64,000 nucleotides of DNA, from assembly GCA_039636795.1 (NCBI GenBank), contig CP143430.1, positions 1,426,001 through 1,490,000 on the forward strand, written 5' to 3'. The first letter of the stretch is position 1, and each line of letters begins with the position of its first letter. A program made the position numbers and the translations under genes. The notes under the pieces were generated by a model. That model was not told the origin of the DNA. It did not search any database and was given only the letters and a program-made list of their open reading frames with translations. Below, one piece after another: positions 1-64,000 of the stretch. The stretch is from Micrococcaceae bacterium Sec5.1. Its GTDB lineage: Bacteria; Actinomycetota; Actinomycetes; Actinomycetales; Micrococcaceae.

Positions 1-1
1 G

Positions 2-145
2 ACGCAGATCGATCCCATGGGCTTCTTCTTTGCGGTCTCACCTGACTTGCAGCGTACGGCGTGGCCTTGGGAGGACTACACGCTGATCAAGTCCAGGGTG
101 TCTACGGAGTTGCCGGAAAAGGACCTGTTTGCGGGGCTAAGATAG
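2..145 (+). CDS. mca: Mycothiol S-conjugate amidase, C-terminal end (partial)
   Basis: Only the last 47 codons lie in the window, ending at a TAG at 143-145. The translated tail contains QIDPMGFFFAVSPDLQ, then WPWEDYTL, and ends LFAGLR. This matches the C-terminus of the Mca/MshB metal-dependent amidases, where the D-x-x-GFFF-AV segment and a W-P-x-EDY segment are typical. Mca cleaves mycothiol S-conjugates of electrophiles to a mercapturic acid plus GlcN-Ins; mycothiol is restricted to Actinobacteria, which supports the taxon call. The zinc-binding N-terminal residues are upstream of the window, so activity cannot be judged here. The next gene starts about 110 bp downstream on the same strand. 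Confidence 0.8.
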   Translation, partial: TQIDPMGFFFAVSPDLQRTAWPWEDYTLIKSRVSTELPEKDLFAGLR

Positions 146-254
146 GTGTTGCCACCAGTTTCTATCGTTTGTAGAAATCGTCGGCGGCCATCGAACAGCC
201 CAACTTCATGCTGAAGCCTGCCGACATGCATCAGCTCCCATAGAAGGTTTGAAC

Positions 255-554
255 GTGCACCACTTGATCCTCGCCTTGACCGTCAGTCCGTCGCCGGACC
301 CCACCGGGACGCTGCGCCCTGGCCTGTCTGAGGACCAGGTGACGCCCGGGACCTGGGGCTTCGTCCTCACGGCCTTCGTCGTCATCCTCTCGACGTTCCT
401 CATCGTGGACATGGTTCGCCGTATCCGCAGGGTTCGGTACCGTGCGCAGGTGGAGGAGGCACGCTTGGCCACAGAAGCCGGAACCCTTGATAATGCGGGC
501 GGCGACGCCGGCACCACGGATGAGAACGGCGATGCCGCTCCCGGAAGCCGCTAG
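255..554 (+). CDS. Small single-pass membrane protein, unknown function
   Basis: A 99-residue protein with one clear hydrophobic segment (about residues 35-55, [20 protein letters not shown]), followed by a basic RRIRRVRYR stop-transfer stretch and an acidic, Gly/Asp-rich tail. The topology is probably extracytoplasmic N-terminus and cytoplasmic tail. I chose GTG 255 because AGAAGG at 242-247 lies 7 nt upstream; the TTG at 249 is too close to that site. Its 3' end overlaps the next gene by 23 bp, so the two are almost certainly cotranscribed and possibly translationally coupled. I do not recognise a named family; small membrane proteins of this kind often sit between mca and the thioredoxin-domain gene in actinobacteria, but the role is unknown. 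Confidence 0.7.
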
Positions 555-2691
555 CCCGCGCGGAAACAACTGGCCCGGGGCGGCGAACGTCCTGGGTGCG
601 GAGCCGTCTGCCTACCTGCGCCAACACGCAGCCAACCCGGTCTTCTGGCGTCCTTTCGGCGACGAAGCGTTTGCCCTTGCCACAGCCCGGGATGTCCCCG
701 TGTTTCTCTCCATCGGCTATGCGGCATGTCATTGGTGCCATGTCATGGCCCATGAATCCTTTGAGGACCAGGAAACTGCGGATTACCTGAATGCCCACTT
801 TGTGCCAGTCAAAGTGGACCGGGAAGAACGGCCGGACGTCGATTCTGTCTACATGACGGCGACGCAGGCCATCAGCGGTGAAGGCGGCTGGCCAATGTCC
901 GTTTTCCTGACTCCGGAGGGCCTCGCCTTCCATGCGGGCACATATTTCCCGCCCGTTCCCTTGCCCGGCCGGCCGTCCTTCCGAAACGTGCTTGAAGCGG
1001 TCCACGAGGCGTGGGTTGAACGCCGCGAGGCTGTGGAGCAAAACGCCAGGGGACTGGCCGCGAACATAGCAAACGCCCAGCTGTCATCTGCCGTTCGGCT
1101 TGACGGCCCGCCCGAGGTACTTGATGCACAGCTGCTTTCGGATGCAGTAACGGTTTTGGCCCGGTCAGAAGACCCCGACGCCGGTGGGTTCGGCAGCGCC
1201 CCAAAGTTCCCGCCGTCGGCGGTGCTTGAGTTCCTCATCCGTCACGCAGCGGCACGGTCGGAGACATCGGAGGCCGCGCGTGACATGGCCGCACGCGCCC
1301 TGGCCGGAATGGCACGTTCGGCATTATGCGACCAAATCGACGGCGGTTTTGCCCGGTATTCGGTCACGGCGGATTGGTCCGTGCCACACTTCGAGAAAAT
1401 GCTTTACGACAATGCCCAACTCCTGCGCGTCTACGCGCACTGGTCGCGTCTTGGAGGCCATGATGTGTTCCCGGCCGAGGAGGCGGCGGGGGTTGCGTCC
1501 AGGTGCGGGGATTGGATGCTGGCCTCGCTGGGGCTGCCCGCGGGTGGACTGGCTTCATCACTGGACGCGGATACCGTGGTGGACGGGGTGCACCATGAAG
1601 GTGCAGCGTACCTCTGGACGCCGGCATCCTTGCTGGAAGTCCTCGGCCCTGGTGACGCCGAGGAGGTTGCGCGCATGATGAATATTGGTGCGCAGGGGAC
1701 CGTCTCGGAATTGGGTTCGCCTCTGCATCCGGGCCGGCCTCTGTCGGCTTCCGAAACCGCGCTTTGGCGCCGCGTCAGGCCATCACTCCTGGCCTCGCGC
1801 GATCTCCGGAACCAGCCTGCCAGGGACGAGAAAGTTGTGGCGGGTTGGAACGGGCTCGCGATCGCCGGGCTTGCCGAGGCCGGAGCGGTGCTGGACCGCC
1901 CGGACCTCGTCGCTGCAGCTGAGAACGTTGCCGAGTATCTCGAGAAGGTGCATTGGAGCGCCGAACACGGGCTGCTGGTCCGGGTCTCGCACGATTCCAG
2001 GGCGCGGGGGATCGGGGGACTCCTGGAAGACTACGCATTCTGTGCAGAGGGCCTGTTCTCGCTGTACGCCGTGACGGGAAAAAAGCGCTGGTACCGCCTG
2101 GCGGAACACATCATCCGGGCCGCCGAAGCGCGTTTTGTCGAGGACGGGCATCTCGCCGATTCGACCGGGGAATCTGCCCAGGTGTTCAACGCCCAAGGGC
2201 AGCGGGCTGCCCTTGATCCGTTCGACAATGCCGCGCCCAGCGGGGCAGCCGGATTTGCCGGAGTGCTGCTCACATATTCGGCTTACTCAGGGTCACACGC
2301 CCACCGACTCATGGCCGGGAATATCCTGGGCCTGCTTCCTTCGCTGGCCACACGCGCGCCCCGTGTTGCCGGTTGGCTCCTGGCCACGGCGCAAGCGGCG
2401 CTGGCAGGGCCGGTGGAGGCCGCCGTCGTTGGTCCCGATTCGCCACTGCTGAGCGAGTTGCACAGTGCGCTTCTGAAATCCGCCAGCCCGGGTATGGCGG
2501 TCGCGTTGCAAGAGAACGACGCCGTGTCCCCGGCTGGTGATGGCGAGGTCCCGTTGCTGCTTCATCGCACGGGTGCGCCTGATGGCTCGCCCCAAGTGTA
2601 TTTGTGCCGGGATATGGTGTGCGAGATGCCGGTGGGGACCGTTGCGGACGTGCAATCAATGCTGGCGCGAATGAACTCCGGCGCTAGCTGA
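532..2691 (+). CDS. Thioredoxin domain-containing protein, YyaL/DUF255 family
   Basis: A 719-residue protein. The N-terminal about 170 residues are a DUF255 thioredoxin-like domain with the family motif [10 protein letters not shown] (Cys66 and Cys69, a CxxC pair) and the following [12 protein letters not shown] block. The remainder is an alpha/alpha-barrel-like region resembling N-acylglucosamine 2-epimerase folds ([32 protein letters not shown]). Homologues include bacterial YyaL and eukaryotic spermatogenesis-associated protein 20; the substrate is unknown, so the role is best left as putative redox/sugar-processing. ATG 532 was chosen because the domain begins soon after it and it overlaps the previous gene by only 23 bp; the frame stays open further upstream. 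The 3' end overlaps the convergent trhA gene by 8 bp. Confidence 0.88.
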
Positions 2692-3325
2692 GGACAGCCA
2701 TCATGATGGCGATGAAGTGGGCCGCGAACGCCAAGACGGTGAAGGCATGGAAGAGTTCGTGAAACCCGAAGTGTTGAACGCTGAAATTTGGCTTCTTGAT
2801 GGCATAGAAGACCGCGCCTGCTATGTAGAGGGCGCCGCCCACGCAAATGAGCGTGGCAGAGGCGGCATTCGCTGTGAAGAACTGCGGAAGGTAAAAGAGC
2901 GCCCCGCAGCCCAGCGCAATATAAATCGGGACGTATAACCAACGCGGGGCGTCGGTCCAGAGAACCCGGAACAGCACGCCGGCAATGGCCGCGGACCAGA
3001 TAATCCACAGCAACGTGACGGCCTGGGAACGCTCCAGAAGCGACCAAGCCAGCGGCGTATAGCTTCCGGCGATCACCAGCATGATGTTGGTGTGGTCCAG
3101 GCGCTTGAGCACCAGCCGGGTCTTCGGGGACCAATTTCCGCGGTGGTAAACGGCGCTGACGCCGAAAAGAAGGACGCCCGTTACCGCATAGATCGTGGAG
3201 GTGATCTTTCGGTCGGCTGTGGGGGCAAGTGACACCAGGACGATTCCGGCCGCGAGGGCGAAAGGGGCGGCGACGGCGTGGATCCAACCGCGCCATGCGG
3301 GCTTGATAGTGAGCAGCTCGGCCAT
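2684..3325 (-). CDS. trhA: PAQR / hemolysin III family membrane protein
   Basis: A 213-residue protein with seven predicted membrane segments, the usual length and topology for hemolysin III (TrhA/YqfA) proteins. The family metal-site motifs are visible: SAVYH at 57-61, DH at 77-78, and a C-terminal FHELFHAF segment followed by a last helix containing HF. These His/Asp residues match the zinc site of the PAQR superfamily. The family has been linked to membrane energetics and lipid homeostasis, but a haemolytic activity should not be assumed. It is transcribed toward the thioredoxin-domain gene and overlaps its 3' end by 8 bp. Upstream it diverges from the cis-prenyl synthase across a 152-bp region with a strong palindrome at 3356-3367. 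Confidence 0.85.
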
Positions 3326-3355
3326 CGTTAAAGAATAACCTACGCTTCAGTAAGT

Positions 3356-3367
3356 TACTGATCAGTA
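3356..3367. promoter_or_regulatory. Palindrome TACTGATCAGTA in a divergent promoter region
   Basis: A perfect 12-bp palindrome sits 30 bp upstream of trhA and about 110 bp upstream of the cis-prenyl synthase. It is directly preceded by a second overlapping palindrome, AGTAAGTTACT (3349-3359), giving the composite AGTAAGTTACTGATCAGTA. Such A/T-rich nested dyads are typical of TetR/GntR-type operators, but no cognate regulator can be assigned from the window. Confidence 0.4.
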
Positions 3368-3477
3368 GCTCCCGCACGATGGGAGTTTGACTCTCGCTGC
3401 ACCAGTGGGGCAGCTCGGGAAGGTAGCCTTGGAGGTGCGCCGTCGTCGTAAAAGTAAGGAAGTCAGGTGAGAGTCCG

Positions 3478-4239
3478 GTGGAGCTGCCCGGTTTCCTCTA
3501 TGGCTACTACGAGCGCCAACTCCTTCGCTCCCTGAAGCAAGACCGCATCCCCAGGCACATCGGTGTCATGGTGGACGGCAACCGCAGATGGGCCCGCCAA
3601 TTCAACGCGCCAACCAGTCAGGGACACCAGGCCGGGGCGGACAAAATCCACGAGTTCCTTGGCTGGTGCCAGGAGCTTGGCGTCAAAGTAGTGACGCTGT
3701 ACATGCTCTCCACGGACAACATGAACCGCTCCGGCGAAGAGCTTGACCTGCTCATGGGCATCATCGCCAACACCATGGACCGGCTGGATGAAAACGAGGA
3801 CGTCTCTGTGCACGCAATGGGCGCACCAGAGCTTCTCCCGGACTACCTGGCCGATCGCCTGAACAAGCTGACCGCCCGGACCCCGGTCCATGAAAAAATC
3901 CATGTGAACGTGGCAGTCGGCTATGGCGGGCGGCGTGAAATCGTCGACGCCGTGAAGGAACTCCTCCGCGATGCGGTCGCCAAAGGGCGGACTATGTCCG
4001 ACGTCGCAGATGAACTTTCGGTGGACGACATCTCAAGGTTCCTTTACACGCGCGGCCAGCCGGATCCGGACCTTGTCATCCGAACTTCCGGTGAGCAGCG
4101 GCTCTCCGGATTCCTGATGTGGCAGAGCGCCTACAGCGAGTTCTACTTCTGCGAAGCCCTCTGGCCGGCGTTCCGCAAGGTTGATTTTCTGCGGGCGCTC
4201 CGGGACTATGCCGGACGCCAGCGTCGCTTCGGCTCCTAG
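3478..4239 (+). CDS. Isoprenyl (cis-prenyl) diphosphate synthase, UppS family
   Basis: A 253-residue cis-prenyltransferase. The catalytic block HIGVMVDGNRRWAR (Asp33) that binds the diphosphate and Mg2+ is intact, as are the SxxGH-like region (SQGHQAGADK), LYMLSTDN, and the C-terminal RTSGEQRLSGFLMWQSAYSEF motif. The enzyme condenses isopentenyl diphosphate with an allylic diphosphate in the cis configuration. Actinobacteria usually carry two paralogues, one making a short Z,E-farnesyl product and one the long polyprenyl carrier; the lead sequence PGFLYGYYERQL resembles the short-chain Rv1086-type form, but product length cannot be fixed by reading. GTG 3478 follows AGGTGAG at 3465-3471 with good spacing. 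Confidence 0.88.
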   Translation: MELPGFLYGYYERQLLRSLKQDRIPRHIGVMVDGNRRWARQFNAPTSQGHQAGADKIHEFLGWCQELGVKVVTLYMLSTDNMNRSGEELDLLMGIIANTMDRLDENEDVSVHAMGAPELLPDYLADRLNKLTARTPVHEKIHVNVAVGYGGRREIVDAVKELLRDAVAKGRTMSDVADELSVDDISRFLYTRGQPDPDLVIRTSGEQRLSGFLMWQSAYSEFYFCEALWPAFRKVDFLRALRDYAGRQRRFGS

Positions 4240-4315
4240 GTGCGCTTCGGTTAACCAGGAATTAATCAGCTGGCAATGCGACTTGCCGACGCAGGTTTCG
4301 GAATTTTCTGTGAGT

Positions 4316-4332
4316 GGGATTACGTTAATCCC
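4316..4332. promoter_or_regulatory. Palindrome in phoH upstream region
   Basis: GGGATTA-CGT-TAATCCC is a perfect 7-bp dyad with a 3-nt centre, extendable by T4315/A4333. It lies about 145 bp before the phoH start and is not followed by a T-run, so it looks more like an operator than a terminator of the preceding cis-prenyl synthase. Confidence 0.4.
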
Positions 4333-4410
4333 ATCAGCAGGCAAAACCGCCCGCTGATCGGGGAGGCCAGTAGATGGAGCGAACTATCGCACCAGTTACA
4401 TGGGAGGCCA

Positions 4411-4453
4411 CGCCCGGCCTTCCGGCCGAGCCGCTTCACCATTAGGCCGGGCG
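4411..4453 (+). promoter_or_regulatory. Long hairpin in phoH leader
   Basis: CGCCCGGCCT (4411-4420) and AGGCCGGGCG (4444-4453) are perfect 10-bp complements enclosing 23 nt, with an alternative smaller hairpin CCGGCCTTCCGGCCG inside the 5' side. The structure ends about 13 nt before the GGAG ribosome-binding site (4467-4470) and 22 nt before the GTG start of phoH. The position fits translational control or RNA processing; no known riboswitch class was recognised. Confidence 0.45.
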
Positions 4454-4475
4454 ACCGCCCGGGGCTGGAGTCGAT

Positions 4476-5870
4476 GTGGCTATTTCTGAGCAACTGCCCA
4501 CAATGGTTTCTGACGGGGAAAGTGCAGCTACCTCTCGCGCCAAACGGGTTTCATCGGGGGAACGGACAGCATCGTCTGCAGTGGGCCGCAGCTATGTGAT
4601 CGATACATCCGTCTTGCTCTCAGACCCGCACGCACTGCTGCGCTTCGCTGAGCACGAAGTCATCGTTCCGATCGTGGTCATCAGCGAACTCGAAGGCAAA
4701 CGCCACGATCCCGAACTAGGGTACTTTGCCCGCAAAGCCCTGCGGCTCCTGGATGACCTCCGAATCGAACACGGTGGACTGGACCACGCGATACCCATTG
4801 GTGCCGACGGAGGCATGCTCCGGGTAGAGATGAACCATATTTCCACAGAGGTCCTGCCCGCAGGCTTCCGTGGCGGCGACAACGACAGCCGCATTCTGGC
4901 CGTAGCCAAGAACCTGGCAAACGAGGGCCACAACGTCACCGTGGTGTCCAAGGACCTTCCCATGCGCGTCAAAGCCTCTGCCATGGGACTGCACGCCGAT
5001 GAATACCGCAACGAACTCGTCAAGGATTCAGGCTGGACCGGCATAGCCGAAGTGGAAGCCAGCGAAGACGAGATCACGACTCTGTATGGCCATGAGCCCG
5101 TTTTCATCCCCGCCGCAGCGGAACTTCCCGTGAACACCGGGCTTGTCCTCTTGTCCAACCGCGGCTCGGCGCTCGGCCGCGTAGGGGCGGACAAGCAGGT
5201 CCGCCTCGTCAAGGGTGACCGTGACGTCTTCGGACTCCATGGCCGTTCGGCGGAACAACGGCTGGCCATCGATCTCCTCATGGATCCCGCAGTGGGCATT
5301 GTCTCCATCGGCGGGCGCGCTGGCACGGGCAAATCCGCACTGGCACTCTGTGCGGGCCTCGAGGCCGTCCTGGAGCGTCGCGAACACCGCAAGGTCATCG
5401 TCTTCCGTCCCCTCTACGCCGTAGGCGGCCAGGAACTGGGATACCTCCCCGGGTCTGAAGCGGAAAAGATGAACCCTTGGGCTCAAGCCGTTTTCGACAC
5501 ACTCGGCGCGTTGGTCAGCCAGGAAGTCGTGGAAGAAGTCATGGACCGCGGCATGCTCGAAGTCATGCCGCTCACCCACATCCGTGGACGCTCACTGCAC
5601 GACGCCTTTGTCATCGTGGACGAGGCACAGTCCCTGGAGAAGAACGTCCTCCTGACCGTGATGAGCCGCATCGGCCAGAACTCCAAGATCGTGCTCACCC
5701 ACGACGTCGCCCAGCGCGACAACCTCCGTGTTGGTCGGCACGACGGCGTGGCCGCCGTCGTCGAAACCCTCAAAGGTCATCCACTGTTTGGCCACATCAC
5801 CCTCACCAGGTCCGAGCGGTCGCCGATTGCGGCCTTGGTGACGGAGCTGCTCGAAGGGGCCGAAATCTAA
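4476..5870 (+). CDS. PhoH family protein (PIN domain fused to PhoH ATPase)
   Basis: 464 residues with the PhoH2 architecture: an N-terminal PIN-type ribonuclease domain starting near residue 40 ([12 protein letters not shown], with acidic residues D and E of VVISELE) and a C-terminal PhoH ATPase/helicase domain. Walker A reads [11 protein letters not shown] at about residues 279-289 and Walker B-like VIVDEAQSL follows. PhoH2 proteins of mycobacteria couple RNA unwinding with cleavage. GTG 4476 follows GGAG at 4467-4470; ATG 4503 is an alternative without an obvious site. The gene stands alone, preceded by a 236-bp structured leader and followed by the hairpin repeat at 5891-5965 that separates it from the convergent GNAT gene. 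Confidence 0.9.
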
Positions 5871-5890
5871 CCCCATAGGTGCCGCGCCCG

Positions 5891-5965
5891 GCGAAGGCCA
5901 GACATCCTCTGCGTGCTAGCTCGTTCCTCGCTTTTGACGCACGCTGCCGGATGCCTGGCCTTCGC
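5891..5965. repeat. Interspersed palindromic element, copy A
   Basis: Outer arms GCGAAGGCCAG (5891-5901) and CTGGCCTTCGC (5955-5965), plus CATCC/GGATG, enclose the conserved core TCTGCGTGC ... GCACGCTGCC. It fills the gap between convergent phoH and the GNAT gene, so it can terminate transcription from both sides. See copies at 15832-15915, 35789-35864, 56963-57031 and 57051-57141. Confidence 0.75.
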
Positions 5966-5977
5966 CTTCGTTCCACG

Positions 5978-6622
5978 TCACAGCCCCAGGTATGTTTTCA
6001 GCTCTTCGTGGCCTTGGGCTTTGAGGGTCCAGTTGGGGCGGTTGAAGGTTTCCGGGGTGAGGCGGACTCTTTGGACTTCTTCGACTTTGTCGCCCCAACC
6101 ATCGCGGACGAGGCCGTTGAGTTCGTAGCCGAGGCTCAGGGAGACGCCCAGGGATTGCTTGTTCCATGAGGCCGCTTCGGACTCGGCCACTTCCGCCTCC
6201 AGATAGTCGAACGCATAGCTCACGACGGCGGCACGCATCTCCTTGCCGAAGCCTTGCCCTTGCGCGGACTGCTTGAGCCAAGAGCCCGTGCTGACTGTTT
6301 TGAGGGTGTTGAAGTTCTTGGCGCCGATGTCCTGGACACCCAGGAGGTCCTCGTTGTGCCAGACCCCGAGGAGAAGTGTCCAGGAGTCAGACGTGAATCC
6401 GGCCCTGCAGCGCCAGTACCACTGGGCCATGTTGGGTGCGAGCTCGTCGTCCGGGAGTTCTGCCCACGGGGTGCTGAACGGGCTCTTGCCGGGCTCGTGG
6501 ACGCCGGAACGGGCTGCAGCGACGGCAGCCGGGATATCGGCGTCGAGAACTGGACGGAGGGTCAGTCGGGGAGTCGTGAGCGTGAGTCCGAAGGGCGGCC
6601 AGATTTCCGCGAGCGTGGTCAT
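5978..6622 (-). CDS. GNAT family N-acetyltransferase (RimJ/RimL-like)
   Basis: 214 residues with the GNAT order typical of RimJ/RimL-type enzymes: LTLTTPRLTLRPVLDADI at the N-terminus, a central LLLGVWHNEDLLGVQDIGA strand pair, and the acetyl-CoA loop region WLKQSAQGQGFGKEMRAAVVSYAF, followed by EAASWNKQSLGVSLSLGYE, where the N-x-x-S segment is the usual C-terminal motif B. These enzymes acetylate protein N-termini or small molecules; the substrate is not predictable. The W-rich middle (MAQWYWRCRAGF) is longer than in ribosomal RimJ/L. It is followed closely downstream by the palindromic element shared with phoH, and another minus-strand gene ends 75 bp upstream of its start. Confidence 0.8.
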   Translation of the reverse strand: MTTLAEIWPPFGLTLTTPRLTLRPVLDADIPAAVAAARSGVHEPGKSPFSTPWAELPDDELAPNMAQWYWRCRAGFTSDSWTLLLGVWHNEDLLGVQDIGAKNFNTLKTVSTGSWLKQSAQGQGFGKEMRAAVVSYAFDYLEAEVAESEAASWNKQSLGVSLSLGYELNGLVRDGWGDKVEEVQRVRLTPETFNRPNWTLKAQGHEELKTYLGL

Positions 6623-6697
6623 CGGTGCAGCTTAGCCCGGCCGTCGAGGGCATGCGAGTCACAGAGCTGATGACAGTCTTGGTGGATCGTGGGGATG

Positions 6698-7522
6698 TCA
6701 GGCTGCTGGGCCGATGTCCCAGGAGATATGGCGTCGAACGTCGGTCAGGTTCATTGACTCGGCAAGGAAGAGATCGTCCAGCATGTATTCGTCAACGGCC
6801 AGGATCTTCAGCCAATGACCCTTGCCTGCGGTATCGCCGTCCAGGCTTTGGCTGGCGACGCAGACCCCGGTCCCTGCATCCACCCTGATGAGCGTGCGTC
6901 CCGGATGGGCCAAAGGTTGGGAAGGATCCAAGGGCACGTAGGTTCGGCCACGGGTAACCACAGTTTCCAAGGCCAACCGTCCCTCATGGTCAACTTCCAG
7001 GGGCTCTTCCAGTGACACTGGATTGGAATCCGGGAACTCCAGCGGGACGGGCGCATTACCGGCAAGTTCCACCGGATCCAGTGCTGCAGCCAGCCGTCCG
7101 TTGCCAAAGGAGGGTTCACCGTAGGCCGCCTCAGGGCGCCTACGGACCAAGCCAGCGGCGTCATAAACCGGAGTGACGAGGTGCGCCGGAAGCAACCATG
7201 AGCGTCGCGTCGCACTGACGTAAAAGTCGTCGCGGGAATCGTTGATGCCCGTGGTGCTGTGCAGCAGCTTTCCGTCGGGAGTCTCCAGACGAAGCGCGCC
7301 GGGCCGCCTGAGCCATGCACTGACCATGTTGGCGCCAGTGCCAGGCCGTTCGAGGTATTCGAAACGAAGGCTGGTCCACTTCCATGGTGAAGAACGGCAC
7401 AGATTGCGGAATGTGGAGGACAAGTCCTGCGCCTGCCCGCCATGCCCGTTAGCTGGCGCAAAACCAGACCCGAAGTCCGGTCCGAAACCTGATCCACCTG
7501 CACTGTAGCGCCCCATATCCAC
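6698..7522 (-). CDS. Conserved hypothetical protein
   Basis: A 274-residue soluble-looking protein without signal peptide or membrane segment. The first 30 residues are Gly-rich and low complexity (GGSGFGPDFGSGFAPANGHGG). The middle carries SPWKWTSLRFEYLE and TGINDSRDDFYVSATRRSW, and the end DEYMLDDLFLAESMNLTD. No catalytic motif was recognised; the pattern of many short beta-prone stretches suggests a beta-rich protein. Codon use looks like that of the neighbours, and the reading frame is intact, so I treat it as real. GTG 7522 is the longest start; ATG 7516 is equally possible. It diverges from the prepilin peptidase across only about 56 bp. Confidence 0.6.
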   Translation of the reverse strand: MDMGRYSAGGSGFGPDFGSGFAPANGHGGQAQDLSSTFRNLCRSSPWKWTSLRFEYLERPGTGANMVSAWLRRPGALRLETPDGKLLHSTTGINDSRDDFYVSATRRSWLLPAHLVTPVYDAAGLVRRRPEAAYGEPSFGNGRLAAALDPVELAGNAPVPLEFPDSNPVSLEEPLEVDHEGRLALETVVTRGRTYVPLDPSQPLAHPGRTLIRVDAGTGVCVASQSLDGDTAGKGHWLKILAVDEYMLDDLFLAESMNLTDVRRHISWDIGPAA

Positions 7523-7578
7523 ATTTTACCTACGCGTTCAACCCGGCCCCTGGACGAATTCGGGATAGCATCTGCAGG

Positions 7579-8124
7579 GTGATCCGACGACTCGCCGACC
7601 TCTGGGACGCCAGCCCACTGGGCTTCTGGCTGGTGGTTCTTGCCTGCGCGTACTTCGTAGTGATGGCGGTGCGCCTGACCATCATTGATGTCCGGAGCCA
7701 TCTACTGCCGAACCGGATCGTCTTTCCCTCCTATGCGGTGGGTGGCGTCCTATTGTTGGCCGCTGCAGTGCTGGTGTTCGTTGGCGGCCCGGACGCTGGG
7801 CCGGATGCCTCGATGTTCGGTATCCCTGGACTCGGAGTGCTGGCCGGTGGCGGCGTGCTGTGGCTGTTCTACTTCCTGCTTCGCCTGGTCTATCCACCTG
7901 GTATGGGGTTCGGGGACGTGAAGCTGGCCGGGGTGCTTGGACTCTACCTCGGCTACCTTGGGTGGACCCATGTCTTCGCGGGCACCTTCGCTGCCTTTCT
8001 GCTCGGCGGATTGTGGAGCCTGGTGATCCTCGTGTCCAGGCGCGGCACGCTGGGTTCAGCCATCCCGTTCGGACCCTTCATGCTGGCAGGAGCCCTCGTG
8101 AGCATGGTGCTTTTACCTGCTTGA
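7579..8124 (+). CDS. Prepilin peptidase, A24 family (short form)
   Basis: 181 residues, nearly all membrane helices. The two catalytic aspartates of the A24 aspartic peptidases are visible: Asp37 in IIDVRSHLLPNRIVFP and the Asp of the GFGDVKLAG motif near residue 114. The N-terminal cytoplasmic Cys-rich methyltransferase domain of classical PilD is absent, as in archaeal-like and Tad/Flp-type prepilin peptidases. It would process type IV or Flp-type prepilin leaders, yet no pilus genes are in this window, so the partner system must lie elsewhere. The GTG start at 7579 has only a weak GCAGG immediately upstream. Confidence 0.85.
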   Translation: MIRRLADLWDASPLGFWLVVLACAYFVVMAVRLTIIDVRSHLLPNRIVFPSYAVGGVLLLAAAVLVFVGGPDAGPDASMFGIPGLGVLAGGGVLWLFYFLLRLVYPPGMGFGDVKLAGVLGLYLGYLGWTHVFAGTFAAFLLGGLWSLVILVSRRGTLGSAIPFGPFMLAGALVSMVLLPA

Positions 8125-8257
8125 ACCGTTCGGGCGGAGGCCGCCGGGGCCAACTGCGGCCGAACTGCAACGCCTCTGCGTATTCTGCGGTTCACCGGGC
8201 TGCGGCATGCTTAGCCCAGATGGTTTGATGCGCTCAAGACGCCTGGAGGGGGCTGCG

Positions 8258-8761
8258 GTGCAGGGAAGTAGTTTTTGGTCCGTACTGGGGGTCACCATGG
8301 CCTGCACTTTGCTGCTCTCCGGCTGCGCGCAATCGGGCAACGTTCCCGGTGCAACCCCGGGGGCCAGCATCCAACCGCTCACGACTCAGCAGCCGGAGCC
8401 CTTCTGCGAGGGCGGTCCGCTGGGTTGCTCCACTTTTACGTCGGTGCGCGGGAGCGATGCCACTGGAGACGTAGCGTGGCTCGGGACCCAACCGCTGCAG
8501 ATCAGCTCTACGCATGTTAACGGGGAGTGGACCCTGCTGGTGAAGACACCGTGCAACGTGCTCAATGTGGAAGTCTCGGTCCAGGACGATGTCTGGGCAA
8601 TGCGTTCCATGGTCGCCTCCGCCATGGGCCGCCGGGAGCTTGAGGGCAGCTACGAGGGCTGGACCGTCAAGCTCTTTGAGCAGCCTGTTCACTGGAATCT
8701 CGACGACGGCGTGCTCACGTTGAGCAACTCACAGGCCACGATCGAATTGAAGGAAAGCTAA
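8258..8761 (+). CDS. Secreted lipoprotein, META/HslJ-like
   Basis: A 167-residue protein beginning at GTG 8258, chosen because GGAGGGGG (8245-8252) lies 5 nt upstream; ATGs at 8207 and 8228 give longer but unsupported products. The N-terminus has a hydrophobic stretch ending in the lipobox LLLSGC, with lipidated Cys23. The mature part contains two further Cys residues (FCEGGPLGC) and a C-terminal region with HVNGEWTLLVKTPCN, DGVLTLSNSQATIELK that resembles META/HslJ-like beta domains; that family call is tentative. It is followed after 4 bp by the Nudix gene, so the two are likely cotranscribed. Confidence 0.65.
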   Translation: MQGSSFWSVLGVTMACTLLLSGCAQSGNVPGATPGASIQPLTTQQPEPFCEGGPLGCSTFTSVRGSDATGDVAWLGTQPLQISSTHVNGEWTLLVKTPCNVLNVEVSVQDDVWAMRSMVASAMGRRELEGSYEGWTVKLFEQPVHWNLDDGVLTLSNSQATIELKES

Positions 8762-8765
8762 CGCC

Positions 8766-9242
8766 ATGGGCGCACCGGAATTTATCCTCAAGCTTCGGGA
8801 GAAGATCGGGAATGACCCGCTCTGGTTGCCGGCGGTCAGGGGAGTGGTTTTCGACGACGATGGCCGGGTGCTGCTCTGCCAAAGGGCCGACAATCACCAC
8901 TGGACGGTGATCACGGGCATCCTTGAGCCAGGCGAGCATCCGGCTCCCGGGCTGGTCAGGGAAATTTTCGAGGAAACTGCGGTTGTGGCCGAAACTGAGC
9001 GGATCATCGCCGTCGGGGTTGTAGGTCCGGTGACCTTTCCGAATGGCGACATCTGCGACTTTCTGGACATCACCTTCCGCTGCAGATACGTCTCCGGCGA
9101 TGCTCAAGTAAACGATGACGAATCGATCGACGTTGGCTGGTTCGGCCTGGATGAACTGCCTGACATGAGCGAAGGAAACCTTCAAGCCATCAGGCTTGCC
9201 ACGGAGCCCGAAGGCCCCGTGGCGTACCAGGTGGAGGACTAA
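8766..9242 (+). CDS. Nudix hydrolase
   Basis: 158 residues with a Nudix box: GILEPGE followed by seven residues and REIFEETAV, matching G-x5-E-x7-R-E-U-x-E-E-x-G-U except that the last Gly is Ala. The metal-binding Glu residues of REIFEE are intact. The N-terminal LPAVRGVVFDDDGRVLLCQRADNHHWTVITG is typical of ADP-ribose or nucleoside diphosphate-X hydrolases with broad housecleaning roles; the substrate is not predictable. It starts 4 bp after the lipoprotein stop codon and ends 2 bp before the convergent MFS gene stop at 9244, leaving no room for a conventional terminator between them. Confidence 0.88.
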   Translation: MGAPEFILKLREKIGNDPLWLPAVRGVVFDDDGRVLLCQRADNHHWTVITGILEPGEHPAPGLVREIFEETAVVAETERIIAVGVVGPVTFPNGDICDFLDITFRCRYVSGDAQVNDDESIDVGWFGLDELPDMSEGNLQAIRLATEPEGPVAYQVED

Positions 9243-9243
9243 G

Positions 9244-11570
<2,327 letters not shown>

Positions 11571-11579
11571 AAAGTAAAG

Positions 11580-11608
11580 TTTTGCACTCTTTTATAGAAA
11601 GTGCAAAA
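11580..11608. promoter_or_regulatory. Probable TetR operator for the efflux operon
   Basis: A perfect 9-bp inverted repeat, TTTTGCACT (11580-11588) and AGTGCAAAA (11600-11608), with an 11-bp A/T-rich centre. The dyad lies in the only promoter space of the TetR-MFS operon, and its A/T richness stands out from the surrounding high-GC DNA. Size and spacing fit a TetR dimer or dimer-pair site. Confidence 0.7.
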
Positions 11609-11657
11609 TTTGTAGAGCTTAGGCGCGCGGAGCCTTACGCAAACTCCCGGGCACGCC

Positions 11658-11698
11658 GACGGCCGGCACCTTTCGTGCGAAAGGTACCGGCCGCCGTC
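11658..11698 (-). terminator. Hairpin downstream of fumC
   Basis: 5' arm GACGG-CCGG-ACCTTTC and 3' arm GAAAGGT-CCGGCCGCCGTC form a long stem with a 3-nt bulge and a tight loop at about 11675-11678. It lies 13 bp past the fumC stop. No strong T-run follows on the minus strand, so termination strength is uncertain. Confidence 0.5.
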
Positions 11699-11710
11699 GT
11701 GCTTTAAGTA

Positions 11711-13138
11711 TTAGTTCTTGTGAGCCGGGGACGTCATGGTGGTGACGTCGAGAGCCTTGTCGAGCTCTGCCTCGGTGACCTTGCCTTCGCCCTCGCCGAC
11801 GAAGCCAAGCTTCTCTGTGGCCTGGCGGATGGTCAGGCCCTCCTTGACGGCAATCTTCGCGATCTTCGCGGCGTTCTCGTAGCCGATGAACTTGTTCAAC
11901 GGGGTCACGATCGAGGGGGAAGCCTCGGCCAGGAAGCGGGCGCGCTCAACGTTGGCGGTGATGCCATCGATCATCTTGTCGGCCATGACGCGGCTGGTGT
12001 TGGCCAGCAGGCGGACGGACTCCAACAGATTGGCGGCCATGACAGGGATGCCGACGTTCAATTCGAAGGCGCCGTTGGTCCCGGACCAGGCGATCGCGGT
12101 GTCGTTGCCGATAACCTGCGCGCACACCATGATGGAGGCTTCGCAGATGACGGGGTTGACCTTGCCCGGCATGATCGAGGAGCCCGGCTGAAGGTCCGGG
12201 ATGGCGATTTCGCCCAGGCCCGTGTTGGGGCCGGAGCCCATCCAGCGGAGGTCGTTGTTGATCTTCATGAAGGAGATCGCGATGTTGCGCAGCTGGCTGG
12301 AACCCTCGATGAGGCCGTCGCGGTTTGCCTGAGCTTCGAAGTGGTCGCGGGCCTCGGTCAGCGGCAGCCCGGTGTCGGCTGCGAGCAGTTCGATGACGCG
12401 CTCCGGGAAGCCGGCAGGAGTGTTGATGCCGGTGCCAACAGCCGTGCCACCAAGGGGGACCTCCGCGACGCGGGGGAGTGCTGCGTTGATGCGCTCAATG
12501 CCGTAACGGACCTGGGCGGCGTAGCCACCGAACTCCTGGCCGAGCATCACCGGCGTGGCATCCATGAGGTGCGTGCGGCCGGACTTGACGACGTCCTTGA
12601 ACTCCTCGGCCTTACGGTCCAAGGATGCTGCCAGGTATTCCAGGGCGGGGATCAGGTCATTGATCAGGGCCGAGGTGGCGGCAACGTGGACGGATGTGGG
12701 GAACACGTCGTTGGAGGACTGCGAAGCGTTCACGTGGTCGTTGGGGTGGACCACTTTGTCGCTGCCCGCAGCTGCGAGGGCACGTGAAGCGAGCTCTGCG
12801 ATGACCTCGTTGGTGTTCATGTTGGAGGAAGTGCCCGAGCCGGTCTGGAAGACGTCAATCGGGAAGTCGCCGTCGTACTTGCCCGTTGCCACCTCATCGG
12901 CAGCTGCGGCGATGGCCTCGGCGAGCTCACCATCGAGCACCCCCAGTTCGGCGTTCGCCAGTGCAGCGGCCTTCTTGACGCGTGCAAGGGCTTCGATGTG
13001 AGTGCGCTCAAGCGTCTTGCCGGAGATGGGGAAGTTCTCCACAGCACGCTGCGTCTGGGCGCGGTACAGGGCGTTCACGGGGACGCGAACTTCGCCCATC
13101 GTGTCATGTTCAATACGGAACTCAGTGGTGGAAGTCAT
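11711..13138 (-). CDS. fumC: Class II fumarate hydratase
   Basis: 475 residues, normal for the iron-independent class II fumarases. Diagnostic segments are present: [30 protein letters not shown] (substrate site), [17 protein letters not shown], and the family signature [12 protein letters not shown] with the catalytic flexible loop. It interconverts fumarate and L-malate in the TCA cycle. It is separated from the upstream carbonic anhydrase gene by an 87-bp gap holding the terminator 13194-13219, so it likely has its own promoter. Proximity to DUF4245 and glpX is a conserved actinobacterial arrangement. Confidence 0.97.
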
Positions 13139-13193
13139 GGGGCTAGCTTAGGGCGATTGGGTGCCGCATCGAAAACCCGGAATGGAGTGCTAC

Positions 13194-13219
13194 GTGCTCC
13201 GGCACGAAGGCCGGAGCAC
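13194..13219 (-). terminator. Terminator-like hairpin after carbonic anhydrase gene
   Basis: GTGCTCCGG (13194-13202) pairs perfectly with CCGGAGCAC (13211-13219) around an 8-nt loop, starting 6 bp beyond the carbonic anhydrase stop codon on the minus strand. Confidence 0.65.
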
Positions 13220-13225
13220 GGTCCA

Positions 13226-13840
13226 CTAAAGCTTGCCGATCCCGGAAACGAGGGCCGCACGGCCTTCATCGAGCTTGTAGGACAAGCCCACCACAGCCAC
13301 TCGGCCTTCGTCGATGGCGTCCGAAATCACACGCGAGCTGTCGGCCAGCCGCGCTGAGGTTTGCTTGACGTGCTCCACCACCATGTCGTTCACGTCTTCC
13401 TGTTCGTTGCGCAGGGAGGTCAGTACGGACGGGGTGATGCGTTCCACGAGGTCGCGGATGAACCCTGCAGGCATCTCGCCGGTTTCCACGGCGGCCTTGG
13501 TAGCCGTCACGGCTCCGCAGCTGTCGTGGCCAAGGATGACTATCAACGGAACGCCGAGCTCGGCAATGCTGTACTCAAGGGAACCGAGGACGGCGTCGTC
13601 GATCACCTGGCCGGCAGTACGCACCACAAAGGCGTCGCCCAAGCCGAGATCGAAGATGATCTCTGCGGCGAGACGGGAGTCGGAGCAGCCAAAGATGACG
13701 GCGAAGGGGTTCTGGTTCTCGATGAGTGACGAGCGCCGGGACGCGTCCTGGTTGGGGTGCAGGGATTCGCCGGCGACAAAGCGTTCGTTGCCCTCTTGGA
13801 GGCGGCGCCAGGCAAGGGCGGGAGTCAGATAAGTAGGCAC
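13226..13840 (-). CDS. Beta-class carbonic anhydrase
   Basis: 204 residues, the common length for bacterial beta-carbonic anhydrases. The zinc ligands are present: Cys52 in FGCSDSR (with the Asp54-Arg56 dyad that gates the active site), and His105/Cys108 in GHDSCGAV. The enzyme interconverts CO2 and bicarbonate, supplying biotin carboxylases and nucleotide synthesis and buffering pH. It starts upstream of fumC on the same strand but a hairpin separates them. The upstream neighbour on the minus strand, DUF4245, ends 57 bp before its start. Confidence 0.95.
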   Translation of the reverse strand: MPTYLTPALAWRRLQEGNERFVAGESLHPNQDASRRSSLIENQNPFAVIFGCSDSRLAAEIIFDLGLGDAFVVRTAGQVIDDAVLGSLEYSIAELGVPLIVILGHDSCGAVTATKAAVETGEMPAGFIRDLVERITPSVLTSLRNEQEDVNDMVVEHVKQTSARLADSSRVISDAIDEGRVAVVGLSYKLDEGRAALVSGIGKL

Positions 13841-13896
13841 CTGATTACTTTACGGCCCGGAGGTGGCGTGCCGTAAAACTGTTGCGCCGCGTGTGC

Positions 13897-14598
13897 TTAT
13901 GAGGACGGCGCTGCAGATTCTGACGCTGCAGCGGCTTGGTCCGCAGACTTAACCACGGCGGCGGCGAGCGTGGCGAACTCTGCAAGGTTGGCCGTGCCGC
14001 TCAGGATGATAGTGGTTCCGCGGTAGTTGAGAACCATGCTGCGCTTGTCCTTGCCGGAATCGTGGAGCTCCCAATCCTGGCCACCGGCGTTACGGGTGCC
14101 GGTTACTGGCATGTTGCCGGTCTGCTGCAGCACCCATGTGGGATTCGCCTTGGTGGTCTGGGTGAGGCCGATGAAGGCCTCCTTGGGAGTCAGGTAACCA
14201 ACTTCCCACGTGGGCACGCCCGTTCCCGTGCCGGATTCCCAGCGGGCGTAATTCGGCTTGAATGTGTCGCCGGTTTCCGGCGTGACAGGTGTGAATCCCG
14301 CCACATCGGCAGCGTTGCGGGCTATGGAAGCAACGTCAACGGCCGGCCGAAAGCCCTCACCCTTCGGAGCGGGGTTCATCAACACAATAGGAAGGAATGC
14401 CAGGACACACAGCACCAGGGCAATGATCATGCCAATGACAGAGGCATTGGCCCGCTTGGCGGCTTTTGCCGGAATGACGGGTTTATAAGGGGCATCCATG
14501 GCATCCGGGGCGCTGTTGGGGGTTGCCTCTGCGGCCTTGGGCTGGTTGCCGGCAGCGGGCTTGTCCTGCGTTTCACTCACCCCTCCATAGTCCCTCAT
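13897..14598 (-). CDS. DUF4245 domain membrane-anchored protein
   Basis: A protein of about 233 residues with a disordered Ala/Pro/Lys-rich N-terminus, one membrane segment (ASVIGMIIALVLCVLAFLPIVLM) and an extracytoplasmic domain with VDVASIARNAADVAGFTPV, WEVGYLTPKEAFIGLTQT and GGQDWELH, which are DUF4245 features. The family is actinobacterial and nearly always adjacent to glpX/fumC; its role is unknown. The start is uncertain: ATG 14598 has AGCCGGG upstream, GTG 14580 abuts GGAGGG with almost no spacer, and the longest frame begins at 14655. It diverges from glpX. Confidence 0.75.
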   Translation of the reverse strand: MRDYGGVSETQDKPAAGNQPKAAEATPNSAPDAMDAPYKPVIPAKAAKRANASVIGMIIALVLCVLAFLPIVLMNPAPKGEGFRPAVDVASIARNAADVAGFTPVTPETGDTFKPNYARWESGTGTGVPTWEVGYLTPKEAFIGLTQTTKANPTWVLQQTGNMPVTGTRNAGGQDWELHDSGKDKRSMVLNYRGTTIILSGTANLAEFATLAAAVVKSADQAAAASESAAPSS

Positions 14599-14766
14599 CC
14601 CGGCTGTGAACACACAACCGGGAACCTCACCGCAGGAATTGCCGGCCGTGGTCATCCAGCGACTCCAAACGCATGCGGCGACTATGATCGTTCATAGAGG
14701 GACCCCAGGTTGCCTCGTGCAACCGTGTTCCGGTCCCGTGAATCGTCACTCGAAGAAGAGGTTCAA

Positions 14767-15804
14767 GTGTCTCCTGCACCAATGACCCAGCAGTATTCCA
14801 CGATTTCGCCGTCGCTCGCCGTCGGCACCGACGAACCCGACCGCAACCTGGCGCTGGAACTCGTCCGTGTCACCGAGGCCGCGGCAATTGCCGGTGGCCA
14901 CTGGGTAGGTTTCGGCGACAAGAACAAGGCAGACGGCGCCGCCGTCGACGCCATGCGTTCGTTCCTTCACACCGTCCACTTCAATGGCGTCGTGGTCATC
15001 GGTGAAGGCGAAAAAGACGAAGCCCCCATGTTGTTCAATGGCGAGCAGGTTGGTGACGGCACCGGTCCCGAGTGCGATGTCGCCGTGGACCCCATCGACG
15101 GAACCCGCCTGACCGCCCTCGGCATCAACAACGCCCTTGCCGTCCTGGCAGTTGCCGAACGCGGCTCCATGTTCGATCCGTCCGCGGTCTTCTACATGGA
15201 AAAGCTCGTCACAGGCCCTGAAGCTGCCGACATGGTGGACCTGCGCCTGCCCGTGAAGCAGAACCTGCACCTGATCGCCAAAGCCAAGGGCGTCAAGGTC
15301 AACCAGCTCAACGTCATGATCCTGGACCGCGACCGGCACCGCCCGCTCGTGGAAGAAATCCGCGAAGCCGGTGCACGCACCAAATTCATCATGGACGGCG
15401 ACGTCGCAGGTGCCATCGCCGCAGCCCGGTCCGGAACCGGCGTCGACGCGCTGATGGGCATCGGTGGAACCCCGGAAGGCATCGTTGCCGCCTGCGCCAT
15501 CAAGTCCCTCGGCGGTGTTATCCAAGGCCGCCTGTGGCCCACGTCGGACGACGAGAAGCAGAAAGCGATCGACGCCGGACACGACCTCGACCGCGTCCTC
15601 TCCACCAACGACCTCGTCACCTCGGACAACTGCTACTTCGCGGCCACCGGCATCACCGACGGCGACCTCCTCCGCGGCGTTCGCTACTCGAAGGACCGCG
15701 TACTGACGCAGTCCATCGTGATGCGTTCCAAGTCCGGCACCGTTCGGTTCGTTGATGCTGAGCACCACGCATCCAAGTGGGAGACGTACGCGCGCAAGCC
15801 GTAA
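14767..15804 (+). CDS. glpX: Class II fructose-1,6-bisphosphatase
   Basis: 345 residues from GTG 14767, which has AAGAGG (14756-14761) 5 nt upstream; ATG 14782 is an alternative and the longer 14710 frame lacks support. The GlpX metal and phosphate-binding segments are present: IGEGEKDEAPML, DVAVDPIDGTRL, FIMDGDVAGAI and GIGGTPEGIVAACAIKSLGG. It hydrolyses fructose 1,6-bisphosphate, the committed step of gluconeogenesis, and is the main FBPase in actinobacteria. It is convergent with femX across a 735-bp repeat-rich gap. Confidence 0.96.
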   Translation: MSPAPMTQQYSTISPSLAVGTDEPDRNLALELVRVTEAAAIAGGHWVGFGDKNKADGAAVDAMRSFLHTVHFNGVVVIGEGEKDEAPMLFNGEQVGDGTGPECDVAVDPIDGTRLTALGINNALAVLAVAERGSMFDPSAVFYMEKLVTGPEAADMVDLRLPVKQNLHLIAKAKGVKVNQLNVMILDRDRHRPLVEEIREAGARTKFIMDGDVAGAIAAARSGTGVDALMGIGGTPEGIVAACAIKSLGGVIQGRLWPTSDDEKQKAIDAGHDLDRVLSTNDLVTSDNCYFAATGITDGDLLRGVRYSKDRVLTQSIVMRSKSGTVRFVDAEHHASKWETYARKP

Positions 15805-15831
15805 CCCCTCCCTGCTTGTCGCGCCTTGAGC

Positions 15832-15915
15832 GCGAAAAAGCGCCCCATCGCTCTGCGGCTATCTCCTCGTACCTCGTCGATTTGATGCCGCTGACGCGAT
15901 AGGGCGCTTTTTCGC
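15832..15915. repeat. Interspersed palindromic element, copy D
   Basis: Arms GCGAAAAAGCGCCC (15832-15845) and GGGCGCTTTTTCGC (15902-15915) are perfect complements. Between them lies a divergent core, CATCGC-TCTGCGGC ... GCCGCTGACGCGAT, with the CTCNT..CCTCG loop features of the other copies. The arm ends with GCGCTTTTT on the plus strand, so this copy doubles as a good intrinsic terminator for glpX. Confidence 0.7.
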
Positions 15916-16053
15916 TGTCTGGGTGCGTTTGCGCCAGCCGGCTCCGGTTGCGCGCGATTTTTTTGGGGGGTGGTGACACCTGAGCTCGATTTCGCTGCGC
16001 AAATGGAGTGGGGACGCGCGGATTTGGGTGTCGGGGGTCTGTTGGTGAGTCAC

Positions 16054-16510
16054 CCGGGATGATGCCTGTCGGCAGCCGGGGCACGAGGTGCGCTTCCGCG
16101 TTAGGTTCGACGGCGGCGCTCGGGCGAGTGCCGCCGTCGTGCTTTCCGGGGTGGGCGGCCGCCGTGGGTGTGCCGTCGCCACCTACTTTGATCCTGCAGG
16201 CCGTCCGACATGCCGTCATTCCGGGCGTGTCGCAGTGAGTGTTGACTCAAAGAGGGTCATGACGGTACGCGGCCCTGGCCGTTGCCGGGTCGCCGGGGAA
16301 GGTGCATGTGGTCAGCCGGGGCACGAGGTGCGCGTCCGGGTTAGGTTCGACGGCGGCGCTCGGGCGAGTGCCGCCGTCGTGCTTTCCGGGGTGGGCGGCC
16401 CCTGTGGTTGTGCCGTCGCGACCTACTTTGAGGCTGTACGTGGTCCGACACGCCGGGATGGCCGGCGTGTCACCGCGTCGGCGGCGTCAAAGTGGGTGGT
16501 GGAGGTACGC
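16054..16510. repeat. 240-bp tandem duplication with conserved predicted fold
   Basis: Two units, offset by exactly 240 bp (for example CAGCCGGGGCACGAGGTGCG at 16073 and 16313), span about 16054-16270 and 16294-16510. Each has a hairpin GACGGCGGC-CTCG/CGAG-GCCGCCGTC (about 16107-16138 and 16347-16378), then ACTTTGA, an inner hairpin, TCAAAG, and GGTACGCG. The inner hairpin is GACATGCC/GGGCGTGTC in unit 1 and GACACGCCGG/CCGGCGTGTC (16447-16471) in unit 2. The rest of the 735-bp gap (15916-16053) is G/C-rich sequence in which I see nothing definite. No convincing gene lies in the region. Confidence 0.8.
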
Positions 16511-16539
16511 GTTCCTTGTGTTGACTTGGGGGAACTGGC

Positions 16540-17481
16540 CTAGCGGAGTTTGTCGCGGAGTTTTCTGGCCAGTTGGTAGGCGCCGTAGCGGAGTTTGTTC
16601 ACTGGGAGGTCCCAGGTGCCGGGGTAGGCTACTTCGCGACCACCGAAGGATTTCTTGAAGGACGTGAAGCCCGCCCATTTGTGGTCCGGCTGGTCTTCAG
16701 GGGCCACGCCCCAGAGATCCACCTGCTTCAGGCCCTTCTCCTTGGCATCTGCCATGAGAGTGACCAGGAGCGGAATGCCGGCACTGAGCTTGCGGTGGGT
16801 GTCATCCAGGGCGGCATGGGCATAGGTTCGCGTGTCCGAGGAATCGTAAGTGAAAGCTGCAGCGATCGGCTCGCCCTCGAGTTCGGCTATGAACAGCGTT
16901 CCGGCGCCGGACGGTAGCAAAGATTCAGCCACCTGGGTGAGGTACTCATCGCTTTGTGGCTTGAAGCCGTTGCGTGCTGCCGTCAGGTGGAGGAAATGCA
17001 GGAGAACTTTGATGTCCGCAGGATCCTGGGACGCGCGGAACGTCACGCCCTTCTTGTGGATGTTGCGGTAGAGGTTCCGGTTGGTCGGCTTCATTGCGGC
17101 AAGAACGTCCTTGAAATCGCCCTCAAGGTCCACGATCCAACTCAACTCCGGCTGTAGGTTGACGGGTGCCGGCTGCAGGCCGCGGGAACGAAGGAGCGCA
17201 TCGGCCTCGGATGCTGTGAAGCCGGCTGATACAGGTTCCATGCGCACGAAGACAGCACGTTCCTTCTTCGCCAATTCCACCAAGGCCGCCGTCGCGGCGT
17301 CGAAGGCGTCCACGGACTTTGCCACAGGCCCATAAGGGGCGTAGATGACTTTGCCGGCCGGGTTCTTTTCCTCTATCGCGAGGAAGCTCCATCCGGGACC
17401 TGACTGCTCGTGGACCCGGCGGCCGAGCGAGCGCTGGACGGCAGCCCAAGCGGGGGTCTGCAGAAAGAAGTCCACGCTCAC
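16540..17481 (-). CDS. FemX/FemAB-like peptidoglycan bridge aminoacyltransferase
   Basis: 313 residues forming two GNAT-like subdomains of the FemABX family: N-terminal FFLQTPAWAAVQRSLG and IYAPYGPV, central LKPTNRNLYRNIHKKGVTF-type segment (MKPTNRNLYRNIHKKG), GTLFIAELEGEPIAAAFTYD, and the C-terminal YPGTWDLPVNKLRYGAYQLARK found in cell-wall bridge transferases. These enzymes add amino acids from aminoacyl-tRNA to the peptidoglycan stem Lys; Arthrobacter has A3-alpha type Ala/Thr/Ser bridges, which fits. It overlaps manA by 4 bp (GTGA), so both are translated from one message. Confidence 0.88.
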   Translation of the reverse strand: MSVDFFLQTPAWAAVQRSLGRRVHEQSGPGWSFLAIEEKNPAGKVIYAPYGPVAKSVDAFDAATAALVELAKKERAVFVRMEPVSAGFTASEADALLRSRGLQPAPVNLQPELSWIVDLEGDFKDVLAAMKPTNRNLYRNIHKKGVTFRASQDPADIKVLLHFLHLTAARNGFKPQSDEYLTQVAESLLPSGAGTLFIAELEGEPIAAAFTYDSSDTRTYAHAALDDTHRKLSAGIPLLVTLMADAKEKGLKQVDLWGVAPEDQPDHKWAGFTSFKKSFGGREVAYPGTWDLPVNKLRYGAYQLARKLRDKLR

Positions 17482-18728
17482 TTACCCAATCCTGTGGTCA
17501 CGGCGAAGGCAATACTCGTTTCGGTGGCGCCTTGCACAGGATGAACATTCACTGGGTTTTCTACCTCAGGGATGAAGGCGGCGCCGCCTCGCTGCAGCGG
17601 GAGGTCGCTCTTGGGCGAGTCGAGCACCACGGAACCGGCAACAACCACGACGACGGCGGGACCGGACTGTGCCAGCGGCACCGGTTCGGCACCCGGGCCA
17701 AGTTCGATCCGTTGGAGCTGAAACTCCTTGAACGGCGGGCGGTATAGTTCCTGGCCGAACTCCGTGCCGCTGGCTTCAACGTGGGGCACACCCATCGATT
17801 CGAAGCGGATGGTCTTGATCAGTTCCGGGACGTCCACATGCTTGGGGGTGAGTCCGCCGCGCAGCACATTGTCCGAGGAAGCCATGACTTCTACGCCCAG
17901 ACCGTGAAGGTAGGCGTGGATGTTGCCGGCCGGCAGGTACACGGCCTCGCCCGGCTGCAGGGAAAGGTGGTTGAGGAGCAGGGAAATGAGCACACCAGGA
18001 TCGTCGGGGAAGGCCTCGTTGATTCCGAGCATCGCCGCCAGCGCATCCTGGTGCGGCTCTTGGGGAGCACCTGCACGCAGGACGGCCTCTACCTCGTGAA
18101 TGGCATCCGAGACCTCGCTGCCGCCCTCGATCAGGCGTGTGAAGGCAGCTTTGAGGGCTTTGGATTCATTGGGCAGGCTGAGGTCGGAAATTACGCCGCT
18201 GATGATTGCGGGGACCTCCACCGCGGCGGAGTCCAGCACTTTGGCAAGGTGCTCAAAAACACCTTTGGCTGCTGCAGGGGAGCGGAACCCACACAATGCC
18301 CGGAACGGCGTGAGTGCAAAAATCATCTCCGGCTTGTGGTTATCGTCCCGGTAGTTGCGTTCGGAGGAATCAGCGGGGATCCCTGCGGCATTCTCGCGGG
18401 CGAAGCCTTCGCGTGCTTGTTCCAAGCTAGGGTGCACCTGCAAAGAAAGTGGCTGCTCTGCGGCCAGAATCTTGGTAAGGAAGGGAAGCCGGGGCCCGAA
18501 CTCGGCAAGGCTGTCGGCTCCCAGGAAATGGGTAGGATCCGAGGCGATCAGTGCGTCAAGTGGTTGCGTGACCCCATTTGGATGAATGGCTGTGGACGGG
18601 GAATCAGGGTGGGCGCCGATCCACATTTCTGCCTCCGGACCACCTGACGCGGGCCGCCCCAGCAAGCCGGCAATCGCCGTCGTCGAACCCCACGCGTAGG
18701 GTCGCAAAACATTCTCAATCTGGTACAC
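17478..18728 (-). CDS. manA: Mannose-6-phosphate isomerase, class I
   Basis: 416 residues with the type I PMI features: MYQIENVLRPYAWGSTTAI at the N-terminus, EMWIGAHPDSPS, the zinc-site region LSLQVHPSLEQA, DDNHKPEMIFALTPF, and PAGNIHAYLHGLGVEVMASSDNVLRGGLTPKHVD at the catalytic core. It interconverts mannose 6-phosphate and fructose 6-phosphate, feeding GDP-mannose and polyprenyl-phosphomannose used by the protein mannosyltransferase at 40927-42762. GTG 18728 has AAGGAC upstream. The stop codon overlaps the femX start by 4 bp; the link to femX is operonic rather than biochemical. Confidence 0.95.
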   Translation of the reverse strand: MYQIENVLRPYAWGSTTAIAGLLGRPASGGPEAEMWIGAHPDSPSTAIHPNGVTQPLDALIASDPTHFLGADSLAEFGPRLPFLTKILAAEQPLSLQVHPSLEQAREGFARENAAGIPADSSERNYRDDNHKPEMIFALTPFRALCGFRSPAAAKGVFEHLAKVLDSAAVEVPAIISGVISDLSLPNESKALKAAFTRLIEGGSEVSDAIHEVEAVLRAGAPQEPHQDALAAMLGINEAFPDDPGVLISLLLNHLSLQPGEAVYLPAGNIHAYLHGLGVEVMASSDNVLRGGLTPKHVDVPELIKTIRFESMGVPHVEASGTEFGQELYRPPFKEFQLQRIELGPGAEPVPLAQSGPAVVVVVAGSVVLDSPKSDLPLQRGGAAFIPEVENPVNVHPVQGATETSIAFAVTTGLGK

Positions 18729-18781
18729 GAAGGAAAGTCCTTATCGTCGCGCTGAACGTGAGGTGGTGGTGCTGCTGCGGG

Positions 18782-20422
18782 CTACAGCGGGGCGCATTGC
18801 CCATTGGTTGCCACGAGATCCCGGATGCCTTGCTCGTCGCCCTGGGCCTTGAGGCCGTTGAGCAGTTCTTCCGTGATGGGCGTACCGTCCGGCGTGGTGG
18901 TCACCGGCGTGAAGTCCGAGGACGACGGCGAGGGCTGCTGGCCCGCGGGCATAGCGGCCGGGAAGCTGCCGGGGACTGGGCCCGCTGCCGCGACATTGGA
19001 ACCCACACTGCCGTTGTTGGACACCATGGAGTCATCGGCCTTGGGGCTGTTCTGGGAGGTCAGCAGTTCCTGGACCTTGGAGTGAATCAGGTCGAAATCC
19101 GGCACCGTGGAGAACGATGCATCGAAATCGGGAGGGCCAATAGTGAGGCGCTTGACCGGTTGGCCCTTGGACTTCAAGGCAAGGTCCACGAAGCTTCCGA
19201 GCTGCGCGGAGGAGATGTTGGATTCCACCACCTTTGTGCCTGCGTTGGCGATGTCCTCGAACTTGGTCAGCAACGTGCCGGGGTCCAGCTGCTTGAGCAT
19301 GGCCTGCTGTACACATTGCTGGCGCGCAATACGGGCGTAGTCGTCAACGAATTCACGGGAACGGCCGTACCAGAGGGCGTGGAAGCCGTCCAAGTGTTGG
19401 TCGCCGGCAGGGATCCAGCCATCGGGCATGCCGTGGATCCCGTTGGCCTCGTCAGTGACAGGACCACTGATAGGTACCCAGCCGCCAGCCTTGATGCGGA
19501 TGCCGCCCATGGCGTCGATGAGCTTGGCGAACCCGTCCATATCCACCAGCACATAGGCCTGCACCGTGATACCCAAGGTCCCGGACACCGCTTCCAGTGT
19601 TGCCTGGGCGCCAGGATCGGCAACGCCCGGGTACAGGTCCTTGTGATTGTTGGTGACCTCGGTGTTGACGGCGTTGATGAGGCATTCATCGCCGCAGTTA
19701 TAGCCGTCGGGGTAGATCTTCCGCATGGGGGATCCCTCACTGAACTGTGCGTTCTGGAGGTTCCTGGGTACGGAAATGATGGCACTTTCACCTGTTTTGG
19801 CGTCAACACTGATGACCGACAGGCTGTCCGGACGCCGACCCGTGCGGTCGTCACCGGCGTCGCCGCCCATCATCAGGAAGTTGTAGCGGCCATCTACAGG
19901 ATCGATGGCAGGGCCCGCGTTGAAGATGCTGCCAATCGCGTTGCGGCTGACGTTCAACACGTAGGCAAGGTAGCCCAATGACCCGCTGGCCACAACTGTC
20001 GTTACTGCAAGGACGACGGCAATGATGGGCCGCATCCCGGGCGCCAGCAGGTTGGGCCGGATGATCCGCAAGGTGTTCAGGAACAGGTAGGCCCAGCCCA
20101 AAGCCAAAGCAACGAGGACAACGATGATGAACAGCGAGCCCACGGGATGAGTGACGATGCTGAGCAGCATGCTCCGGTTCACCAGGGCAATCAAGAGCGT
20201 CAGCAAAGCCAGCGCCCACACAGTGAGTGTGATGCGAAGGGCGAGGCGGCCCAGCTTGCGGTCACCTGCCACGATTTGGGCACTGCCGGGGATGAAGAGG
20301 GTGAGGAGGACCAGCACGAAGGCGCGTTTGGTCCGCACCGGGGCGCTGGCCCCGGATGGATAGCGGACTGGATCAGTCAGGGCGGCGCCGGACTGATTTG
20401 GGTTCTTGTGCATGGTGGTCAT
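18782..20422 (-). CDS. LytR-CpsA-Psr (LCP) family glycopolymer ligase
   Basis: 546 residues. Four hydrophobic segments precede the LCP domain, more than the usual single anchor. The LCP domain begins about residue 180 with RYNFLMMGGDAGDDRTGRRPDSLSVISVD and SVPRNLQ, and continues with INAVNTEV, YVLVDMDGFAKLIDAMGGI and HALWYGRSREFVDDYARIARQQ, the pyrophosphate-binding arginines and acidic residues of the family. LCP proteins transfer polyprenyl-linked glycopolymers to peptidoglycan. The C-terminus is a Pro/Ser-rich tail. It follows purE with its AGGACGG site overlapping the purE stop, so it is read from the purK-purE message. Confidence 0.92.
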   Translation of the reverse strand: MTTMHKNPNQSGAALTDPVRYPSGASAPVRTKRAFVLVLLTLFIPGSAQIVAGDRKLGRLALRITLTVWALALLTLLIALVNRSMLLSIVTHPVGSLFIIVVLVALALGWAYLFLNTLRIIRPNLLAPGMRPIIAVVLAVTTVVASGSLGYLAYVLNVSRNAIGSIFNAGPAIDPVDGRYNFLMMGGDAGDDRTGRRPDSLSVISVDAKTGESAIISVPRNLQNAQFSEGSPMRKIYPDGYNCGDECLINAVNTEVTNNHKDLYPGVADPGAQATLEAVSGTLGITVQAYVLVDMDGFAKLIDAMGGIRIKAGGWVPISGPVTDEANGIHGMPDGWIPAGDQHLDGFHALWYGRSREFVDDYARIARQQCVQQAMLKQLDPGTLLTKFEDIANAGTKVVESNISSAQLGSFVDLALKSKGQPVKRLTIGPPDFDASFSTVPDFDLIHSKVQELLTSQNSPKADDSMVSNNGSVGSNVAAAGPVPGSFPAAMPAGQQPSPSSSDFTPVTTTPDGTPITEELLNGLKAQGDEQGIRDLVATNGQCAPL

Positions 20423-20433
20423 CCGCTGCCGTC

Positions 20434-20997
20434 CTAGTGGCTGCTCCGGGCGGAAGCATTTGCTGGGGAAAAGACCTCTTCAACCTTATGGCGCAGGTTT
20501 TCGCCCTTCTTGGTGGCGACGTCGTTCAACTCCTGGGCGAATTTGAGCAAGTCTTCGCGAAGGCGGTCTGCGAGTTCGTCTGTGCCGGAGGCGAGCATCC
20601 GTACAGCAAGGAGTCCTGCGTTGCGGGCACCGGCGATGGAGACAGTGGCAACCGGAACTCCGGCAGGCATTTGAACGATGGACAACAGTGAGTCCATGCC
20701 GTCCAGTGTCTTCAATGGAACCGGGACGCCGATGACAGGCAGGGGAGTGACCGAAGCCAACATTCCAGGAAGGTGGGCGGCCCCGCCTGCTCCGGCGATG
20801 ATGACGCGAAGGCCGCGCTCGTGCGCAGTCTGGCCATAGCGGATCATCTCAGTGGGCATGCGGTGCGCCGAGACGACGTCCGCTTCAAAGGGGATGCCGA
20901 ACTCAGCCAAGGCGTCCGCGGCGGCTTCCATGACAGGCCAGTCGGAGTCGGAGCCCATCACGAGACCTACGAGCGGGGCTGTTGATGCTGATGTCAT
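20434..20997 (-). CDS. purE: N5-carboxyaminoimidazole ribonucleotide mutase
   Basis: 187 residues. The class I PurE signature is intact: [20 protein letters not shown] (CO2/nucleotide-binding SDSD), SAHRMPTEM with the catalytic His, and [27 protein letters not shown]. It converts N5-CAIR to CAIR in purine synthesis, using the product of the adjacent purK. The ATG overlaps the purK stop by 4 bp (ATGA), a conserved actinobacterial pair. About 25 residues at the C-terminus (NASARSSH end) are beyond the core fold. Confidence 0.97.
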
Positions 20998-22181
20998 TCG
21001 GTCTCCTCGTGGGTGGTCTGTGCGGGCATCCGGCCGTCACGGATGATGTTGGCTACTGCCGTGGCGCGTTGGCGGATGGAATCTACCTCCGAGGTAGATG
21101 TGCCAGCCAGATTGACATGCCCGATCTTCCGCCCCGCCCGTACGGACTTGCCGTAGCAGTGCACCTTTGCTGCCGGTTCGTAAGCCAAGGCCATGGGGAA
21201 GGCTTCGAAGAGGTTCTGGTTATCCCCACCCAGGAAATTCTTCATGACAAATACCGGCGCCACAGCATCCGTGGCGCCCAGCGGCAGGTCCAGCACCGCA
21301 CGCAGATGCTGTTCGAATTGGCTGGTGATGGATCCGTCCTGCGTCCAATGGCCTGTGTTGTGGGGGCGCATGGCGAGTTCGTTGATGAGGAAGCCCGCGC
21401 CAACCCCAGGGGTTTCAAAGAGCTCGGCAGCCATGACACCCGTAACACCGAGTTCGTTGGCGATCCGAAGTGCAGCCCCCTCGGCTGCGGCGGCAACTTC
21501 GAGTGGAATGTTCTGTGCGGGGGCGATAACTTCGTCGCACACACCGTCTACCTGAATGGTGTGAACTACCGGCCAGGCGCGTGATTCACCACTTGGTGTG
21601 CGGGCTACAAGGGCGGAGAGCTCGCGGCTGAAGTCCACCTTGGCTTCGGCAAGCAGGGGGCTCATGGCCTGGAACCAGTCCGCAGTACCAGCTGCGTCAT
21701 CGGCGGAGTCAACAATGCGGACGCCCTTGCCGTCGTAGCCGCCGCGCGGCGTCTTCAGCACCACAGGCCAGCCGATCTTGTCGCCGAAGGCCACCAGTTC
21801 TTCTACTGAATCAACGGCGGCCCACTCCGGGTTGGGCAGCCCGAGGCGATCGATGGCCGCGCGCATCACCAGCTTGTCCTGCGCATTTACCAAGGCATCA
21901 GGTCCTGGCTGCACATTCACGCCGGCGTCGATCAAGGCACGCAGATGTTGTGTAGGAACGTGTTCGTGATCGAAGGTCAGGACGTCCACGCCCTTGGAGA
22001 ACTCAAGCAGAGCGTCCAGGTCTTTGTAGTCGCCAATGGGGGCGTTGGCCACAGCGGGGACAGCCGAAACGTCCTCGCCCTCAGCCAAAACGCGTAGTTC
22101 GAAGCCTAGAGCGGTAGCAGGCGGGGCCATCATGCGTGCGAGCTGGCCGCCGCCAACAACACCAATTACTGGAAAAGTCAC
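20994..22181 (-). CDS. purK: N5-carboxyaminoimidazole ribonucleotide synthase
   Basis: 395 residues from GTG 22181 with the ATP-grasp PurK pattern: [23 protein letters not shown] at the start, [36 protein letters not shown] (ATP-binding loop), [11 protein letters not shown], and [17 protein letters not shown] near the active site. It carboxylates AIR to N5-CAIR with ATP and bicarbonate. The longer frame to 22241 is not needed, since the Rossmann-like strand starts right after GTG 22181, but no strong ribosome-binding site precedes it. The gene diverges from the GtrA gene. Confidence 0.95.
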
Positions 22182-22361
22182 AAGGTTCAGCCTACCGAAC
22201 CAGCGGCCGGAACACTGATTCAGCCGCTGTAACGTCACCATCTCGATGTGGTGCAGGCCCCCGTATCGGCGTTCTCACAGGGGACTCAAAGGGAACGGTT
22301 GGAAATGGGCGCTAAAATGGATGTGGCCCATCGGCCCACTTTTCAACGGCCATGGAGGGTC

Positions 22362-22928
22362 ATGATCACCACACTTGCAGATCGCATCCGCGGACTTGCC
22401 TCGCTTTTTTGGCGCGAGGTAGCAAAGTTCGGCGCCGTAGGCGGTGTTGCTTTTGTCATTGACTCGGCAGTTTACATCTGGCTGTTTTCCGGCCCGATGC
22501 ACGGAAGCGAAGTCTGGGCGAAGGCCATTGCGACGATCGTTGCAAGCGTGTTCTCCTGGGTAGCCAACCGCTTCTGGACCTTCCGTCACCGCAAACAGGC
22601 CAACGTGGTCCGTGAAGCCGTTCTGTTTGCCGTCATGAACTTCGTCGGGCTGCTGATTGCCTCCGGTTGCGTGTGGTTCGCCAAGTACGTGCTGGACTTG
22701 AATGACAAGCCATCGCTGTTTATCGCAGGAAGCGTCGTGGGACTCGTCCTGGGCACTATTTTCCGGTTCTTCGCATACCGCTTTTGGGTCTTCAACGAAG
22801 AGTTGGATGCCGAGCCGGCCTACTCTCACGACCACGAGATCCTGGAGCTCCATCACAAGGAGAAGTCAGCTGCGGAGGCGGGCAGCGGAGGACCTTCAAC
22901 CGGCGAGCTGCCCTCCATCAAGAACTGA
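22362..22928 (+). CDS. GtrA family membrane protein
   Basis: 188 residues with the four-helix GtrA/DPMS domain: EVAKFGAVGGVAFVIDSAVYIWLF, AKAIATIVASVFSWVANRFWTFRHR, FAVMNFVGLLIASGCVWFAKYVL and a final FIAGSVVGLVLGTIFRFFAYRFWVF. GtrA proteins are thought to flip or organise polyprenyl-phosphate-linked sugars for teichoic or arabinogalactan-type polymers. ATG 22362 was chosen: GGAGGG (22354-22359) lies just upstream; the upstream open frame lacks conserved sequence. The C-terminal 35 residues are acidic and disordered. It ends 2 bp from the convergent TIGR03089 gene. Confidence 0.88.
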   Translation: MITTLADRIRGLASLFWREVAKFGAVGGVAFVIDSAVYIWLFSGPMHGSEVWAKAIATIVASVFSWVANRFWTFRHRKQANVVREAVLFAVMNFVGLLIASGCVWFAKYVLDLNDKPSLFIAGSVVGLVLGTIFRFFAYRFWVFNEELDAEPAYSHDHEILELHHKEKSAAEAGSGGPSTGELPSIKN

Positions 22929-22930
22929 TC

Positions 22931-23626
22931 TCAGGATCGGCTAACGCGCTCATTCTCAAGCAGGTGCCCGGTCACTTCCAGATCGGGATGCACCAGTACC
23001 ACTGAGCCGTCTTCTTTCCACGCGCCCAACGCCGCTGCCAGCCCCGGCTCCAAACCGTCGGACGCCCGAACCAGCAGCCGGACACCGGGTTCTTGGGGTG
23101 CAGCGAATCCGTCCAGAAGGCTGTCATGTGTGTGGCCCGCGCTGCCGCGGACGGCCGGAAGGCTGGCTTCTGGTTCGCTGTGTGCCATGAAGACGTCACC
23201 GTGGGACCGTACTTCCGCGGCATAGTCCACGACGCCGGGTGGCAAGTCGCCGGGCCACCGCATCGCAAGTGCCGCGAGCGGCACGGCGACGACCGCCTCG
23301 AAGCCGGCCCCGGCGCCGTCGTCGGGAGTGTCTGTTACCAGCAGGTCAGCGGTGGTGCCGTCGAAGACCACCTCCATGCCCAACTGCCAGGCGGCAAGTG
23401 CCCACACAAAGGATTTCCAGTGTGCGGGAAGGTCCAACCGGATAGCCTTGCCCGGCTCGGCGTCCAGTTCGTCCTGCAGCAGGTTGCTGGTCTTGGCAAC
23501 CCAGTTGTCCAAGACCCGCCCGGAGAGCTCCACGCGCTCGGAATCGGGGCCGTACCACGTCAGCCTCGGGGAGGTGGAATGGCCGGATCGCAGGGTGGTC
23601 ATCAGGTTCGCTGCCGGGATGCTCAT
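22931..23626 (-). CDS. TIGR03089 family protein
   Basis: 231 residues matching the actinobacterial TIGR03089 family, which resembles an N-terminal fragment of AMP-binding (acyl-adenylate) enzymes: PRLTWYGPDSERVELSGRVLDNWVAKTSNLLQDEL mimics the start of acyl-CoA ligases, but the ATP-binding TSGTTGxPK loop is missing. It probably has no ligase activity. The gene commonly neighbours LCP/GtrA/purK genes in actinobacteria. ATG 23626 follows AGGATTG. It diverges from whiB across 365 bp. Confidence 0.82.
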   Translation of the reverse strand: MSIPAANLMTTLRSGHSTSPRLTWYGPDSERVELSGRVLDNWVAKTSNLLQDELDAEPGKAIRLDLPAHWKSFVWALAAWQLGMEVVFDGTTADLLVTDTPDDGAGAGFEAVVAVPLAALAMRWPGDLPPGVVDYAAEVRSHGDVFMAHSEPEASLPAVRGSAGHTHDSLLDGFAAPQEPGVRLLVRASDGLEPGLAAALGAWKEDGSVVLVHPDLEVTGHLLENERVSRS

Positions 23627-23871
23627 GGATCAATCCTGCCACGGTGGGGCCGCCGCCCCACGGGGAAATGTGAAATGCGACACACCTCCGTTAAGTCCAA
23701 TCGATGGACATCCGGGCGTGGTCTTGGGAATTCCGCGGAATGTCAGGAATTGTTCATGCAAAGTGATGCGGGGCTTCCGTTTTTCCTCCAACCAGTCGCG
23801 CCACGGCGGAAAACGTTGGGCGTGGCGCATCCCACGTTTCTACAGATTCTTGATTATTATCCCGGCGCGGC

Positions 23872-23901
23872 TTGACTGGCGGGTAGTTACACGCGTGTAA
23901 T
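23872..23901 (+). promoter_or_regulatory. Candidate whiB promoter with overlapping palindrome
   Basis: TTGACT (23872-23877) and TGTAAT (23896-23901) are separated by 18 bp and could be -35/-10 elements. The spacer and the -10 are covered by the perfect 14-bp palindrome TTACACGCGTGTAA (23887-23900). The 365-bp gap between TIGR03089 and whiB contains no gene; upstream part 23627-23870 shows no other clear structure. Confidence 0.5.
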
Positions 23902-23991
23902 TAGTAATCAACGCCGCTGCACAGATTCCCGGAACAACACCGGGGATCGGAAATACATCCAAGCAGCGGCTGCAAAATCAGGAGGGACGCC

Positions 23992-24537
23992 ATGGGGCAA
24001 GCGTTGCGTATCCAGGAAGATGCAGTCGTCGCAGAACATGCGTCGGTGAAATACCGTTCGCGGGAGGTACCAGGGGACTGGTACGTGGACCCGGCGGATC
24101 CGGAAGCGGCAGACCGATACAACCAGAACGTGCAGCAGTCGTTGGAGGATCAGGCAACTGCCCTCCTCGCTGCACACGAGGCGTTGATTGGCGACCTGCC
24201 TGCCGGGCCGGACGAAGATGTGGACGACCCTCCGATGGAGTTGCGTCGTCCTCAGGAAACCCCAGGACAGCCGGTGTGGATCGGACTGCCGAGCCAAGGC
24301 GACTTCGATGACGAGGGCGAACTCGGTTGGCAGACAGACGCCCTGTGCGCCCAGACGGATCCGGAAGCATTCTTCCCCGAAAAGGGCGGGTCAACGAGGG
24401 ATGCGAAGAAGGTCTGCGGAGCGTGCAACGTCCGTTCTCAGTGCCTTGAGTACGCCCTCGCAAACGACGAACGATTCGGCATCTGGGGCGGGCTCTCCGA
24501 GCGCGAACGTCGCCGGCTAAGGAAGCGGGCAGTCTAA
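23992..24537 (+). CDS. WhiB-family iron-sulfur transcriptional regulator (WhiB2/WhmD-like)
   Basis: 181 residues. The four cluster-binding cysteines are Cys119, Cys142, Cys145 and Cys151 (C-x22-C-x2-C-x5-C), followed by GIWGG at 163-167 and a basic RERRRLRKRA tail that contacts DNA or sigma factor. WhiB2/WhmD controls septation and division in mycobacteria and sporulation septation in Streptomyces. The first 110 residues form an acidic extension much longer than in Wbl proteins of about 85-120 residues. ATG 23992 follows CAGGAGGG. The next gene begins at the stop codon, and the genes beyond it are envelope genes, as around whiB2 in Mycobacterium. Confidence 0.9.
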   Translation: MGQALRIQEDAVVAEHASVKYRSREVPGDWYVDPADPEAADRYNQNVQQSLEDQATALLAAHEALIGDLPAGPDEDVDDPPMELRRPQETPGQPVWIGLPSQGDFDDEGELGWQTDALCAQTDPEAFFPEKGGSTRDAKKVCGACNVRSQCLEYALANDERFGIWGGLSERERRRLRKRAV

Positions 24538-27500
24538 TTCTTAAGGAAGTACACGTTACCGCCGTCGTGGTTTCCCACGACGGCGGGAACTATCTCCCCA
24601 GGACCTTGGCGGCACTGTCGGACCAGACGCGTTCGGCAGATGCCGCCATTGGCATTGATACAGGATCCACTGACAACTCCCTCGACTTGCTCCGGGCGGC
24701 CTTGGGGCAAGCAAACGTCACCAAGTACGTCCAGCCAAAGTCTGGCTTTGGTGCCGCTGTCCAGGCGGGCCTGGACGAGCTTGCACCCAACGATGGAGCC
24801 GAAGACGCTGAAGCGGCCGGTGCTGTCCAATGGATCTGGCTCCTTCACGACGACGCCGCTCCTGCTCCTGACGCCTTGGCCGAGCTTCTCCACGCCGTGG
24901 AACGGACCACTTCGGTAACTGTTGCCGGCTGCAAGCAGCTTGGGTGGCACGATGACCGTCATGTGGTGGACGTTGGCTTGTCCACCAGCCGTTGGGCCGA
25001 ACGCCTCACACTGATCGACGCCGACGAAGTGGACCAAGGGCAATACGATGCCCGCTCTGACACGTTCGCGGTGAACTCTGCCGGCATGTTGATCCGCAGG
25101 GACGTTTGGGAGCAGTTGCAGGGTTTTGACCCTGCCTTGCCGGGCAGTGGAGACGACGTCGATTTCTGCTGGCGCAACTGGCTTGCCGGTAACCGCGTGG
25201 TGGTGGTGCCAAGCGCGCGCATGTTCCACGTGGAGCACCGGCCGCACGGTCTGGGTACGTCCTCCGCAGCACGCAAAGCACAAATTCACATGCGCCTCAA
25301 ACACGCGCCGTGGTGGAACCTGCCGTTCCAGGCTGTGGGGGCGCTCTTGGGCGCACTCGTCCGTCTGGTGCTGAGTGTTTTGGTCAAGGAACCGGGCTAC
25401 GGATTCTCCCAGTTCACGGCCACCGTCGCCGGCTTGGTGCGGCCCCTCGCTATTGCAAGAGGCCGCCGGATTGCCGCGAAGACCCGCCGCTTGCACCGTT
25501 CGGTGGTCCGGGGCCTCCAAGCGTCGTCGCGCGAAGTCCGTGCCAACAGGCGTTCCCTGCTGGAGGCCATCCGCCCCAGCGAGGAAACTACTGTGGCCTC
25601 GGATCTTCTCGCCCCCGAACCCAGCGGCGATGCCTCTGACGATTTCGCAGCGCTGGCAACCAACGAACGCGGATGGGTTGGCACCGGCGCAGTTGCTGCC
25701 GCCCTCATCGCGTTCGCCGCTTCTTTCATTGGGCTCTTCGGCCTCCTTCGCACGGGAACTGTGGCGGGGGGAGGGCTCCTCCCATTGTCCGAGTCACCCT
25801 CCGATATCTGGGACAACGCCTCCACGTGGTGGATTTCCCTCGGTGCGGGACTGCCCGGGCACGCCGATCCCTTCGCTTACGTGTTGTGGCTCCTTTCCCT
25901 GTTTGGCGGTGGCGATGGCAACTCGGCAACAGTGTGGTTGCTGATCCTGGCCATGCCACTCTCTGCAATCGGTGCCTGGTTCGCTGCAGGGGCTTTGACC
26001 ACCCGGCGCCGGTTCCGGATTGTTGCCGCTCTTGCCTGGTCCGGGGCGCCTGCACTGCTGGTTGCCATAAACCAGGGCAGGCCAGGTGCTTTGGTGGCCC
26101 ACGTCCTGATGCCGTTGCTGATGCTGGCGCTAATACGTGCCTCGGGTTCGGCGATAGGCCGTGCCCATGCCACACTGATACCTTTCACGCGTCGCCCGGC
26201 CCTCGTGCTCGGTAAACCGGGCATTAACGGCACGCCGTCCTGGACCGCCGCGGCGGCTGCGGGCTTGGCTATGGCTGCGATCACTGCATCGGCACCGTCC
26301 CTCTTGGGGCCCATTACGGTGGTCGTCGTCTTGGCAGCCGTGGTGCTCGGACCGCGGGGCAAGACACTCTGGTGGTCGCTTTTGCCCAGCGCCGCACTGT
26401 TCATTCCCTATGGAATTTCGGTACTTGACCGCCCCCGGTCCTTGCTGGCCGATCCGGGCTTGCCACTCAGTTTCGACGCGGCCCCACTGTGGCAACAGTT
26501 CCTGGGCCAGCCCCTGGCGTTCGAAATGGACGGCGGCCTCACAGGTCTTGGGATGTTCGGGCCTGGCGCTGTGCCCTGGGCTCTGTTGCTTGCTCTGCTG
26601 GTCAGCGTGCCAGTACTTCTCCTGGCTGTCGCAGCACTGTTCCTTCCTGGTAAGCGCACCGTCCTGGCACGCGTCTTCTGGTTGGCCGCGCTGGCTACCT
26701 TGGCCAGCAGTTGGCTGATGGGCCACGTGGCCACAGGCGTCAACAACAATGTGATTGTTGGTCCCTTCACCGGACCGGCGGTTTCAGCGGCGGGCATCCT
26801 GCTGCTCGGTGCGGCGTTGCTCGGCGCCGATAAAATCTTCGCCGTTCCCACCAGGACGACTGATGCCGCCCGTTGGAAGTCGCCCTTGCGGCGCGTAGCT
26901 TCGGGCGTGGCACTGGCTCTCCTCGTCTGTGGACCGTTGGCCGGGATGGTGGCATGGGCAGGACAAAACGTCCTGCAGCCCTCATCCGAGGGCCCAACGG
27001 CTACCCAAACCGCTGACGCCACACCGTCAGAGGCCAGTAAGAAACCATCTTTGGGCTCGGCCCGCCAAGTGTGGCCGGTGGATAACGACACCTTGCCAGC
27101 CACCGCCGTCGACCGCGGAGAGGGACCCGAACGTACGCGGACGTTGGTTATCACCAGCGGCGAGCAGGGTGCCTTTACGTCCTCGCTGATGCGTGGTGCA
27201 GGGACTACGCTGGACAACTTGTCCACCATCGCTTCGGCCAGGACCATTATTGGGGCGCCGGGTCGCGAAGAGATTGCTGCCGACGACGCCGCTACCGCCT
27301 CCCTCCGCAGGGCAGTGGCCACCATTGTGGCGAGCACAGGGGTGGACCCCCGCAATGATTTGGAGCAGCTCGGCGCCGGTTTCGTGGTGCTCAAGGCCGC
27401 TGATGACGCGGCCCAGCTGACCGCCAGCAGGATCGACGCCGTCCCGGGCCTTGTTGCTGTTGGACAAACCGACGCCGGGTGGTTGTGGCGCGTAACCCCG

Positions 27501-27923
27501 CGGAATTCCGCTGCCGCCACCGCCGCAGACACCACGCACAGGGTGCGCATTCTCAACGCCCAAGGTGAGGCCATCGGCTCTCTGCCCTCAGCTGAGGTGT
27601 CCGTTGACGCAGCGGTGCCCGCGGGTGACGAGGGCCGCCGGGTGGTTCTGGCTGAACGGTCCGATCCCGGCTGGCGTGCTTGGATGGATGGGCGACAGCT
27701 GAAGTCGGCCACCTCCGGATGGGCCCAGGCTTTCGAACTTCCGGCCAACGGAGGCAACCTGGAAATCCGGTACACCAACCCTTGGGGTCTTTGGTTCGGG
27801 ATCCTGCAGGCCGTCGTGTTCGGATTGACCGTGCTGCTGGCAGTTCCGATGCCCGCCCGCCGCTCGCGAACCGGCATGTCGAGGGATGAAGTCTCCCTCC
27901 GTAAGGAGTACAGCAGTGTCTGA
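24537..27923 (+). CDS. Glycosyltransferase family 2 domain fused to a large multi-pass membrane protein
   Basis: About 1,128 residues. Residues 1-290 are a GT2 (GT-A) domain: VTAVVVSHDGGNYLPRTLAAL, GIDTGSTDNS, LLHDDAAPAPDAL (DxD-like metal site) and GDDVDFCWRN. From about residue 385 many membrane helices follow, then an extracytoplasmic region (QVWPVDNDTLPATAVDRG ...) and a last helix. It is likely to act on lipid-linked sugars in envelope synthesis. Start problem: the first ordinary start, GTG 24567, would remove most of strand beta-1; in-frame ATT 24537 sits in TAATT at the whiB stop with AAGGAAG 11 nt upstream, where a TAATG coupling would be expected. The 3' end overlaps DUF5719 by 8 bp. 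Confidence 0.85.
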   Translation: MLKEVHVTAVVVSHDGGNYLPRTLAALSDQTRSADAAIGIDTGSTDNSLDLLRAALGQANVTKYVQPKSGFGAAVQAGLDELAPNDGAEDAEAAGAVQWIWLLHDDAAPAPDALAELLHAVERTTSVTVAGCKQLGWHDDRHVVDVGLSTSRWAERLTLIDADEVDQGQYDARSDTFAVNSAGMLIRRDVWEQLQGFDPALPGSGDDVDFCWRNWLAGNRVVVVPSARMFHVEHRPHGLGTSSAARKAQIHMRLKHAPWWNLPFQAVGALLGALVRLVLSVLVKEPGYGFSQFTATVAGLVRPLAIARGRRIAAKTRRLHRSVVRGLQASSREVRANRRSLLEAIRPSEETTVASDLLAPEPSGDASDDFAALATNERGWVGTGAVAAALIAFAASFIGLFGLLRTGTVAGGGLLPLSESPSDIWDNASTWWISLGAGLPGHADPFAYVLWLLSLFGGGDGNSATVWLLILAMPLSAIGAWFAAGALTTRRRFRIVAALAWSGAPALLVAINQGRPGALVAHVLMPLLMLALIRASGSAIGRAHATLIPFTRRPALVLGKPGINGTPSWTAAAAAGLAMAAITASAPSLLGPITVVVVLAAVVLGPRGKTLWWSLLPSAALFIPYGISVLDRPRSLLADPGLPLSFDAAPLWQQFLGQPLAFEMDGGLTGLGMFGPGAVPWALLLALLVSVPVLLLAVAALFLPGKRTVLARVFWLAALATLASSWLMGHVATGVNNNVIVGPFTGPAVSAAGILLLGAALLGADKIFAVPTRTTDAARWKSPLRRVASGVALALLVCGPLAGMVAWAGQNVLQPSSEGPTATQTADATPSEASKKPSLGSARQVWPVDNDTLPATAVDRGEGPERTRTLVITSGEQGAFTSSLMRGAGTTLDNLSTIASARTIIGAPGREEIAADDAATASLRRAVATIVASTGVDPRNDLEQLGAGFVVLKAADDAAQLTASRIDAVPGLVAVGQTDAGWLWRVTPRNSAAATAADTTHRVRILNAQGEAIGSLPSAEVSVDAAVPAGDEGRRVVLAERSDPGWRAWMDGRQLKSATSGWAQAFELPANGGNLEIRYTNPWGLWFGILQAVVFGLTVLLAVPMPARRSRTGMSRDEVSLRKEYSSV

Positions 27924-29595
27924 GGACCCAAAGAAGCAGGCGGACGATGACGGGACGCGCAGTTCCACCAAAGATGCACGCAACTCCGCCAAGGATGCCC
28001 GCAGTTCCAACAAGGGCGCCCGCAGTTCCAACAAGGGGATCATCACAGGGGTCTTGTCAGCAGCAGTGATCCTGGCGGCGGGAGGCGGAGCAGTCGCGGC
28101 CACCTCGATGGTTCCAGCGCCCTCTGGCGGCTCTGCAGTGGACGTCCGGCAAGCCGATGTTCCTGCGGGCCGCTCCCTGGGCGTTTGCCCGGAACCCGCG
28201 CGCCTTGTCACGGGAACCGATGTGGACACTGATGCTGAGTTCAGCCCGGTTTCCACCACAGCCACCAGTGCGCTTAACGCACTGGTCCTGAGCAATCCCG
28301 CAGGCACCATTCCGGGCAGTAAAGTGATGTCGCTGGCAGGGGACGCAGTTGCGGAAATTGCCAAGACCCCCACGAGCACACCATCGCCCACTTCCGGTCC
28401 ACCGGTTTTGGCGGCAGCGGCTGCATCCATCAGCCCTGTGACCGCACCTACCGTGGTGGCTGCTGACCCGATCGGAAACGAACAAGCCTCCTTGGCCGCG
28501 AACCTGAGCTATTCAGCCAAGGACGGCGACCTCCGCGGCCTTGCGGCGGCTCCGTGTCAGCAACCCGGAAACGACGCTTGGCTTTTGGGTGCGGACACCG
28601 CGCTTGGCCGGACGGCGGTCCTGAACCTCAGCAATGCATCGGAAACGCCCGCAACCGTCAACCTGGACCTCTTTGGCGCCCAGGGACAGATCCAGGCGCC
28701 TGGCGCACGGGGTCTTTTGGTGGCTCCAGGGACAACGCGCGCGGTAAACCTTGCCGGCCTTGCCCCCGGCGAATCCCAACTGGCAGTGCACGTACGCAGC
28801 TCGGGCGGACCCGTCGCAGGGACCATCCAGCAGAGCGTGCTGCGTGGACTTGTGCCGGGTGGGGTGGAGTTCCTGTCCCCAGGTTCCGGGCCGTCCAATC
28901 TCCAGGTGATGGCCGGCGTCGACATTCAGGATGCAGCAGCGATCAAGGCGCTGGGCAGCAAATCGGGCTTCGCCGATGCTGTTCCCGCGCTTCAAATAGC
29001 CGTACCTGGGTCCACGGACGCCGTGGTTCAAGTCCGGCTGTACGGCGCCAACGGTGAGCGCCAGCTCCCCAACGGGGGAGTAGTCACCGTCAAAGGCGGC
29101 ACCGTAGCTACGTTGGACCTCGACGGCGTTCCTGCCGGCAGCTACACCGTGAGCGCAAGTTCCGACGTCGCGTTCGTAGCTGCTACCCGGATTGCACGGG
29201 GGGCTAAAGCGGAGGAACCAACGGATTTCGCTTGGTCGCCGTCCTCGGCCCGCCTGGGAAGCCAGCATCTGGTCGCAGTGCCCCGTGACGGGCAGAGCTT
29301 CTTCAGCTTCGGTGTCCCGGAGGGACGGGCAACTGTCAGCTATGCACCGGTGACAGCCGATGGGAAGGTGGGCAAGTCCGTGGACGTGGACATGTCCGGG
29401 GGCACAACATCTCTGATCGAACTTCCAGCAAAATCCGGACAGGCAGTGGTTGCCGGGTACGTGGTTTCAGCATCAGGGGACCCTGTGTATGGGGCACTTG
29501 TCCTGGGTAGGCAGGACCGCGCCGACGTCTCAGTTCTGGGCATCCAGGATGCTGCTGCGGGGCTCGAAAAAGTTCCCGTGACAGTGGGCTACTAG
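27916..29595 (+). CDS. DUF5719 family secreted/membrane-anchored protein
   Basis: 559 residues from GTG 27916 (AAGGAG at 27903-27908). The N-terminus is cytoplasmic and repetitive, with variants of DARSSNKG repeated four times, followed by one membrane segment (GIITGVLSAAVILAAGGGAVAAT) and a long extracytoplasmic beta-rich region. Features of DUF5719 include CPEPARLVTGTD, the TAVLNLSNASETPATVNLDLFGAQG strand repeat and GTTRAVNLAGLAPGESQLAVHV. It overlaps the glycosyltransferase gene by 8 bp and very probably works with it in the same envelope pathway; molecular role unknown. The stop codon touches the IS982-family insertion region. Confidence 0.83.
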   Translation: MSEDPKKQADDDGTRSSTKDARNSAKDARSSNKGARSSNKGIITGVLSAAVILAAGGGAVAATSMVPAPSGGSAVDVRQADVPAGRSLGVCPEPARLVTGTDVDTDAEFSPVSTTATSALNALVLSNPAGTIPGSKVMSLAGDAVAEIAKTPTSTPSPTSGPPVLAAAAASISPVTAPTVVAADPIGNEQASLAANLSYSAKDGDLRGLAAAPCQQPGNDAWLLGADTALGRTAVLNLSNASETPATVNLDLFGAQGQIQAPGARGLLVAPGTTRAVNLAGLAPGESQLAVHVRSSGGPVAGTIQQSVLRGLVPGGVEFLSPGSGPSNLQVMAGVDIQDAAAIKALGSKSGFADAVPALQIAVPGSTDAVVQVRLYGANGERQLPNGGVVTVKGGTVATLDLDGVPAGSYTVSASSDVAFVAATRIARGAKAEEPTDFAWSPSSARLGSQHLVAVPRDGQSFFSFGVPEGRATVSYAPVTADGKVGKSVDVDMSGGTTSLIELPAKSGQAVVAGYVVSASGDPVYGALVLGRQDRADVSVLGIQDAAAGLEKVPVTVGY

Positions 29596-29607
29596 GCGTT
29601 AAGGCCA

Positions 29608-30609
29608 CTAGATGACTAAGTCCTATTGCCGTGGCGGGCGCGGGAGCTTTTAAAGTAAGGCGGAGAGTGTTAAGCCGAGTTTGTGAACACGCAACTAAAC
29701 ACTCTCCTGACCACACTTTACGTCTATTTGGATGACCATGTGCTGCCGGACCTGGGTGTGTCCAGGGCTCGCCGGCCGGGCCGGAAACCGGTGCTGAGCG
29801 ACGCTGAGCTGCTCTGCCTGGCCGTGGCACAGCACCTGCTCGGCTTCTCCTCGGAGACCAGGTGGATCCGTTATTCACGGATCCACCTGTCCGGCATGTT
29901 CCCGGGCATTCCGCACCAATCCGGCTATAACAAGCGTCTCCGGGCCGCGGGCCCTGTGATCGCGGCCGCCATCACCGCGCTGGCACGGGACACCCCGTCC
30001 TGGCACGAGGTCCTGCGCCTGGTCGATTCCACCCCCGTGCCGTGCGGCATGTCCCGGGAAACCGTCAAACGCTCCGACCTGTCCGGGCACGCCGGCTACG
30101 GCTACTGTGCCTCCCACTCCCGGTTCTTCTGGGGCCTGCGTCTCTACCTGATCAGCACCCCTGAAGGCATGCCCGTGATCTGGGGCCTGGCGAACCCGAA
30201 GATCGGTGAACGCGAGGTCACCCAGGCCCTACTCGAACACGACCACCACCTCATCCGGGCCGGGCAGGTCATCCTCGGGGACAAAGGCTTCGCCGGCCGC
30301 GACTTCGAACGGTTCATCACCGAGGACCTCGGCGCGCACCTGATCCGCCCGGACCGCAAGGACGAGAAACCCCGCTTCGGCAAACTCGGCGGCATCCGAC
30401 AATGGATTGAATCCGTCTTCGACACCCTCAAGGGCCAACTCGGCCTCGAAGAACACGGCGGACGGACCATGGCCGGCGTCTACGCCCGGGTAGCTGCCAG
30501 ACTCCTCGCCCTTGCCGCAGGCATCTGGCACAACTGGCGCATCAACGCGCCCCGCAAACGCTCACTCATCGCCTACGACCACTAAATCCAATAGGACTTA
30601 ATCATCTAG
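29608..30609 (+). mobile_element. IS982-family insertion sequence
   Basis: About 1.0 kb. Inverted ends: CTAGATGACTAAGTCCTATT (from 29608) and the complement of AATAGGACTTAATCATCTAG (30590-30609), differing at one position. It carries one intact transposase. A direct repeat CTAGGCGTTA occurs at 29592-29601 and 30606-30615, but the left copy is separated from the inverted end by 6 bp, so the target duplication is not clean. The element lies between the convergent DUF5719 and metallopeptidase genes and disrupts neither. Confidence 0.85.
29683..30585 (+). CDS. IS982-family transposase
   Basis: 300 residues, complete. The DDE catalytic triad is visible: Asp115 in LVDSTPVPCG, Asp200 in VILGDKGFAG, and Glu243 in IRQWIESVFDTLKGQL. 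The surrounding motifs (YSRIHLSGMFPGIPHQSGYNKRLR, HAGYGYCASHSRFFWGLRL, and the C-terminal RVAARLLALAAGIWHNWR) are typical of IS982 elements. GTG 29683 is the start. No frameshift or stop interrupts the gene, so the element may still be mobile. Confidence 0.92.
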   Translation: MNTQLNTLLTTLYVYLDDHVLPDLGVSRARRPGRKPVLSDAELLCLAVAQHLLGFSSETRWIRYSRIHLSGMFPGIPHQSGYNKRLRAAGPVIAAAITALARDTPSWHEVLRLVDSTPVPCGMSRETVKRSDLSGHAGYGYCASHSRFFWGLRLYLISTPEGMPVIWGLANPKIGEREVTQALLEHDHHLIRAGQVILGDKGFAGRDFERFITEDLGAHLIRPDRKDEKPRFGKLGGIRQWIESVFDTLKGQLGLEEHGGRTMAGVYARVAARLLALAAGIWHNWRINAPRKRSLIAYDH

Positions 30610-30627
30610 GCGTTAGGGGTACCCACG

Positions 30628-31146
30628 CTACTGGTAACGACGCCGGTACACAGGATCCAGCGTCTCTGGTGGTACGCCGAGCATTTCCGCGGTGTACTCC
30701 ACCACGACGTCGTGGACGAGGTCCTGCAGCTCTTCCCGTGTTCCGGCAGTCTGTTCCACCACACGGCGGTACACAGTGATCATCGGTGCTTCGCCGCGGC
30801 TGCCGGGAGTGTAGGAACCCATGGGAGCTGCCGTACCTTCGGCGACCAATTGCTCCAGGTTCGGCGGGATTTCGTCGACGGCGAAGAGCACGCCATCCAA
30901 CTGCTTGCCCCACATATCCTGGAGGCGTTCGGCTGAGTCCAGCACCATGTCGTCGAAACGCTCGGCACGGGTCCGGAAGCCGGGAAGACTGGGGAGCATG
31001 AGTTCCCCACGCAGTCCTCTGCCGTGACGGTTTCTCCGGCGCCGCCGGAAACCACGGACATCCGCGCCGGTGTGTTCCTTTGCCTGATCGCCTTCGGCGT
31101 CAGTCCACCGGATTGTGAAGCCAGGAACATGTGGCTGTGACTGCAT
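30628..31146 (-). CDS. Zincin-like metallopeptidase family protein with degenerate active site
   Basis: 172 residues. The family core is recognisable: DMVLDSAERLQDMWGKQLDGVLFAVDEIPPN, ITVYRRVVEQTAGTREELQDLV, then the segment where HExxH is expected, which here reads HDVVVEYTAEMLG. One His remains but the Glu and second His are absent, so peptidase activity is doubtful. The N-terminus is Arg-rich (RGFRRRRRNRHGRGLRGEL). In Mycobacterium the corresponding gene (Rv3259 type) also sits near whiB2, and it is divergent with the DUF3499 gene here. It converges on the IS982 element. Confidence 0.75.
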   Translation of the reverse strand: MQSQPHVPGFTIRWTDAEGDQAKEHTGADVRGFRRRRRNRHGRGLRGELMLPSLPGFRTRAERFDDMVLDSAERLQDMWGKQLDGVLFAVDEIPPNLEQLVAEGTAAPMGSYTPGSRGEAPMITVYRRVVEQTAGTREELQDLVHDVVVEYTAEMLGVPPETLDPVYRRRYQ

Positions 31147-31287
31147 ATATCGACTTTAGTCCCGAGGAACCGCCAACGCGACATCATGGCGAACAGCGCG
31201 CCGTGACCGGCGCAGACTGCAGCTTCCGGGCGGGCACGGCCAGCCAATGCGCAGAGTATGGGCCAAAGGGCGCTAATCTGGGATGTT

Positions 31288-31665
31288 GTGGGTGCTATTC
31301 GTCAGTGTTCAAGGTCCGCCTGCCGCCAATCCGCGGTGGCTACTTTGACGTACGTGTATGCCGAGTCCACAGCGGTCCTCGGCCCGCTGGCCACGTACGC
31401 CGAACCGCATGCGTACGATCTTTGCGCCCAGCATGCGGAATCCCTTACGGTTCCACGGGGCTGGGAAGTCCTTCGCCTGGCTATGCCAACAACACCTCCG
31501 GAGCCTGGCCCGGATGACTTGCTGGCACTCGCCAACGCCGTGCGGGAAGCCGCCTCAGCGGCAACGGACACCCCACCCCGTACCAGTCGGCCGCATGTCG
31601 AGCCGCCCGCCATGGTTGAAGGTACGCGCCGTGGCCACTTGCGGATTCTGCGCGAACCGTCCTAA
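31288..31665 (+). CDS. DUF3499 domain-containing protein
   Basis: 125 residues from GTG 31288 (the frame opens at 31258 but the family starts GAIRQCSRSACRQSAV). Conserved DUF3499 features: RQCSRSACRQSAVATLTYVYAESTAVLGPL and YDLCAQHAESLTVPRGWEVLRL. Two Cys near the start plus one in LCAQH suggest a small zinc-ribbon-like fold. In many actinobacteria a phosphomannomutase gene follows directly; here the next gene, 143 bp on, is Trm112 instead. Role unknown. Confidence 0.85.
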   Translation: MGAIRQCSRSACRQSAVATLTYVYAESTAVLGPLATYAEPHAYDLCAQHAESLTVPRGWEVLRLAMPTTPPEPGPDDLLALANAVREAASAATDTPPRTSRPHVEPPAMVEGTRRGHLRILREPS

Positions 31666-31808
31666 GTCCGTTCTGGCTGAGCCAACAGCGGCAACCCCGG
31701 ACTCAAATCGTCGTCGGCTCCTTGGGGGATGGTCGTGCGCTGTAGGCTGGAATCTGCAGATAAATCCGCCAGCGGCGCCACACCCGCGCCATCCAGGGAG
31801 CATCATTC

Positions 31809-32027
31809 ATGCCAAAGGTCAGTCCTGAACTGTTGTCCATCCTGCGCTGCCCCGTGACGGGCTCACCGCTGGTCCAGGAGGGTGAGGAGCTTGTTTCAAC
31901 GGCTGCCGCCGAGAACGGTGAAAAGGTCCGTTACGCGATCGAGGACGGCATTCCCTTGCTTCTGCCCCCGGAACTGCTTGCTGCCTCCAACGCCGCAAGT
32001 TCCGGCCAGCACCACGCCAAAGCCTGA
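31809..32027 (+). CDS. Trm112 family protein
   Basis: 72 residues: LLSILRCPVTGSPLVQEGEELVS, then RYAIEDGIPLLLPPE, the compact Trm112 zinc-ribbon-like fold in its bacterial, mostly cysteine-poor form. Eukaryotic Trm112 activates several methyltransferases; bacterial homologues likely act as small partners, but a partner cannot be named here. It precedes ahcY by 46 bp on the same strand, a suggestive link since AhcY removes the S-adenosylhomocysteine that methyltransferases produce. Confidence 0.88.
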   Translation: MPKVSPELLSILRCPVTGSPLVQEGEELVSTAAAENGEKVRYAIEDGIPLLLPPELLAASNAASSGQHHAKA

Positions 32028-32073
32028 CGTACTTCCAGAACAGCAATCCGCACGGTACACCTAAAGGACTTCC

Positions 32074-33552
32074 ATGACTTTCGACTACAAAGTGGCTGAC
32101 ATTTCCCTTGCCGAGGCAGGCCGCCACCAGATCCGTCTCGCCGAGCACGAAATGCCAGGGCTCATGTCCCTTCGTGCTGAGTTCGGCCCCTCGCAGCCGC
32201 TCAAGGGCGCCCGCATCGCCGGTTCGCTGCACATGACGGTCCAGACAGCCGTCCTCATTGAAACCCTCACCGCCCTGGGTGCCGAGGTCCGTTGGGCTTC
32301 GTGCAACATTTTCTCCACCCAGGACGAAGCCGCTGCCGCCGTCGTCGTCGGCAAAGGCACGCCGGAGGATCCGCAAGGCGTTCCCGTCTTCGCCTGGAAG
32401 GGCGAGACCCTCGAGGAATACTGGTGGACCGCTGAGCAGATCCTCACCTGGCCGGGAGCGGACGAAAACCCGGAGCTGGGTCCCAACATGATTCTGGACG
32501 ACGGCGGTGACGCCACCTTGCTGCTGCACAAGGGCGTCGATTTCGAGGCAGCAGGTGCTGTTCCCGCAGCCACCGAGGAAGATCCTGAAGAGTACGTCCT
32601 CATCCTGGACCTCCTTCGCCGGACCCTGGCCGCGGACCCGCAGAAGTGGACGCGCGTGGCAGCCCGGATCCAGGGCGTCACGGAAGAAACCACCACTGGC
32701 GTGCACCGGCTGTACCAGCTCGCGGAACAGGGCAAGTTGCTGTTCCCGGCCATCAACGTCAACGATTCCGTCACCAAGAGCAAGTTCGACAACAAATACG
32801 GCATCCGCCACTCGCTGCCGGACGGCATCAACCGTGCAACGGACGTCCTCATGGGCGGCAAGGTTGCCGTGGTTTGTGGCTATGGTGACGTCGGTAAGGG
32901 TGCGGCAGAAGCACTGCGCGGCCAGGGTTCGCGCGTTGTAGTCACGGAGATCGACCCCATTTGTGCCTTGCAAGCGGCAATGGACGGCTACCAGGTGGCC
33001 AAGCTGGAATCTGTCCTCGCTCAGGGTGACATCTTCATCACCACCACCGGCAACAAGGACGTCATCATGGCCGAGCACATGCTGGGCATGAAGAACAAGG
33101 CCATTGTGGGCAACATCGGCCACTTCGATAACGAGATCGACATCGCCGGGCTTGCCAAGGTTCCCGGCGTAAAGAAGGTGGAGATCAAACCGCAGGTTCA
33201 CGAGTGGGTCTTCGATGCCGGCTCCGACTCCGAGCGGTCAATCATCGTTCTGTCTGAAGGCAGGCTCCTGAACCTGGGCAACGCAACGGGCCACCCGTCC
33301 TTCGTGATGAGCAACTCGTTCACCAACCAGACGATCGCGCAGATTGAACTCTGGACCAAGAAGGACCAGCCGGCAGGGGAACGCGAATACCAGAAGCAGG
33401 TCTACGTCCTGCCCAAGATTTTGGACGAAAAGGTGGCACGCCTGCACCTGGATGCGCTTGGCGTGGAGTTGACGGAACTGAGCAAGGACCAGGCGGACTA
33501 CCTGGACCTGGATGTTGCAGGCCCCTACAAGCCGGAGCACTACCGCTACTAA
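32074..33552 (+). CDS. ahcY: Adenosylhomocysteinase
   Basis: 492 residues, normal for bacterial SAH hydrolase with the insertion found in actinobacteria. Motifs: [27 protein letters not shown] [41 protein letters not shown] (catalytic Lys/Asp), the NAD-binding [13 protein letters not shown], and C-terminal [17 protein letters not shown] ending KPEHYRY. It reversibly splits S-adenosylhomocysteine into adenosine and homocysteine. AAAGGA lies 7 nt before the ATG. I looked for an SAH riboswitch in the 46-bp gap and before Trm112 and saw none. A hairpin terminator follows. Confidence 0.98.
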
Positions 33553-33608
33553 GCCAAGTTCAGTTTGCGGTGGCAGTAACCACAAACAGGTAGCCTCAAG
33601 CCCGCAGT

Positions 33609-33645
33609 GAAAGGCCGGACACGTGACCAGCGTGGCCGGCCTTTC
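33609..33645 (+). terminator. Terminator hairpin after ahcY
   Basis: GAAAGGCCGG-A-CACG (33609-33623) pairs with CGTG-G-CCGGCCTTTC (33631-33645) around a 7-nt loop. The stem's 3' side carries CCTTTC, but no long T-run follows. It isolates ahcY from the L,D-transpeptidase gene. Confidence 0.65.
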
Positions 33646-33698
33646 GGCTAGAATTGGGTGTTCAGTATTGCTTGCCGGGGGACAGGAAGACAGGAACC

Positions 33699-34919
33699 AT
33701 GACGGAAGTCGCCAAACGGAAAACGGGCAAGATCCTTGCCATTGCAGGGGTCTGCGCGGCCCTCGTCCTGGGCGGTATTGGCGTTGCCACCGTTCCTGGA
33801 TTGCTGGCCGGTGCCACCCCGAACGGCGTGGGAACAACCCAATCCACTCCGACGCCAGAGGCTAAACCCGTGGAGTTGGGCATCACACCGCTGGACGGCG
33901 CTGTGGAATGGAATCCAGTGGTTGGCCCCCAGATCAAGGCCGTCAACGGTAAGGTCAAGGACGTAGTTTTGGCGCCAGTTGACGGCGGTACACCTGTGCA
34001 GGGGAAGACCAGCGCGGACGGCAGCACGTGGACAACCCTTGAGGTCCTGAAGTTCAAGACCCAGTACAGCTATTCCTTCACCATTGTGGACACTGCAGGT
34101 AAGGAAACCAAGAAGACGCAGACCTTCACCACGGTTTCTGCTGCCTACGAAGCCGACGCTTCCATTTATCCGCGCAACGGCACAGTTGCTGGCTCGGGCC
34201 AGCCGATCGAAATCAACTTCAGTGAACCTGTGGTTGACAAGGCCGCGATGGAAAAGCGCGTTGCCATCACTGTTTCATCGGGCCAGCCAGTCGCGTGGCA
34301 TTGGTACTCGGACAAGAAGGTCCGCATTCGCCCGGAGGCATTCTGGGCGTCGGGAACCACGGTCACAGTGGATATGAAGCTCCTGGGCGTCGATTTCGGC
34401 AACAACATGATTGGAAATGGCGATGTTGTTTCCACTTTCACTACTGGGCCGCAGCGCGTGGCTGTAGTGGATGACAACACCAAGACCATGAACGTGTATT
34501 TCGACGGCCAATTGATGCACACCGCGCCCGTATCGCTTGGCGGAGAAGACTGGCTTTCGCCCACCGGCTACGCCGTGATCCTGGAGCAGGAACGCAAATC
34601 CAACTTCAACGCTGGAAGCATCGGCCTCAAACCCGGGGACAAAGGCTACTACGCTCCTATGGTCGTGGATTATGCCAACCGCCTCACCTGGTCCGGCGTC
34701 TATGTCCATCAGGCCCTGGAGTCCGCTTGGGGCGCCATTGGACGCGTGAACGTCTCCCACGGCTGCGTTGGGTTGCTGCCAGACGACGCCGCATGGTTCT
34801 TCAACAACATGAAAACCGGCGACGTCGTGCAGATCCTGAATACCGGTGCGCCAGCTGTGGAGCCCTTGGAGGGCTTCGGCGACTGGAACATCCCTTGGGC
34901 CAGCTACGCCCAGCGGTAG
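33699..34919 (+). CDS. L,D-transpeptidase with Ig-like domains
   Basis: 406 residues from ATG 33699. N-terminal signal-anchor (ILAIAGVCAALVLGGIGVATV), two Ig-like domains (about 70-280), then a YkuD catalytic domain: GVYVHQALESAWGAIG followed by the active-site SHGCVGL with Cys356. The residue after the Cys-Val pair is Gly rather than the usual Arg/Asn. The architecture equals mycobacterial LdtMt2: it forms 3->3 crosslinks in peptidoglycan outside the membrane. It has its own promoter space after the ahcY terminator; the pentapeptide gene starts 31 bp downstream. Confidence 0.88.
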   Translation: MTEVAKRKTGKILAIAGVCAALVLGGIGVATVPGLLAGATPNGVGTTQSTPTPEAKPVELGITPLDGAVEWNPVVGPQIKAVNGKVKDVVLAPVDGGTPVQGKTSADGSTWTTLEVLKFKTQYSYSFTIVDTAGKETKKTQTFTTVSAAYEADASIYPRNGTVAGSGQPIEINFSEPVVDKAAMEKRVAITVSSGQPVAWHWYSDKKVRIRPEAFWASGTTVTVDMKLLGVDFGNNMIGNGDVVSTFTTGPQRVAVVDDNTKTMNVYFDGQLMHTAPVSLGGEDWLSPTGYAVILEQERKSNFNAGSIGLKPGDKGYYAPMVVDYANRLTWSGVYVHQALESAWGAIGRVNVSHGCVGLLPDDAAWFFNNMKTGDVVQILNTGAPAVEPLEGFGDWNIPWASYAQR

Positions 34920-34949
34920 CCGCCATTTCCAGCCGGGGACACAATTGCT

Positions 34950-35774
34950 GTGACTATTCCGCCAACCCTTCGCCCGGACTGCGGCAATTGCTTCGCCCTC
35001 TGCTGCACCGCCCTTGGCTTTGCCCGCTCGGCTGATTTCGCGATCGATAAACCGGCTGCTTCGGCCTGCCCGAACATGGCCAGCGACTTTTCCTGCACCA
35101 TCCATCAACGGTTGCGGCCCCGCGGATTCAGCGGATGTACCGTCTTTGACTGCTTCGGCGCAGGCCAAGTGGTTTCCCAACGCACGTTTGGGGGTACGAG
35201 TTGGATCCAGGACCCAGCGTCCAAGTCCTCGATGTTCGTTGTCTTCAAGGTGGTCAAGCAACTGCACGAAATGTTGTGGTACTTGTCCGAAGCTGAGCAA
35301 CGCGCTTTCGATCCGGAGCTGGCCGCCACCGCCCGCCGGCTGTCCACAGATATTGAAACCACATCCCAAGGCGAGGCATCCGCAGTCCTGGCTGCCGACG
35401 TCGGACATTTACATGCTGAAGTGCGTGCCCTGCTGATGGAGGTCAGCGAGGAGGTGCGCGCTTCATATGGGGCTGAGGGCCGTGAAATGCCCGACGGCGG
35501 ACTCCACCCGGGTGCCGACCTCATGGGCGCCAATCTGGCAAGGAGACGACTATGCGGCTCGGACCTCCGCGGTGCCTACCTGATACGGGCAAACCTGGAG
35601 CGCAGTGACTTAACCGCCGTGGACCTCCTCGGCGCGGATTTGCGAGATTCCCGTCTCCACGGCGCCAACCTCTCCAGGTCCCTCTACCTGACCCAACCGC
35701 AAATCAACGCCGCCCAAGGAAACCCCGAAACGCGCCTACCCGAAAGACTCACGACGCCGGCGCACTGGCACTAA
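34950..35774 (+). CDS. Pentapeptide-repeat protein with Cys-rich N-terminal domain
   Basis: 274 residues. The N-terminal 65 residues carry CGNCFALCCTALGF, then further Cys in ACPNM, FSCTIHQRL and SGCTVFDCFG, at least eight Cys in all, suggesting a zinc or Fe-S cluster. Residues about 190-245 are pentapeptide repeats (A[D/N]LxG: GADLMGANLARRRLCGSDLRGAYL, ANLERSDLTAVDLLGADL). Pentapeptide proteins form right-handed beta-helices, some of which protect DNA gyrase; nothing here proves that role. GTG 34950 is the start, 31 bp after the transpeptidase. It converges on the RDD gene with palindromic copy B between. Confidence 0.8.
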   Translation: MTIPPTLRPDCGNCFALCCTALGFARSADFAIDKPAASACPNMASDFSCTIHQRLRPRGFSGCTVFDCFGAGQVVSQRTFGGTSWIQDPASKSSMFVVFKVVKQLHEMLWYLSEAEQRAFDPELAATARRLSTDIETTSQGEASAVLAADVGHLHAEVRALLMEVSEEVRASYGAEGREMPDGGLHPGADLMGANLARRRLCGSDLRGAYLIRANLERSDLTAVDLLGADLRDSRLHGANLSRSLYLTQPQINAAQGNPETRLPERLTTPAHWH

Positions 35775-35788
35775 GAAGGGCGGCGAAA

Positions 35789-35864
35789 GGCTGGGGGTCG
35801 GGGTCCGGCAGCGTGCGTCCAAGCGAGGAACGAGCGAGCACGCAGAGGACGGCGGCCTCCGGCC
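35789..35864. repeat. Interspersed palindromic element, copy B (reverse orientation)
   Basis: The core (35803-35850) is the reverse complement of the core in copies A and C: GGCAGCGTGCGTC ... GAGCACGCAGAGGAC. Outer arms GGCTGGGGG (35789-35797) and CCTCCGGCC (35856-35864) pair only with two G-T wobbles. It lies between the convergent pentapeptide and RDD genes. Confidence 0.7.
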
Positions 35865-35882
35865 GGAAGCGCCGGCGTTGTC

Positions 35883-36686
35883 TCAGCCCTGTGTAAACGG
35901 CAGCTTGCGCAGCCTTTCGCCGATGGCGGCGTTGCGCTGTTCCGCTGTGCGGAGGCGGACAAGTTCGCGGTTGCGTCGCTCGCCGAGGACCGCCCCTATG
36001 TAGTCTTCGGGGATCGTTCCCGCTGGCGGTGGCGGCGCAACGTAGTTTGCCAGCTCGGAGGCCAGCGCTGCAGCCATCCTGGCGCGTGAGGATGGTGCCA
36101 TGAGGTATGCCTGCTGAACGAAGGTTCCGGCCCGGCGGGCTGTGGCGTCGGGGATCCGGCCAATGTCCGCCATGGCTACCCACGGTTGGAGGTAAGGGGG
36201 AGCGCCGGGAAAGATCCTCGGCTCGGAGGGCACGCGCTGCCGCAGCGAGTATGTGCCGGCCACGACGTCGCCGAGGCGCTTGGACTTGTCGTTGAAAAGT
36301 GCCACGCCGATAGCGAGGCCACCGAAGGTCATGTAAATCTCGAGGAACCCCAACATCCCACGGATGACCGCGTGCCGGAACCTGATGGATCCGCCGTCGT
36401 CCCGGACCACGCGCAGGCCCGCGGCCAGTTTCCCCAGTGAGCGGCCGCGGGTGAGTGTCTCCACAGTGACGGGAACGATGACGAAGGAGAAGACCACACA
36501 GGCCAGGATCATGGCCCGGACCGCGGCTTCATCGAGGTCCCGGGCGGCGGAGAGGACCAGGACGATGAGGAGGATCAACATGAGGACGTTGGCAATGACG
36601 TCCAGAATGAGCCCCAGAGCGCGGGCGGCGAAGGACGCCGGGCGCAACTCCAGGACCACTGCCTCGCCTGTGATGATTGAACTCAA
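35883..36686 (-). CDS. RDD family membrane protein
   Basis: 267 residues. The RDD domain occupies the first about 150 residues: PASFAARALGLILDVIANVLMLILLIVLVL (R-A-x-x-x-x-D variant), VVFSFVIVPVTVETLTRGRSLGKLAAGLRVVRDDGG, and LFNDKSKRLGDVVAGTY. The C-terminal third is soluble, Ala/Pro/Arg-rich. RDD proteins are membrane proteins of mostly unknown function, some linked to Na+ or drug tolerance. TTG 36686 is the start. It is divergent with the SpoIIM-family gene across 129 bp, an arrangement kept in many actinobacteria near MoxR-DUF58 genes. Confidence 0.88.
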   Translation of the reverse strand: MSSIITGEAVVLELRPASFAARALGLILDVIANVLMLILLIVLVLSAARDLDEAAVRAMILACVVFSFVIVPVTVETLTRGRSLGKLAAGLRVVRDDGGSIRFRHAVIRGMLGFLEIYMTFGGLAIGVALFNDKSKRLGDVVAGTYSLRQRVPSEPRIFPGAPPYLQPWVAMADIGRIPDATARRAGTFVQQAYLMAPSSRARMAAALASELANYVAPPPPAGTIPEDYIGAVLGERRNRELVRLRTAEQRNAAIGERLRKLPFTQG

Positions 36687-36761
36687 GTCCGCCCCCGGTG
36701 CGTAGCAATCGCGGCGGGCGCATCAAGTACCCGCATCAACGAGTCTAGCCGCGCCCATCCC

Positions 36762-36806
36762 GACAGACAGGGATAGGGCAGACAGGGACTGGGCAGACAG
36801 GGATAG
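36762..36806. repeat. Three tandem 15-bp repeats between divergent genes
   Basis: GACAGACAGGGATAG, GGCAGACAGGGACTG and GGCAGACAGGGATAG lie head to tail just 9 bp before the SpoIIM-family start and 75 bp from the RDD start, in the shared promoter region. Copy number may vary between strains. Confidence 0.75.
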
Positions 36807-36815
36807 GGTGGTGCC

Positions 36816-37811
36816 GTGGACATCGATGCCTTTTCGGCCGTGCATGGGAACAAATGGTCGCGGCTCACTTTTCTGGCCCATAAGCGGCGGCTCACTGGGT
36901 CTGAAGCCGACGAATTGCTGCGCCTGTACCAGACTGTCTCCGCACATCTGTCACTCATCCGCTCGGTGGCTCCCGAGACGTCCTTGTCCTCATCACTGTC
37001 TGCCGCACTTGCCCAAGCTCGAACCAGGTTCACCGGGGCACGTTCGAACTTCATGGAAGACCTCGCCCGCTTCTTTGTCATCGCCCTGCCCGCGGCGTTC
37101 TACAGACTCCGATGGCTGACGGTGTGGTGTGGGGTCTTCTTCATGCTGGTGAGTGGCGCGTACGCACTTTGGATCGGGACGTCGCCTGAGGCGCTGCGAG
37201 CTGCATTTGGCAGCGATGACAGGGTGCGTCAGTACATTGAAGACGATTTCATCGACTACTACTCGGAGAACCCGGCCGCGTCCTTTGCCGGCGCGGTGTG
37301 GACCAATAACGCCTGGATTTCCGCTCAAGCCGTTGCGTTCGGAATTACGGGATTTTGGGTGCCCATGATTCTCTTCCTCAACGCCCAAGGCGTTGGCGCG
37401 GCTGCCGGTGTGTTTGCCTCTGCGGGAAAATTGGATGTCTTCTTCAGTTACATCCTTCCCCACGGACTCATGGAACTTACCGCAGTTTTCATCGCCTGCG
37501 CAGCCGGGCTGAAAATTTTTTGGTCAATGGTCCGGCCCGGACCCAGGACGCGGATGCAGGCCGTCGCCGACGAAGGGCGTTCCCTCATCACGGTTGCCCT
37601 CGGGCTGGTCTTGGTACTTCTCATTTCGGGCGTGGTGGAAGCATTCGTGACACCAAGCCCCTTGCCGGTTTGGATGAAGATCGCGATCGGGGCACTGGTC
37701 CTGGCAGCTTATTGGACGTACACCCTGGTTCTGGGTGGACGTTCATTCCGTTCGGGCGCCACTGGCGACCTCGACAGCCATGACGCCGGCTACCGGGGGA
37801 TTGCGGTCTAG
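36816..37811 (+). CDS. SpoIIM/DUF95 family membrane protein
   Basis: 331 residues; N-terminal soluble helical part (VHGNKWSRLTFLAHKRRLTGSEADELLRLYQTVSAHLS) and five to six membrane helices, with the family motif FTNNIQVA-like segment replaced by SFAGAVWTNNAWISAQAVAFGITG and the conserved LPHGLMELTAVFIACAAGL. The family is named for B. subtilis SpoIIM, but non-sporulating actinobacteria keep it next to RDD and MoxR-type genes; function unknown. GTG 36816 lies directly after the 15-bp repeats, which occupy the expected ribosome-binding region (AGGGATAGGGTGGTGCC). Confidence 0.87.
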   Translation: MDIDAFSAVHGNKWSRLTFLAHKRRLTGSEADELLRLYQTVSAHLSLIRSVAPETSLSSSLSAALAQARTRFTGARSNFMEDLARFFVIALPAAFYRLRWLTVWCGVFFMLVSGAYALWIGTSPEALRAAFGSDDRVRQYIEDDFIDYYSENPAASFAGAVWTNNAWISAQAVAFGITGFWVPMILFLNAQGVGAAAGVFASAGKLDVFFSYILPHGLMELTAVFIACAAGLKIFWSMVRPGPRTRMQAVADEGRSLITVALGLVLVLLISGVVEAFVTPSPLPVWMKIAIGALVLAAYWTYTLVLGGRSFRSGATGDLDSHDAGYRGIAV

Positions 37812-37965
37812 GCGAACATGCCCGCACCTTACAGTTGGGTTTCGATCTTGCTCTACGCGGGGTGGCTCCTCGTCTCCGCCCAAACCCGGACTGTAGGCTC
37901 GAATTCAGACAAGAGTGCCGGCAGCATGGTTACGCCGGTGGGATGCCTACGGAAGTGAAACCGCT

Positions 37966-39072
37966 GTGAGTGACAAGAGCCGAAAACCACAAGATCCGGA
38001 GACGGACGTCCATGAGGACCCCGACGAGCCGGCCTTTGACTGGATGAAGCCCACCGCGCCGGGTGGTTCTTCTGCTGCTCCCTCAGGCCAGGTCCCGGTT
38101 CAGCCGGAGAGCCGCGCTGACCGGAAGGCTGCCGAGTCCGCGGACGCGGAGCCGCCGCTATTCGCTGAGACGGTGGCCGATGCGCCCACAAGTCGCCAAC
38201 CCTCGCACTATTCCGAACCTTTGCCGACGTCGGCCCTTCAGGTTCGTCCGCCGGAGGACGAGGTTGCCAGGCGCAATGCAGAACGCGAGCAGGCAGCGAA
38301 GGTCAAGCCAATGGGCCCCAGGATTTTCCAGGTACTGCTCGCGGTCTTCTTCCCTGTGATCCTCCTGGTGCTGGCTGTCCGGGCAGTGACCAGCCCCCTG
38401 TTCCTCTGGGTTGAATACAACCGGCCGGGTTTCCCGGGAGACGGGTACGGGTTCAGCACGGACGATCGCATGACTTATGGCTCCTACGCTGTGGACTACT
38501 TGAGCAACTGGTCGGGGCCACGGTATTTGGGTGGCTTGGTCAACCAGGACGGCGCCAAGCTTTTCAAAGACAGCGAAGTCGCGCACATGGCGGACGTGAA
38601 GATGGTCATTCTGACATCCTTTGGTGCCGGCCTGTTGCTCATTCTTCTGAGCATCATCGCCATTGCCTACTTGCGTAAGCGCAGTGAAGGTGGCGTTCGG
38701 CGTGGGCTCTTCGCCGGCTCCATCGTCACTTTGGTCATCATCATTGGCCTTGCAGTGTTGGCAGCCCTGAGCTGGCAGCAGTTCTTCACCGAGTTCCACC
38801 GGATCTTCTTCGCCAATGGCACCTGGACCTTCTCCCTGGAAGACACGCTCATCCGTCTCTTCCCGGGACAGTTCTGGGTGGATGCCGGAATCGTCATTGG
38901 GGCGCTCGTGTTCCTGGCGGCAACGGTCACCTTCATCCTCACCTGGCCCACGCGGCGTCGCCGGGGTTTGGACTCAAAGTCAGCGGCCGAAGAAGAAGCA
39001 TCCTCAACAGAGATCGACGACGACGGCGAGGCGGAAGGTCTCCGTAAGGACACCAACGACACCGTCGCATAA
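37966..39072 (+). CDS. TIGR01906/DUF1461 integral membrane protein
   Basis: 368 residues from GTG 37966. A disordered, acidic N-terminus of about 115 residues precedes four membrane helices. DUF1461 hallmarks: a first helix (RIFQVLLAVFFPVILLVLAVRAVTSPLFLWVEYNRPGFPGDGYGFS), an extracytoplasmic loop with YLSNW and EVAHMADVK, and C-terminal FHRIFFANGTWTFSLEDTLIRLFPGQFWVDA. The loop residues are strongly conserved, yet no activity is known. It stands alone with a 154-bp upstream gap, and its 3' end is 11 bp from the convergent acyl-CoA ligase. Confidence 0.85.
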   Translation: MSDKSRKPQDPETDVHEDPDEPAFDWMKPTAPGGSSAAPSGQVPVQPESRADRKAAESADAEPPLFAETVADAPTSRQPSHYSEPLPTSALQVRPPEDEVARRNAEREQAAKVKPMGPRIFQVLLAVFFPVILLVLAVRAVTSPLFLWVEYNRPGFPGDGYGFSTDDRMTYGSYAVDYLSNWSGPRYLGGLVNQDGAKLFKDSEVAHMADVKMVILTSFGAGLLLILLSIIAIAYLRKRSEGGVRRGLFAGSIVTLVIIIGLAVLAALSWQQFFTEFHRIFFANGTWTFSLEDTLIRLFPGQFWVDAGIVIGALVFLAATVTFILTWPTRRRRGLDSKSAAEEEASSTEIDDDGEAEGLRKDTNDTVA

Positions 39073-39083
39073 CCACCGAGCCG

Positions 39084-40916
39084 CTACTTTTCGTAAAGCT
39101 TTTCCACCAACGACGAGAAGTCCTTAACCACAACGGCCCGCTTCAGCTTGAGCGAGGGCGTCAGGTGACCGGACTCGACGCTGAGATCTGCAGTGATAAA
39201 GCCAAACTTACGGATCGATTCAGCGGACGAAACCAGGGTGTTCGCTTCGTCCACGGCGGACTGAACTGCTGCACGGACGCGCTCGTCCTTCGCGGCTTCA
39301 CTGGGGGAAATGGCGTTACGCTTGTTCTCGGCGCACCAGTCTGCGAGTCCTTCGGGATCCAGTGCCACCAGCGCTGCGACGAACGGCTTGCCGTCGCCCA
39401 CCACCACGGCCTGTCCCACGAGCCGGTGCTCCCGCAGTTTCTCCTCAAGTGGAGCGGGAGCGACGTTCTTGCCGCCAGCGGTGACCAACAGGTCTTTCTT
39501 CCTGCCGGTGATAGTCAGGAACCCGTCGGCGTCGAGCTCGCCCAGGTCTCCTGTGCGGAAGAAGCCGTCCACGAAGGCCTCAGCGGTGGCGGCCTCATTC
39601 CGGTGATAGCCCTTGAAGACGCCGATTCCCTTGACCAACACCTCCCCATCCTGTCCCACGCGGATGGTGGTGCCGGGCAACGGTATGCCAACAGTCCCTA
39701 TTCGGGACATGCTTGGCGTGTTGACGGTGCAGGGTGCAGTGGTTTCGGTCAGGCCATAGCCCTCAAGGACCGGGATTCCCGCGCCGTGGAAGAAGTGGTT
39801 CTCCCGGAGGCTAAGGGGGCTGGCTCCGGACACGGTGTAGCCGACGGCCCCGCCGAAGACCTCCCGCACCTTGGGGTAGAGGAGTTTGTTGAATGCCGAG
39901 TGCTTGAGACCAAGGAACCAGCCCGGACCGGGCCCCTGCCCGCGGGCGGCGAGGTCCACCGCCGTCGAATATTCCACGGCGGTGGCGGACGCAGCGGCGA
40001 ACAGTCCGGACTTGCCTGACATGGCGGCTTTGTGTCCGGCCCCGGCGTAGACCTTTTCGAAGATCCGGGGAACTGCGAGCAGGAAGGTGGGTTTGAAAGC
40101 TCCCAGGTCCGCCATGAGACCGTTGGCACCTGGGCTGTGCCCCAAGGTGACGCCTGCGGTGAGGCAGACCACCTGGACTGCCCTCGCCAGGACATGTGCC
40201 AGCGGTAGGAACATCAGCGTTCGCGCGCCGTGCTGCATCAACAGTTCGGGAAGGAACGGGATCACGTTCCGGGCAACCAACACGAAGTTGCCATGGGTGA
40301 TTTCGCAGCCCTTGGGTTTGCCGGTTGTGCCGGAGGTGTAGACGATCGAGGCGACATCGGACAGGTTGGCGGCGCTGCGCTGGCGCTCAAGTTCGGCATC
40401 CATAATGCCAATTCCGACGGCGGCGAGGCTGGTCAGGTTGGGGGCCTCGCCGTCGTGCTCCATACGGATGATCGTCACGGGGTCCTCACCCAAGGCTGTC
40501 GACTTCTCAACCAGGCCGCGAAGAAGGTCTGCCTTGGAGGTGTCCTCCACAAAGATGCGCCGGGCGCCGGAATCGGCAAGGATCCACTCGATCTGGCTTG
40601 CCGAAGACGTTTCATAGATGGGCACGGTAACTCCGCCAGCCATCCAGATGGCGAAGTCCACCAAGGTCCATTCGAAACTTGAACGGGACAGCACAGCTAC
40701 AGGATCGCCGGGGTTGACGCCTCCTGCGATGAGGCCCTTGGCCAGGGCCTGCACGTCCGCGAGGAAGCGCGCAGCGGGAACGTTCAGCCAGCCATTGGCT
40801 GTCTTATGGGCGTACAGGTTGCCGAACGGGTCCTTGGCGCATCGTTCCAGAAGGAGGTCGGTCACGTTGGTATTCTCGTCGGCCTCGACCAGAAGCTCCG
40901 TGCTTGCCTCCCTCAC
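39084..40916 (-). CDS. Long-chain acyl-CoA synthetase (AMP-binding, FadD15-like)
   Basis: 610 residues. The ATP/AMP loop IVYTSGTTGKPKGCEITHGN, the LEGYGLTETTAPCTVNTP motif (A5), FFRTGDLGELDADGFLTITGRKKDLLVTAGGKNVAP (A8) and a C-terminal Lys-containing subdomain (LTPSLKLKR) are all present, so the enzyme should be active. It activates fatty acids to acyl-CoA via acyl-AMP; chain length cannot be read. Its ATG starts 11 bp after the stop of the protein mannosyltransferase, so the two may be cotranscribed. Confidence 0.93.
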   Translation of the reverse strand: MREASTELLVEADENTNVTDLLLERCAKDPFGNLYAHKTANGWLNVPAARFLADVQALAKGLIAGGVNPGDPVAVLSRSSFEWTLVDFAIWMAGGVTVPIYETSSASQIEWILADSGARRIFVEDTSKADLLRGLVEKSTALGEDPVTIIRMEHDGEAPNLTSLAAVGIGIMDAELERQRSAANLSDVASIVYTSGTTGKPKGCEITHGNFVLVARNVIPFLPELLMQHGARTLMFLPLAHVLARAVQVVCLTAGVTLGHSPGANGLMADLGAFKPTFLLAVPRIFEKVYAGAGHKAAMSGKSGLFAAASATAVEYSTAVDLAARGQGPGPGWFLGLKHSAFNKLLYPKVREVFGGAVGYTVSGASPLSLRENHFFHGAGIPVLEGYGLTETTAPCTVNTPSMSRIGTVGIPLPGTTIRVGQDGEVLVKGIGVFKGYHRNEAATAEAFVDGFFRTGDLGELDADGFLTITGRKKDLLVTAGGKNVAPAPLEEKLREHRLVGQAVVVGDGKPFVAALVALDPEGLADWCAENKRNAISPSEAAKDERVRAAVQSAVDEANTLVSSAESIRKFGFITADLSVESGHLTPSLKLKRAVVVKDFSSLVEKLYEK

Positions 40917-40926
40917 GATCTTCCTC

Positions 40927-42762
40927 CTAGATCCACGATGGCATCCACATTCTCATCCGCCATTCCTGGTAGCTGATGACTTCGGCGGTCAGCACAGGAT
41001 AGAAAAAAGCTGTGGCCAGTACGGCCAACACCACAATCAAGCCCACGACGTAAAGTCCGGATCTCCGCCGCCAGGGAGGATCGCTGCTGCGACCCAACAC
41101 CAGCCCCAGAACGTACGTCAGGGCCAGCACCAGGAACGGTTCAAAGGAAACTGCGTAGAAAATGAACATCGTGCGTTCCGGGTACATGAACCACGGCAGG
41201 TATCCGGCCGCGACTCCAGCCAGGATGGCCCCGGCCCGCCAATCCCGCCTGCCGGCCCACCAGAAGAGCAGGATCACCAGGGCTATGGTGCCGCCCCACC
41301 ACACAATGGGGTTGCCTACGGGCAGGATGGCCGAGGAACAGGTCTCGGCAAGGCAGCCCGCAGTTCCCTGCTTCGGCGATTGGTAATAGAACGAGGTTGG
41401 CCTGCCCATGACCAGCCAGGTCCAGGGGCTGGACTCGTAGGGGTGGTCGGCACTGAGGCCCTGATGGAACTTGTAGGCCTCAAGGTGGTAATGCGCCAGA
41501 GAACGCACGGAATTGGGCAGCCAATCCCACCCGGGCGCGGGATTGGTGGCCGCCCACTGGCGGTAGTAGGCATCCTTGGAGAGGAACCAGCCGGTCCACG
41601 TGGCCACGTAGGTGGCTGCCGCAATCGGGACAATGGTCAGGAAAGCCGGCAGGCCATCCTTCATGAGCGCTGCACTGGGCCAGCTGCGGATCCCGGCGAT
41701 GCGGCGGGCGCTCATGTCCCAGAAGACAGTCAACAGGCCGAAAGCCGCGACGAAAAACAGCGCAGACCATTTGGTGCCTACGGCCAGGCCGAGGCAAATG
41801 CCAGCAACAAGTCGCCACCATCGCATGCCCAGCCAGGGGCCGGCCAACAGCTGCGCTGCGGAAGGCCTGCCATCGGGCGAAGCAGCCGCCCGGGCGGCGA
41901 GCCTGGACGCAAGGCGACGCCGGCCGTCGTCGCGGTCCAACAACAGCGCGCCAAAGGCGGCAAGGATCCAGAACGCGAGGAAGATGTCCAGCAGGGAGGT
42001 TCGCGACAACACCAGATGGTGGCCGTCAACGGCGAGCAGCAAGCCGGCCACCGCGCCAAGGGTGTGGGAACGGAAGAGCTTCAGCGCGATGAGCGAGAGC
42101 AGGAAGACCGTGAGCGTCCCGGTCAAGGCGGCACCGAAACGCCAGCCGAACGGATTGTCAGCCCCAAACAACCACATACCAAAGGCGATCATCCATTTCC
42201 CGACCGGAGGATGAACTACGTACTCCGGGGTGTTGAGCAGGATGTCAGGATGGCCGGCGTTGAAGGAATCGTTGGCATTGGCCGGCCAGCTGCGTTCGTA
42301 TCCGCTGACGAGGTACGAATAGGCGTCCTTGACGTAATACGTTTCGTCGAACACCAGGCTGTGTGGGACCTCAAGACGGAAGAAACGCAGGATTCCGCCG
42401 ACAACAGCCGTGATGGTGGGAATCAACCAGAACCATAAACGCAACGACGGCGGGTAGTCCCGCCAGGTTTGGATCACCCCGATCAACCGCGACTTCAGGG
42501 CGTCTTCTGTATAGGCCGTGGTGGGGCTGGCGATCCAGGGGTGGCCTGCCAGCCGGCGTCCCAGAGCCGGTCTGGTGTTCCTGCTGCGGTCGCTAGCAGC
42601 GTGCTGTCCGGAAGGAGGGCGCCAGGACTTGCTCGTCTTGGTCATTGTTGTCCTGGTGGTCTCTTCCGCGCCGTTGGTTGCCGCCACGTCCGTGGCTCCG
42701 GAACGTAACGCCGAGGCTGCGGGGGTTCCGGAATCGGTGGTGGGAACGGGGGACTGGCTCAC
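40927..42762 (-). CDS. Polyprenyl-phosphate-mannose protein O-mannosyltransferase
   Basis: 611 residues, GT39/PMT family. After a disordered N-terminus of about 115 residues come 10 or more helices with family motifs: LVFDETYYVKDAYSYL (catalytic Asp-Glu), HPPVGKWMIAFGMWLFG, LLLAVDGHHLVLSRTSLLDIFLAFW, and late WVWWGGTIAL-like segment IVWWGGTIALVIL and PWFMYPERTMFIFYAVSFEPF. It transfers mannose from polyprenyl-phosphomannose to Ser/Thr of exported proteins. In Mycobacterium the orthologue (Rv1002c) is likewise divergent with rsmI. The overlapping starts leave only about 64 bp of shared promoter space. Confidence 0.94.
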   Translation of the reverse strand: MSQSPVPTTDSGTPAASALRSGATDVAATNGAEETTRTTMTKTSKSWRPPSGQHAASDRSRNTRPALGRRLAGHPWIASPTTAYTEDALKSRLIGVIQTWRDYPPSLRLWFWLIPTITAVVGGILRFFRLEVPHSLVFDETYYVKDAYSYLVSGYERSWPANANDSFNAGHPDILLNTPEYVVHPPVGKWMIAFGMWLFGADNPFGWRFGAALTGTLTVFLLSLIALKLFRSHTLGAVAGLLLAVDGHHLVLSRTSLLDIFLAFWILAAFGALLLDRDDGRRRLASRLAARAAASPDGRPSAAQLLAGPWLGMRWWRLVAGICLGLAVGTKWSALFFVAAFGLLTVFWDMSARRIAGIRSWPSAALMKDGLPAFLTIVPIAAATYVATWTGWFLSKDAYYRQWAATNPAPGWDWLPNSVRSLAHYHLEAYKFHQGLSADHPYESSPWTWLVMGRPTSFYYQSPKQGTAGCLAETCSSAILPVGNPIVWWGGTIALVILLFWWAGRRDWRAGAILAGVAAGYLPWFMYPERTMFIFYAVSFEPFLVLALTYVLGLVLGRSSDPPWRRRSGLYVVGLIVVLAVLATAFFYPVLTAEVISYQEWRMRMWMPSWI

Positions 42763-42826
42763 CCGCCCATGCTACCTTTCCATTCTTACTGCGGCGTTGA
42801 GGTGCGCGCGGCATTAGGCTTGGCAG

Positions 42827-43771
42827 GTGGAAGAACAGCGCAGCATCCCGGACGAAGCCCCCTTTGACGATGCATCGGCGGTTGATGAACCGGCGGTTGA
42901 TGAACCGGACGCCGGTGCCGCCGCGATCCCAACGGCAGCGAGTGGCAGGATTGTGCTTGCTGCTACTCCAATAGGCAACGTGGGCGATGCATCGTCCCGC
43001 TTGATTGAGCTCCTGGCGACCTCGGACATCGTTGCCGCGGAGGACACCCGCCGCCTGCATCGGCTGGTCCAGGCCTTGGGCGTGGAGGTGTCCGGGCGCG
43101 TCATCAGCTATCACGAACACAATGAGGTAGCCAAGACCGGTGAGCTGCTGGACTACGTGCGGGCCGGCAAAACCATCCTGATGGTCAGCGACGCCGGAAT
43201 GCCGGCCGTCTCGGACCCCGGCTTCCGCTTGGTGGAAGGCGCTGTAGCGGCTGGCCTGACTGTCACTGCCGTTCCGGGACCTTCCGCCGTGCTGACAGCC
43301 CTTGCACTATCCGGGCTGCCCACAGACCGCTTTTGCTTCGAGGGCTTCCTGCCACGGAAGTCGGGGGAGCGGAATTCCCGTCTGGCAGACTTGGCTGACG
43401 AGCGCCGCACCATGGTCTTCTTCGAGGCACCGCACCGGCTCGAAGTGATGCTTCGGGCACTGCACGAGCGCTTCGGGGCAGAACGGCGGGTTGCTGTTTG
43501 CCGTGAACTGACCAAAACCTATGAGGAAGTGATCCGCGGAACGCTGCGCGAGCTCCTGGAATGGGCGGAAAATAACGACGTTCGCGGTGAAATTGCCGTG
43601 GTTGTGGGTGGTGCTCCCGAGCAGGCCCCCAGCAAACCCGAAGACCATGTGGCTGCCGTGAACGAGCTGATCTCCCAGGGAATCCGGCTGAAGGAAGCCG
43701 TTGCCGCCGTGGCGGATGATGCCCGTGTCAGTAAGCGGGAGCTGTATTCCGCGGTGCTTGCAGCCCGCTGA
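42827..43771 (+). CDS. rsmI: 16S rRNA (cytidine 1402-2'-O)-methyltransferase
   Basis: 314 residues. The SAM-dependent tetrapyrrole-methylase fold appears from about residue 40: RIVLAATPIGNVGDASSRLIELLATSD, EDTRRLHRLV, MVSDAGMPAVSDPGFRLVEGA, VPGPSAVLTALALSGLPTDRFCFEGFLPRK, FFEAPHRLEVML. It 2'-O-methylates C1402 in the decoding centre. The N-terminal 38 residues are an acidic extension, partly from a 15-bp tandem repeat at 42876-42905 that encodes AVDEPAVDEP. GTG 42827 has only AGG upstream; a later start near residue 36 is conceivable. Confidence 0.93.
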   Translation: MEEQRSIPDEAPFDDASAVDEPAVDEPDAGAAAIPTAASGRIVLAATPIGNVGDASSRLIELLATSDIVAAEDTRRLHRLVQALGVEVSGRVISYHEHNEVAKTGELLDYVRAGKTILMVSDAGMPAVSDPGFRLVEGAVAAGLTVTAVPGPSAVLTALALSGLPTDRFCFEGFLPRKSGERNSRLADLADERRTMVFFEAPHRLEVMLRALHERFGAERRVAVCRELTKTYEEVIRGTLRELLEWAENNDVRGEIAVVVGGAPEQAPSKPEDHVAAVNELISQGIRLKEAVAAVADDARVSKRELYSAVLAAR

Positions 43772-43778
43772 CCCTCCC

Positions 43779-43792
43779 TGTGCAGATGCACA
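43779..43792. promoter_or_regulatory. Dyad TGTGCA-GA-TGCACA between rsmI and gabD
   Basis: A perfect 6+6 dyad sits 8 bp after the rsmI stop codon and 140 bp before gabD. Downstream are three copies of TGGCAGT (43831-43858 region). The stem is too short and lacks a T-run for a terminator; an operator for gabD is possible. Confidence 0.3.
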
Positions 43793-43931
43793 ATTTGGCG
43801 AGCGTATGGCAGTGCGTGAAGGCGTAGACACTGCTTCTTGCATGGCAGTAGCGTGGCAGTAATTCAAGCCAATTCTGGCAAGGAACCCTAGTGGTGCAAC
43901 CCTCCAATGCACCCAAGACGAAGGAGTCGCC

Positions 43932-45413
43932 ATGACTGTCACGGTTGAACGCGAAAGCGAACTGCTGGCTTCCGTCCCCACCGGCCTGCTGATCAACGGT
44001 CAGTGGCGCCCGGCGGGATCCGGAAAGACCTTTGATGTTGAGGACCCGGCTACGGGCAAGGTCCTGCTCAGCATCTCCGACGCCGGTGCTGAAGACGGTG
44101 CCGCGGCGCTCGACGCCGCCGCTGCCGCCCAGGCTGACTGGGCACGCACTGCGCCCCGTGAACGTGGCGAGATCCTGCGCCGTGCCTTCGAACTGGTCAC
44201 CGAGCGCGCCGAGGACTTCGCCCTGCTCATGACCCTCGAAATGGGCAAGCCGCTGGCAGAAGCCCGCGGCGAGGTCACGTACGGTGCCGAGTTCCTGCGC
44301 TGGTTCTCCGAAGAAGCCGTCCGTGTTTCGGGCCGCTATTCTGCTGCACCGGACGGCAAGAACCGCCTGCTCGTGCAGAAGAAGCCGGTTGGGCCCTGCC
44401 TGCTCATCACGCCGTGGAACTTCCCGCTGGCAATGGCAACCCGCAAGGTAGCCCCCGCCGTCGCCGCTGGCTGCACCATGGTGCTCAAGCCGGCAAACCT
44501 TACCCCGCTGACCAGCCTGCTCTTCGCCCAGGTCATGCAGGAAGCCGGACTTCCCGCAGGTGTCCTGAACGTCATCCAGACCTCAACTGCCGGTGCTGTC
44601 ACGGGCCCGTTGATCAAGGATGACCGTCTCCGCAAGATCTCCTTCACGGGCTCCACGCCGGTAGGCCAGGCCCTGATTCGCGAAGCCGCTGACAAGGTCC
44701 TGCGCACGTCCATGGAACTGGGCGGCAACGCACCATTCGTCGTCTTCGAGGACGCCGACCTGGACAAGGCCGTTGAAGGCGCCATCGCAGCCAAGATGCG
44801 CAATATGGGCGAGGCCTGCACTGCAGCAAACCGCTTCATCGTGCACGAGTCCATCGCTGACTCCTTTGCCGAGAAGTTCGCCGCGAAGATCGGCTCCCTC
44901 ACCACGGCGCGCGGTACTGACCCGGAGTCCAAGGTTGGTCCGCTGATCGACGGCAAGGCCCGCGATGGTGTTCACGCCCTCGTCACCGAAGCTGTAGCAG
45001 GAGGTGCCACAGCAGTGACCGGTGGCGCCGCCGTCGACGGTCCCGGCTACTTCTACCAACCCACTGTGCTGAAGAACGTCGCCGCCGACTCCCGTATCCT
45101 CCAGGAAGAAATCTTCGGACCTGTGGCCCCGATCGTCACGTTCTCCACCGAAGACGACGCCATCCGCCTGGCCAACAACACCGAATACGGCCTGGTTGCC
45201 TACGTCTTCACGAAGGACCTCAACCGTGGCCTCCGCGTCAGCGAAAAGCTCGAGACCGGCATGCTCGGCCTCAACGCCGGTGTCATCTCCAACGCCGCTG
45301 CACCGTTCGGTGGCGTCAAGCAGTCCGGCCTGGGCCGCGAAGGCGGCTCCGAAGGCATCGAAGAGTACCTCTACACCCAGTACGTAGGTATCGCTGACCC
45401 TTACGCCGACTAG
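43932..45413 (+). CDS. gabD: NAD(P)-dependent succinate-semialdehyde dehydrogenase
   Basis: 493 residues of the aldehyde dehydrogenase superfamily. Motifs: ITPWNFPLAMATRKVAPAVAAGCTMVLKPA, ISFTGSTPVGQALI, MELGGNAPFVVFEDADLD with the general-base Glu, and the catalytic Cys296 in GEACTAANRF. EIFGPVAPIVTF closes the cofactor site. The sequence is closest by eye to the GabD/SSADH group, which oxidises succinate semialdehyde from GABA to succinate. No GABA aminotransferase is adjacent. AAGGAG precedes the ATG. The gene has its own 160-bp upstream region and a strong terminator. Confidence 0.92.
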   Translation: MTVTVERESELLASVPTGLLINGQWRPAGSGKTFDVEDPATGKVLLSISDAGAEDGAAALDAAAAAQADWARTAPRERGEILRRAFELVTERAEDFALLMTLEMGKPLAEARGEVTYGAEFLRWFSEEAVRVSGRYSAAPDGKNRLLVQKKPVGPCLLITPWNFPLAMATRKVAPAVAAGCTMVLKPANLTPLTSLLFAQVMQEAGLPAGVLNVIQTSTAGAVTGPLIKDDRLRKISFTGSTPVGQALIREAADKVLRTSMELGGNAPFVVFEDADLDKAVEGAIAAKMRNMGEACTAANRFIVHESIADSFAEKFAAKIGSLTTARGTDPESKVGPLIDGKARDGVHALVTEAVAGGATAVTGGAAVDGPGYFYQPTVLKNVAADSRILQEEIFGPVAPIVTFSTEDDAIRLANNTEYGLVAYVFTKDLNRGLRVSEKLETGMLGLNAGVISNAAAPFGGVKQSGLGREGGSEGIEEYLYTQYVGIADPYAD

Positions 45414-45461
45414 GTCCCTGGGTCCCGTCCACCGCTCTCGCAACAAGAACGGTAGAGACAA

Positions 45462-45510
45462 GCAAAGGGCTCGACGCCGGAACCATAAGTTCCGGAGTCG
45501 GGCCCTTTGC
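45462..45510. terminator. Bidirectional terminator between gabD and transglutaminase gene
   Basis: GCAAAGGGC-CGAC-CCGGAAC (45462-45483) pairs with GTTCCGG-GTCG-GCCCTTTGC (45489-45510), about 20 bp of stem with two small bulges and a short loop. AAAG/CTTT ends serve both the gabD side and the opposing operon. Confidence 0.8.
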
Positions 45511-45544
45511 TGTTCGCGGGCGAGCCGTTGTGGTGTTTGCGGTC

Positions 45545-48040
45545 TTAGCGGCGTTGCGGAAGAAGTCCCTTGACTGCGCGGCCGGATCTGGCAATCCCTC
45601 GCCCCGTCCGCCGGAACAGGGACCCCACAGCGCGGAAGGGGGCGCCGAGTGCGTGGAACCAGCGGCGCATGAGCGACGGCGGCAGCCAGTTGGCGCGGAA
45701 GCGAACCAGCCAGCTGGTATTGTTCCGCAACGATTCACGCACGACGGCGATCCTGGCCGCCGCCGGCGAGGCGGCCTCCATCGGGCGACCATAACGTTGC
45801 CGTTCGAAGTCCGCGGTGAGTGAAGCGACGGCGGCATGAGCGGCGTCGTCGAGACCTCCGGCCTCACCCAGAATGGAACTTGAACGGAGCCGTGCGGAAA
45901 AGTGCCTTGGCGTCTCGCTGGGCGTGGACGGCACCCCATAATCCGTGGCGAGGTCCTGCAACTCTGCCCATGCGAGGGCAGCGGAATCATGGTGACCCCG
46001 TGATGCCCGATCCGCTGGTTCCTTGGGATTTAGCCGGCGGCGTCGCAAGATTACCCTGCTCAGCCTCGGCGAGCCAAGGAAAGCCGCGAGCAACAGCACT
46101 GACGAAATCGTGGCAATAACCGTTGGCAGGGGGTCACTTGGAGCAGAGCCGGCAGTTTGCGCGTCGCCTCCCGGCAGCGGAACAGTGGTCGGAGGAGGCG
46201 TCACTGCGGTGCCTGGAACGTCCTTCTCGTCAGCATTGGTGCTCAGGCCGCCCGGGACTGAGGACTCGGTGGCATACTCCGGAACAACGCCGCGCGATGG
46301 GGTCGGCTCAAAGGGTACCCACCCGAGTCCTTCAAAATAGAGCTCGGGCCATGCATGGGCGTCACGGGCGTCTACCTCATACTCCGGGAACGATCCCTGA
46401 CCTACCAAGGCGACAGTTTCGCCCGTAAGCCGGCCGGGGGCGTATCCCACTGCGATGCGGCTGGGGATGCCCTCCACTCGGGCCATGACCGCCATGGCGG
46501 AGGCGAAGTGGACGCAATAGCCGCTCTTGACCGCCAGGAAGTCCGCCAGCACCGACAGCCCGTTGCCGTCATAGCCGTTTTGGACCGGAGCCTGAAGGGA
46601 GTACGTGAATTCACTGGAGCGCAAGTATTTCTGGATGGCCAGCGCCTTGGCGTAGTTGTTGCCTGCTGAAGACGTCACTTGCTCCGCAGTCTGGCGCACA
46701 ATGCTTGGCAGGTTCCCTGGAACGCGGAGGAAATCCTCCGAAATGGACTTTGGCTTACCCGTGGCCTGGGACAGTGCCTGTGCCGTGATCTTGGGTGCGG
46801 CCGAGAAGACCACATACCGTTGTGCCAGTGTGCTGGTCTCGGTGCTCATGATGCTCAGGGTGGCTGGATCCCAGGTCCAACGGCCGTTCAGCCCGTTAAC
46901 GGAGACGGGGGCGAACGGTGCCGGTAAGTAAGGGCTGGTGAACAAACCCGCGTTGATGGACGTTACCGCATTCACGACTTCTCCCTGGATGGAGTAGCCC
47001 GGCTCTATCCGGTCCACCCCGCTCCGCCTTGACGCGGAGCGGTCATCGGGAGCCCAGGTTTCGCCGTCGAAGTGGTCAATGGTGACGGACCTCAGGTAAG
47101 TGGCGGCGCTGGAACTAGTGGAGTACGTGATGCGTCCTGCCCCCGTGGGACTCCGCAGGCTGTTACCCAGGGTGATCATCGGATTCAGGCCATTCGAGGT
47201 ACCCCAGGGGCTCAGCCGCGAACCTTGCGGGAAGGTGCCGGTTTCAAACCCTGGAATGGCCAATGGAACAACCAACGCCAAACCCAGTGCCAGTGCGCCC
47301 GTCACCAGGGAGCGCCTGATCTGGCCGGAACTTCGTGGTGCTCCGGACTGCAGCCTCGCATCAGGCGCGAACCAATGGCTGCAACCAAGAATGAGCAGAT
47401 ATCCCACGGTGGCCCCAACGAATCCTGCGACACCTACGCTTTGCGGCTTGATGGTTGCCGGAACCACCATGACGGCGAGGAGGCCGATTCCACTGGCCGC
47501 CGGCATCGATAGCGGCACGGCCAGAGCGTCAATCAGGATCACCAGCAGTCCCAGGCAGGCGCAGGTGACGAAGACAATCCCAGCGTTGGGTGCCACTGGA
47601 GCGCTCTCCGACACAACAGTCTCTGCGGCGCGCTTGATGAGCCGGCCTACCGCGGTAAACGTCCCGGTGGTGGGGACAAAGCCCAGGAAGCTGTCCTGCC
47701 GGCAGAAAGTGAAACTGAGTATCCCGGCCAACGCGGCCAAGGAGCCCAACGTGGTAAGCAGAGGCTGGATCCGGAGGGTCCGGAGGATGGCCAGCGTCAG
47801 GGCCACAGCCACAACCGTGGTGATCAGGGGCATGAACCAGGCCCAACCCCTGAACACTCCATTCAGTGATAGAGCCGCACCGAGAACGGCCACGGCCACC
47901 GAACCGGCCATGATCCACGGGTAGAGGCCGGGCGGCTGGGCCCGCTGTGGGGGAGGAGTGGGGGCGTCTCCGCCGGCCCCCTGTTGCGGTAGGCCTCGCG
48001 GGTACGTTGCGGGGGACCCACGATGGGACGTGGCGGTCAT
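45545..48040 (-). CDS. TgpA-like transglutaminase-like membrane protein (DUF3488/DUF4129)
   Basis: 831 residues: six or so N-terminal membrane helices, an extracytoplasmic papain-like transglutaminase domain, one further helix (TVIATISSVLLLAAFLG) and a cytoplasmic DUF4129-like tail. The catalytic triad region shows VKSGYCVHFASAMAVMAR (Cys), VDARDAHAWPELYF (His) and WVPFEPTP. Residues IPSRIAVGYAPG are typical. The family acts on extracytoplasmic proteins in bacteria, with substrate unknown. It overlaps the DUF58 gene by 4 bp, and the trio TgpA-DUF58-MoxR is a conserved operon, where MoxR is thought to be a chaperone-like ATPase for the other two. Confidence 0.9.
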   Translation of the reverse strand: MTATSHRGSPATYPRGLPQQGAGGDAPTPPPQRAQPPGLYPWIMAGSVAVAVLGAALSLNGVFRGWAWFMPLITTVVAVALTLAILRTLRIQPLLTTLGSLAALAGILSFTFCRQDSFLGFVPTTGTFTAVGRLIKRAAETVVSESAPVAPNAGIVFVTCACLGLLVILIDALAVPLSMPAASGIGLLAVMVVPATIKPQSVGVAGFVGATVGYLLILGCSHWFAPDARLQSGAPRSSGQIRRSLVTGALALGLALVVPLAIPGFETGTFPQGSRLSPWGTSNGLNPMITLGNSLRSPTGAGRITYSTSSSAATYLRSVTIDHFDGETWAPDDRSASRRSGVDRIEPGYSIQGEVVNAVTSINAGLFTSPYLPAPFAPVSVNGLNGRWTWDPATLSIMSTETSTLAQRYVVFSAAPKITAQALSQATGKPKSISEDFLRVPGNLPSIVRQTAEQVTSSAGNNYAKALAIQKYLRSSEFTYSLQAPVQNGYDGNGLSVLADFLAVKSGYCVHFASAMAVMARVEGIPSRIAVGYAPGRLTGETVALVGQGSFPEYEVDARDAHAWPELYFEGLGWVPFEPTPSRGVVPEYATESSVPGGLSTNADEKDVPGTAVTPPPTTVPLPGGDAQTAGSAPSDPLPTVIATISSVLLLAAFLGSPRLSRVILRRRRLNPKEPADRASRGHHDSAALAWAELQDLATDYGVPSTPSETPRHFSARLRSSSILGEAGGLDDAAHAAVASLTADFERQRYGRPMEAASPAAARIAVVRESLRNNTSWLVRFRANWLPPSLMRRWFHALGAPFRAVGSLFRRTGRGIARSGRAVKGLLPQRR

Positions 48041-49590
48041 CGTGGCACCGCCGCTCCGCGCCGTACGTCCATTGCCGCACTGGCGGCTAGGACTATTCCG
48101 CCTTCGTCGAAGCCGGACCAGGCTGCCGTCAGTGGTGTCTTGGACGTGACGGAGACAGCTTTCCAGCCGCCTTGCCTCAAGGTTTCCAGGACATCGTCCT
48201 TGTTGCGGGAGTCATGGTTGCGGGAGTCCGGGTTGCGGGACTCGTTATTGCTTTGAGGGTCCGTAACTACTATCGCGAAGGCGTTGGCGCCATAGCCGGC
48301 CGCTGGAGCAAGGGCCTTGGCCTCGGCCAGGGTCAGGTTGCCAAGCAAGGCAAGGAGCGGGCCGCGCAAACGATGTGCGGCGAGCTTGTCCATCAGGCGG
48401 TCGTCGAAGACGGAATCAACGTTTTCCTGGCCCGGTACCTCCGATGCCCCATTTAGACGGTGAACCGTAGAACCAGAGGGTTCAGGGGAGCGCTGTTCAT
48501 GCTCCGGACTACTTTCTCCCGTGCGGTGGTGTTCAGCCCTGTGGTGGTCAACCCAGTGGTGTTTTGGTCCGCTCAATTCAATGGCGGCCAAGCCTTCGGC
48601 AATGGCATGAAGGCCGGCGACGCCACTGAACTCTTCCACGCCCGGGTCCGGTGCCGACGGCGAGCGAATGAAGGCCGGGCTACCGAAGGCGTCCAGGACG
48701 CGCAGCGAGTAGTTCCGTTCGGCCAAGTGCGCGCTGATGGACATCGCCGCTGTTACAACCCACTCAAAATTCGGGCTGGTCACGAGGTCGGAGTCGTCGT
48801 CGTGCGAGCTGAAAACCGAGCTACTGCCGGAGGCGAAGGCCGCGAAACGTTGGTCAAGGATGATGGTGGCTTCCGGAGTGGTGACCGATTCCTCCTGGCG
48901 GACCATGAGCTGTCCGTGCCGCGCCGTGGCGGGCCAGTGGACGCGGCGCATGGGATCCCCATGCCGGTATTCGCGCGTCATGATGTCGTCGTCGCTGGGG
49001 TTCGCCCTGATACGGGTGGCCGTTACGCCATCGTTCCCACGCGCCCCGGCGAGTCCCGTTACGGGAAGTTCGACGGCGGCCGGCGTCACGGTGAGGAGGT
49101 CGCCGTCGTCGATGGCATGACGCCGCAACGACAAGCCGAAGGGGTCGCTGAACTCGGCAGTAACAGGACCTATACGGAACTGTCCCCGCTTGCCGGACCG
49201 CAGATGGTATTCGTAGCGGCTGGTGCCGCCTGTTGCAGTCCGCGCCGGGAAGCGGAAAGCCGGCGGATCGCCGAACCGTGGAGGCAATTGTTCCTCCATG
49301 ATCACGTGGCCTGTGGAGAACGTGGACCTGGCAACAGCCAGGCGAACGGTGGTGGCGGTGGACGTTTCCACGGTGGAGGGATTGAATTCCCGGTACACCT
49401 GGAACTTGGGTTTCAACACCCGCACACCGGCCAGGGCAACCAAGGGAAGGATCAACAAAAATACGGCCAGAGTCAGGAGATCACGCCTGCCCATGATGTA
49501 CGCACATACAAGCGAGAGGACCCCGGCGGCGAGCAATCCCCATCCGCGGCTGGTGAACAAATGCTTGGGGAGCCGATCCACGAGTGCCAT
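48037..49590 (-). CDS. DUF58 domain-containing protein
   Basis: 517 residues; two short helices at the N-terminus (WGLLAAGVLSLVCAYIMG and LLTLAVFLLILPLVALAGV), then an extracytoplasmic/cytoplasmic beta region and the DUF58 core: TREYRHGDPMRRVHWPATARHGQLMVRQEES, the hallmark R-x-Y-x-x-GD-x-x-R-x-x-x-W motif. The C-terminal part is a von Willebrand A-like fold in related proteins. It lies between the MoxR gene (12 bp upstream) and the TgpA-like gene (4-bp overlap). A low-complexity NESRNPDSRNHDSRNKDD stretch near the end comes from a short DNA repeat at about 48213-48246. Confidence 0.9.
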   Translation of the reverse strand: MALVDRLPKHLFTSRGWGLLAAGVLSLVCAYIMGRRDLLTLAVFLLILPLVALAGVRVLKPKFQVYREFNPSTVETSTATTVRLAVARSTFSTGHVIMEEQLPPRFGDPPAFRFPARTATGGTSRYEYHLRSGKRGQFRIGPVTAEFSDPFGLSLRRHAIDDGDLLTVTPAAVELPVTGLAGARGNDGVTATRIRANPSDDDIMTREYRHGDPMRRVHWPATARHGQLMVRQEESVTTPEATIILDQRFAAFASGSSSVFSSHDDDSDLVTSPNFEWVVTAAMSISAHLAERNYSLRVLDAFGSPAFIRSPSAPDPGVEEFSGVAGLHAIAEGLAAIELSGPKHHWVDHHRAEHHRTGESSPEHEQRSPEPSGSTVHRLNGASEVPGQENVDSVFDDRLMDKLAAHRLRGPLLALLGNLTLAEAKALAPAAGYGANAFAIVVTDPQSNNESRNPDSRNHDSRNKDDVLETLRQGGWKAVSVTSKTPLTAAWSGFDEGGIVLAASAAMDVRRGAAVPR

Positions 49591-49602
49591 GCCCGCTGTC
49601 TC

Positions 49603-50691
49603 CTATGCGCTTTGCTTGTCCCTGCGCCACGCGCCAGGCGGCTCCTGGGCGACCGGGAGGGAAGCGAGGATGCCACGCAGGACGGTTTGGGGAGTATCGC
49701 CGGAACTCGCGGCCTTCCGGTCCAGGATGATGCGGTGGGCGAGTACCGATTCGACCACGTCCACGACGTCGTCGGGAAGAACAAAATCGCGTCCATCCAA
49801 AGCTGCCGTAGCCTTCGCGGCGCGCAGCAACTGCAGCAAGGACCGCGGACTGGCGCCGAGTCGAAGGCGGGCACTTTCACGGGTGGCCCGGCCAATGGCA
49901 ACCGTGTATTCCTTGATGGCCGTGGACACGTAAACCTGCTGGACGGCTGCAATCATGGCTGCCACATCGGCCGCTGTGACCACCGGGGTTACGTTGATCA
50001 AAGGAGAGGACGCCTGATGCGTTTCCAGCATCTCGATCTCGGCATCCCTGTCCGGATAGCCCATGGAAATCCTGGCCATGAAGCGGTCGCGCTGGGCCTC
50101 GGGCAGTGGATAGGTGCCCTCCATTTCGATGGGATTCTGCGTTGCCACCACCATGAAAGGCAATCCCAGCTGGTACGAATGCCCGTCCACCGTCACCTGA
50201 TGCTCTTCCATGCACTCCAGGAGCGCGGACTGGGTCTTGGCCGAGGCGCGGTTGATTTCGTCGCCGATCACGATGTTTGCGAACACGGCACCCGGCCGGA
50301 ACTCGAACTGCCGCGAAGACTGATTGTAGATGGACACGCCCGTCACATCAGAGGGCAAAAGGTCCGGGGTGAACTGGATACGGGACACTGTGCAGTCCAC
50401 GGTCCGGGCCAGTGTCTTTGCCAGCAGGGTCTTGCCAACCCCGGGCACATCCTCCAGCAGGAGATGGCCCTGGGCCAGGAGAACCGTCAGTGCAAGCTTT
50501 GCTGCATCTGCCTTGCCATCGATGACCTTGCTGATGGATGCCAGGATGCGCTCGCTGGCATCGTGGAAACGTTCCGCGTCCATGACCTGCGGCTTGTGTC
50601 CGTTGAGCGCCGCGGCGTCCCGGGGCAGCGCACTGTACGCCTCGCCCTGAAGTCGGGTAGGTTCAACGGTGACTTGTCGCTTGGACTCCAT
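49603..50691 (-). CDS. MoxR-family AAA+ ATPase
   Basis: 362 residues from ATG 50691 (AAGGGC upstream; the TTG at 50715 is less likely). AAA+ motifs: Walker A LLEDVPGVGKTLLAKTLA, Walker B IVIGDEINRASAKTQSALLECMEE, sensor 1 FMVVATQNPIEMEGTYPLPEAQRDRF, and a C-terminal lid with GASPRSLLQLLRAAKA. MoxR ATPases remodel or insert metal into partner proteins, often DUF58/VWA ones. First gene of the MoxR-DUF58-TgpA operon; divergent from tatD across about 158 bp that includes the palindrome 50823-50834. Confidence 0.95.
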   Translation of the reverse strand: MESKRQVTVEPTRLQGEAYSALPRDAAALNGHKPQVMDAERFHDASERILASISKVIDGKADAAKLALTVLLAQGHLLLEDVPGVGKTLLAKTLARTVDCTVSRIQFTPDLLPSDVTGVSIYNQSSRQFEFRPGAVFANIVIGDEINRASAKTQSALLECMEEHQVTVDGHSYQLGLPFMVVATQNPIEMEGTYPLPEAQRDRFMARISMGYPDRDAEIEMLETHQASSPLINVTPVVTAADVAAMIAAVQQVYVSTAIKEYTVAIGRATRESARLRLGASPRSLLQLLRAAKATAALDGRDFVLPDDVVDVVESVLAHRIILDRKAASSGDTPQTVLRGILASLPVAQEPPGAWRRDKQSA

Positions 50692-50822
50692 GGATTGCCC
50701 TTCAGCCGTGGCCAACGCCGGTGTCGGCCGTCTGTCCGTTCCAGACTACCCAGACTTTGGCCGTCCCTGACATAGTGCTCCGGGAATTTATGTGCCAACT
50801 GGAATTTGTCTCCAAGCATGGG

Positions 50823-50834
50823 GGACCGCGGTCC
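50823..50834. promoter_or_regulatory. Palindrome GGACCGCGGTCC upstream of tatD
   Basis: A perfect 12-bp dyad lies 15 bp before the tatD ATG and about 130 bp from the MoxR start, in the divergent intergenic region. It ends only 4 bp before the AAGGTGGG ribosome-binding site. Role unassigned. Confidence 0.35.
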
Positions 50835-50849
50835 GATTAAGGTGGGAAC

Positions 50850-51746
50850 ATGTGCAATTCCCTCGCCCCCGCTCCCTACCGCGCGTCCTCTGATGCAACA
50901 GAAGCATCGGATTCCCGCAAAGAGTACCCGCCAGCCCCGGAACCGCTTCCCGTCCCTGTGATGGACAACCACACCCACTTGGACTTCCGGCACGGTTTGA
51001 TCGAAGTCGGCGTTGGGGATGCCATGGATGCCGCCGAAGCTGTTGGTGTCCAAGGGGCGATCCAGGTTGGCTGCGACCTGGAATCCTCGCGCTTCACGGT
51101 ACAAGCTGTCCAGGCCGATGCCCGCCTGCTGGGAGCCGTTGCCATCCACCCCAACGACGCACCCGCCTACGCGGGGCGGGGGGAACTGGAATCGGCGCTG
51201 GCAGAGATCGAGGAACTGGCCCGCCACCCACGGATCCGTGCCATCGGCGAGACAGGATTGGACTTCTTCCGAACCCACGGTGAGGGCCTGACACATCAGC
51301 GGTATTCCTTCCGGAGGCACATCGACATCGCCAAGCGGCTTGGCCTCACGCTGCAGATCCACGACCGCGACGCCCACGATGACGTGGTGCAGGTGCTGAA
51401 CGAGGAAGGCGCCCCTGAGCGGGTGGTTTTCCACTGCTTCTCCGGCGACGAGGAACTGGCCCGCATCTGCAATGACAATGGCTGGTACATGTCCTTTGCA
51501 GGGACTATGACGTTCAAGAATGCGGGCAACCTCAGGGCAGCGTTGGCTATTGCCGAGCCCAGCCGGATTCTGGTGGAAACAGATTCGCCATTCCTCACGC
51601 CACACCCGTACCGTGGCCGGCCAAATGCGAGTTACATGGTGCCATACACCGTTCGCTCGATGGCGGAAGTGACAGAAGATGACCTTTCGGAACTTTGCGC
51701 CAGGCTTGCTCAAAATACCGTAAATGCCTACGGATCGTGGGGCTGA
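50850..51746 (+). CDS. TatD family metal-dependent deoxyribonuclease
   Basis: 298 residues. The TIM-barrel amidohydrolase metal sites are intact: MDNHTHLDF (two His), GETGLDFFRTHGEGLTHQRYSF (Glu), LQIHDRDAHDD (His), VVFHCFSGDEEL (His) and ETDSPFLTPHPYRG (Asp). TatD proteins are 3'-5' exonucleases acting on damaged or single-stranded DNA. The first 37 residues are an extra Ala/Pro-rich leader before VMDNHTH. AAGGTGGG precedes ATG 50850. Gene order tatD-rpfB-rsmA-ispE is conserved in actinobacteria. Confidence 0.93.
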   Translation: MCNSLAPAPYRASSDATEASDSRKEYPPAPEPLPVPVMDNHTHLDFRHGLIEVGVGDAMDAAEAVGVQGAIQVGCDLESSRFTVQAVQADARLLGAVAIHPNDAPAYAGRGELESALAEIEELARHPRIRAIGETGLDFFRTHGEGLTHQRYSFRRHIDIAKRLGLTLQIHDRDAHDDVVQVLNEEGAPERVVFHCFSGDEELARICNDNGWYMSFAGTMTFKNAGNLRAALAIAEPSRILVETDSPFLTPHPYRGRPNASYMVPYTVRSMAEVTEDDLSELCARLAQNTVNAYGSWG

Positions 51747-51809
51747 AACGGGCTGTTCGAACCCCACTGGGACTGACGGCGATGAATACCCGGTATGTAG
51801 AATTCTTGG

Positions 51810-51824
51810 TCCGTTTATAACGGA
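51810..51824. promoter_or_regulatory. Palindrome upstream of rpfB
   Basis: TCCGTT-TAT-AACGGA is a perfect dyad 64 bp after the tatD stop. Together with ATACC-C-GGTAT at 51786-51796 it marks a likely control region for the rpfB transcript, whose start is 217 bp downstream. Confidence 0.4.
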
Positions 51825-51878
51825 TCGGTTACTGTGTACAACAAGTAGCCGGGGTCGGGGAAGGCCTTCGGACAACTG

Positions 51879-51896
51879 GCCCGGATCCGTCCGGGC
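51879..51896 (+). terminator. Terminator-like hairpin in tatD-rpfB gap
   Basis: GCCCGGA-TCCG-TCCGGGC followed by TCTTTAGTT. It could end the tatD transcript or act as a first attenuator in the rpfB leader. Confidence 0.6.
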
Positions 51897-51943
51897 TCTT
51901 TAGTTGAATGTATTTGGCGGCGCAGATGCCGGCAGCAGAGGGT

Positions 51944-51969
51944 GGGACCAGGCTTTTTTGCCTGGCCCC
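51944..51969 (+). terminator. Second hairpin in rpfB leader
   Basis: GGGACCAGGC (51944-51953), TTTTTT loop, GCCTGGCCCC (51960-51969); stem of 9 paired bases with one A-C mismatch. T-rich runs follow at 51974-51977 and 51989-51994. It lies 71 nt before the rpfB start. Confidence 0.6.
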
Positions 51970-52040
51970 TCAGTTTTGCGGCTGGCATTGTTTTTTGCGC
52001 TTTTCCCCGTGCCCGGATGGTCTGAGAGTTATGGGCAATC

Positions 52041-53183
52041 GTGATCAAGTTCTTCACAACGGATGGCAAGTTCAGCTTTCTCAAAGTCGGTGCCCAGTTG
52101 CTGGTTGTTGTAGCACTGGTGGTCGGTGTAGTCGCCTTCGTCGGCAACAACAAGACAATCACCCTGAATGTTGACGGCAAGGTGAGCTCCATCCAGACCT
52201 TCGGCGGCACAGTTGACCAGGTGGTCAAAGCAGCCAAGGTCGAGTTGAAGGACGCAGACCGTGTTTCACCGGACCTTGATACCCAGGTGGAAAACGGCTC
52301 GGTGGTCAATATCAACCTCGCCAAGGCCGTCTCCATCGAATTGGACGGCGCCCGCAAGACCGTCAACACCAACGCGCCGGACGTCGCCGGCTTGGTGAGT
52401 GAACTGGGAGTCGCTAGCTCCTCCGAAATCTCCCAGCCGAAGGACGCCTCCCTGGCTGTTACCGGCTCCTTCGTTTCCATCTCCACGCCCAAGACGATCA
52501 GCTTGGTAGCTGACGGCAAGGACACCAGCACCACCACGACGGCGCCCGACGTCGCCACCGTCCTGAAGGACGCCGGAGTCACCTTGGGTGCCAGCGACCG
52601 CGTCTCCCAGCCCGGCAACGCACCGGTCATCCAGGACATGGTGATCAAGGTCTCCCGGGTGGACACCAGCAAGACCGCCGACGCCACTGAGGAAGTGCCG
52701 TTCGAAAGCGTCAGCACCGATAGTGCCGATCTCTACAAGGGCGACGAAAAAGTGACCCAAAAGGGCGTTGCAGGTTCCGTTGTGAAGACGTTCAAGCTGG
52801 TCCTGGTGGATGGCCGGGAAGCTTCCCGCACCCTTGTATCCAGCAATGTCACCACCCAGCCCGTCACCGAAAAGATCGCGGTCGGAACCAAGGCCCGCCC
52901 CGTCGCTGCCAAGGCTGCCACGTCCAGTGGTCCCACCGGCGCCCCGAACGAAGCCATGTGGGACAGGATCGCCCAGTGTGAGTCCGGCGGAAACTGGTCC
53001 ATCAACTCCGGCAACGGATACTACGGCGGACTGCAGTTCTCCAGCCCCACGTGGTTGGCCAATGGCGGCGGCGCCTACGCCCCCACCGCCAACCTTGCGA
53101 CCAAAGCACAGCAGATTGATATCGCCAACCGCCTCTACGCCAGGAACGGCCTCAGCGACTGGGGCTGCGCGCACGCAGCCTGA
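52041..53183 (+). CDS. rpfB: Resuscitation-promoting factor, RpfB type
   Basis: 380 residues. An N-terminal membrane/signal segment (LKVGAQLLVVVALVVGVVAFVG) is followed by three DUF348 repeats (starting near ITLNVDGKVSSIQTFGGTVDQVVKAAKV), a G5 domain (about 225-295) and a C-terminal lysozyme-like Rpf domain: WDRIAQCESGGNWSINSGNG with catalytic Glu314, YYGGLQFSSPTWLANGG, and the second Cys in LSDWGCAHA forming the usual disulfide. It hydrolyses peptidoglycan to promote growth resumption. GTG 52041 has no clear ribosome-binding site. A 294-bp leader with two hairpins precedes it; rsmA starts 26 bp downstream. Confidence 0.93.
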   Translation: MIKFFTTDGKFSFLKVGAQLLVVVALVVGVVAFVGNNKTITLNVDGKVSSIQTFGGTVDQVVKAAKVELKDADRVSPDLDTQVENGSVVNINLAKAVSIELDGARKTVNTNAPDVAGLVSELGVASSSEISQPKDASLAVTGSFVSISTPKTISLVADGKDTSTTTTAPDVATVLKDAGVTLGASDRVSQPGNAPVIQDMVIKVSRVDTSKTADATEEVPFESVSTDSADLYKGDEKVTQKGVAGSVVKTFKLVLVDGREASRTLVSSNVTTQPVTEKIAVGTKARPVAAKAATSSGPTGAPNEAMWDRIAQCESGGNWSINSGNGYYGGLQFSSPTWLANGGGAYAPTANLATKAQQIDIANRLYARNGLSDWGCAHAA

Positions 53184-53209
53184 CCCCGCACAGGCGATAC
53201 GATACCTAG

Positions 53210-54091
53210 GTGACTGAACCGAATTCCGAACCCTCCGCCGTCGTGCCTTTGATGGGCGCCACAGATATCCGACGGTTAGCCGAGGAAATCGGTGTCCGCC
53301 CCACCAAGACGTTGGGCCAGAACTTTGTCATTGACGGTAATACGATCCGCAGGATTGTCTCAGCCGCCAATATCGACGCCGGGGAAACCGTCCTTGAGGT
53401 GGGTCCAGGTCTGGGCTCCCTGACGCTTGGCCTGCTGGACGCGGCGCGCACTGTTGTTGCAGTCGAAATCGATCCCGTGCTCGCCAGGAAGCTCCCCGAA
53501 ACTGTTCGTGCATGGCGGCCCGAGTCTGAAGAAAACTTCCACCTGGTCCTCTCGGACGCCATGAGGGTGACGGAACTGCCAGTGCAACCGACAGCACTGG
53601 TGGCCAACCTCCCGTATAACGTGGCCGTCCCCGTGGTGCTTCACTTGCTGCAACACTTCCCGAGCCTGCAGCATGGCCTGGTCATGGTGCAGGATGAGGT
53701 CGCAGACCGCCTGGCAGCAACTCCCGGTAGCAAGATCTACGGCGTGCCCTCGGTCAAGGCTGCCTGGTACGGGCACATGCGCAAGGCCGGCGTGATCGGC
53801 ATGAACGTGTTTTGGCCTGCTCCAAAGATCCACTCAGGACTCGTTGCCTTTACCCGTCATGACCCACCCGCCACCCACGCCACCCGGGAGCAAGTGTTTG
53901 CTGTCATTGACGCCGCGTTTGCCCAGCGTCGTAAGACCCTCCGTGCAGCGTTGGCTGGATGGGCAGGCAGTGCGGCAGAGGCCGAACGGTGCCTCGTCGC
54001 CGCAGGCGTTGATCCCACAGCCCGGGGCGAGGTCCTGGACATCGCTGCCTACGTCCGGATTGCCGAAGCCCGCCACCCAGCGGACGCATGA
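53210..54091 (+). CDS. rsmA: 16S rRNA (adenine1518/1519-N6)-dimethyltransferase
   Basis: 293 residues, KsgA family. Motifs: [24 protein letters not shown]-binding [26 protein letters not shown], the catalytic [15 protein letters not shown] (motif IV), [11 protein letters not shown] and a C-terminal [11 protein letters not shown]. It dimethylates two adenines in helix 45 late in 30S assembly; loss gives kasugamycin resistance. GTG 53210 starts 26 bp after rpfB. The stop overlaps the ispE ATG by 4 bp. The pairing with ispE is conserved in actinobacteria though functionally unrelated. Confidence 0.97.
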
Positions 54092-55080
54092 GTCCGAACA
54101 CCCGCAAACCCAGCGGCCTGCCATACGCAGGCGATCGCTTCCATGCCCGAACGGTCCGGGTCAAAGCGCCCGGGAAGATCAACGTTTCCCTGAGCGTTGG
54201 TCCGTTGCGCCCTGACGGCTACCACTCCGTGGCAAGCGTCTACCTGGCCGTTTCCTTGTACGAGGAAGTGGCGGCCACCAGCACCGAAGCTGAGGGAATT
54301 ACCGTCAGCATCAGCCCCAAAAGCACGCTGGACCTGGACGGCGTCGACATTCCCCTGGACGAAAGCAACTTGGCCTACAAGGCCGCAGCCATCATGGCAG
54401 AGCTGTCCGAGAAACCAACCGGCGTCCACCTTGAAATCACCAAACGCGTGCCGGTTGCCGGAGGTATGGGTGGGGGCTCCGCCGACGCCGCCGCTACGTT
54501 GCTTGCCTGCGATGCCCTGTGGAACAGCGGCCTTTCCCGCGAGGAACTTGCCCACCTGGCAGCCGAACTGGGCGCGGACGTTCCGTTCTCGCTCCTGGGC
54601 GGGACCGCCGTCGGACTCGGTGTTGGCGACAAATTGTCACCCGCGCTTGCGAAGGCACAAATGGACTGGGTGCTGGTATTTGCCGACTATGGCCTCTCCA
54701 CGCCAGACGTTTTCCACACGCTGGACGGACTTCGCGACTCCGAGGGCGTGGAAATCCCCGAACCCGTAGACGTTGACCCCACAATCCTCCAGGCCCTGCG
54801 CCACGGAGATCCCGAGGCCCTCAGCCGGGTGCTGATCAATGACCTCCAGCGGGCATCCATCGCCCTGGCCCCACAGCTCCGGGACACCATCGGCCTGGGC
54901 GAAGCTCGCGGCGCCCTGGCAGGCATGGTGTCCGGATCCGGGCCCACCATCGCACTGCTTGCCAGGGACTCGGTGTCCGCCAGCGTCCTCGCTGAAGAGC
55001 TGACCCATCGAGGCCACACAGCAGTCGCCGTCCACGGACCCGTGCCCGGCGCCCGGATCATCTCCGATACCCTCCTTTAG
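54088..55080 (+). CDS. ispE: 4-diphosphocytidyl-2-C-methyl-D-erythritol kinase
   Basis: 330 residues, GHMP kinase family. [26 protein letters not shown] at the start, the ATP loop [20 protein letters not shown], and C-terminal [17 protein letters not shown] (motif 3) are intact. It phosphorylates CDP-ME in the MEP isoprenoid pathway, which supplies IPP to the cis-prenyl synthase at 3478-4239. The start overlaps rsmA by 4 bp. The extra N-terminal [17 protein letters not shown] is about 20 residues longer than in E. coli. ABC-F follows 36 bp later and may be cotranscribed. Confidence 0.96.
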
Positions 55081-55116
55081 TAGCTCCCGCATTCCAGCAG
55101 TAGAAAGTAGTACCCA

Positions 55117-56946
55117 TTGGCCCACCTGCTTGGCGGCGAAAACCTCACCGTTTCGTTCGCGACCCGCACTGTCCTCGACGGCGTCACCCTCGGTTTGGAG
55201 GATGGCGACCGCATCGGCATGGTCGGCCGCAACGGTGACGGAAAATCAACCCTCATGCGTTTGCTCGCCTTGCGCTCGACGCCCGACTCCGGCCGCGTCA
55301 CCAAACGCGGGGACGTCAACGTCGGCTACCTCGACCAAGGCGACGTGCTCGACGGCGACCTGACAGTCGGCGCTGCAATTGTCGGCGACCGCGCGGACCA
55401 CGAATGGGCGGCCAACCCCAAGATCCGCGAAGTCATGGGCGGGCTGGTAGGGGACGTCGATTGGCACGCCAACGTCCATGCCCTCTCAGGCGGGCAGAAG
55501 CGCCGTGTCGCGCTGGCCAAGCTCCTCATTGAAGACCACGACGTCATCATGCTGGACGAACCCACCAACCACCTCGACGTCGAGGGCGTCGCCTGGCTGG
55601 CAAAGCACCTCAAGACCCGCTGGCGCGCCAACCAAGGCGCGTTCCTGGTGGTCACCCACGATCGCTGGTTCCTTGACGAAGTTTGCAACTACACGTGGGA
55701 AGTCCACGACGCGATGGTGGACATGTTCGACGGCGGATACGCCGCCTACGTTTTGGCGCGCGCCGAGCGCGACCGGACGGCCGCCGTCGTCGAAGGTAAA
55801 CGCCAGCAGCTCGTCAAAAAGGAACTGGCCTGGCTCAGGCGCGGCGCCCCGGCCCGGACTGCCAAGCCCAAGTTCCGGATCGAAGCCGCCAACGACCTCA
55901 TTGCAGACGTACCGGATCCCCGGGACTCCGTAGCGCTCAGCAAGATGGCCACCGCGCGGCTGGGCAAGGATGTGCTGGACCTCGAGAACGTGACCCTTGA
56001 TTTTGTCGACGGGGCGGACGGGCAGAAACTCTTCGACAACATCACCCTGCGGCTCGCCCCTGGCGAACGACTTGGTTTGGTGGGCGTCAACGGGGCTGGC
56101 AAGTCCACGCTGCTCAAGCTTCTCAACGGCGAAATCCAGCCCACGTCAGGGAAAGTCAAACGCGGCAAAACCGTGGTCACCGCCGTGCTCACCCAGGACG
56201 TGAAGGAGCTCGACGACGTCTCGGATCTGCGCGTCATTGAGGTCATCGAGCGGGAAAAGCGGTCCTTCAGCGTAGGCGGTAAGGAATTCACCGCCGGCCA
56301 GCTCGTGGAGCAGCTCGGGTTCACCAAGGAAAAGCAGTGGACACCCGTCAGCGACCTCTCCGGTGGTGAACGCCGTCGACTCCAACTCCTGCGCCTGCTG
56401 GTAGGGGAGCCCAACGTACTCATGCTCGACGAGCCCACCAACGACCTCGATACTGACACCCTGGCCGCCGTCGAAGACGTCCTGGACGGTTGGCCCGGCA
56501 CGCTGGTTGTGGTGAGCCACGACAGGTACCTCCTGGAACGCGTCACGGACAACCAGATGGCCCTCCTTGGCGATGCCAAACTCCGCGGCTTGCCCGGCGG
56601 TGTGGACCAATACCTCGAACTGCGCGAGGCGGCACTTGCTTCCGGCGCCGTTGGCGGCGGCTCGGGTGCTCCCACTTCTGCGAGTGGCGGTGCTTCTGCA
56701 CCCGTTGCTTCAGGCGCCAGCGAAGCCGAAAAGCGTGAAGCCCGCAAGGACCTCAACAGGATCGACCGCCAACTCGGCAAGATCGCACAGCAGGAGGAAA
56801 AGCTCCACACCCAAATGGCCGCGAAGTCCGAATCCGGCGACTTCGACGCGCTGGGCGAACTCAACGCAAAGCTCCAGGAACTCCTGGACGAGAAAGAAGG
56901 CCTGGAGCTCGAATGGCTCGAGGCCGCCGAAATCCTCGGCGAGTAG
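55117..56946 (+). CDS. ABC-F family ATPase (Uup-like)
   Basis: 609 residues with two ABC domains in one chain and no membrane segments. Domain 1: Walker A VGRNGDGKSTLMRL, signature LSGGQKRRVALAKLL, Walker B VIMLDEPTNHLDVEG. Domain 2: VGVNGAGKSTLLKL, LSGGERRRLQLLRLL, LMLDEPTNDLDTDT. The inter-domain linker is short, and the C-terminal 80 residues (EKREARKDLNRIDRQLGKI to WLEAAEILGE) are a coiled coil, as in Uup. ABC-F proteins bind ribosomes or branched DNA intermediates; antibiotic protection is not implied by this linker. Start TTG 55117 has only AGAAAG upstream. Confidence 0.93.
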   Translation: MAHLLGGENLTVSFATRTVLDGVTLGLEDGDRIGMVGRNGDGKSTLMRLLALRSTPDSGRVTKRGDVNVGYLDQGDVLDGDLTVGAAIVGDRADHEWAANPKIREVMGGLVGDVDWHANVHALSGGQKRRVALAKLLIEDHDVIMLDEPTNHLDVEGVAWLAKHLKTRWRANQGAFLVVTHDRWFLDEVCNYTWEVHDAMVDMFDGGYAAYVLARAERDRTAAVVEGKRQQLVKKELAWLRRGAPARTAKPKFRIEAANDLIADVPDPRDSVALSKMATARLGKDVLDLENVTLDFVDGADGQKLFDNITLRLAPGERLGLVGVNGAGKSTLLKLLNGEIQPTSGKVKRGKTVVTAVLTQDVKELDDVSDLRVIEVIEREKRSFSVGGKEFTAGQLVEQLGFTKEKQWTPVSDLSGGERRRLQLLRLLVGEPNVLMLDEPTNDLDTDTLAAVEDVLDGWPGTLVVVSHDRYLLERVTDNQMALLGDAKLRGLPGGVDQYLELREAALASGAVGGGSGAPTSASGGASAPVASGASEAEKREARKDLNRIDRQLGKIAQQEEKLHTQMAAKSESGDFDALGELNAKLQELLDEKEGLELEWLEAAEILGE

Positions 56947-56962
56947 TTTCGTAGCGCGGGGC

Positions 56963-57031
56963 CGGCTGTAAACATCCTCTGCGTGCTGCTCCTTCGTCGC
57001 TTTGACGCACGCTGCCGGATGTTTACAGCCG
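56963..57031. repeat. Interspersed palindromic element, copy C
   Basis: CGGCTGTAAACATCC (56963-56977) and GGATGTTTACAGCCG (57017-57031) are perfect 15-bp arms. The core is TCTGCGTGC-tgctccttcgtcgctttga-CGCACGCTGCC. It follows the ABC-F stop by 17 bp and can act as terminator. Confidence 0.8.
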
Positions 57032-57050
57032 CCGATGCTGCCCGCCGTCG

Positions 57051-57141
57051 GTTCAGATGCGGCGGGGGTTGGGGGTTATTGGGCTGGTTCGTACCCCGCT
57101 TTGACGCACGCTTCCGGATACCCGCCGCCCCGCCTCTGAAC
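57051..57141. repeat. Interspersed palindromic element, copy E (5' half of core missing)
   Basis: Arms GTTCAGA (57051-57057) and TCTGAAC (57135-57141), with GCGGCGGG (57059-57066) and CCCGCCGC (57121-57128) inside, enclose only the 3' half of the core, TTTGACGCACGCTTCCGGATA (57100-57120 region). The 5' core half is replaced by unrelated G/T-rich sequence. The 3' arm is also the first seven bases of repeat unit R1 of the 32-bp array. Confidence 0.6.
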
Positions 57142-57237
57142 GTTCTCTCACATCCCACAGGTTTCTGACCGACGTTCTCTCACGTCGTGCCCATTTTTGA
57201 CCGACGTTCTCTCACGTCCTGCGTTTTTTTGACCGAC
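57135..57237. repeat. 32-bp tandem array, left part (units R1-R4a)
   Basis: Units start at 57135, 57167, 57199 and 57231 with an exact 32-bp step. The consensus begins GACCGACGTTCTCTCACGTC and continues GTGCCCATTTTT. R1 is diverged (ACATCCCAC in place of ACGTCGTGC). R4 is broken after its first seven bases (GACCGAC) by the IS3-family element. Confidence 0.85.
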
Positions 57238-57285
57238 TGCGGTCGTATGGTTTTGTGAGACAGCTTGATGGGAGCTTCAGTTCAG

Positions 57286-57588
57286 ATGACCACGCCCAGA
57301 AGAAAATACGATGCCGCTTTCCGTGAGGATGCTGTGCGGCTTGTTTTGTCCACGAACCGGTCGGTGAAACAGGTCGCCGAGGAGATCGGGGTGAAGGAAA
57401 GCACGCTGGGGAACTGGCTGCACAGGCATCGAGAGAGCCACCAGGGCGCCGCGCCGGTCCTGCCTGAAGAACGGGGGCCGGTGCCGTGGGACGAGCACCG
57501 GAAGGCACTGGCCGAAAATGAGCGGTTGAAGGCCGAGGTCGAGTTCCTGGGAAAAGTCAGCGCCTTCTTTGCCGCGAAGCAAAAGTAG
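57286..57588 (+). CDS. IS3-family transposase OrfA
   Basis: 100 residues: helix-turn-helix (RKYDAAFREDAVRLVLSTNRSVKQVAEEIGVKESTLGNWLHRHRE) that binds the IS ends, then a leucine-zipper-like coiled coil (ENERLKAEVEFLGKVSAFFAAKQK) for dimerisation. ATG 57286 is chosen over 57265. The frame ends at TAG 57586; a -1 slip on CAAAAG immediately before it would fuse OrfA to OrfB through KVEDFYEFIEAEK. Confidence 0.92.
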   Translation: MTTPRRKYDAAFREDAVRLVLSTNRSVKQVAEEIGVKESTLGNWLHRHRESHQGAAPVLPEERGPVPWDEHRKALAENERLKAEVEFLGKVSAFFAAKQK

Positions 57589-57632
57589 AGGACTTCTACG
57601 AGTTCATCGAAGCGGAGAAGGCCAACTATTCC

Positions 57633-58502
57633 GTGGTGTGGCTGTGCCGGGCGTTGAAGGTCTCCCGGGCCTCGTTCTACCGGTGGCGCGCCCCTGCCGG
57701 GCCCTCACCGCGTGCCGTGCGGCATGAGGATCTGGTCACCGCGGTTACCGGCCTGTACGAGAAGGAAAATGGCCGTGCCGGCCGTGACCAGCTGACGCTT
57801 TTGCTCAACGCGGCCGGGACCAAGGTCTCCGCCCCCACCGTCGGGGCGATCATGCGAGAAAAGGGCCTGCGGGCCATCCGAACCCGGGCCTGGAAGAGGA
57901 CCACGGTCCAGGACCCGCAAGCCAAGACCGCCCACATCGAGAACCACATGCTCGATGAACAGGGCAAACGCGACTTCACCTCCGCAGTGCCCGGGACCCG
58001 TCTGGTCGGAGACATCACCTACCTGCGCACCGGCGAGGGCTGGCTTTATCTGGCCACCGTCATCGACCTGTTTTCGGGCATGGTCATCGGCTGGTCCATG
58101 GCTGCCCACATGCGGGCAAGCCTGTGCACCGCAGCCCTGCAGATGGCACGGAACCACGGCCGTTTCGCCGAGCATGGTGTGGTGTTCCACTCCGACCGTG
58201 GCACCCAATACACCTCTGACGAATTCCAAGAATGGTGCGGCCAGAACGGGGTCACCCAGTCCATGGGCAAGGTCGGGGTGTGCTGGGACAACGCGGTCGC
58301 CGAGAACTTCTTCTCCCACCTCAAAACCGAGTTCTACCACCACCACGGATTCGGCTCCAGACTCGCAGCCCGGACCGGAGTGATGGACTACATCGAAGGC
58401 TGGTACAACCGCCGCCGTCCCAACCGCAGGGCCGGCGGCATCCCACCGGCCGCCGCCCACGAAAACCACCACAACCGCGCCCAGGAACCCCTGGCCGCCT
58501 AA
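57633..58502 (+). CDS. IS3-family transposase OrfB (integrase core)
   Basis: 289 residues in the -1 frame relative to OrfA; the frame is open back to 57585, so the natural product is probably the OrfAB fusion rather than initiation at GTG 57633. A HTH_21 segment precedes the rve integrase core with DDE residues Asp127 (VGDITYL), Asp188 (FHSDRGTQY) and Glu224 (NAVAENFFSHLKTE), plus YIEGWYNRRRPN near the end. All are intact, so the transposase is probably functional. Confidence 0.93.
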   Translation: MVWLCRALKVSRASFYRWRAPAGPSPRAVRHEDLVTAVTGLYEKENGRAGRDQLTLLLNAAGTKVSAPTVGAIMREKGLRAIRTRAWKRTTVQDPQAKTAHIENHMLDEQGKRDFTSAVPGTRLVGDITYLRTGEGWLYLATVIDLFSGMVIGWSMAAHMRASLCTAALQMARNHGRFAEHGVVFHSDRGTQYTSDEFQEWCGQNGVTQSMGKVGVCWDNAVAENFFSHLKTEFYHHHGFGSRLAARTGVMDYIEGWYNRRRPNRRAGGIPPAAAHENHHNRAQEPLAA

Positions 58503-58539
58503 CACCAACGAAACTGTCTCAAAAACTTGACGAGCGCAG

Positions 58540-58599
58540 ACGTTCTCTCACGTCGTGCCAGTTTTTGGCGGATGCTCTTTCATTTCCCGCACAGGGCCT
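58540..58599. repeat. 32-bp tandem array, right part (R4b and R5)
   Basis: 58540-58542 repeats the target GAC; 58543-58567 (GTTCTCTCACGTCGTGCC ...) completes unit R4, and a degenerate unit R5 (GGCGGATGCTCTTTCATTTC ...) follows from 58568. Removing the IS plus one GAC restores a perfect R4. The stretch 58600-58680 shows nothing recognisable. Confidence 0.8.
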
Positions 58600-58680
58600 G
58601 CCTCTGCCAACCCCTGGATCCACCGTTTATCCGACACTCCCCAGGCCAGCGACGAGAGTCCGACCGCAGCGGCCCCGGGT

Positions 58681-58794
58681 GGGGATGTGAGAGAGCGGGG
58701 GGAGACGGGTGGGGATGTGAGAGAAGGATGGGGAAACGGGTGGGGATGTGAGAGAGCGGTGGGAAAAACGGCGCAGGATGTGAGAGAGGGATGG
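58681..58794. repeat. Inverted array of GGATGTGAGAGA motifs
   Basis: GGATGTGAGAGA occurs at 58683, 58713, 58744 and 58776, spaced 30, 31 and 32 bp. Its complement TCTCTCACATCC is the conserved heart of the left array, so the two arrays face each other. The last unit ends 3 bp before the stop codon of the minus-strand TetR gene. Confidence 0.85.
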
Positions 58795-58797
58795 GGG

Positions 58798-59472
58798 TCA
58801 GCCGTCGGAGCGGAGCTCGGGCTCCTTCTGCAGCCCCGTCAGTCCGTTCCAGGCCAGGTTCACCAGGTGAGCTGCCACCGCGCGTTTGTCCGGCTCACGG
58901 CTGTCCAGCCACCATTGGCCTGTCATCGCGACCATTCCCACGAGCATCTGAGCGTACATAGCGCCGTCGGCAGCGCTGAATCCGCGGCGGGCGAATTCAT
59001 CCGAGAGCAGGTGTTCCACCCGGGCGGTGACGTGGGAGAGCAACGTGGAGAAGGCGCCTTCGGGTTGTGAGGGCGGTGCGTCGCGCATGAGGATCCGGAA
59101 GCCGTCGGTGCGGTCTTCGATGTAGCCAAGGAGTGCAAGTGCTGCGCGCTCCACCAGGACGCGGGGTTTGGCCTCCGTGCTCAGTGCCTCGGTGATGGAG
59201 TCCAGGAGGATCCGGAATTCGGTTTCGACAACCTGCCGGTAGAGGCCCTCCTTGGACCCAAAGTGCTCGTAGATCACGGGCTTGGAGACGCCCGCACTGG
59301 CGGCAATTTCTTCAATTGTGGTGCCGTCAAGGCCCTTGGCTGCGAAGAGCGCCCGGCCAATGCCGATGAGCTGGGAGCGGCGCTGTTGTCCCGTCATCCG
59401 CAACCGTACAGGGCGGTCTCCCAGAGGCTCGAGGCCGGCTGCGGGCCGGGAAAGTTCAGTGCGCTTGCTCAC
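58798..59472 (-). CDS. TetR/AcrR family transcriptional regulator
   Basis: 224 residues from GTG 59472 (the frame is open to 59571 without support). N-terminal HTH: RRSQLIGIGRALFAAKGLDGTTIEEIAASAGVSKPVIYEHFGSKEGLYRQVVETE. The C-terminal domain (LLGYIEDRTDGFRILMRDAP, GMVAMTGQWWLDSREPDKRAVAAHLVNLAWNGL) resembles the Rv1019-type TetR found near mfd/glmU in actinobacteria. Target unknown. Downstream, its 3' end borders the inverted repeat array. Confidence 0.88.
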   Translation of the reverse strand: MSKRTELSRPAAGLEPLGDRPVRLRMTGQQRRSQLIGIGRALFAAKGLDGTTIEEIAASAGVSKPVIYEHFGSKEGLYRQVVETEFRILLDSITEALSTEAKPRVLVERAALALLGYIEDRTDGFRILMRDAPPSQPEGAFSTLLSHVTARVEHLLSDEFARRGFSAADGAMYAQMLVGMVAMTGQWWLDSREPDKRAVAAHLVNLAWNGLTGLQKEPELRSDG

Positions 59473-59660
59473 GTGTCCATCATGCCCTAACCCGCCGCGC
59501 GGCTGGTCCGGAAGCGCCGTAACAGGGCATCTGGAGACCCGTCGCAGCGGGTCAAGTCGCGAACCATGCAAAGGTCATGGCAAACTAGATTCTTGTGTGT
59601 GCATCCCGGTGATCCGGGAAACCGTCAGGCCCTGCCGCCTGGGGGTGCAAGCATGCGCGG

Positions 59661-59732
59661 TCCGCTCTGGTGTAATGGCAGCACCCCGGCCTTTGGAGCC
59701 GTGGAGTATAGGTTCGAATCCTATGGGCGGAA
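59661..59732 (+). tRNA. tRNA-Gln (anticodon TTG)
   Basis: The cloverleaf is readable: acceptor TCCGCTC/GGGCGGA (59661-59667 with 59725-59731), D-arm GTGT/GCAC, anticodon loop CTTTGGA with anticodon TTG, T-arm ATAGG-TTCGAAT-CCTAT. The first anticodon-stem pair is mismatched (C-T). Discriminator A at 59732; CCA is not encoded. It lies 125 bp before glmU. Confidence 0.95.
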
Positions 59733-59856
59733 CGGTCGGAAAATGCGCTCCACTCTGTACCTGGAACAGCTCGAACGGTGCCTGGGTCCATAGTTGGAAT
59801 GGCAGCATTCCGAAGCCGGGTTACCCGGGACAAAACCGAGCAAGGAGAGCCAGTAC

Positions 59857-61362
59857 GTGAGCCCCGAAACCACCGGTCCCGCAGCAGTCATCGTCTTGGC
59901 TGCAGGTGCCGGAACGCGAATGAAGTCGCGGACTCCCAAAATTCTCCACGAAATCGGCGGCCTCTCCATGGTGGGTCACGCCCTCCTCGCCGCCCGTTCC
60001 ATCAAGCCTTTGAAGCTGGCCCTTGTTGTCCGGCACGAGCGCGATCGCGTCGCAGAACACGTCTCCGCGCTGGATCCGGAAGCCGTGATCGTTGACCAGG
60101 ACGAGATCCCCGGCACGGGACGCGCTGTGGAGGTTGCCCTCACGGCCCTCGACGCTGAAGCCGAGCTCACCGGCACTGTGGTTGTCACCTACGGAGATGT
60201 GCCCCTGCTGACCGGCGAATTGCTGGGCGAGCTCGTGGCCACGCATGAAGCCCAGGGCAACGCCGTTACAGTGCTCACTGCCGTTTTGGACGACGCCTCG
60301 GGTTACGGCCGCATCCTTCGCGCCGAAGACGGCACAGTCACCGGCATCCGCGAGCACAAGGATGCAAGCGAAGCCGAGCACACCATCCTTGAGGTCAACT
60401 CGGGTATTTACGCCTTCGACGCCGCTGTGCTGCGGAATGCGCTGACGCGGGTCACCACTGACAACGCGCAGGGCGAGATGTACCTCACCGATGTCCTCGG
60501 CTTGGCGCGCGACGCCGGTGGCCGGGTTGCCGCCGTCGTCACCCAGGACCGCTGGCAGGTTGAGGGCGCCAACGACCGCATCCAGCTTTCCGCGCTCGGC
60601 GCCGAGCTGAATCGCCGCATCGTCGAGTCCTGGATGCGGGCGGGCGTGACCGTGGTGGATCCCTCCACCACCTGGATCGACTCCACGGTGAGGCTCGATG
60701 AAGACGTCCGCTTGCTGCCCAATACGCAACTGCACGGTTCCACCACTGTGGCGAGGGACGCCGTCGTGGGTCCCGATACAACGCTGACCGATGTCAACGT
60801 TGGCGAAGGCGCCAAAGTGACCCGCACGCATGGCTCAGGTTCCACTATCGGCGCCAAAGCAAGCGTTGGACCGTTTACCTACCTCCGCCCCGGCACGGTA
60901 CTGGGGGAGACGGGCAAGATCGGCGCCTTCTACGAAACCAAGAACGTGACCATCGGCCGCGGTTCCAAGCTGTCCCATCTCGGCTACGCAGGTGACGCTG
61001 AAATCGGCGAGGACACCAACATCGGCTGTGGCAACATCACCGCGAATTACGACGGCGAGAAGAAGCACCGCACGGTGATCGGCTCGGGCGTGCGCACGGG
61101 TTCAAACACCGTCTTTGTAGCGCCAGTGACCGTGGGTGATGGCGCCTACAGCGGCGCCGGTGCCGTCGTCCGCAAGGACGTCCCGCCGGGAGCCCTCGCC
61201 CTTAGCCTGGCCGCACAACGAAACGTCGAAGGTTGGGTGCAAGACAACCGCCCGGGCACTGTCTCCGCGAAGCTGGCGCAGGCCGCGCAGGACTCCCTGC
61301 TGACCCCCGCCCCCACATCCTCACAATCTCCAGCAACCACAGAAGAGGGCAAACAGGCATGA
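59857..61362 (+). CDS. glmU: Bifunctional UDP-GlcNAc pyrophosphorylase / glucosamine-1-phosphate acetyltransferase
   Basis: 501 residues from GTG 59857 (AAGGAGA upstream). N-terminal uridylyltransferase: VIVLAAGAGTRMKSRTPKILHEIGG, VTYGDVPLLTG, and EVNSGIYAFD. C-terminal left-handed beta-helix acetyltransferase with hexapeptide repeats and GPFTYLRPGTVLGETGKIGAFYETKN, GCGNITANYDGEKKHRT (catalytic His in HRT). It makes UDP-GlcNAc for peptidoglycan and other polymers. The C-terminus has a Pro/Ser/Thr-rich tail. The stop overlaps the prs ATG by 4 bp. Confidence 0.97.
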   Translation: MSPETTGPAAVIVLAAGAGTRMKSRTPKILHEIGGLSMVGHALLAARSIKPLKLALVVRHERDRVAEHVSALDPEAVIVDQDEIPGTGRAVEVALTALDAEAELTGTVVVTYGDVPLLTGELLGELVATHEAQGNAVTVLTAVLDDASGYGRILRAEDGTVTGIREHKDASEAEHTILEVNSGIYAFDAAVLRNALTRVTTDNAQGEMYLTDVLGLARDAGGRVAAVVTQDRWQVEGANDRIQLSALGAELNRRIVESWMRAGVTVVDPSTTWIDSTVRLDEDVRLLPNTQLHGSTTVARDAVVGPDTTLTDVNVGEGAKVTRTHGSGSTIGAKASVGPFTYLRPGTVLGETGKIGAFYETKNVTIGRGSKLSHLGYAGDAEIGEDTNIGCGNITANYDGEKKHRTVIGSGVRTGSNTVFVAPVTVGDGAYSGAGAVVRKDVPPGALALSLAAQRNVEGWVQDNRPGTVSAKLAQAAQDSLLTPAPTSSQSPATTEEGKQA

Positions 61363-62339
61363 GCGAAATTACCGCACACGGCGAGAAGAAATTGATTCTC
61401 GCCGCCGGAAGGGCACATCCGGAGCTGGCGCAGGAAATCGCGAAGGAGCTGGAGACCGAGCTCCTGCCCATCGACGCCTACGACTTCGCCAATGGGGAAA
61501 TCTATGTCCGTTCAGCCGAGAGCGTGCGCGGCACGGATGCCTTCGTCATCCAGGCACACCCGGCCCCGCTGAACAACTGGCTTATGGAGCAGTTGATCAT
61601 GATCGACTCCCTCAAGCGCGCCTCTGCCAAGAGGATTACGGTTGTTTCACCGTTCTACCCGTACTCCCGCCAGGACAAGAAGGGCCGCGGCCGCGAGCCC
61701 ATTTCCGCCCGCCTGGTAGCGGACCTGTACAAGACCGCCGGTGCGGACCGCATCATGTCCGTGGACCTGCACACCTCCCAGATCCAGGGCTTCTTCGATG
61801 GCCCCGTTGACCACCTGATGGCGATCCCGCTGCTTGCCGACTACATTCGCACCAAGGTGGAGGCGGACAACATCACTGTTGTTTCGCCGGACACCGGCCG
61901 CGTCCGCGTGGCCGAACAGTGGGCGGAACGACTGGGCGGTGCCCCGCTGGCATTCGTTCACAAGAGCCGCGACCTCACGGTGCCCAACCAGGCCGTCTCC
62001 AAGACCGTTGTTGGCCAGGTTGAAGGCCGCACCTGCGTGCTTATTGACGACATGATCGACACCGGTGGAACCATCTCCGGCGCCGTCCAGGTCCTTAAGA
62101 ACGCCGGCGCCAAGGATGTCATCATCGCTTGCACGCACGCCGTTTTCTCGGATCCGGCAGCGCAGCGCCTCGCTGATTCCGGCGCACGCGAAGTTGTTGT
62201 CACCAACACCCTGCCCATCCCGGCAGAGAAGCGCTTCCCGCAGCTCACGGTGCTGTCCATCGCACCGTTGATCGCGCGCGCCATTCGTGAAGTGTTCGAC
62301 GACGGGTCGGTCACCAGCCTCTTCGACGGCAAAGCCTGA
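61359..62339 (+). CDS. prs: Ribose-phosphate diphosphokinase (PRPP synthetase)
   Basis: 326 residues. Motifs: LAAGRAHPELAQEIAKEL, VVSPFYPYSRQDKKGRGREPISARLVADLYKTAG (ATP-binding flexible loop and signature), DLHTSQIQGFFDGPVDHL, VSPDTGRVRVAEQWAERLG and the PRPP loop VLIDDMIDTGGTI. It makes PRPP for purines, pyrimidines, His and Trp, and in actinobacteria also for decaprenylphosphoryl arabinose. ATG 61359 overlaps glmU by 4 bp, so the pair is one operon; terminator 62358-62399 follows. Confidence 0.98.
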   Translation: MSEITAHGEKKLILAAGRAHPELAQEIAKELETELLPIDAYDFANGEIYVRSAESVRGTDAFVIQAHPAPLNNWLMEQLIMIDSLKRASAKRITVVSPFYPYSRQDKKGRGREPISARLVADLYKTAGADRIMSVDLHTSQIQGFFDGPVDHLMAIPLLADYIRTKVEADNITVVSPDTGRVRVAEQWAERLGGAPLAFVHKSRDLTVPNQAVSKTVVGQVEGRTCVLIDDMIDTGGTISGAVQVLKNAGAKDVIIACTHAVFSDPAAQRLADSGAREVVVTNTLPIPAEKRFPQLTVLSIAPLIARAIREVFDDGSVTSLFDGKA

Positions 62340-62357
62340 CGCCGGACGACTGACGTG

Positions 62358-62399
62358 ACGGGTCATCCGCCGCCTCCGGGCGTGTGGGTGGCCCGTTTT
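62358..62399 (+). terminator. Terminator after prs
   Basis: ACGGGTCATCC (62358-62368) and GGGTGGCCCGT (62386-62396) pair with small bulges and are followed by TTTTC. The rest of the 304-bp gap to rplY holds a possible promoter near 62410-62435 but no gene. Confidence 0.65.
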
Positions 62400-62643
62400 C
62401 AGTAATGAAGGTATCCGCTGGTAAACTCTTGGGGATACCTTGGCGAGGGAGAGCACATCCGGTGCGCGTTTTGAACCGGAATTGCGGGTCTCCGTTATCG
62501 ACTGGGTCTGCATCTCCTTCGACACAGGCGGGCTTTGCTGCTGGACAGCAACGATCGCCGGGCGTAGAAGGTCCACAGACCTCCGCCCTTGCTGATCGAC
62601 TTGTCCGGAATTTCCCGGACGCCACAGTAATCAAGGAGTACAC

Positions 62644-63216
62644 ATGTCTGAGCAGAAGCTCACCGCAGAACTGCGCACGGAATTCGGCAAGGGTTTTGCC
62701 CGCCGTGCACGCATGGCCGGCCAGATCCCGGCTGTCATCTACGGCCACGGCGCAGAGCCGATCCACATCAACCTGCCCGGCCGCGCCACCACGCTGGCTG
62801 TCCGCGTTTCCAACGCCCTGCTGGCGATCGACGTCGACGGCGAGCAGCACCTGACGCTCGTCAAGGACATCCAGCGCGACCCGGTTAAGCAGATCATCGA
62901 GCACGTTGACCTCCAGACCGTCCAGGCCGGCGAGAAGGTTACCGTTGACATCGCCATCCACGTTTCCGGTGAAGTTGCTCCGGGTGCTGTTGCCAGCCTC
63001 GAAGCCACCACGGTTTCCCTTGAGGCCGAGGCAACCCACGTGCCTACCGCCGTCGAGGTTGACATCGAAGGCCGTAAGGCTGGGGAGAACATCCACGCAT
63101 CGGACCTCGTCCTGCCGAAGGGTTCCACCCTGCTCACTGAAGGTGACACCCTGGTGGTCCGTATCTCCGAGACCGCTTCTGAAGCTGAAGAAGAAACCAC
63201 GGCAGCAGCTGAGTAG
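62644..63216 (+). CDS. rplY: 50S ribosomal protein L25, CTC form
   Basis: 190 residues: N-terminal L25 domain that binds 5S rRNA (LRTEFGKGFARRARMAGQIPAVIYGHG, LVKDIQRDPVKQIIEHVDLQ) and the C-terminal TL5/CTC domain (VTVDIAIHVSGEVAPGAV to EADLVLPKGSTLLTEGDTLVVRI), with an acidic Glu-rich tail. This longer form is usual in actinobacteria. ATG 62644 has AAGGAG 8 nt upstream. The pairing with pth, 140 bp downstream, is a conserved arrangement, although a strong terminator intervenes. Confidence 0.97.
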   Translation: MSEQKLTAELRTEFGKGFARRARMAGQIPAVIYGHGAEPIHINLPGRATTLAVRVSNALLAIDVDGEQHLTLVKDIQRDPVKQIIEHVDLQTVQAGEKVTVDIAIHVSGEVAPGAVASLEATTVSLEAEATHVPTAVEVDIEGRKAGENIHASDLVLPKGSTLLTEGDTLVVRISETASEAEEETTAAAE

Positions 63217-63246
63217 TCTTTGACTATTTGAGGCAAACGCCTTTTG

Positions 63247-63283
63247 AGTGGCCGGGTACCCCTTGGGTCCCGGCCACTTTCTT
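63247..63283 (+). terminator. Terminator after rplY
   Basis: AGTGGCCGGG (63247-63256) pairs perfectly with CCCGGCCACT (63269-63278), followed by TTCTTCTT. This is a convincing intrinsic terminator, and pth therefore needs its own promoter or readthrough. Confidence 0.82.
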
Positions 63284-63356
63284 CTTCCGTCCCACGCAAA
63301 CTCCGGGACCCCCATCGCTGACCCGATTCCCTGACAAGACTCCCTAGGATGAGACC

Positions 63357-63941
63357 ATGACTGACACTTGGCTGATAGTTGGCCTCGGCAACCCCGGCAG
63401 TGAGTACAGCAACAACCGGCACAACGTGGGCCAGATGGTGCTTGACGAGCTGGCATCGCGGATGGGCGGCAAGTTCAAGACCCACAAGGCCAGGGCCCAG
63501 GTAGTAGAGGGTCGGTTGGGGATAGGCGGACCCCGCGTAGTGCTGGCCAAGCCGATGACCTACATGAACGTTTCCGGTGGTCCTGTGGCGGGCTTGAGCA
63601 ATTTCTTCGACATCGCGCCGGACCACGTTATTGCCGTCCATGATGAGATCGATATTCCCTTCAACACGGTCAAGCTCAAGATAGGTGGAGGTGAGGGTGG
63701 TCATAACGGCCTTCGCGATATCTCCAAGGCACTGGCAACAAAGGACTATTTGCGCGTGCGGGTAGGGGTGGGCAGGCCTCCGGGACGTATGGATACCGCT
63801 GATTTTGTGCTGCGGGATTTCGCAACGGCCGAGAAGAAGGAATTGCCGTTTCTGCTGGACGAGGCGGCTGACGCGGTGGAACTGCTGGTCAATGAGGGGC
63901 TGTTGGCGGCACAGCAGAAGCATCATGCCGCAAGAACTTGA
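63357..63941 (+). CDS. pth: Peptidyl-tRNA hydrolase
   Basis: 194 residues. Catalytic His22 in [15 protein letters not shown], Asn71 in MTYMNVSGG and Asp96 in [10 protein letters not shown] are present, along with [45 protein letters not shown]. It frees tRNA from peptidyl-tRNA dropped by ribosomes and is essential. ATG 63357 is preceded by weak GAGAC. The next gene in actinobacteria is often mfd. Confidence 0.97.
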
Positions 63942-63949
63942 GCAAATCT

Positions 63950-63971
63950 TGAGGAAAGCCTGAGGAAAGCC
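63950..63971. repeat. 11-bp tandem repeat TGAGGAAAGCC x2
   Basis: Two exact head-to-tail copies lie just after pth, each containing a Shine-Dalgarno-like GAGGAAAG. The second is 2 bp before a possible ATG at 63974. Confidence 0.7.
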
Positions 63972-63973
63972 TG

Positions 63974-64000
63974 ATGATTCGAGGCGCCCTTAGCCCTACC
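63974..64000 (+). CDS. Possible start of the next gene (partial)
   Basis: ATG 63974 follows GAGGAAAG and opens a frame reading MIRGALSPT to the window edge. Nine codons are too few to name a product. Gene order would allow mfd, but the residues do not prove it. Confidence 0.3.

Follow-up and report, generated by a model that had tools for sequence, protein, structure and literature searches.

A tandem duplication between glpX and a femX-like gene

The window analysed here, a 64,000-nt stretch of the chromosome of Micrococcaceae bacterium Sec5.1, raises the question of what occupies the gap between glpX and a femX-like gene. A sequence-only reading had described a tandem duplication of ~240 bp at this place and had proposed a structured RNA or DNA element rather than a decayed gene. 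The duplication is real. A repeat search placed unit 1, the reference copy, at 16041..16276 and unit 2 at 16281..16516, both on the + strand, as direct tandem repeats of 236 nt that align without gaps at 81% identity and start 240 nt apart. The flanking genes are convergent: glpX (14710..15804, + strand; PF03320, E 1.1e-139) has its 3′ end towards the element, and the femX-like gene of the FemAB family lies to the right (16540..17481, - strand; PF02388, E 8e-24). An inverted repeat directly behind glpX (15820-15927; arms of 32 nt, 81% complementary, GCGAAAAAGCGCCC..GGGCGCTTTTTCGC) is possibly the glpX terminator; a simple terminator scan did not call it.

Each unit contains a short GC-rich hairpin followed, after ~30 nt, by a long imperfect palindrome, and the three pairings named in the sequence-only reading are present in the units. 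Unit 2 folds strongly (z -8.1 against its own shuffles, with 0/200 equal to it) and unit 1 only moderately (z -3.0, 2/200). The change in the inner hairpin that had been called compensatory is one-sided, from T.G to C-G, and the unit 1 stem has a G-G mismatch at its loop end. The GACGGCGGC..GCCGCCGTC hairpin does exist, at 16108..16139 in unit 1 and 16348..16379 in unit 2 (inverted-repeat search), but its sequence is identical in both units and it therefore carries no covariation.

The statement that the units lack a shared reading frame was wrong as worded: a 151-aa ORF (16088-16543) spans both, 240 nt being 80 codons. This ORF was not taken for a gene, because a Pfam search gave no match and because a same-phase stop lies inside the element in 33/114 relatives. 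A decayed gene was likewise rejected on the missing Pfam match and on a frame that is not kept in relatives.

The conserved unit is a ~99-nt palindrome

The unit that matters is not the 240-bp duplication but the imperfect palindrome of ~99 nt within it. Copy 1 (16169..16270, + strand), with arms GTGCCGTCGCCACCTACTTTGA / TCAAAGAGGGTCATGACGGTAC and an inner hairpin, matches covariance model R1 at E 6.6e-18 in the search of the host's own genome; copy 2 (16409..16510, + strand), in the strongly folding unit 2, is the best-scoring copy (E 1.5e-19) and lies 30 nt from the femX-like stop. Both strands match the model, and the strand given is the better match. R1 was built from 14 copies, both window copies among them. 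The palindrome ends in GTRCC..GGYAC and has terminal inverted repeats of ~21 nt, whose ends are sharp because pairing is at chance past position 20.

Covariation is not demonstrable from two units, and with 14 copies it did not appear: pair counts gave nothing beyond shuffles, and of the outer stem RNAalifold returned no more than 11 pairs. A covariance search had been proposed as the check on the original reading, and it recovered dispersed copies, 114 of them distinct, from 84 sources (E <= 0.01; 226 matches, both strands). They are not a random sample, because they were taken from the best-scoring matches listed and from the host's own genome. Across all 114, covariation emerges in the outer stem: pairing at positions 6, 10, 11, 12, 14 and 17 beats that with re-dealt partners, with z values of 4.0 to 7.2 that are upper estimates, because re-dealing leaves relatedness in place. 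Pairing at positions 13, 15, 16 and 18 is not above re-dealt partners (z -1.3 to 1.7), and there is hardly any variation at positions 0-4 and 7-9.

The CTTTG and ACC blocks of the palindrome are nearly invariant, and 105 of the 114 copies have a between-arm length of 56 or 57. Two types of arm are seen repeatedly, CACC..GGTG and TGACC..GGTCA, and some copies carry an entirely different inner hairpin (L145, L123, L135, L138). Natural inner segments fold at -25.4 kcal/mol, versus -22.1 kcal/mol for chimeras (88 copies, 600 chimeras). With 114 copies, a covarying outer stem and a frame that is not conserved, the preference for a structured element over a decayed gene is borne out.

The RNA version of that preference found no such support. 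Over the duplication, no Rfam family reached the gathering score (best sub-threshold match 21.7 bits, cut-off 70), simple scans gave no promoter- or terminator-like site, and a scan for a hairpin with a T run across 15780-16560 returned 0 terminators, against a shuffle mean of 1.3. Covariation of the stem is also expected from a DNA hairpin. Palindromes of this kind also flank, on both sides, a gene whose product is predicted to be a DNA-binding nuclease (see below), and this favours a DNA element; together with the Rfam result, it led us to set aside a structured RNA as the less likely reading.

Dispersal in the host chromosome and the genus

A DNA search with both units returned, besides the window, mainly the GACGGCGGC hairpin and pieces of the palindrome, so that the covariance model was needed. 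In the host chromosome it places the palindrome at 12 distinct sites at E <= 0.01, and gives 25 matches at E <= 1 with both strands counted. Under stricter filters, 44/101 genomes of the genus have matches. All 12 host copies lie within 1.45 Mb of dnaA (the contig start) in a chromosome of 5.43 Mb, a clustering that may only mirror the location of conserved genes.

Some sites are shared within the genus. Genome G008 has three tandem units at the glpX-femX site, with a spacing of ~210 nt, and a site beside tRNA-Lys is common to the host and G033. Such shared sites show many copies to be old, with no need for present mobility, and were counted against the gene-repeat reading proposed below.

A simple ORF caller placed 64 of the 114 copies between convergent, 36 between tandem and 4 between divergent genes; another 8 run into an ORF that it called, and 2 stand at the edge of a locus. 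Among 176 measured gene 3′ ends, 53 are 1-30 nt from the palindrome, 35 are at 31-100 nt and 77 are beyond; in 10 the stop codon falls within the arm, always at the same place. These placement counts are not independent, because related genomes supply the same site repeatedly. In ten copies, L148:1427-1528 and nine more, one arm extends over the final codons and the stop of the gene upstream (..VAS-stop = TTCCTGACC); the opposite arm matches in L148 and L065 (GGTGAGGAAGC, GGTCAGGAAGCC) and not in L022. The L148 gene belongs to the LssY_C family.

The GC-rich hairpin of the window was considered as part of the palindrome and rejected: by a strict pattern it lies 5′ of only 7/114 palindromes, and elsewhere it stands alone. 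A variant was seen by eye in all three tandem units of G008. Repeats of the GACGGCGGC..GCCGCCGTC hairpin exist in the host and in other genomes of the genus, and in L002 and L023 it occurs away from any palindrome of this kind.

A gene with AbiEi and Vsr-like halves is bracketed by the palindrome

Palindromes of the window type bracket a gene for a 289-aa protein in the host chromosome (G000:C1:4200752-4201618). The N-terminal half of this protein is of the AbiEi type, with the fold and the predicted DNA-binding role of that family, and is followed by a domain resembling Vsr and EDxHD homing endonucleases. Pfam found AbiEi_4 and DUF559 in 17/17 proteins of this type, and a Y1 transposase domain in none of the 17. 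To our knowledge, no function has been assigned to DUF559 in Pfam. The structure of the partner protein aligns with AbiEi folds and with Vsr-like folds, its second domain is of the PD-(D/E)XK-like or EDxHD catalytic kind with conserved acidic residues, and the nuclease-type residues, D206, E216 and D218 among them, are invariant in 17/17 proteins.

At the host locus, the neighbours of this gene are a polyprenyl synthetase gene (PF00348) and a gene with a weak SMI1/KNR4 match; an adjacent AbiEii nucleotidyltransferase toxin gene was not found there. In many genomes (L151-L180), a short conserved hairpin, GGCCCCGGTTCG..CGAACCGGGGCC with a TATGACTCGTAACG-like loop, is located in the gap that separates the polyprenyl synthetase gene from the AbiEi/nuclease gene.

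Palindrome and gene lineages within the genus

Many homologues in the genus have palindromes of ~100 bp near the stop and upstream, the latter mostly 65-85 nt before the start. These carry other arms (GGGGCACTTTG, AATGCGTAACTTT, TTTCCCCACCTTT, AAATGACCACCTTTG and more), and the arm sequence varies with the gene lineage. At the best 80 of 182 named loci, all by title from Arthrobacter, Paenarthrobacter or Pseudarthrobacter, the flanking palindrome beats all 8 shuffles downstream in 63/80 and upstream in 50/80. The remaining flanks (17/80 downstream, 30/80 upstream) were counted against a link between gene and repeat.

The 19 genomes whose best protein match is at least 400 bits have a mean of ~28 model matches, versus ~2 in the other 82 (both strands counted, at most 39 scored), a comparison that is confounded by phylogeny. 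The exceptions G119, G073, G005 and G012 have 31, 17, 12 and 10 matches; any protein hit in them is partial or distant, and they were counted against the link. Another palindrome class, GGGGCAC, which spans 67-69 nt and gave zero control hits, is dispersed in 27/101 genomes of the genus and in none of those 19. Confounding with phylogeny applies to the link between gene and palindrome throughout the genus and was likewise counted against it.

Homologous genes and their palindromes in other genera

Outside the genus, the protein profile matches 88/248 genomes of the order, in 30/85 genera (E <= 1e-25). In 17/22 non-genus loci the similarity between the flanks on either side of the gene exceeds that of all 66 shifted controls; in a stricter cross-pair test 10/21 are above the 99th percentile, a result that was counted against the link. 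The palindromes that bracket these genes are unrelated in sequence to those of the window. At locus L353 (G210, another family), a strong 67-bp palindrome, TGCACAGATTTCCCCG..CGGGGATTTCTGTGCA, lies upstream of the homologue; no significant counterpart was found downstream.

When six palindromes were searched against six genomes at E <= 0.01, matches fell almost only in the palindrome's own genome, at 19 places for G256, 9 for G236, 11 for G322, 5 for G230 and 4 for G243. The G129 palindrome has its only copy at the gene, which was counted against the gene-repeat link. Six hits were off the diagonal: three linked a pair of genomes from a single genus, and the other three were weak, with E above 1e-4.

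The genus g43, in which the gene is patchy, was followed further, and the G256 palindrome occurs in 5 of its 60 genomes. A protein of at least 59% identity is encoded in 4 genomes, namely that of the query and 3 others, and all of these carry the palindrome; G229 and G366 have copies distant from the gene, and G367 has a single match, at the gene. Two observations were counted against the link: G397 has 6 places with the palindrome and no gene hit, and G392, G159 and G399, with more distant proteins (56, 51 and 35%), have no palindrome match.

A proposed gene-repeat system and its alternatives

The reading that we favour, and consider somewhat probable, is that a dispersed DNA palindrome without coding function stands twice in tandem in the window, and that its partner is the AbiEi-Vsr gene of the same chromosome. 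By analogy, we read the system as one that may work like the REP/RAYT REPtrons with a non-homologous enzyme. Binding, cleavage and mobilisation of the palindrome, and any benefit to the host, are what we infer from this arrangement. In Streptococcus agalactiae, according to the available text of PMC3985639, AbiEi represses its own promoter through inverted repeats with inward-facing CTTTTA/TAAAAG. Given that the long inverted repeats bound by AbiEi there belong to its own promoter, the N-terminal half of the partner protein likely recognises the palindrome arms, which might be in duplex form or form a hairpin that is extruded or single-stranded. A nick or cut by the nuclease half would follow, and the palindrome would be copied by repair or strand transfer into new intergenic places, often right behind stop codons. 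That a nuclease-like domain is fused to the AbiEi half, and that palindromes bracket the gene, suggests mobilisation in the style of REP/RAYT, as far as the latter is described in the accessible part of PMC8266576; the enzymes are unrelated. Local duplication could produce tandem arrays such as the one between glpX and femX, and co-evolution of gene and palindrome would give each lineage its own arm sequence. More tentatively, it is quite possible that this represents a widespread mobile system of Actinomycetota, formed by an AbiEi-Vsr protein and a co-evolving palindrome of ~65-110 bp, whose non-autonomous copies the protein would place behind genes of the host.

The closest alternative is a network of operators that does not move, and we regard it as unlikely. 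The AbiEi-Vsr protein would be a host regulator or nucleoid protein and the palindromes its binding sites, with autoregulation at its own gene; the scattered sites would act as road-blocks, terminators or domain boundaries, spread by other means, and the nuclease half would be idle or used elsewhere. The position of the upstream palindrome, mostly 65-85 nt before the start, suits an operator, as do the fixed spacing, the covarying arms and the retention of copies at shared sites; the S. agalactiae motif given in the available text of PMC3985639 is also not unlike the CTTTG/CAAAG found here. An operator is unexpected, however, just downstream of the gene, where 63/80 loci have a palindrome, and few copies are at promoters, because 64/114 lie between convergent and only 4 between divergent genes. 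The invariance of the nuclease residues in 17/17 proteins also argues against such a network.

The frequent position between convergent genes, the 53/176 gene 3′ ends at 1-30 nt, the 10 stop codons inside an arm and a hairpin with covariation would all fit common hairpin terminators, or RNA structures at 3′ ends, that end or stabilise transcripts and are unconnected to the nuclease gene. We consider this improbable. The window lacks a terminator-like T run and an Rfam family, a terminator needs neither nearly invariant CTTTG and ACC blocks nor fixed spacing, palindromes lie upstream of the nuclease gene too, and dispersal is genome- or genus-specific with a single partner gene.

Comparison with known systems

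Returning to the gene-repeat reading, the closest known system in apparent working is the REPtron. The RAYT protein is an HUH Y1 transposase and defines the cognate gene of a REPtron, whereas the protein here combines AbiEi_4 with a DUF559/Vsr-like domain. In the accessible text of PMC8266576, REP/BIME palindromes and RAYT (TnpA-REP) genes form REPtrons, in which dispersed palindromes have a cognate DNA-processing enzyme; a REP is a 20-40 bp palindrome with a GTAG or CGTC tag at one end, according to the available part of PMC3733652. As in those accounts, the palindromes here are extragenic, dispersed and clustered or tandem; a single cognate gene for a putative DNA-processing enzyme is flanked by them on both sides, and enzyme and repeat appear to co-evolve in several families of differing sequence. 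Dispersed extragenic copies were found in the host (12 places) and in G256 (19), with only the gene's own copy in G129, and bracketing by the gene's own palindromes was seen in the genus (63/80 downstream, 50/80 upstream) and in 17/22 loci of other genera. Unlike a REP as described there, the repeat is ~65-110 bp long and follows no GTAG or CGTC tag rule, the window palindrome ending in GTRCC..GGYAC.

The AbiEi fold with a DNA-binding N-terminal half is shared with AbiE type IV toxin-antitoxin systems; in contrast to these, a C-terminal Vsr-like nuclease replaces the usual AbiEi end, the host gene has no neighbouring AbiEii toxin, and repeats flank it on both sides and are dispersed. Unlike EDxHD/Vsr-like homing endonucleases such as I-Bth0305I, the gene lies outside any intron or intein and is bracketed by palindromes, many more of which are scattered without a gene. 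For every known kind that was compared, the system lacks some feature by which that kind is defined. Among the matches listed in an open-access literature search, with subscription journals and preprints outside its scope, none described palindromes tied to AbiEi/DUF559 genes, and in the available text of PMC12306157 an Arthrobacter is present only in a table of counts.

AbiEi/DUF559 proteins are now read by name as antitoxins, yet the host gene has no adjacent toxin gene. If the proposal is correct, many orphan AbiEi/DUF559 proteins would gain a function and testable substrates, intergenic repeats in Actinomycetota would gain an origin, and a REP/RAYT-type arrangement would have evolved more than once from unrelated enzymes. 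It would also mean that annotation as antitoxin or defence from the AbiEi domain alone can mislead. The many natural specificities would open recognition to study by lineage comparison.

Turnover at one palindrome site

The copy at position 704687 of the host chromosome (G000:C1) has flanking genes that are conserved among relatives. At the orthologous loci, the covariance model found no copy in 16/16 relatives read, and because the palindrome is present in the host and absent from all of these, such sites turn over, by gain or by loss. The flanks of the relatives are too diverged for a junction or target duplication to be read at this one site. A miniature inverted-repeat element (MITE) mobilised by an unrelated DDE transposase, which we regard as very improbable, would explain this presence and absence as well as a short, non-coding, dispersed palindrome of ~100 bp with sharp ends and terminal inverted repeats of ~21 nt, but the gene repeatedly found bracketed as the arms change is the AbiEi-Vsr gene, which is no known transposase, and covarying arms, conserved inner blocks and constant length are unexpected for decaying copies.

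At the 704687 site (L380-L394 in relatives), G088, whose left gene is 94% identical, has a plain hairpin, and 14/16 relatives have an unrelated palindrome family with GCCGAGGGGT arms (strict motif). This second family, with arms GCCGAGGGGTTRGCTTTCGGC / GAAAGCYAACCCCTCGGCG, can be present there as several copies in tandem.
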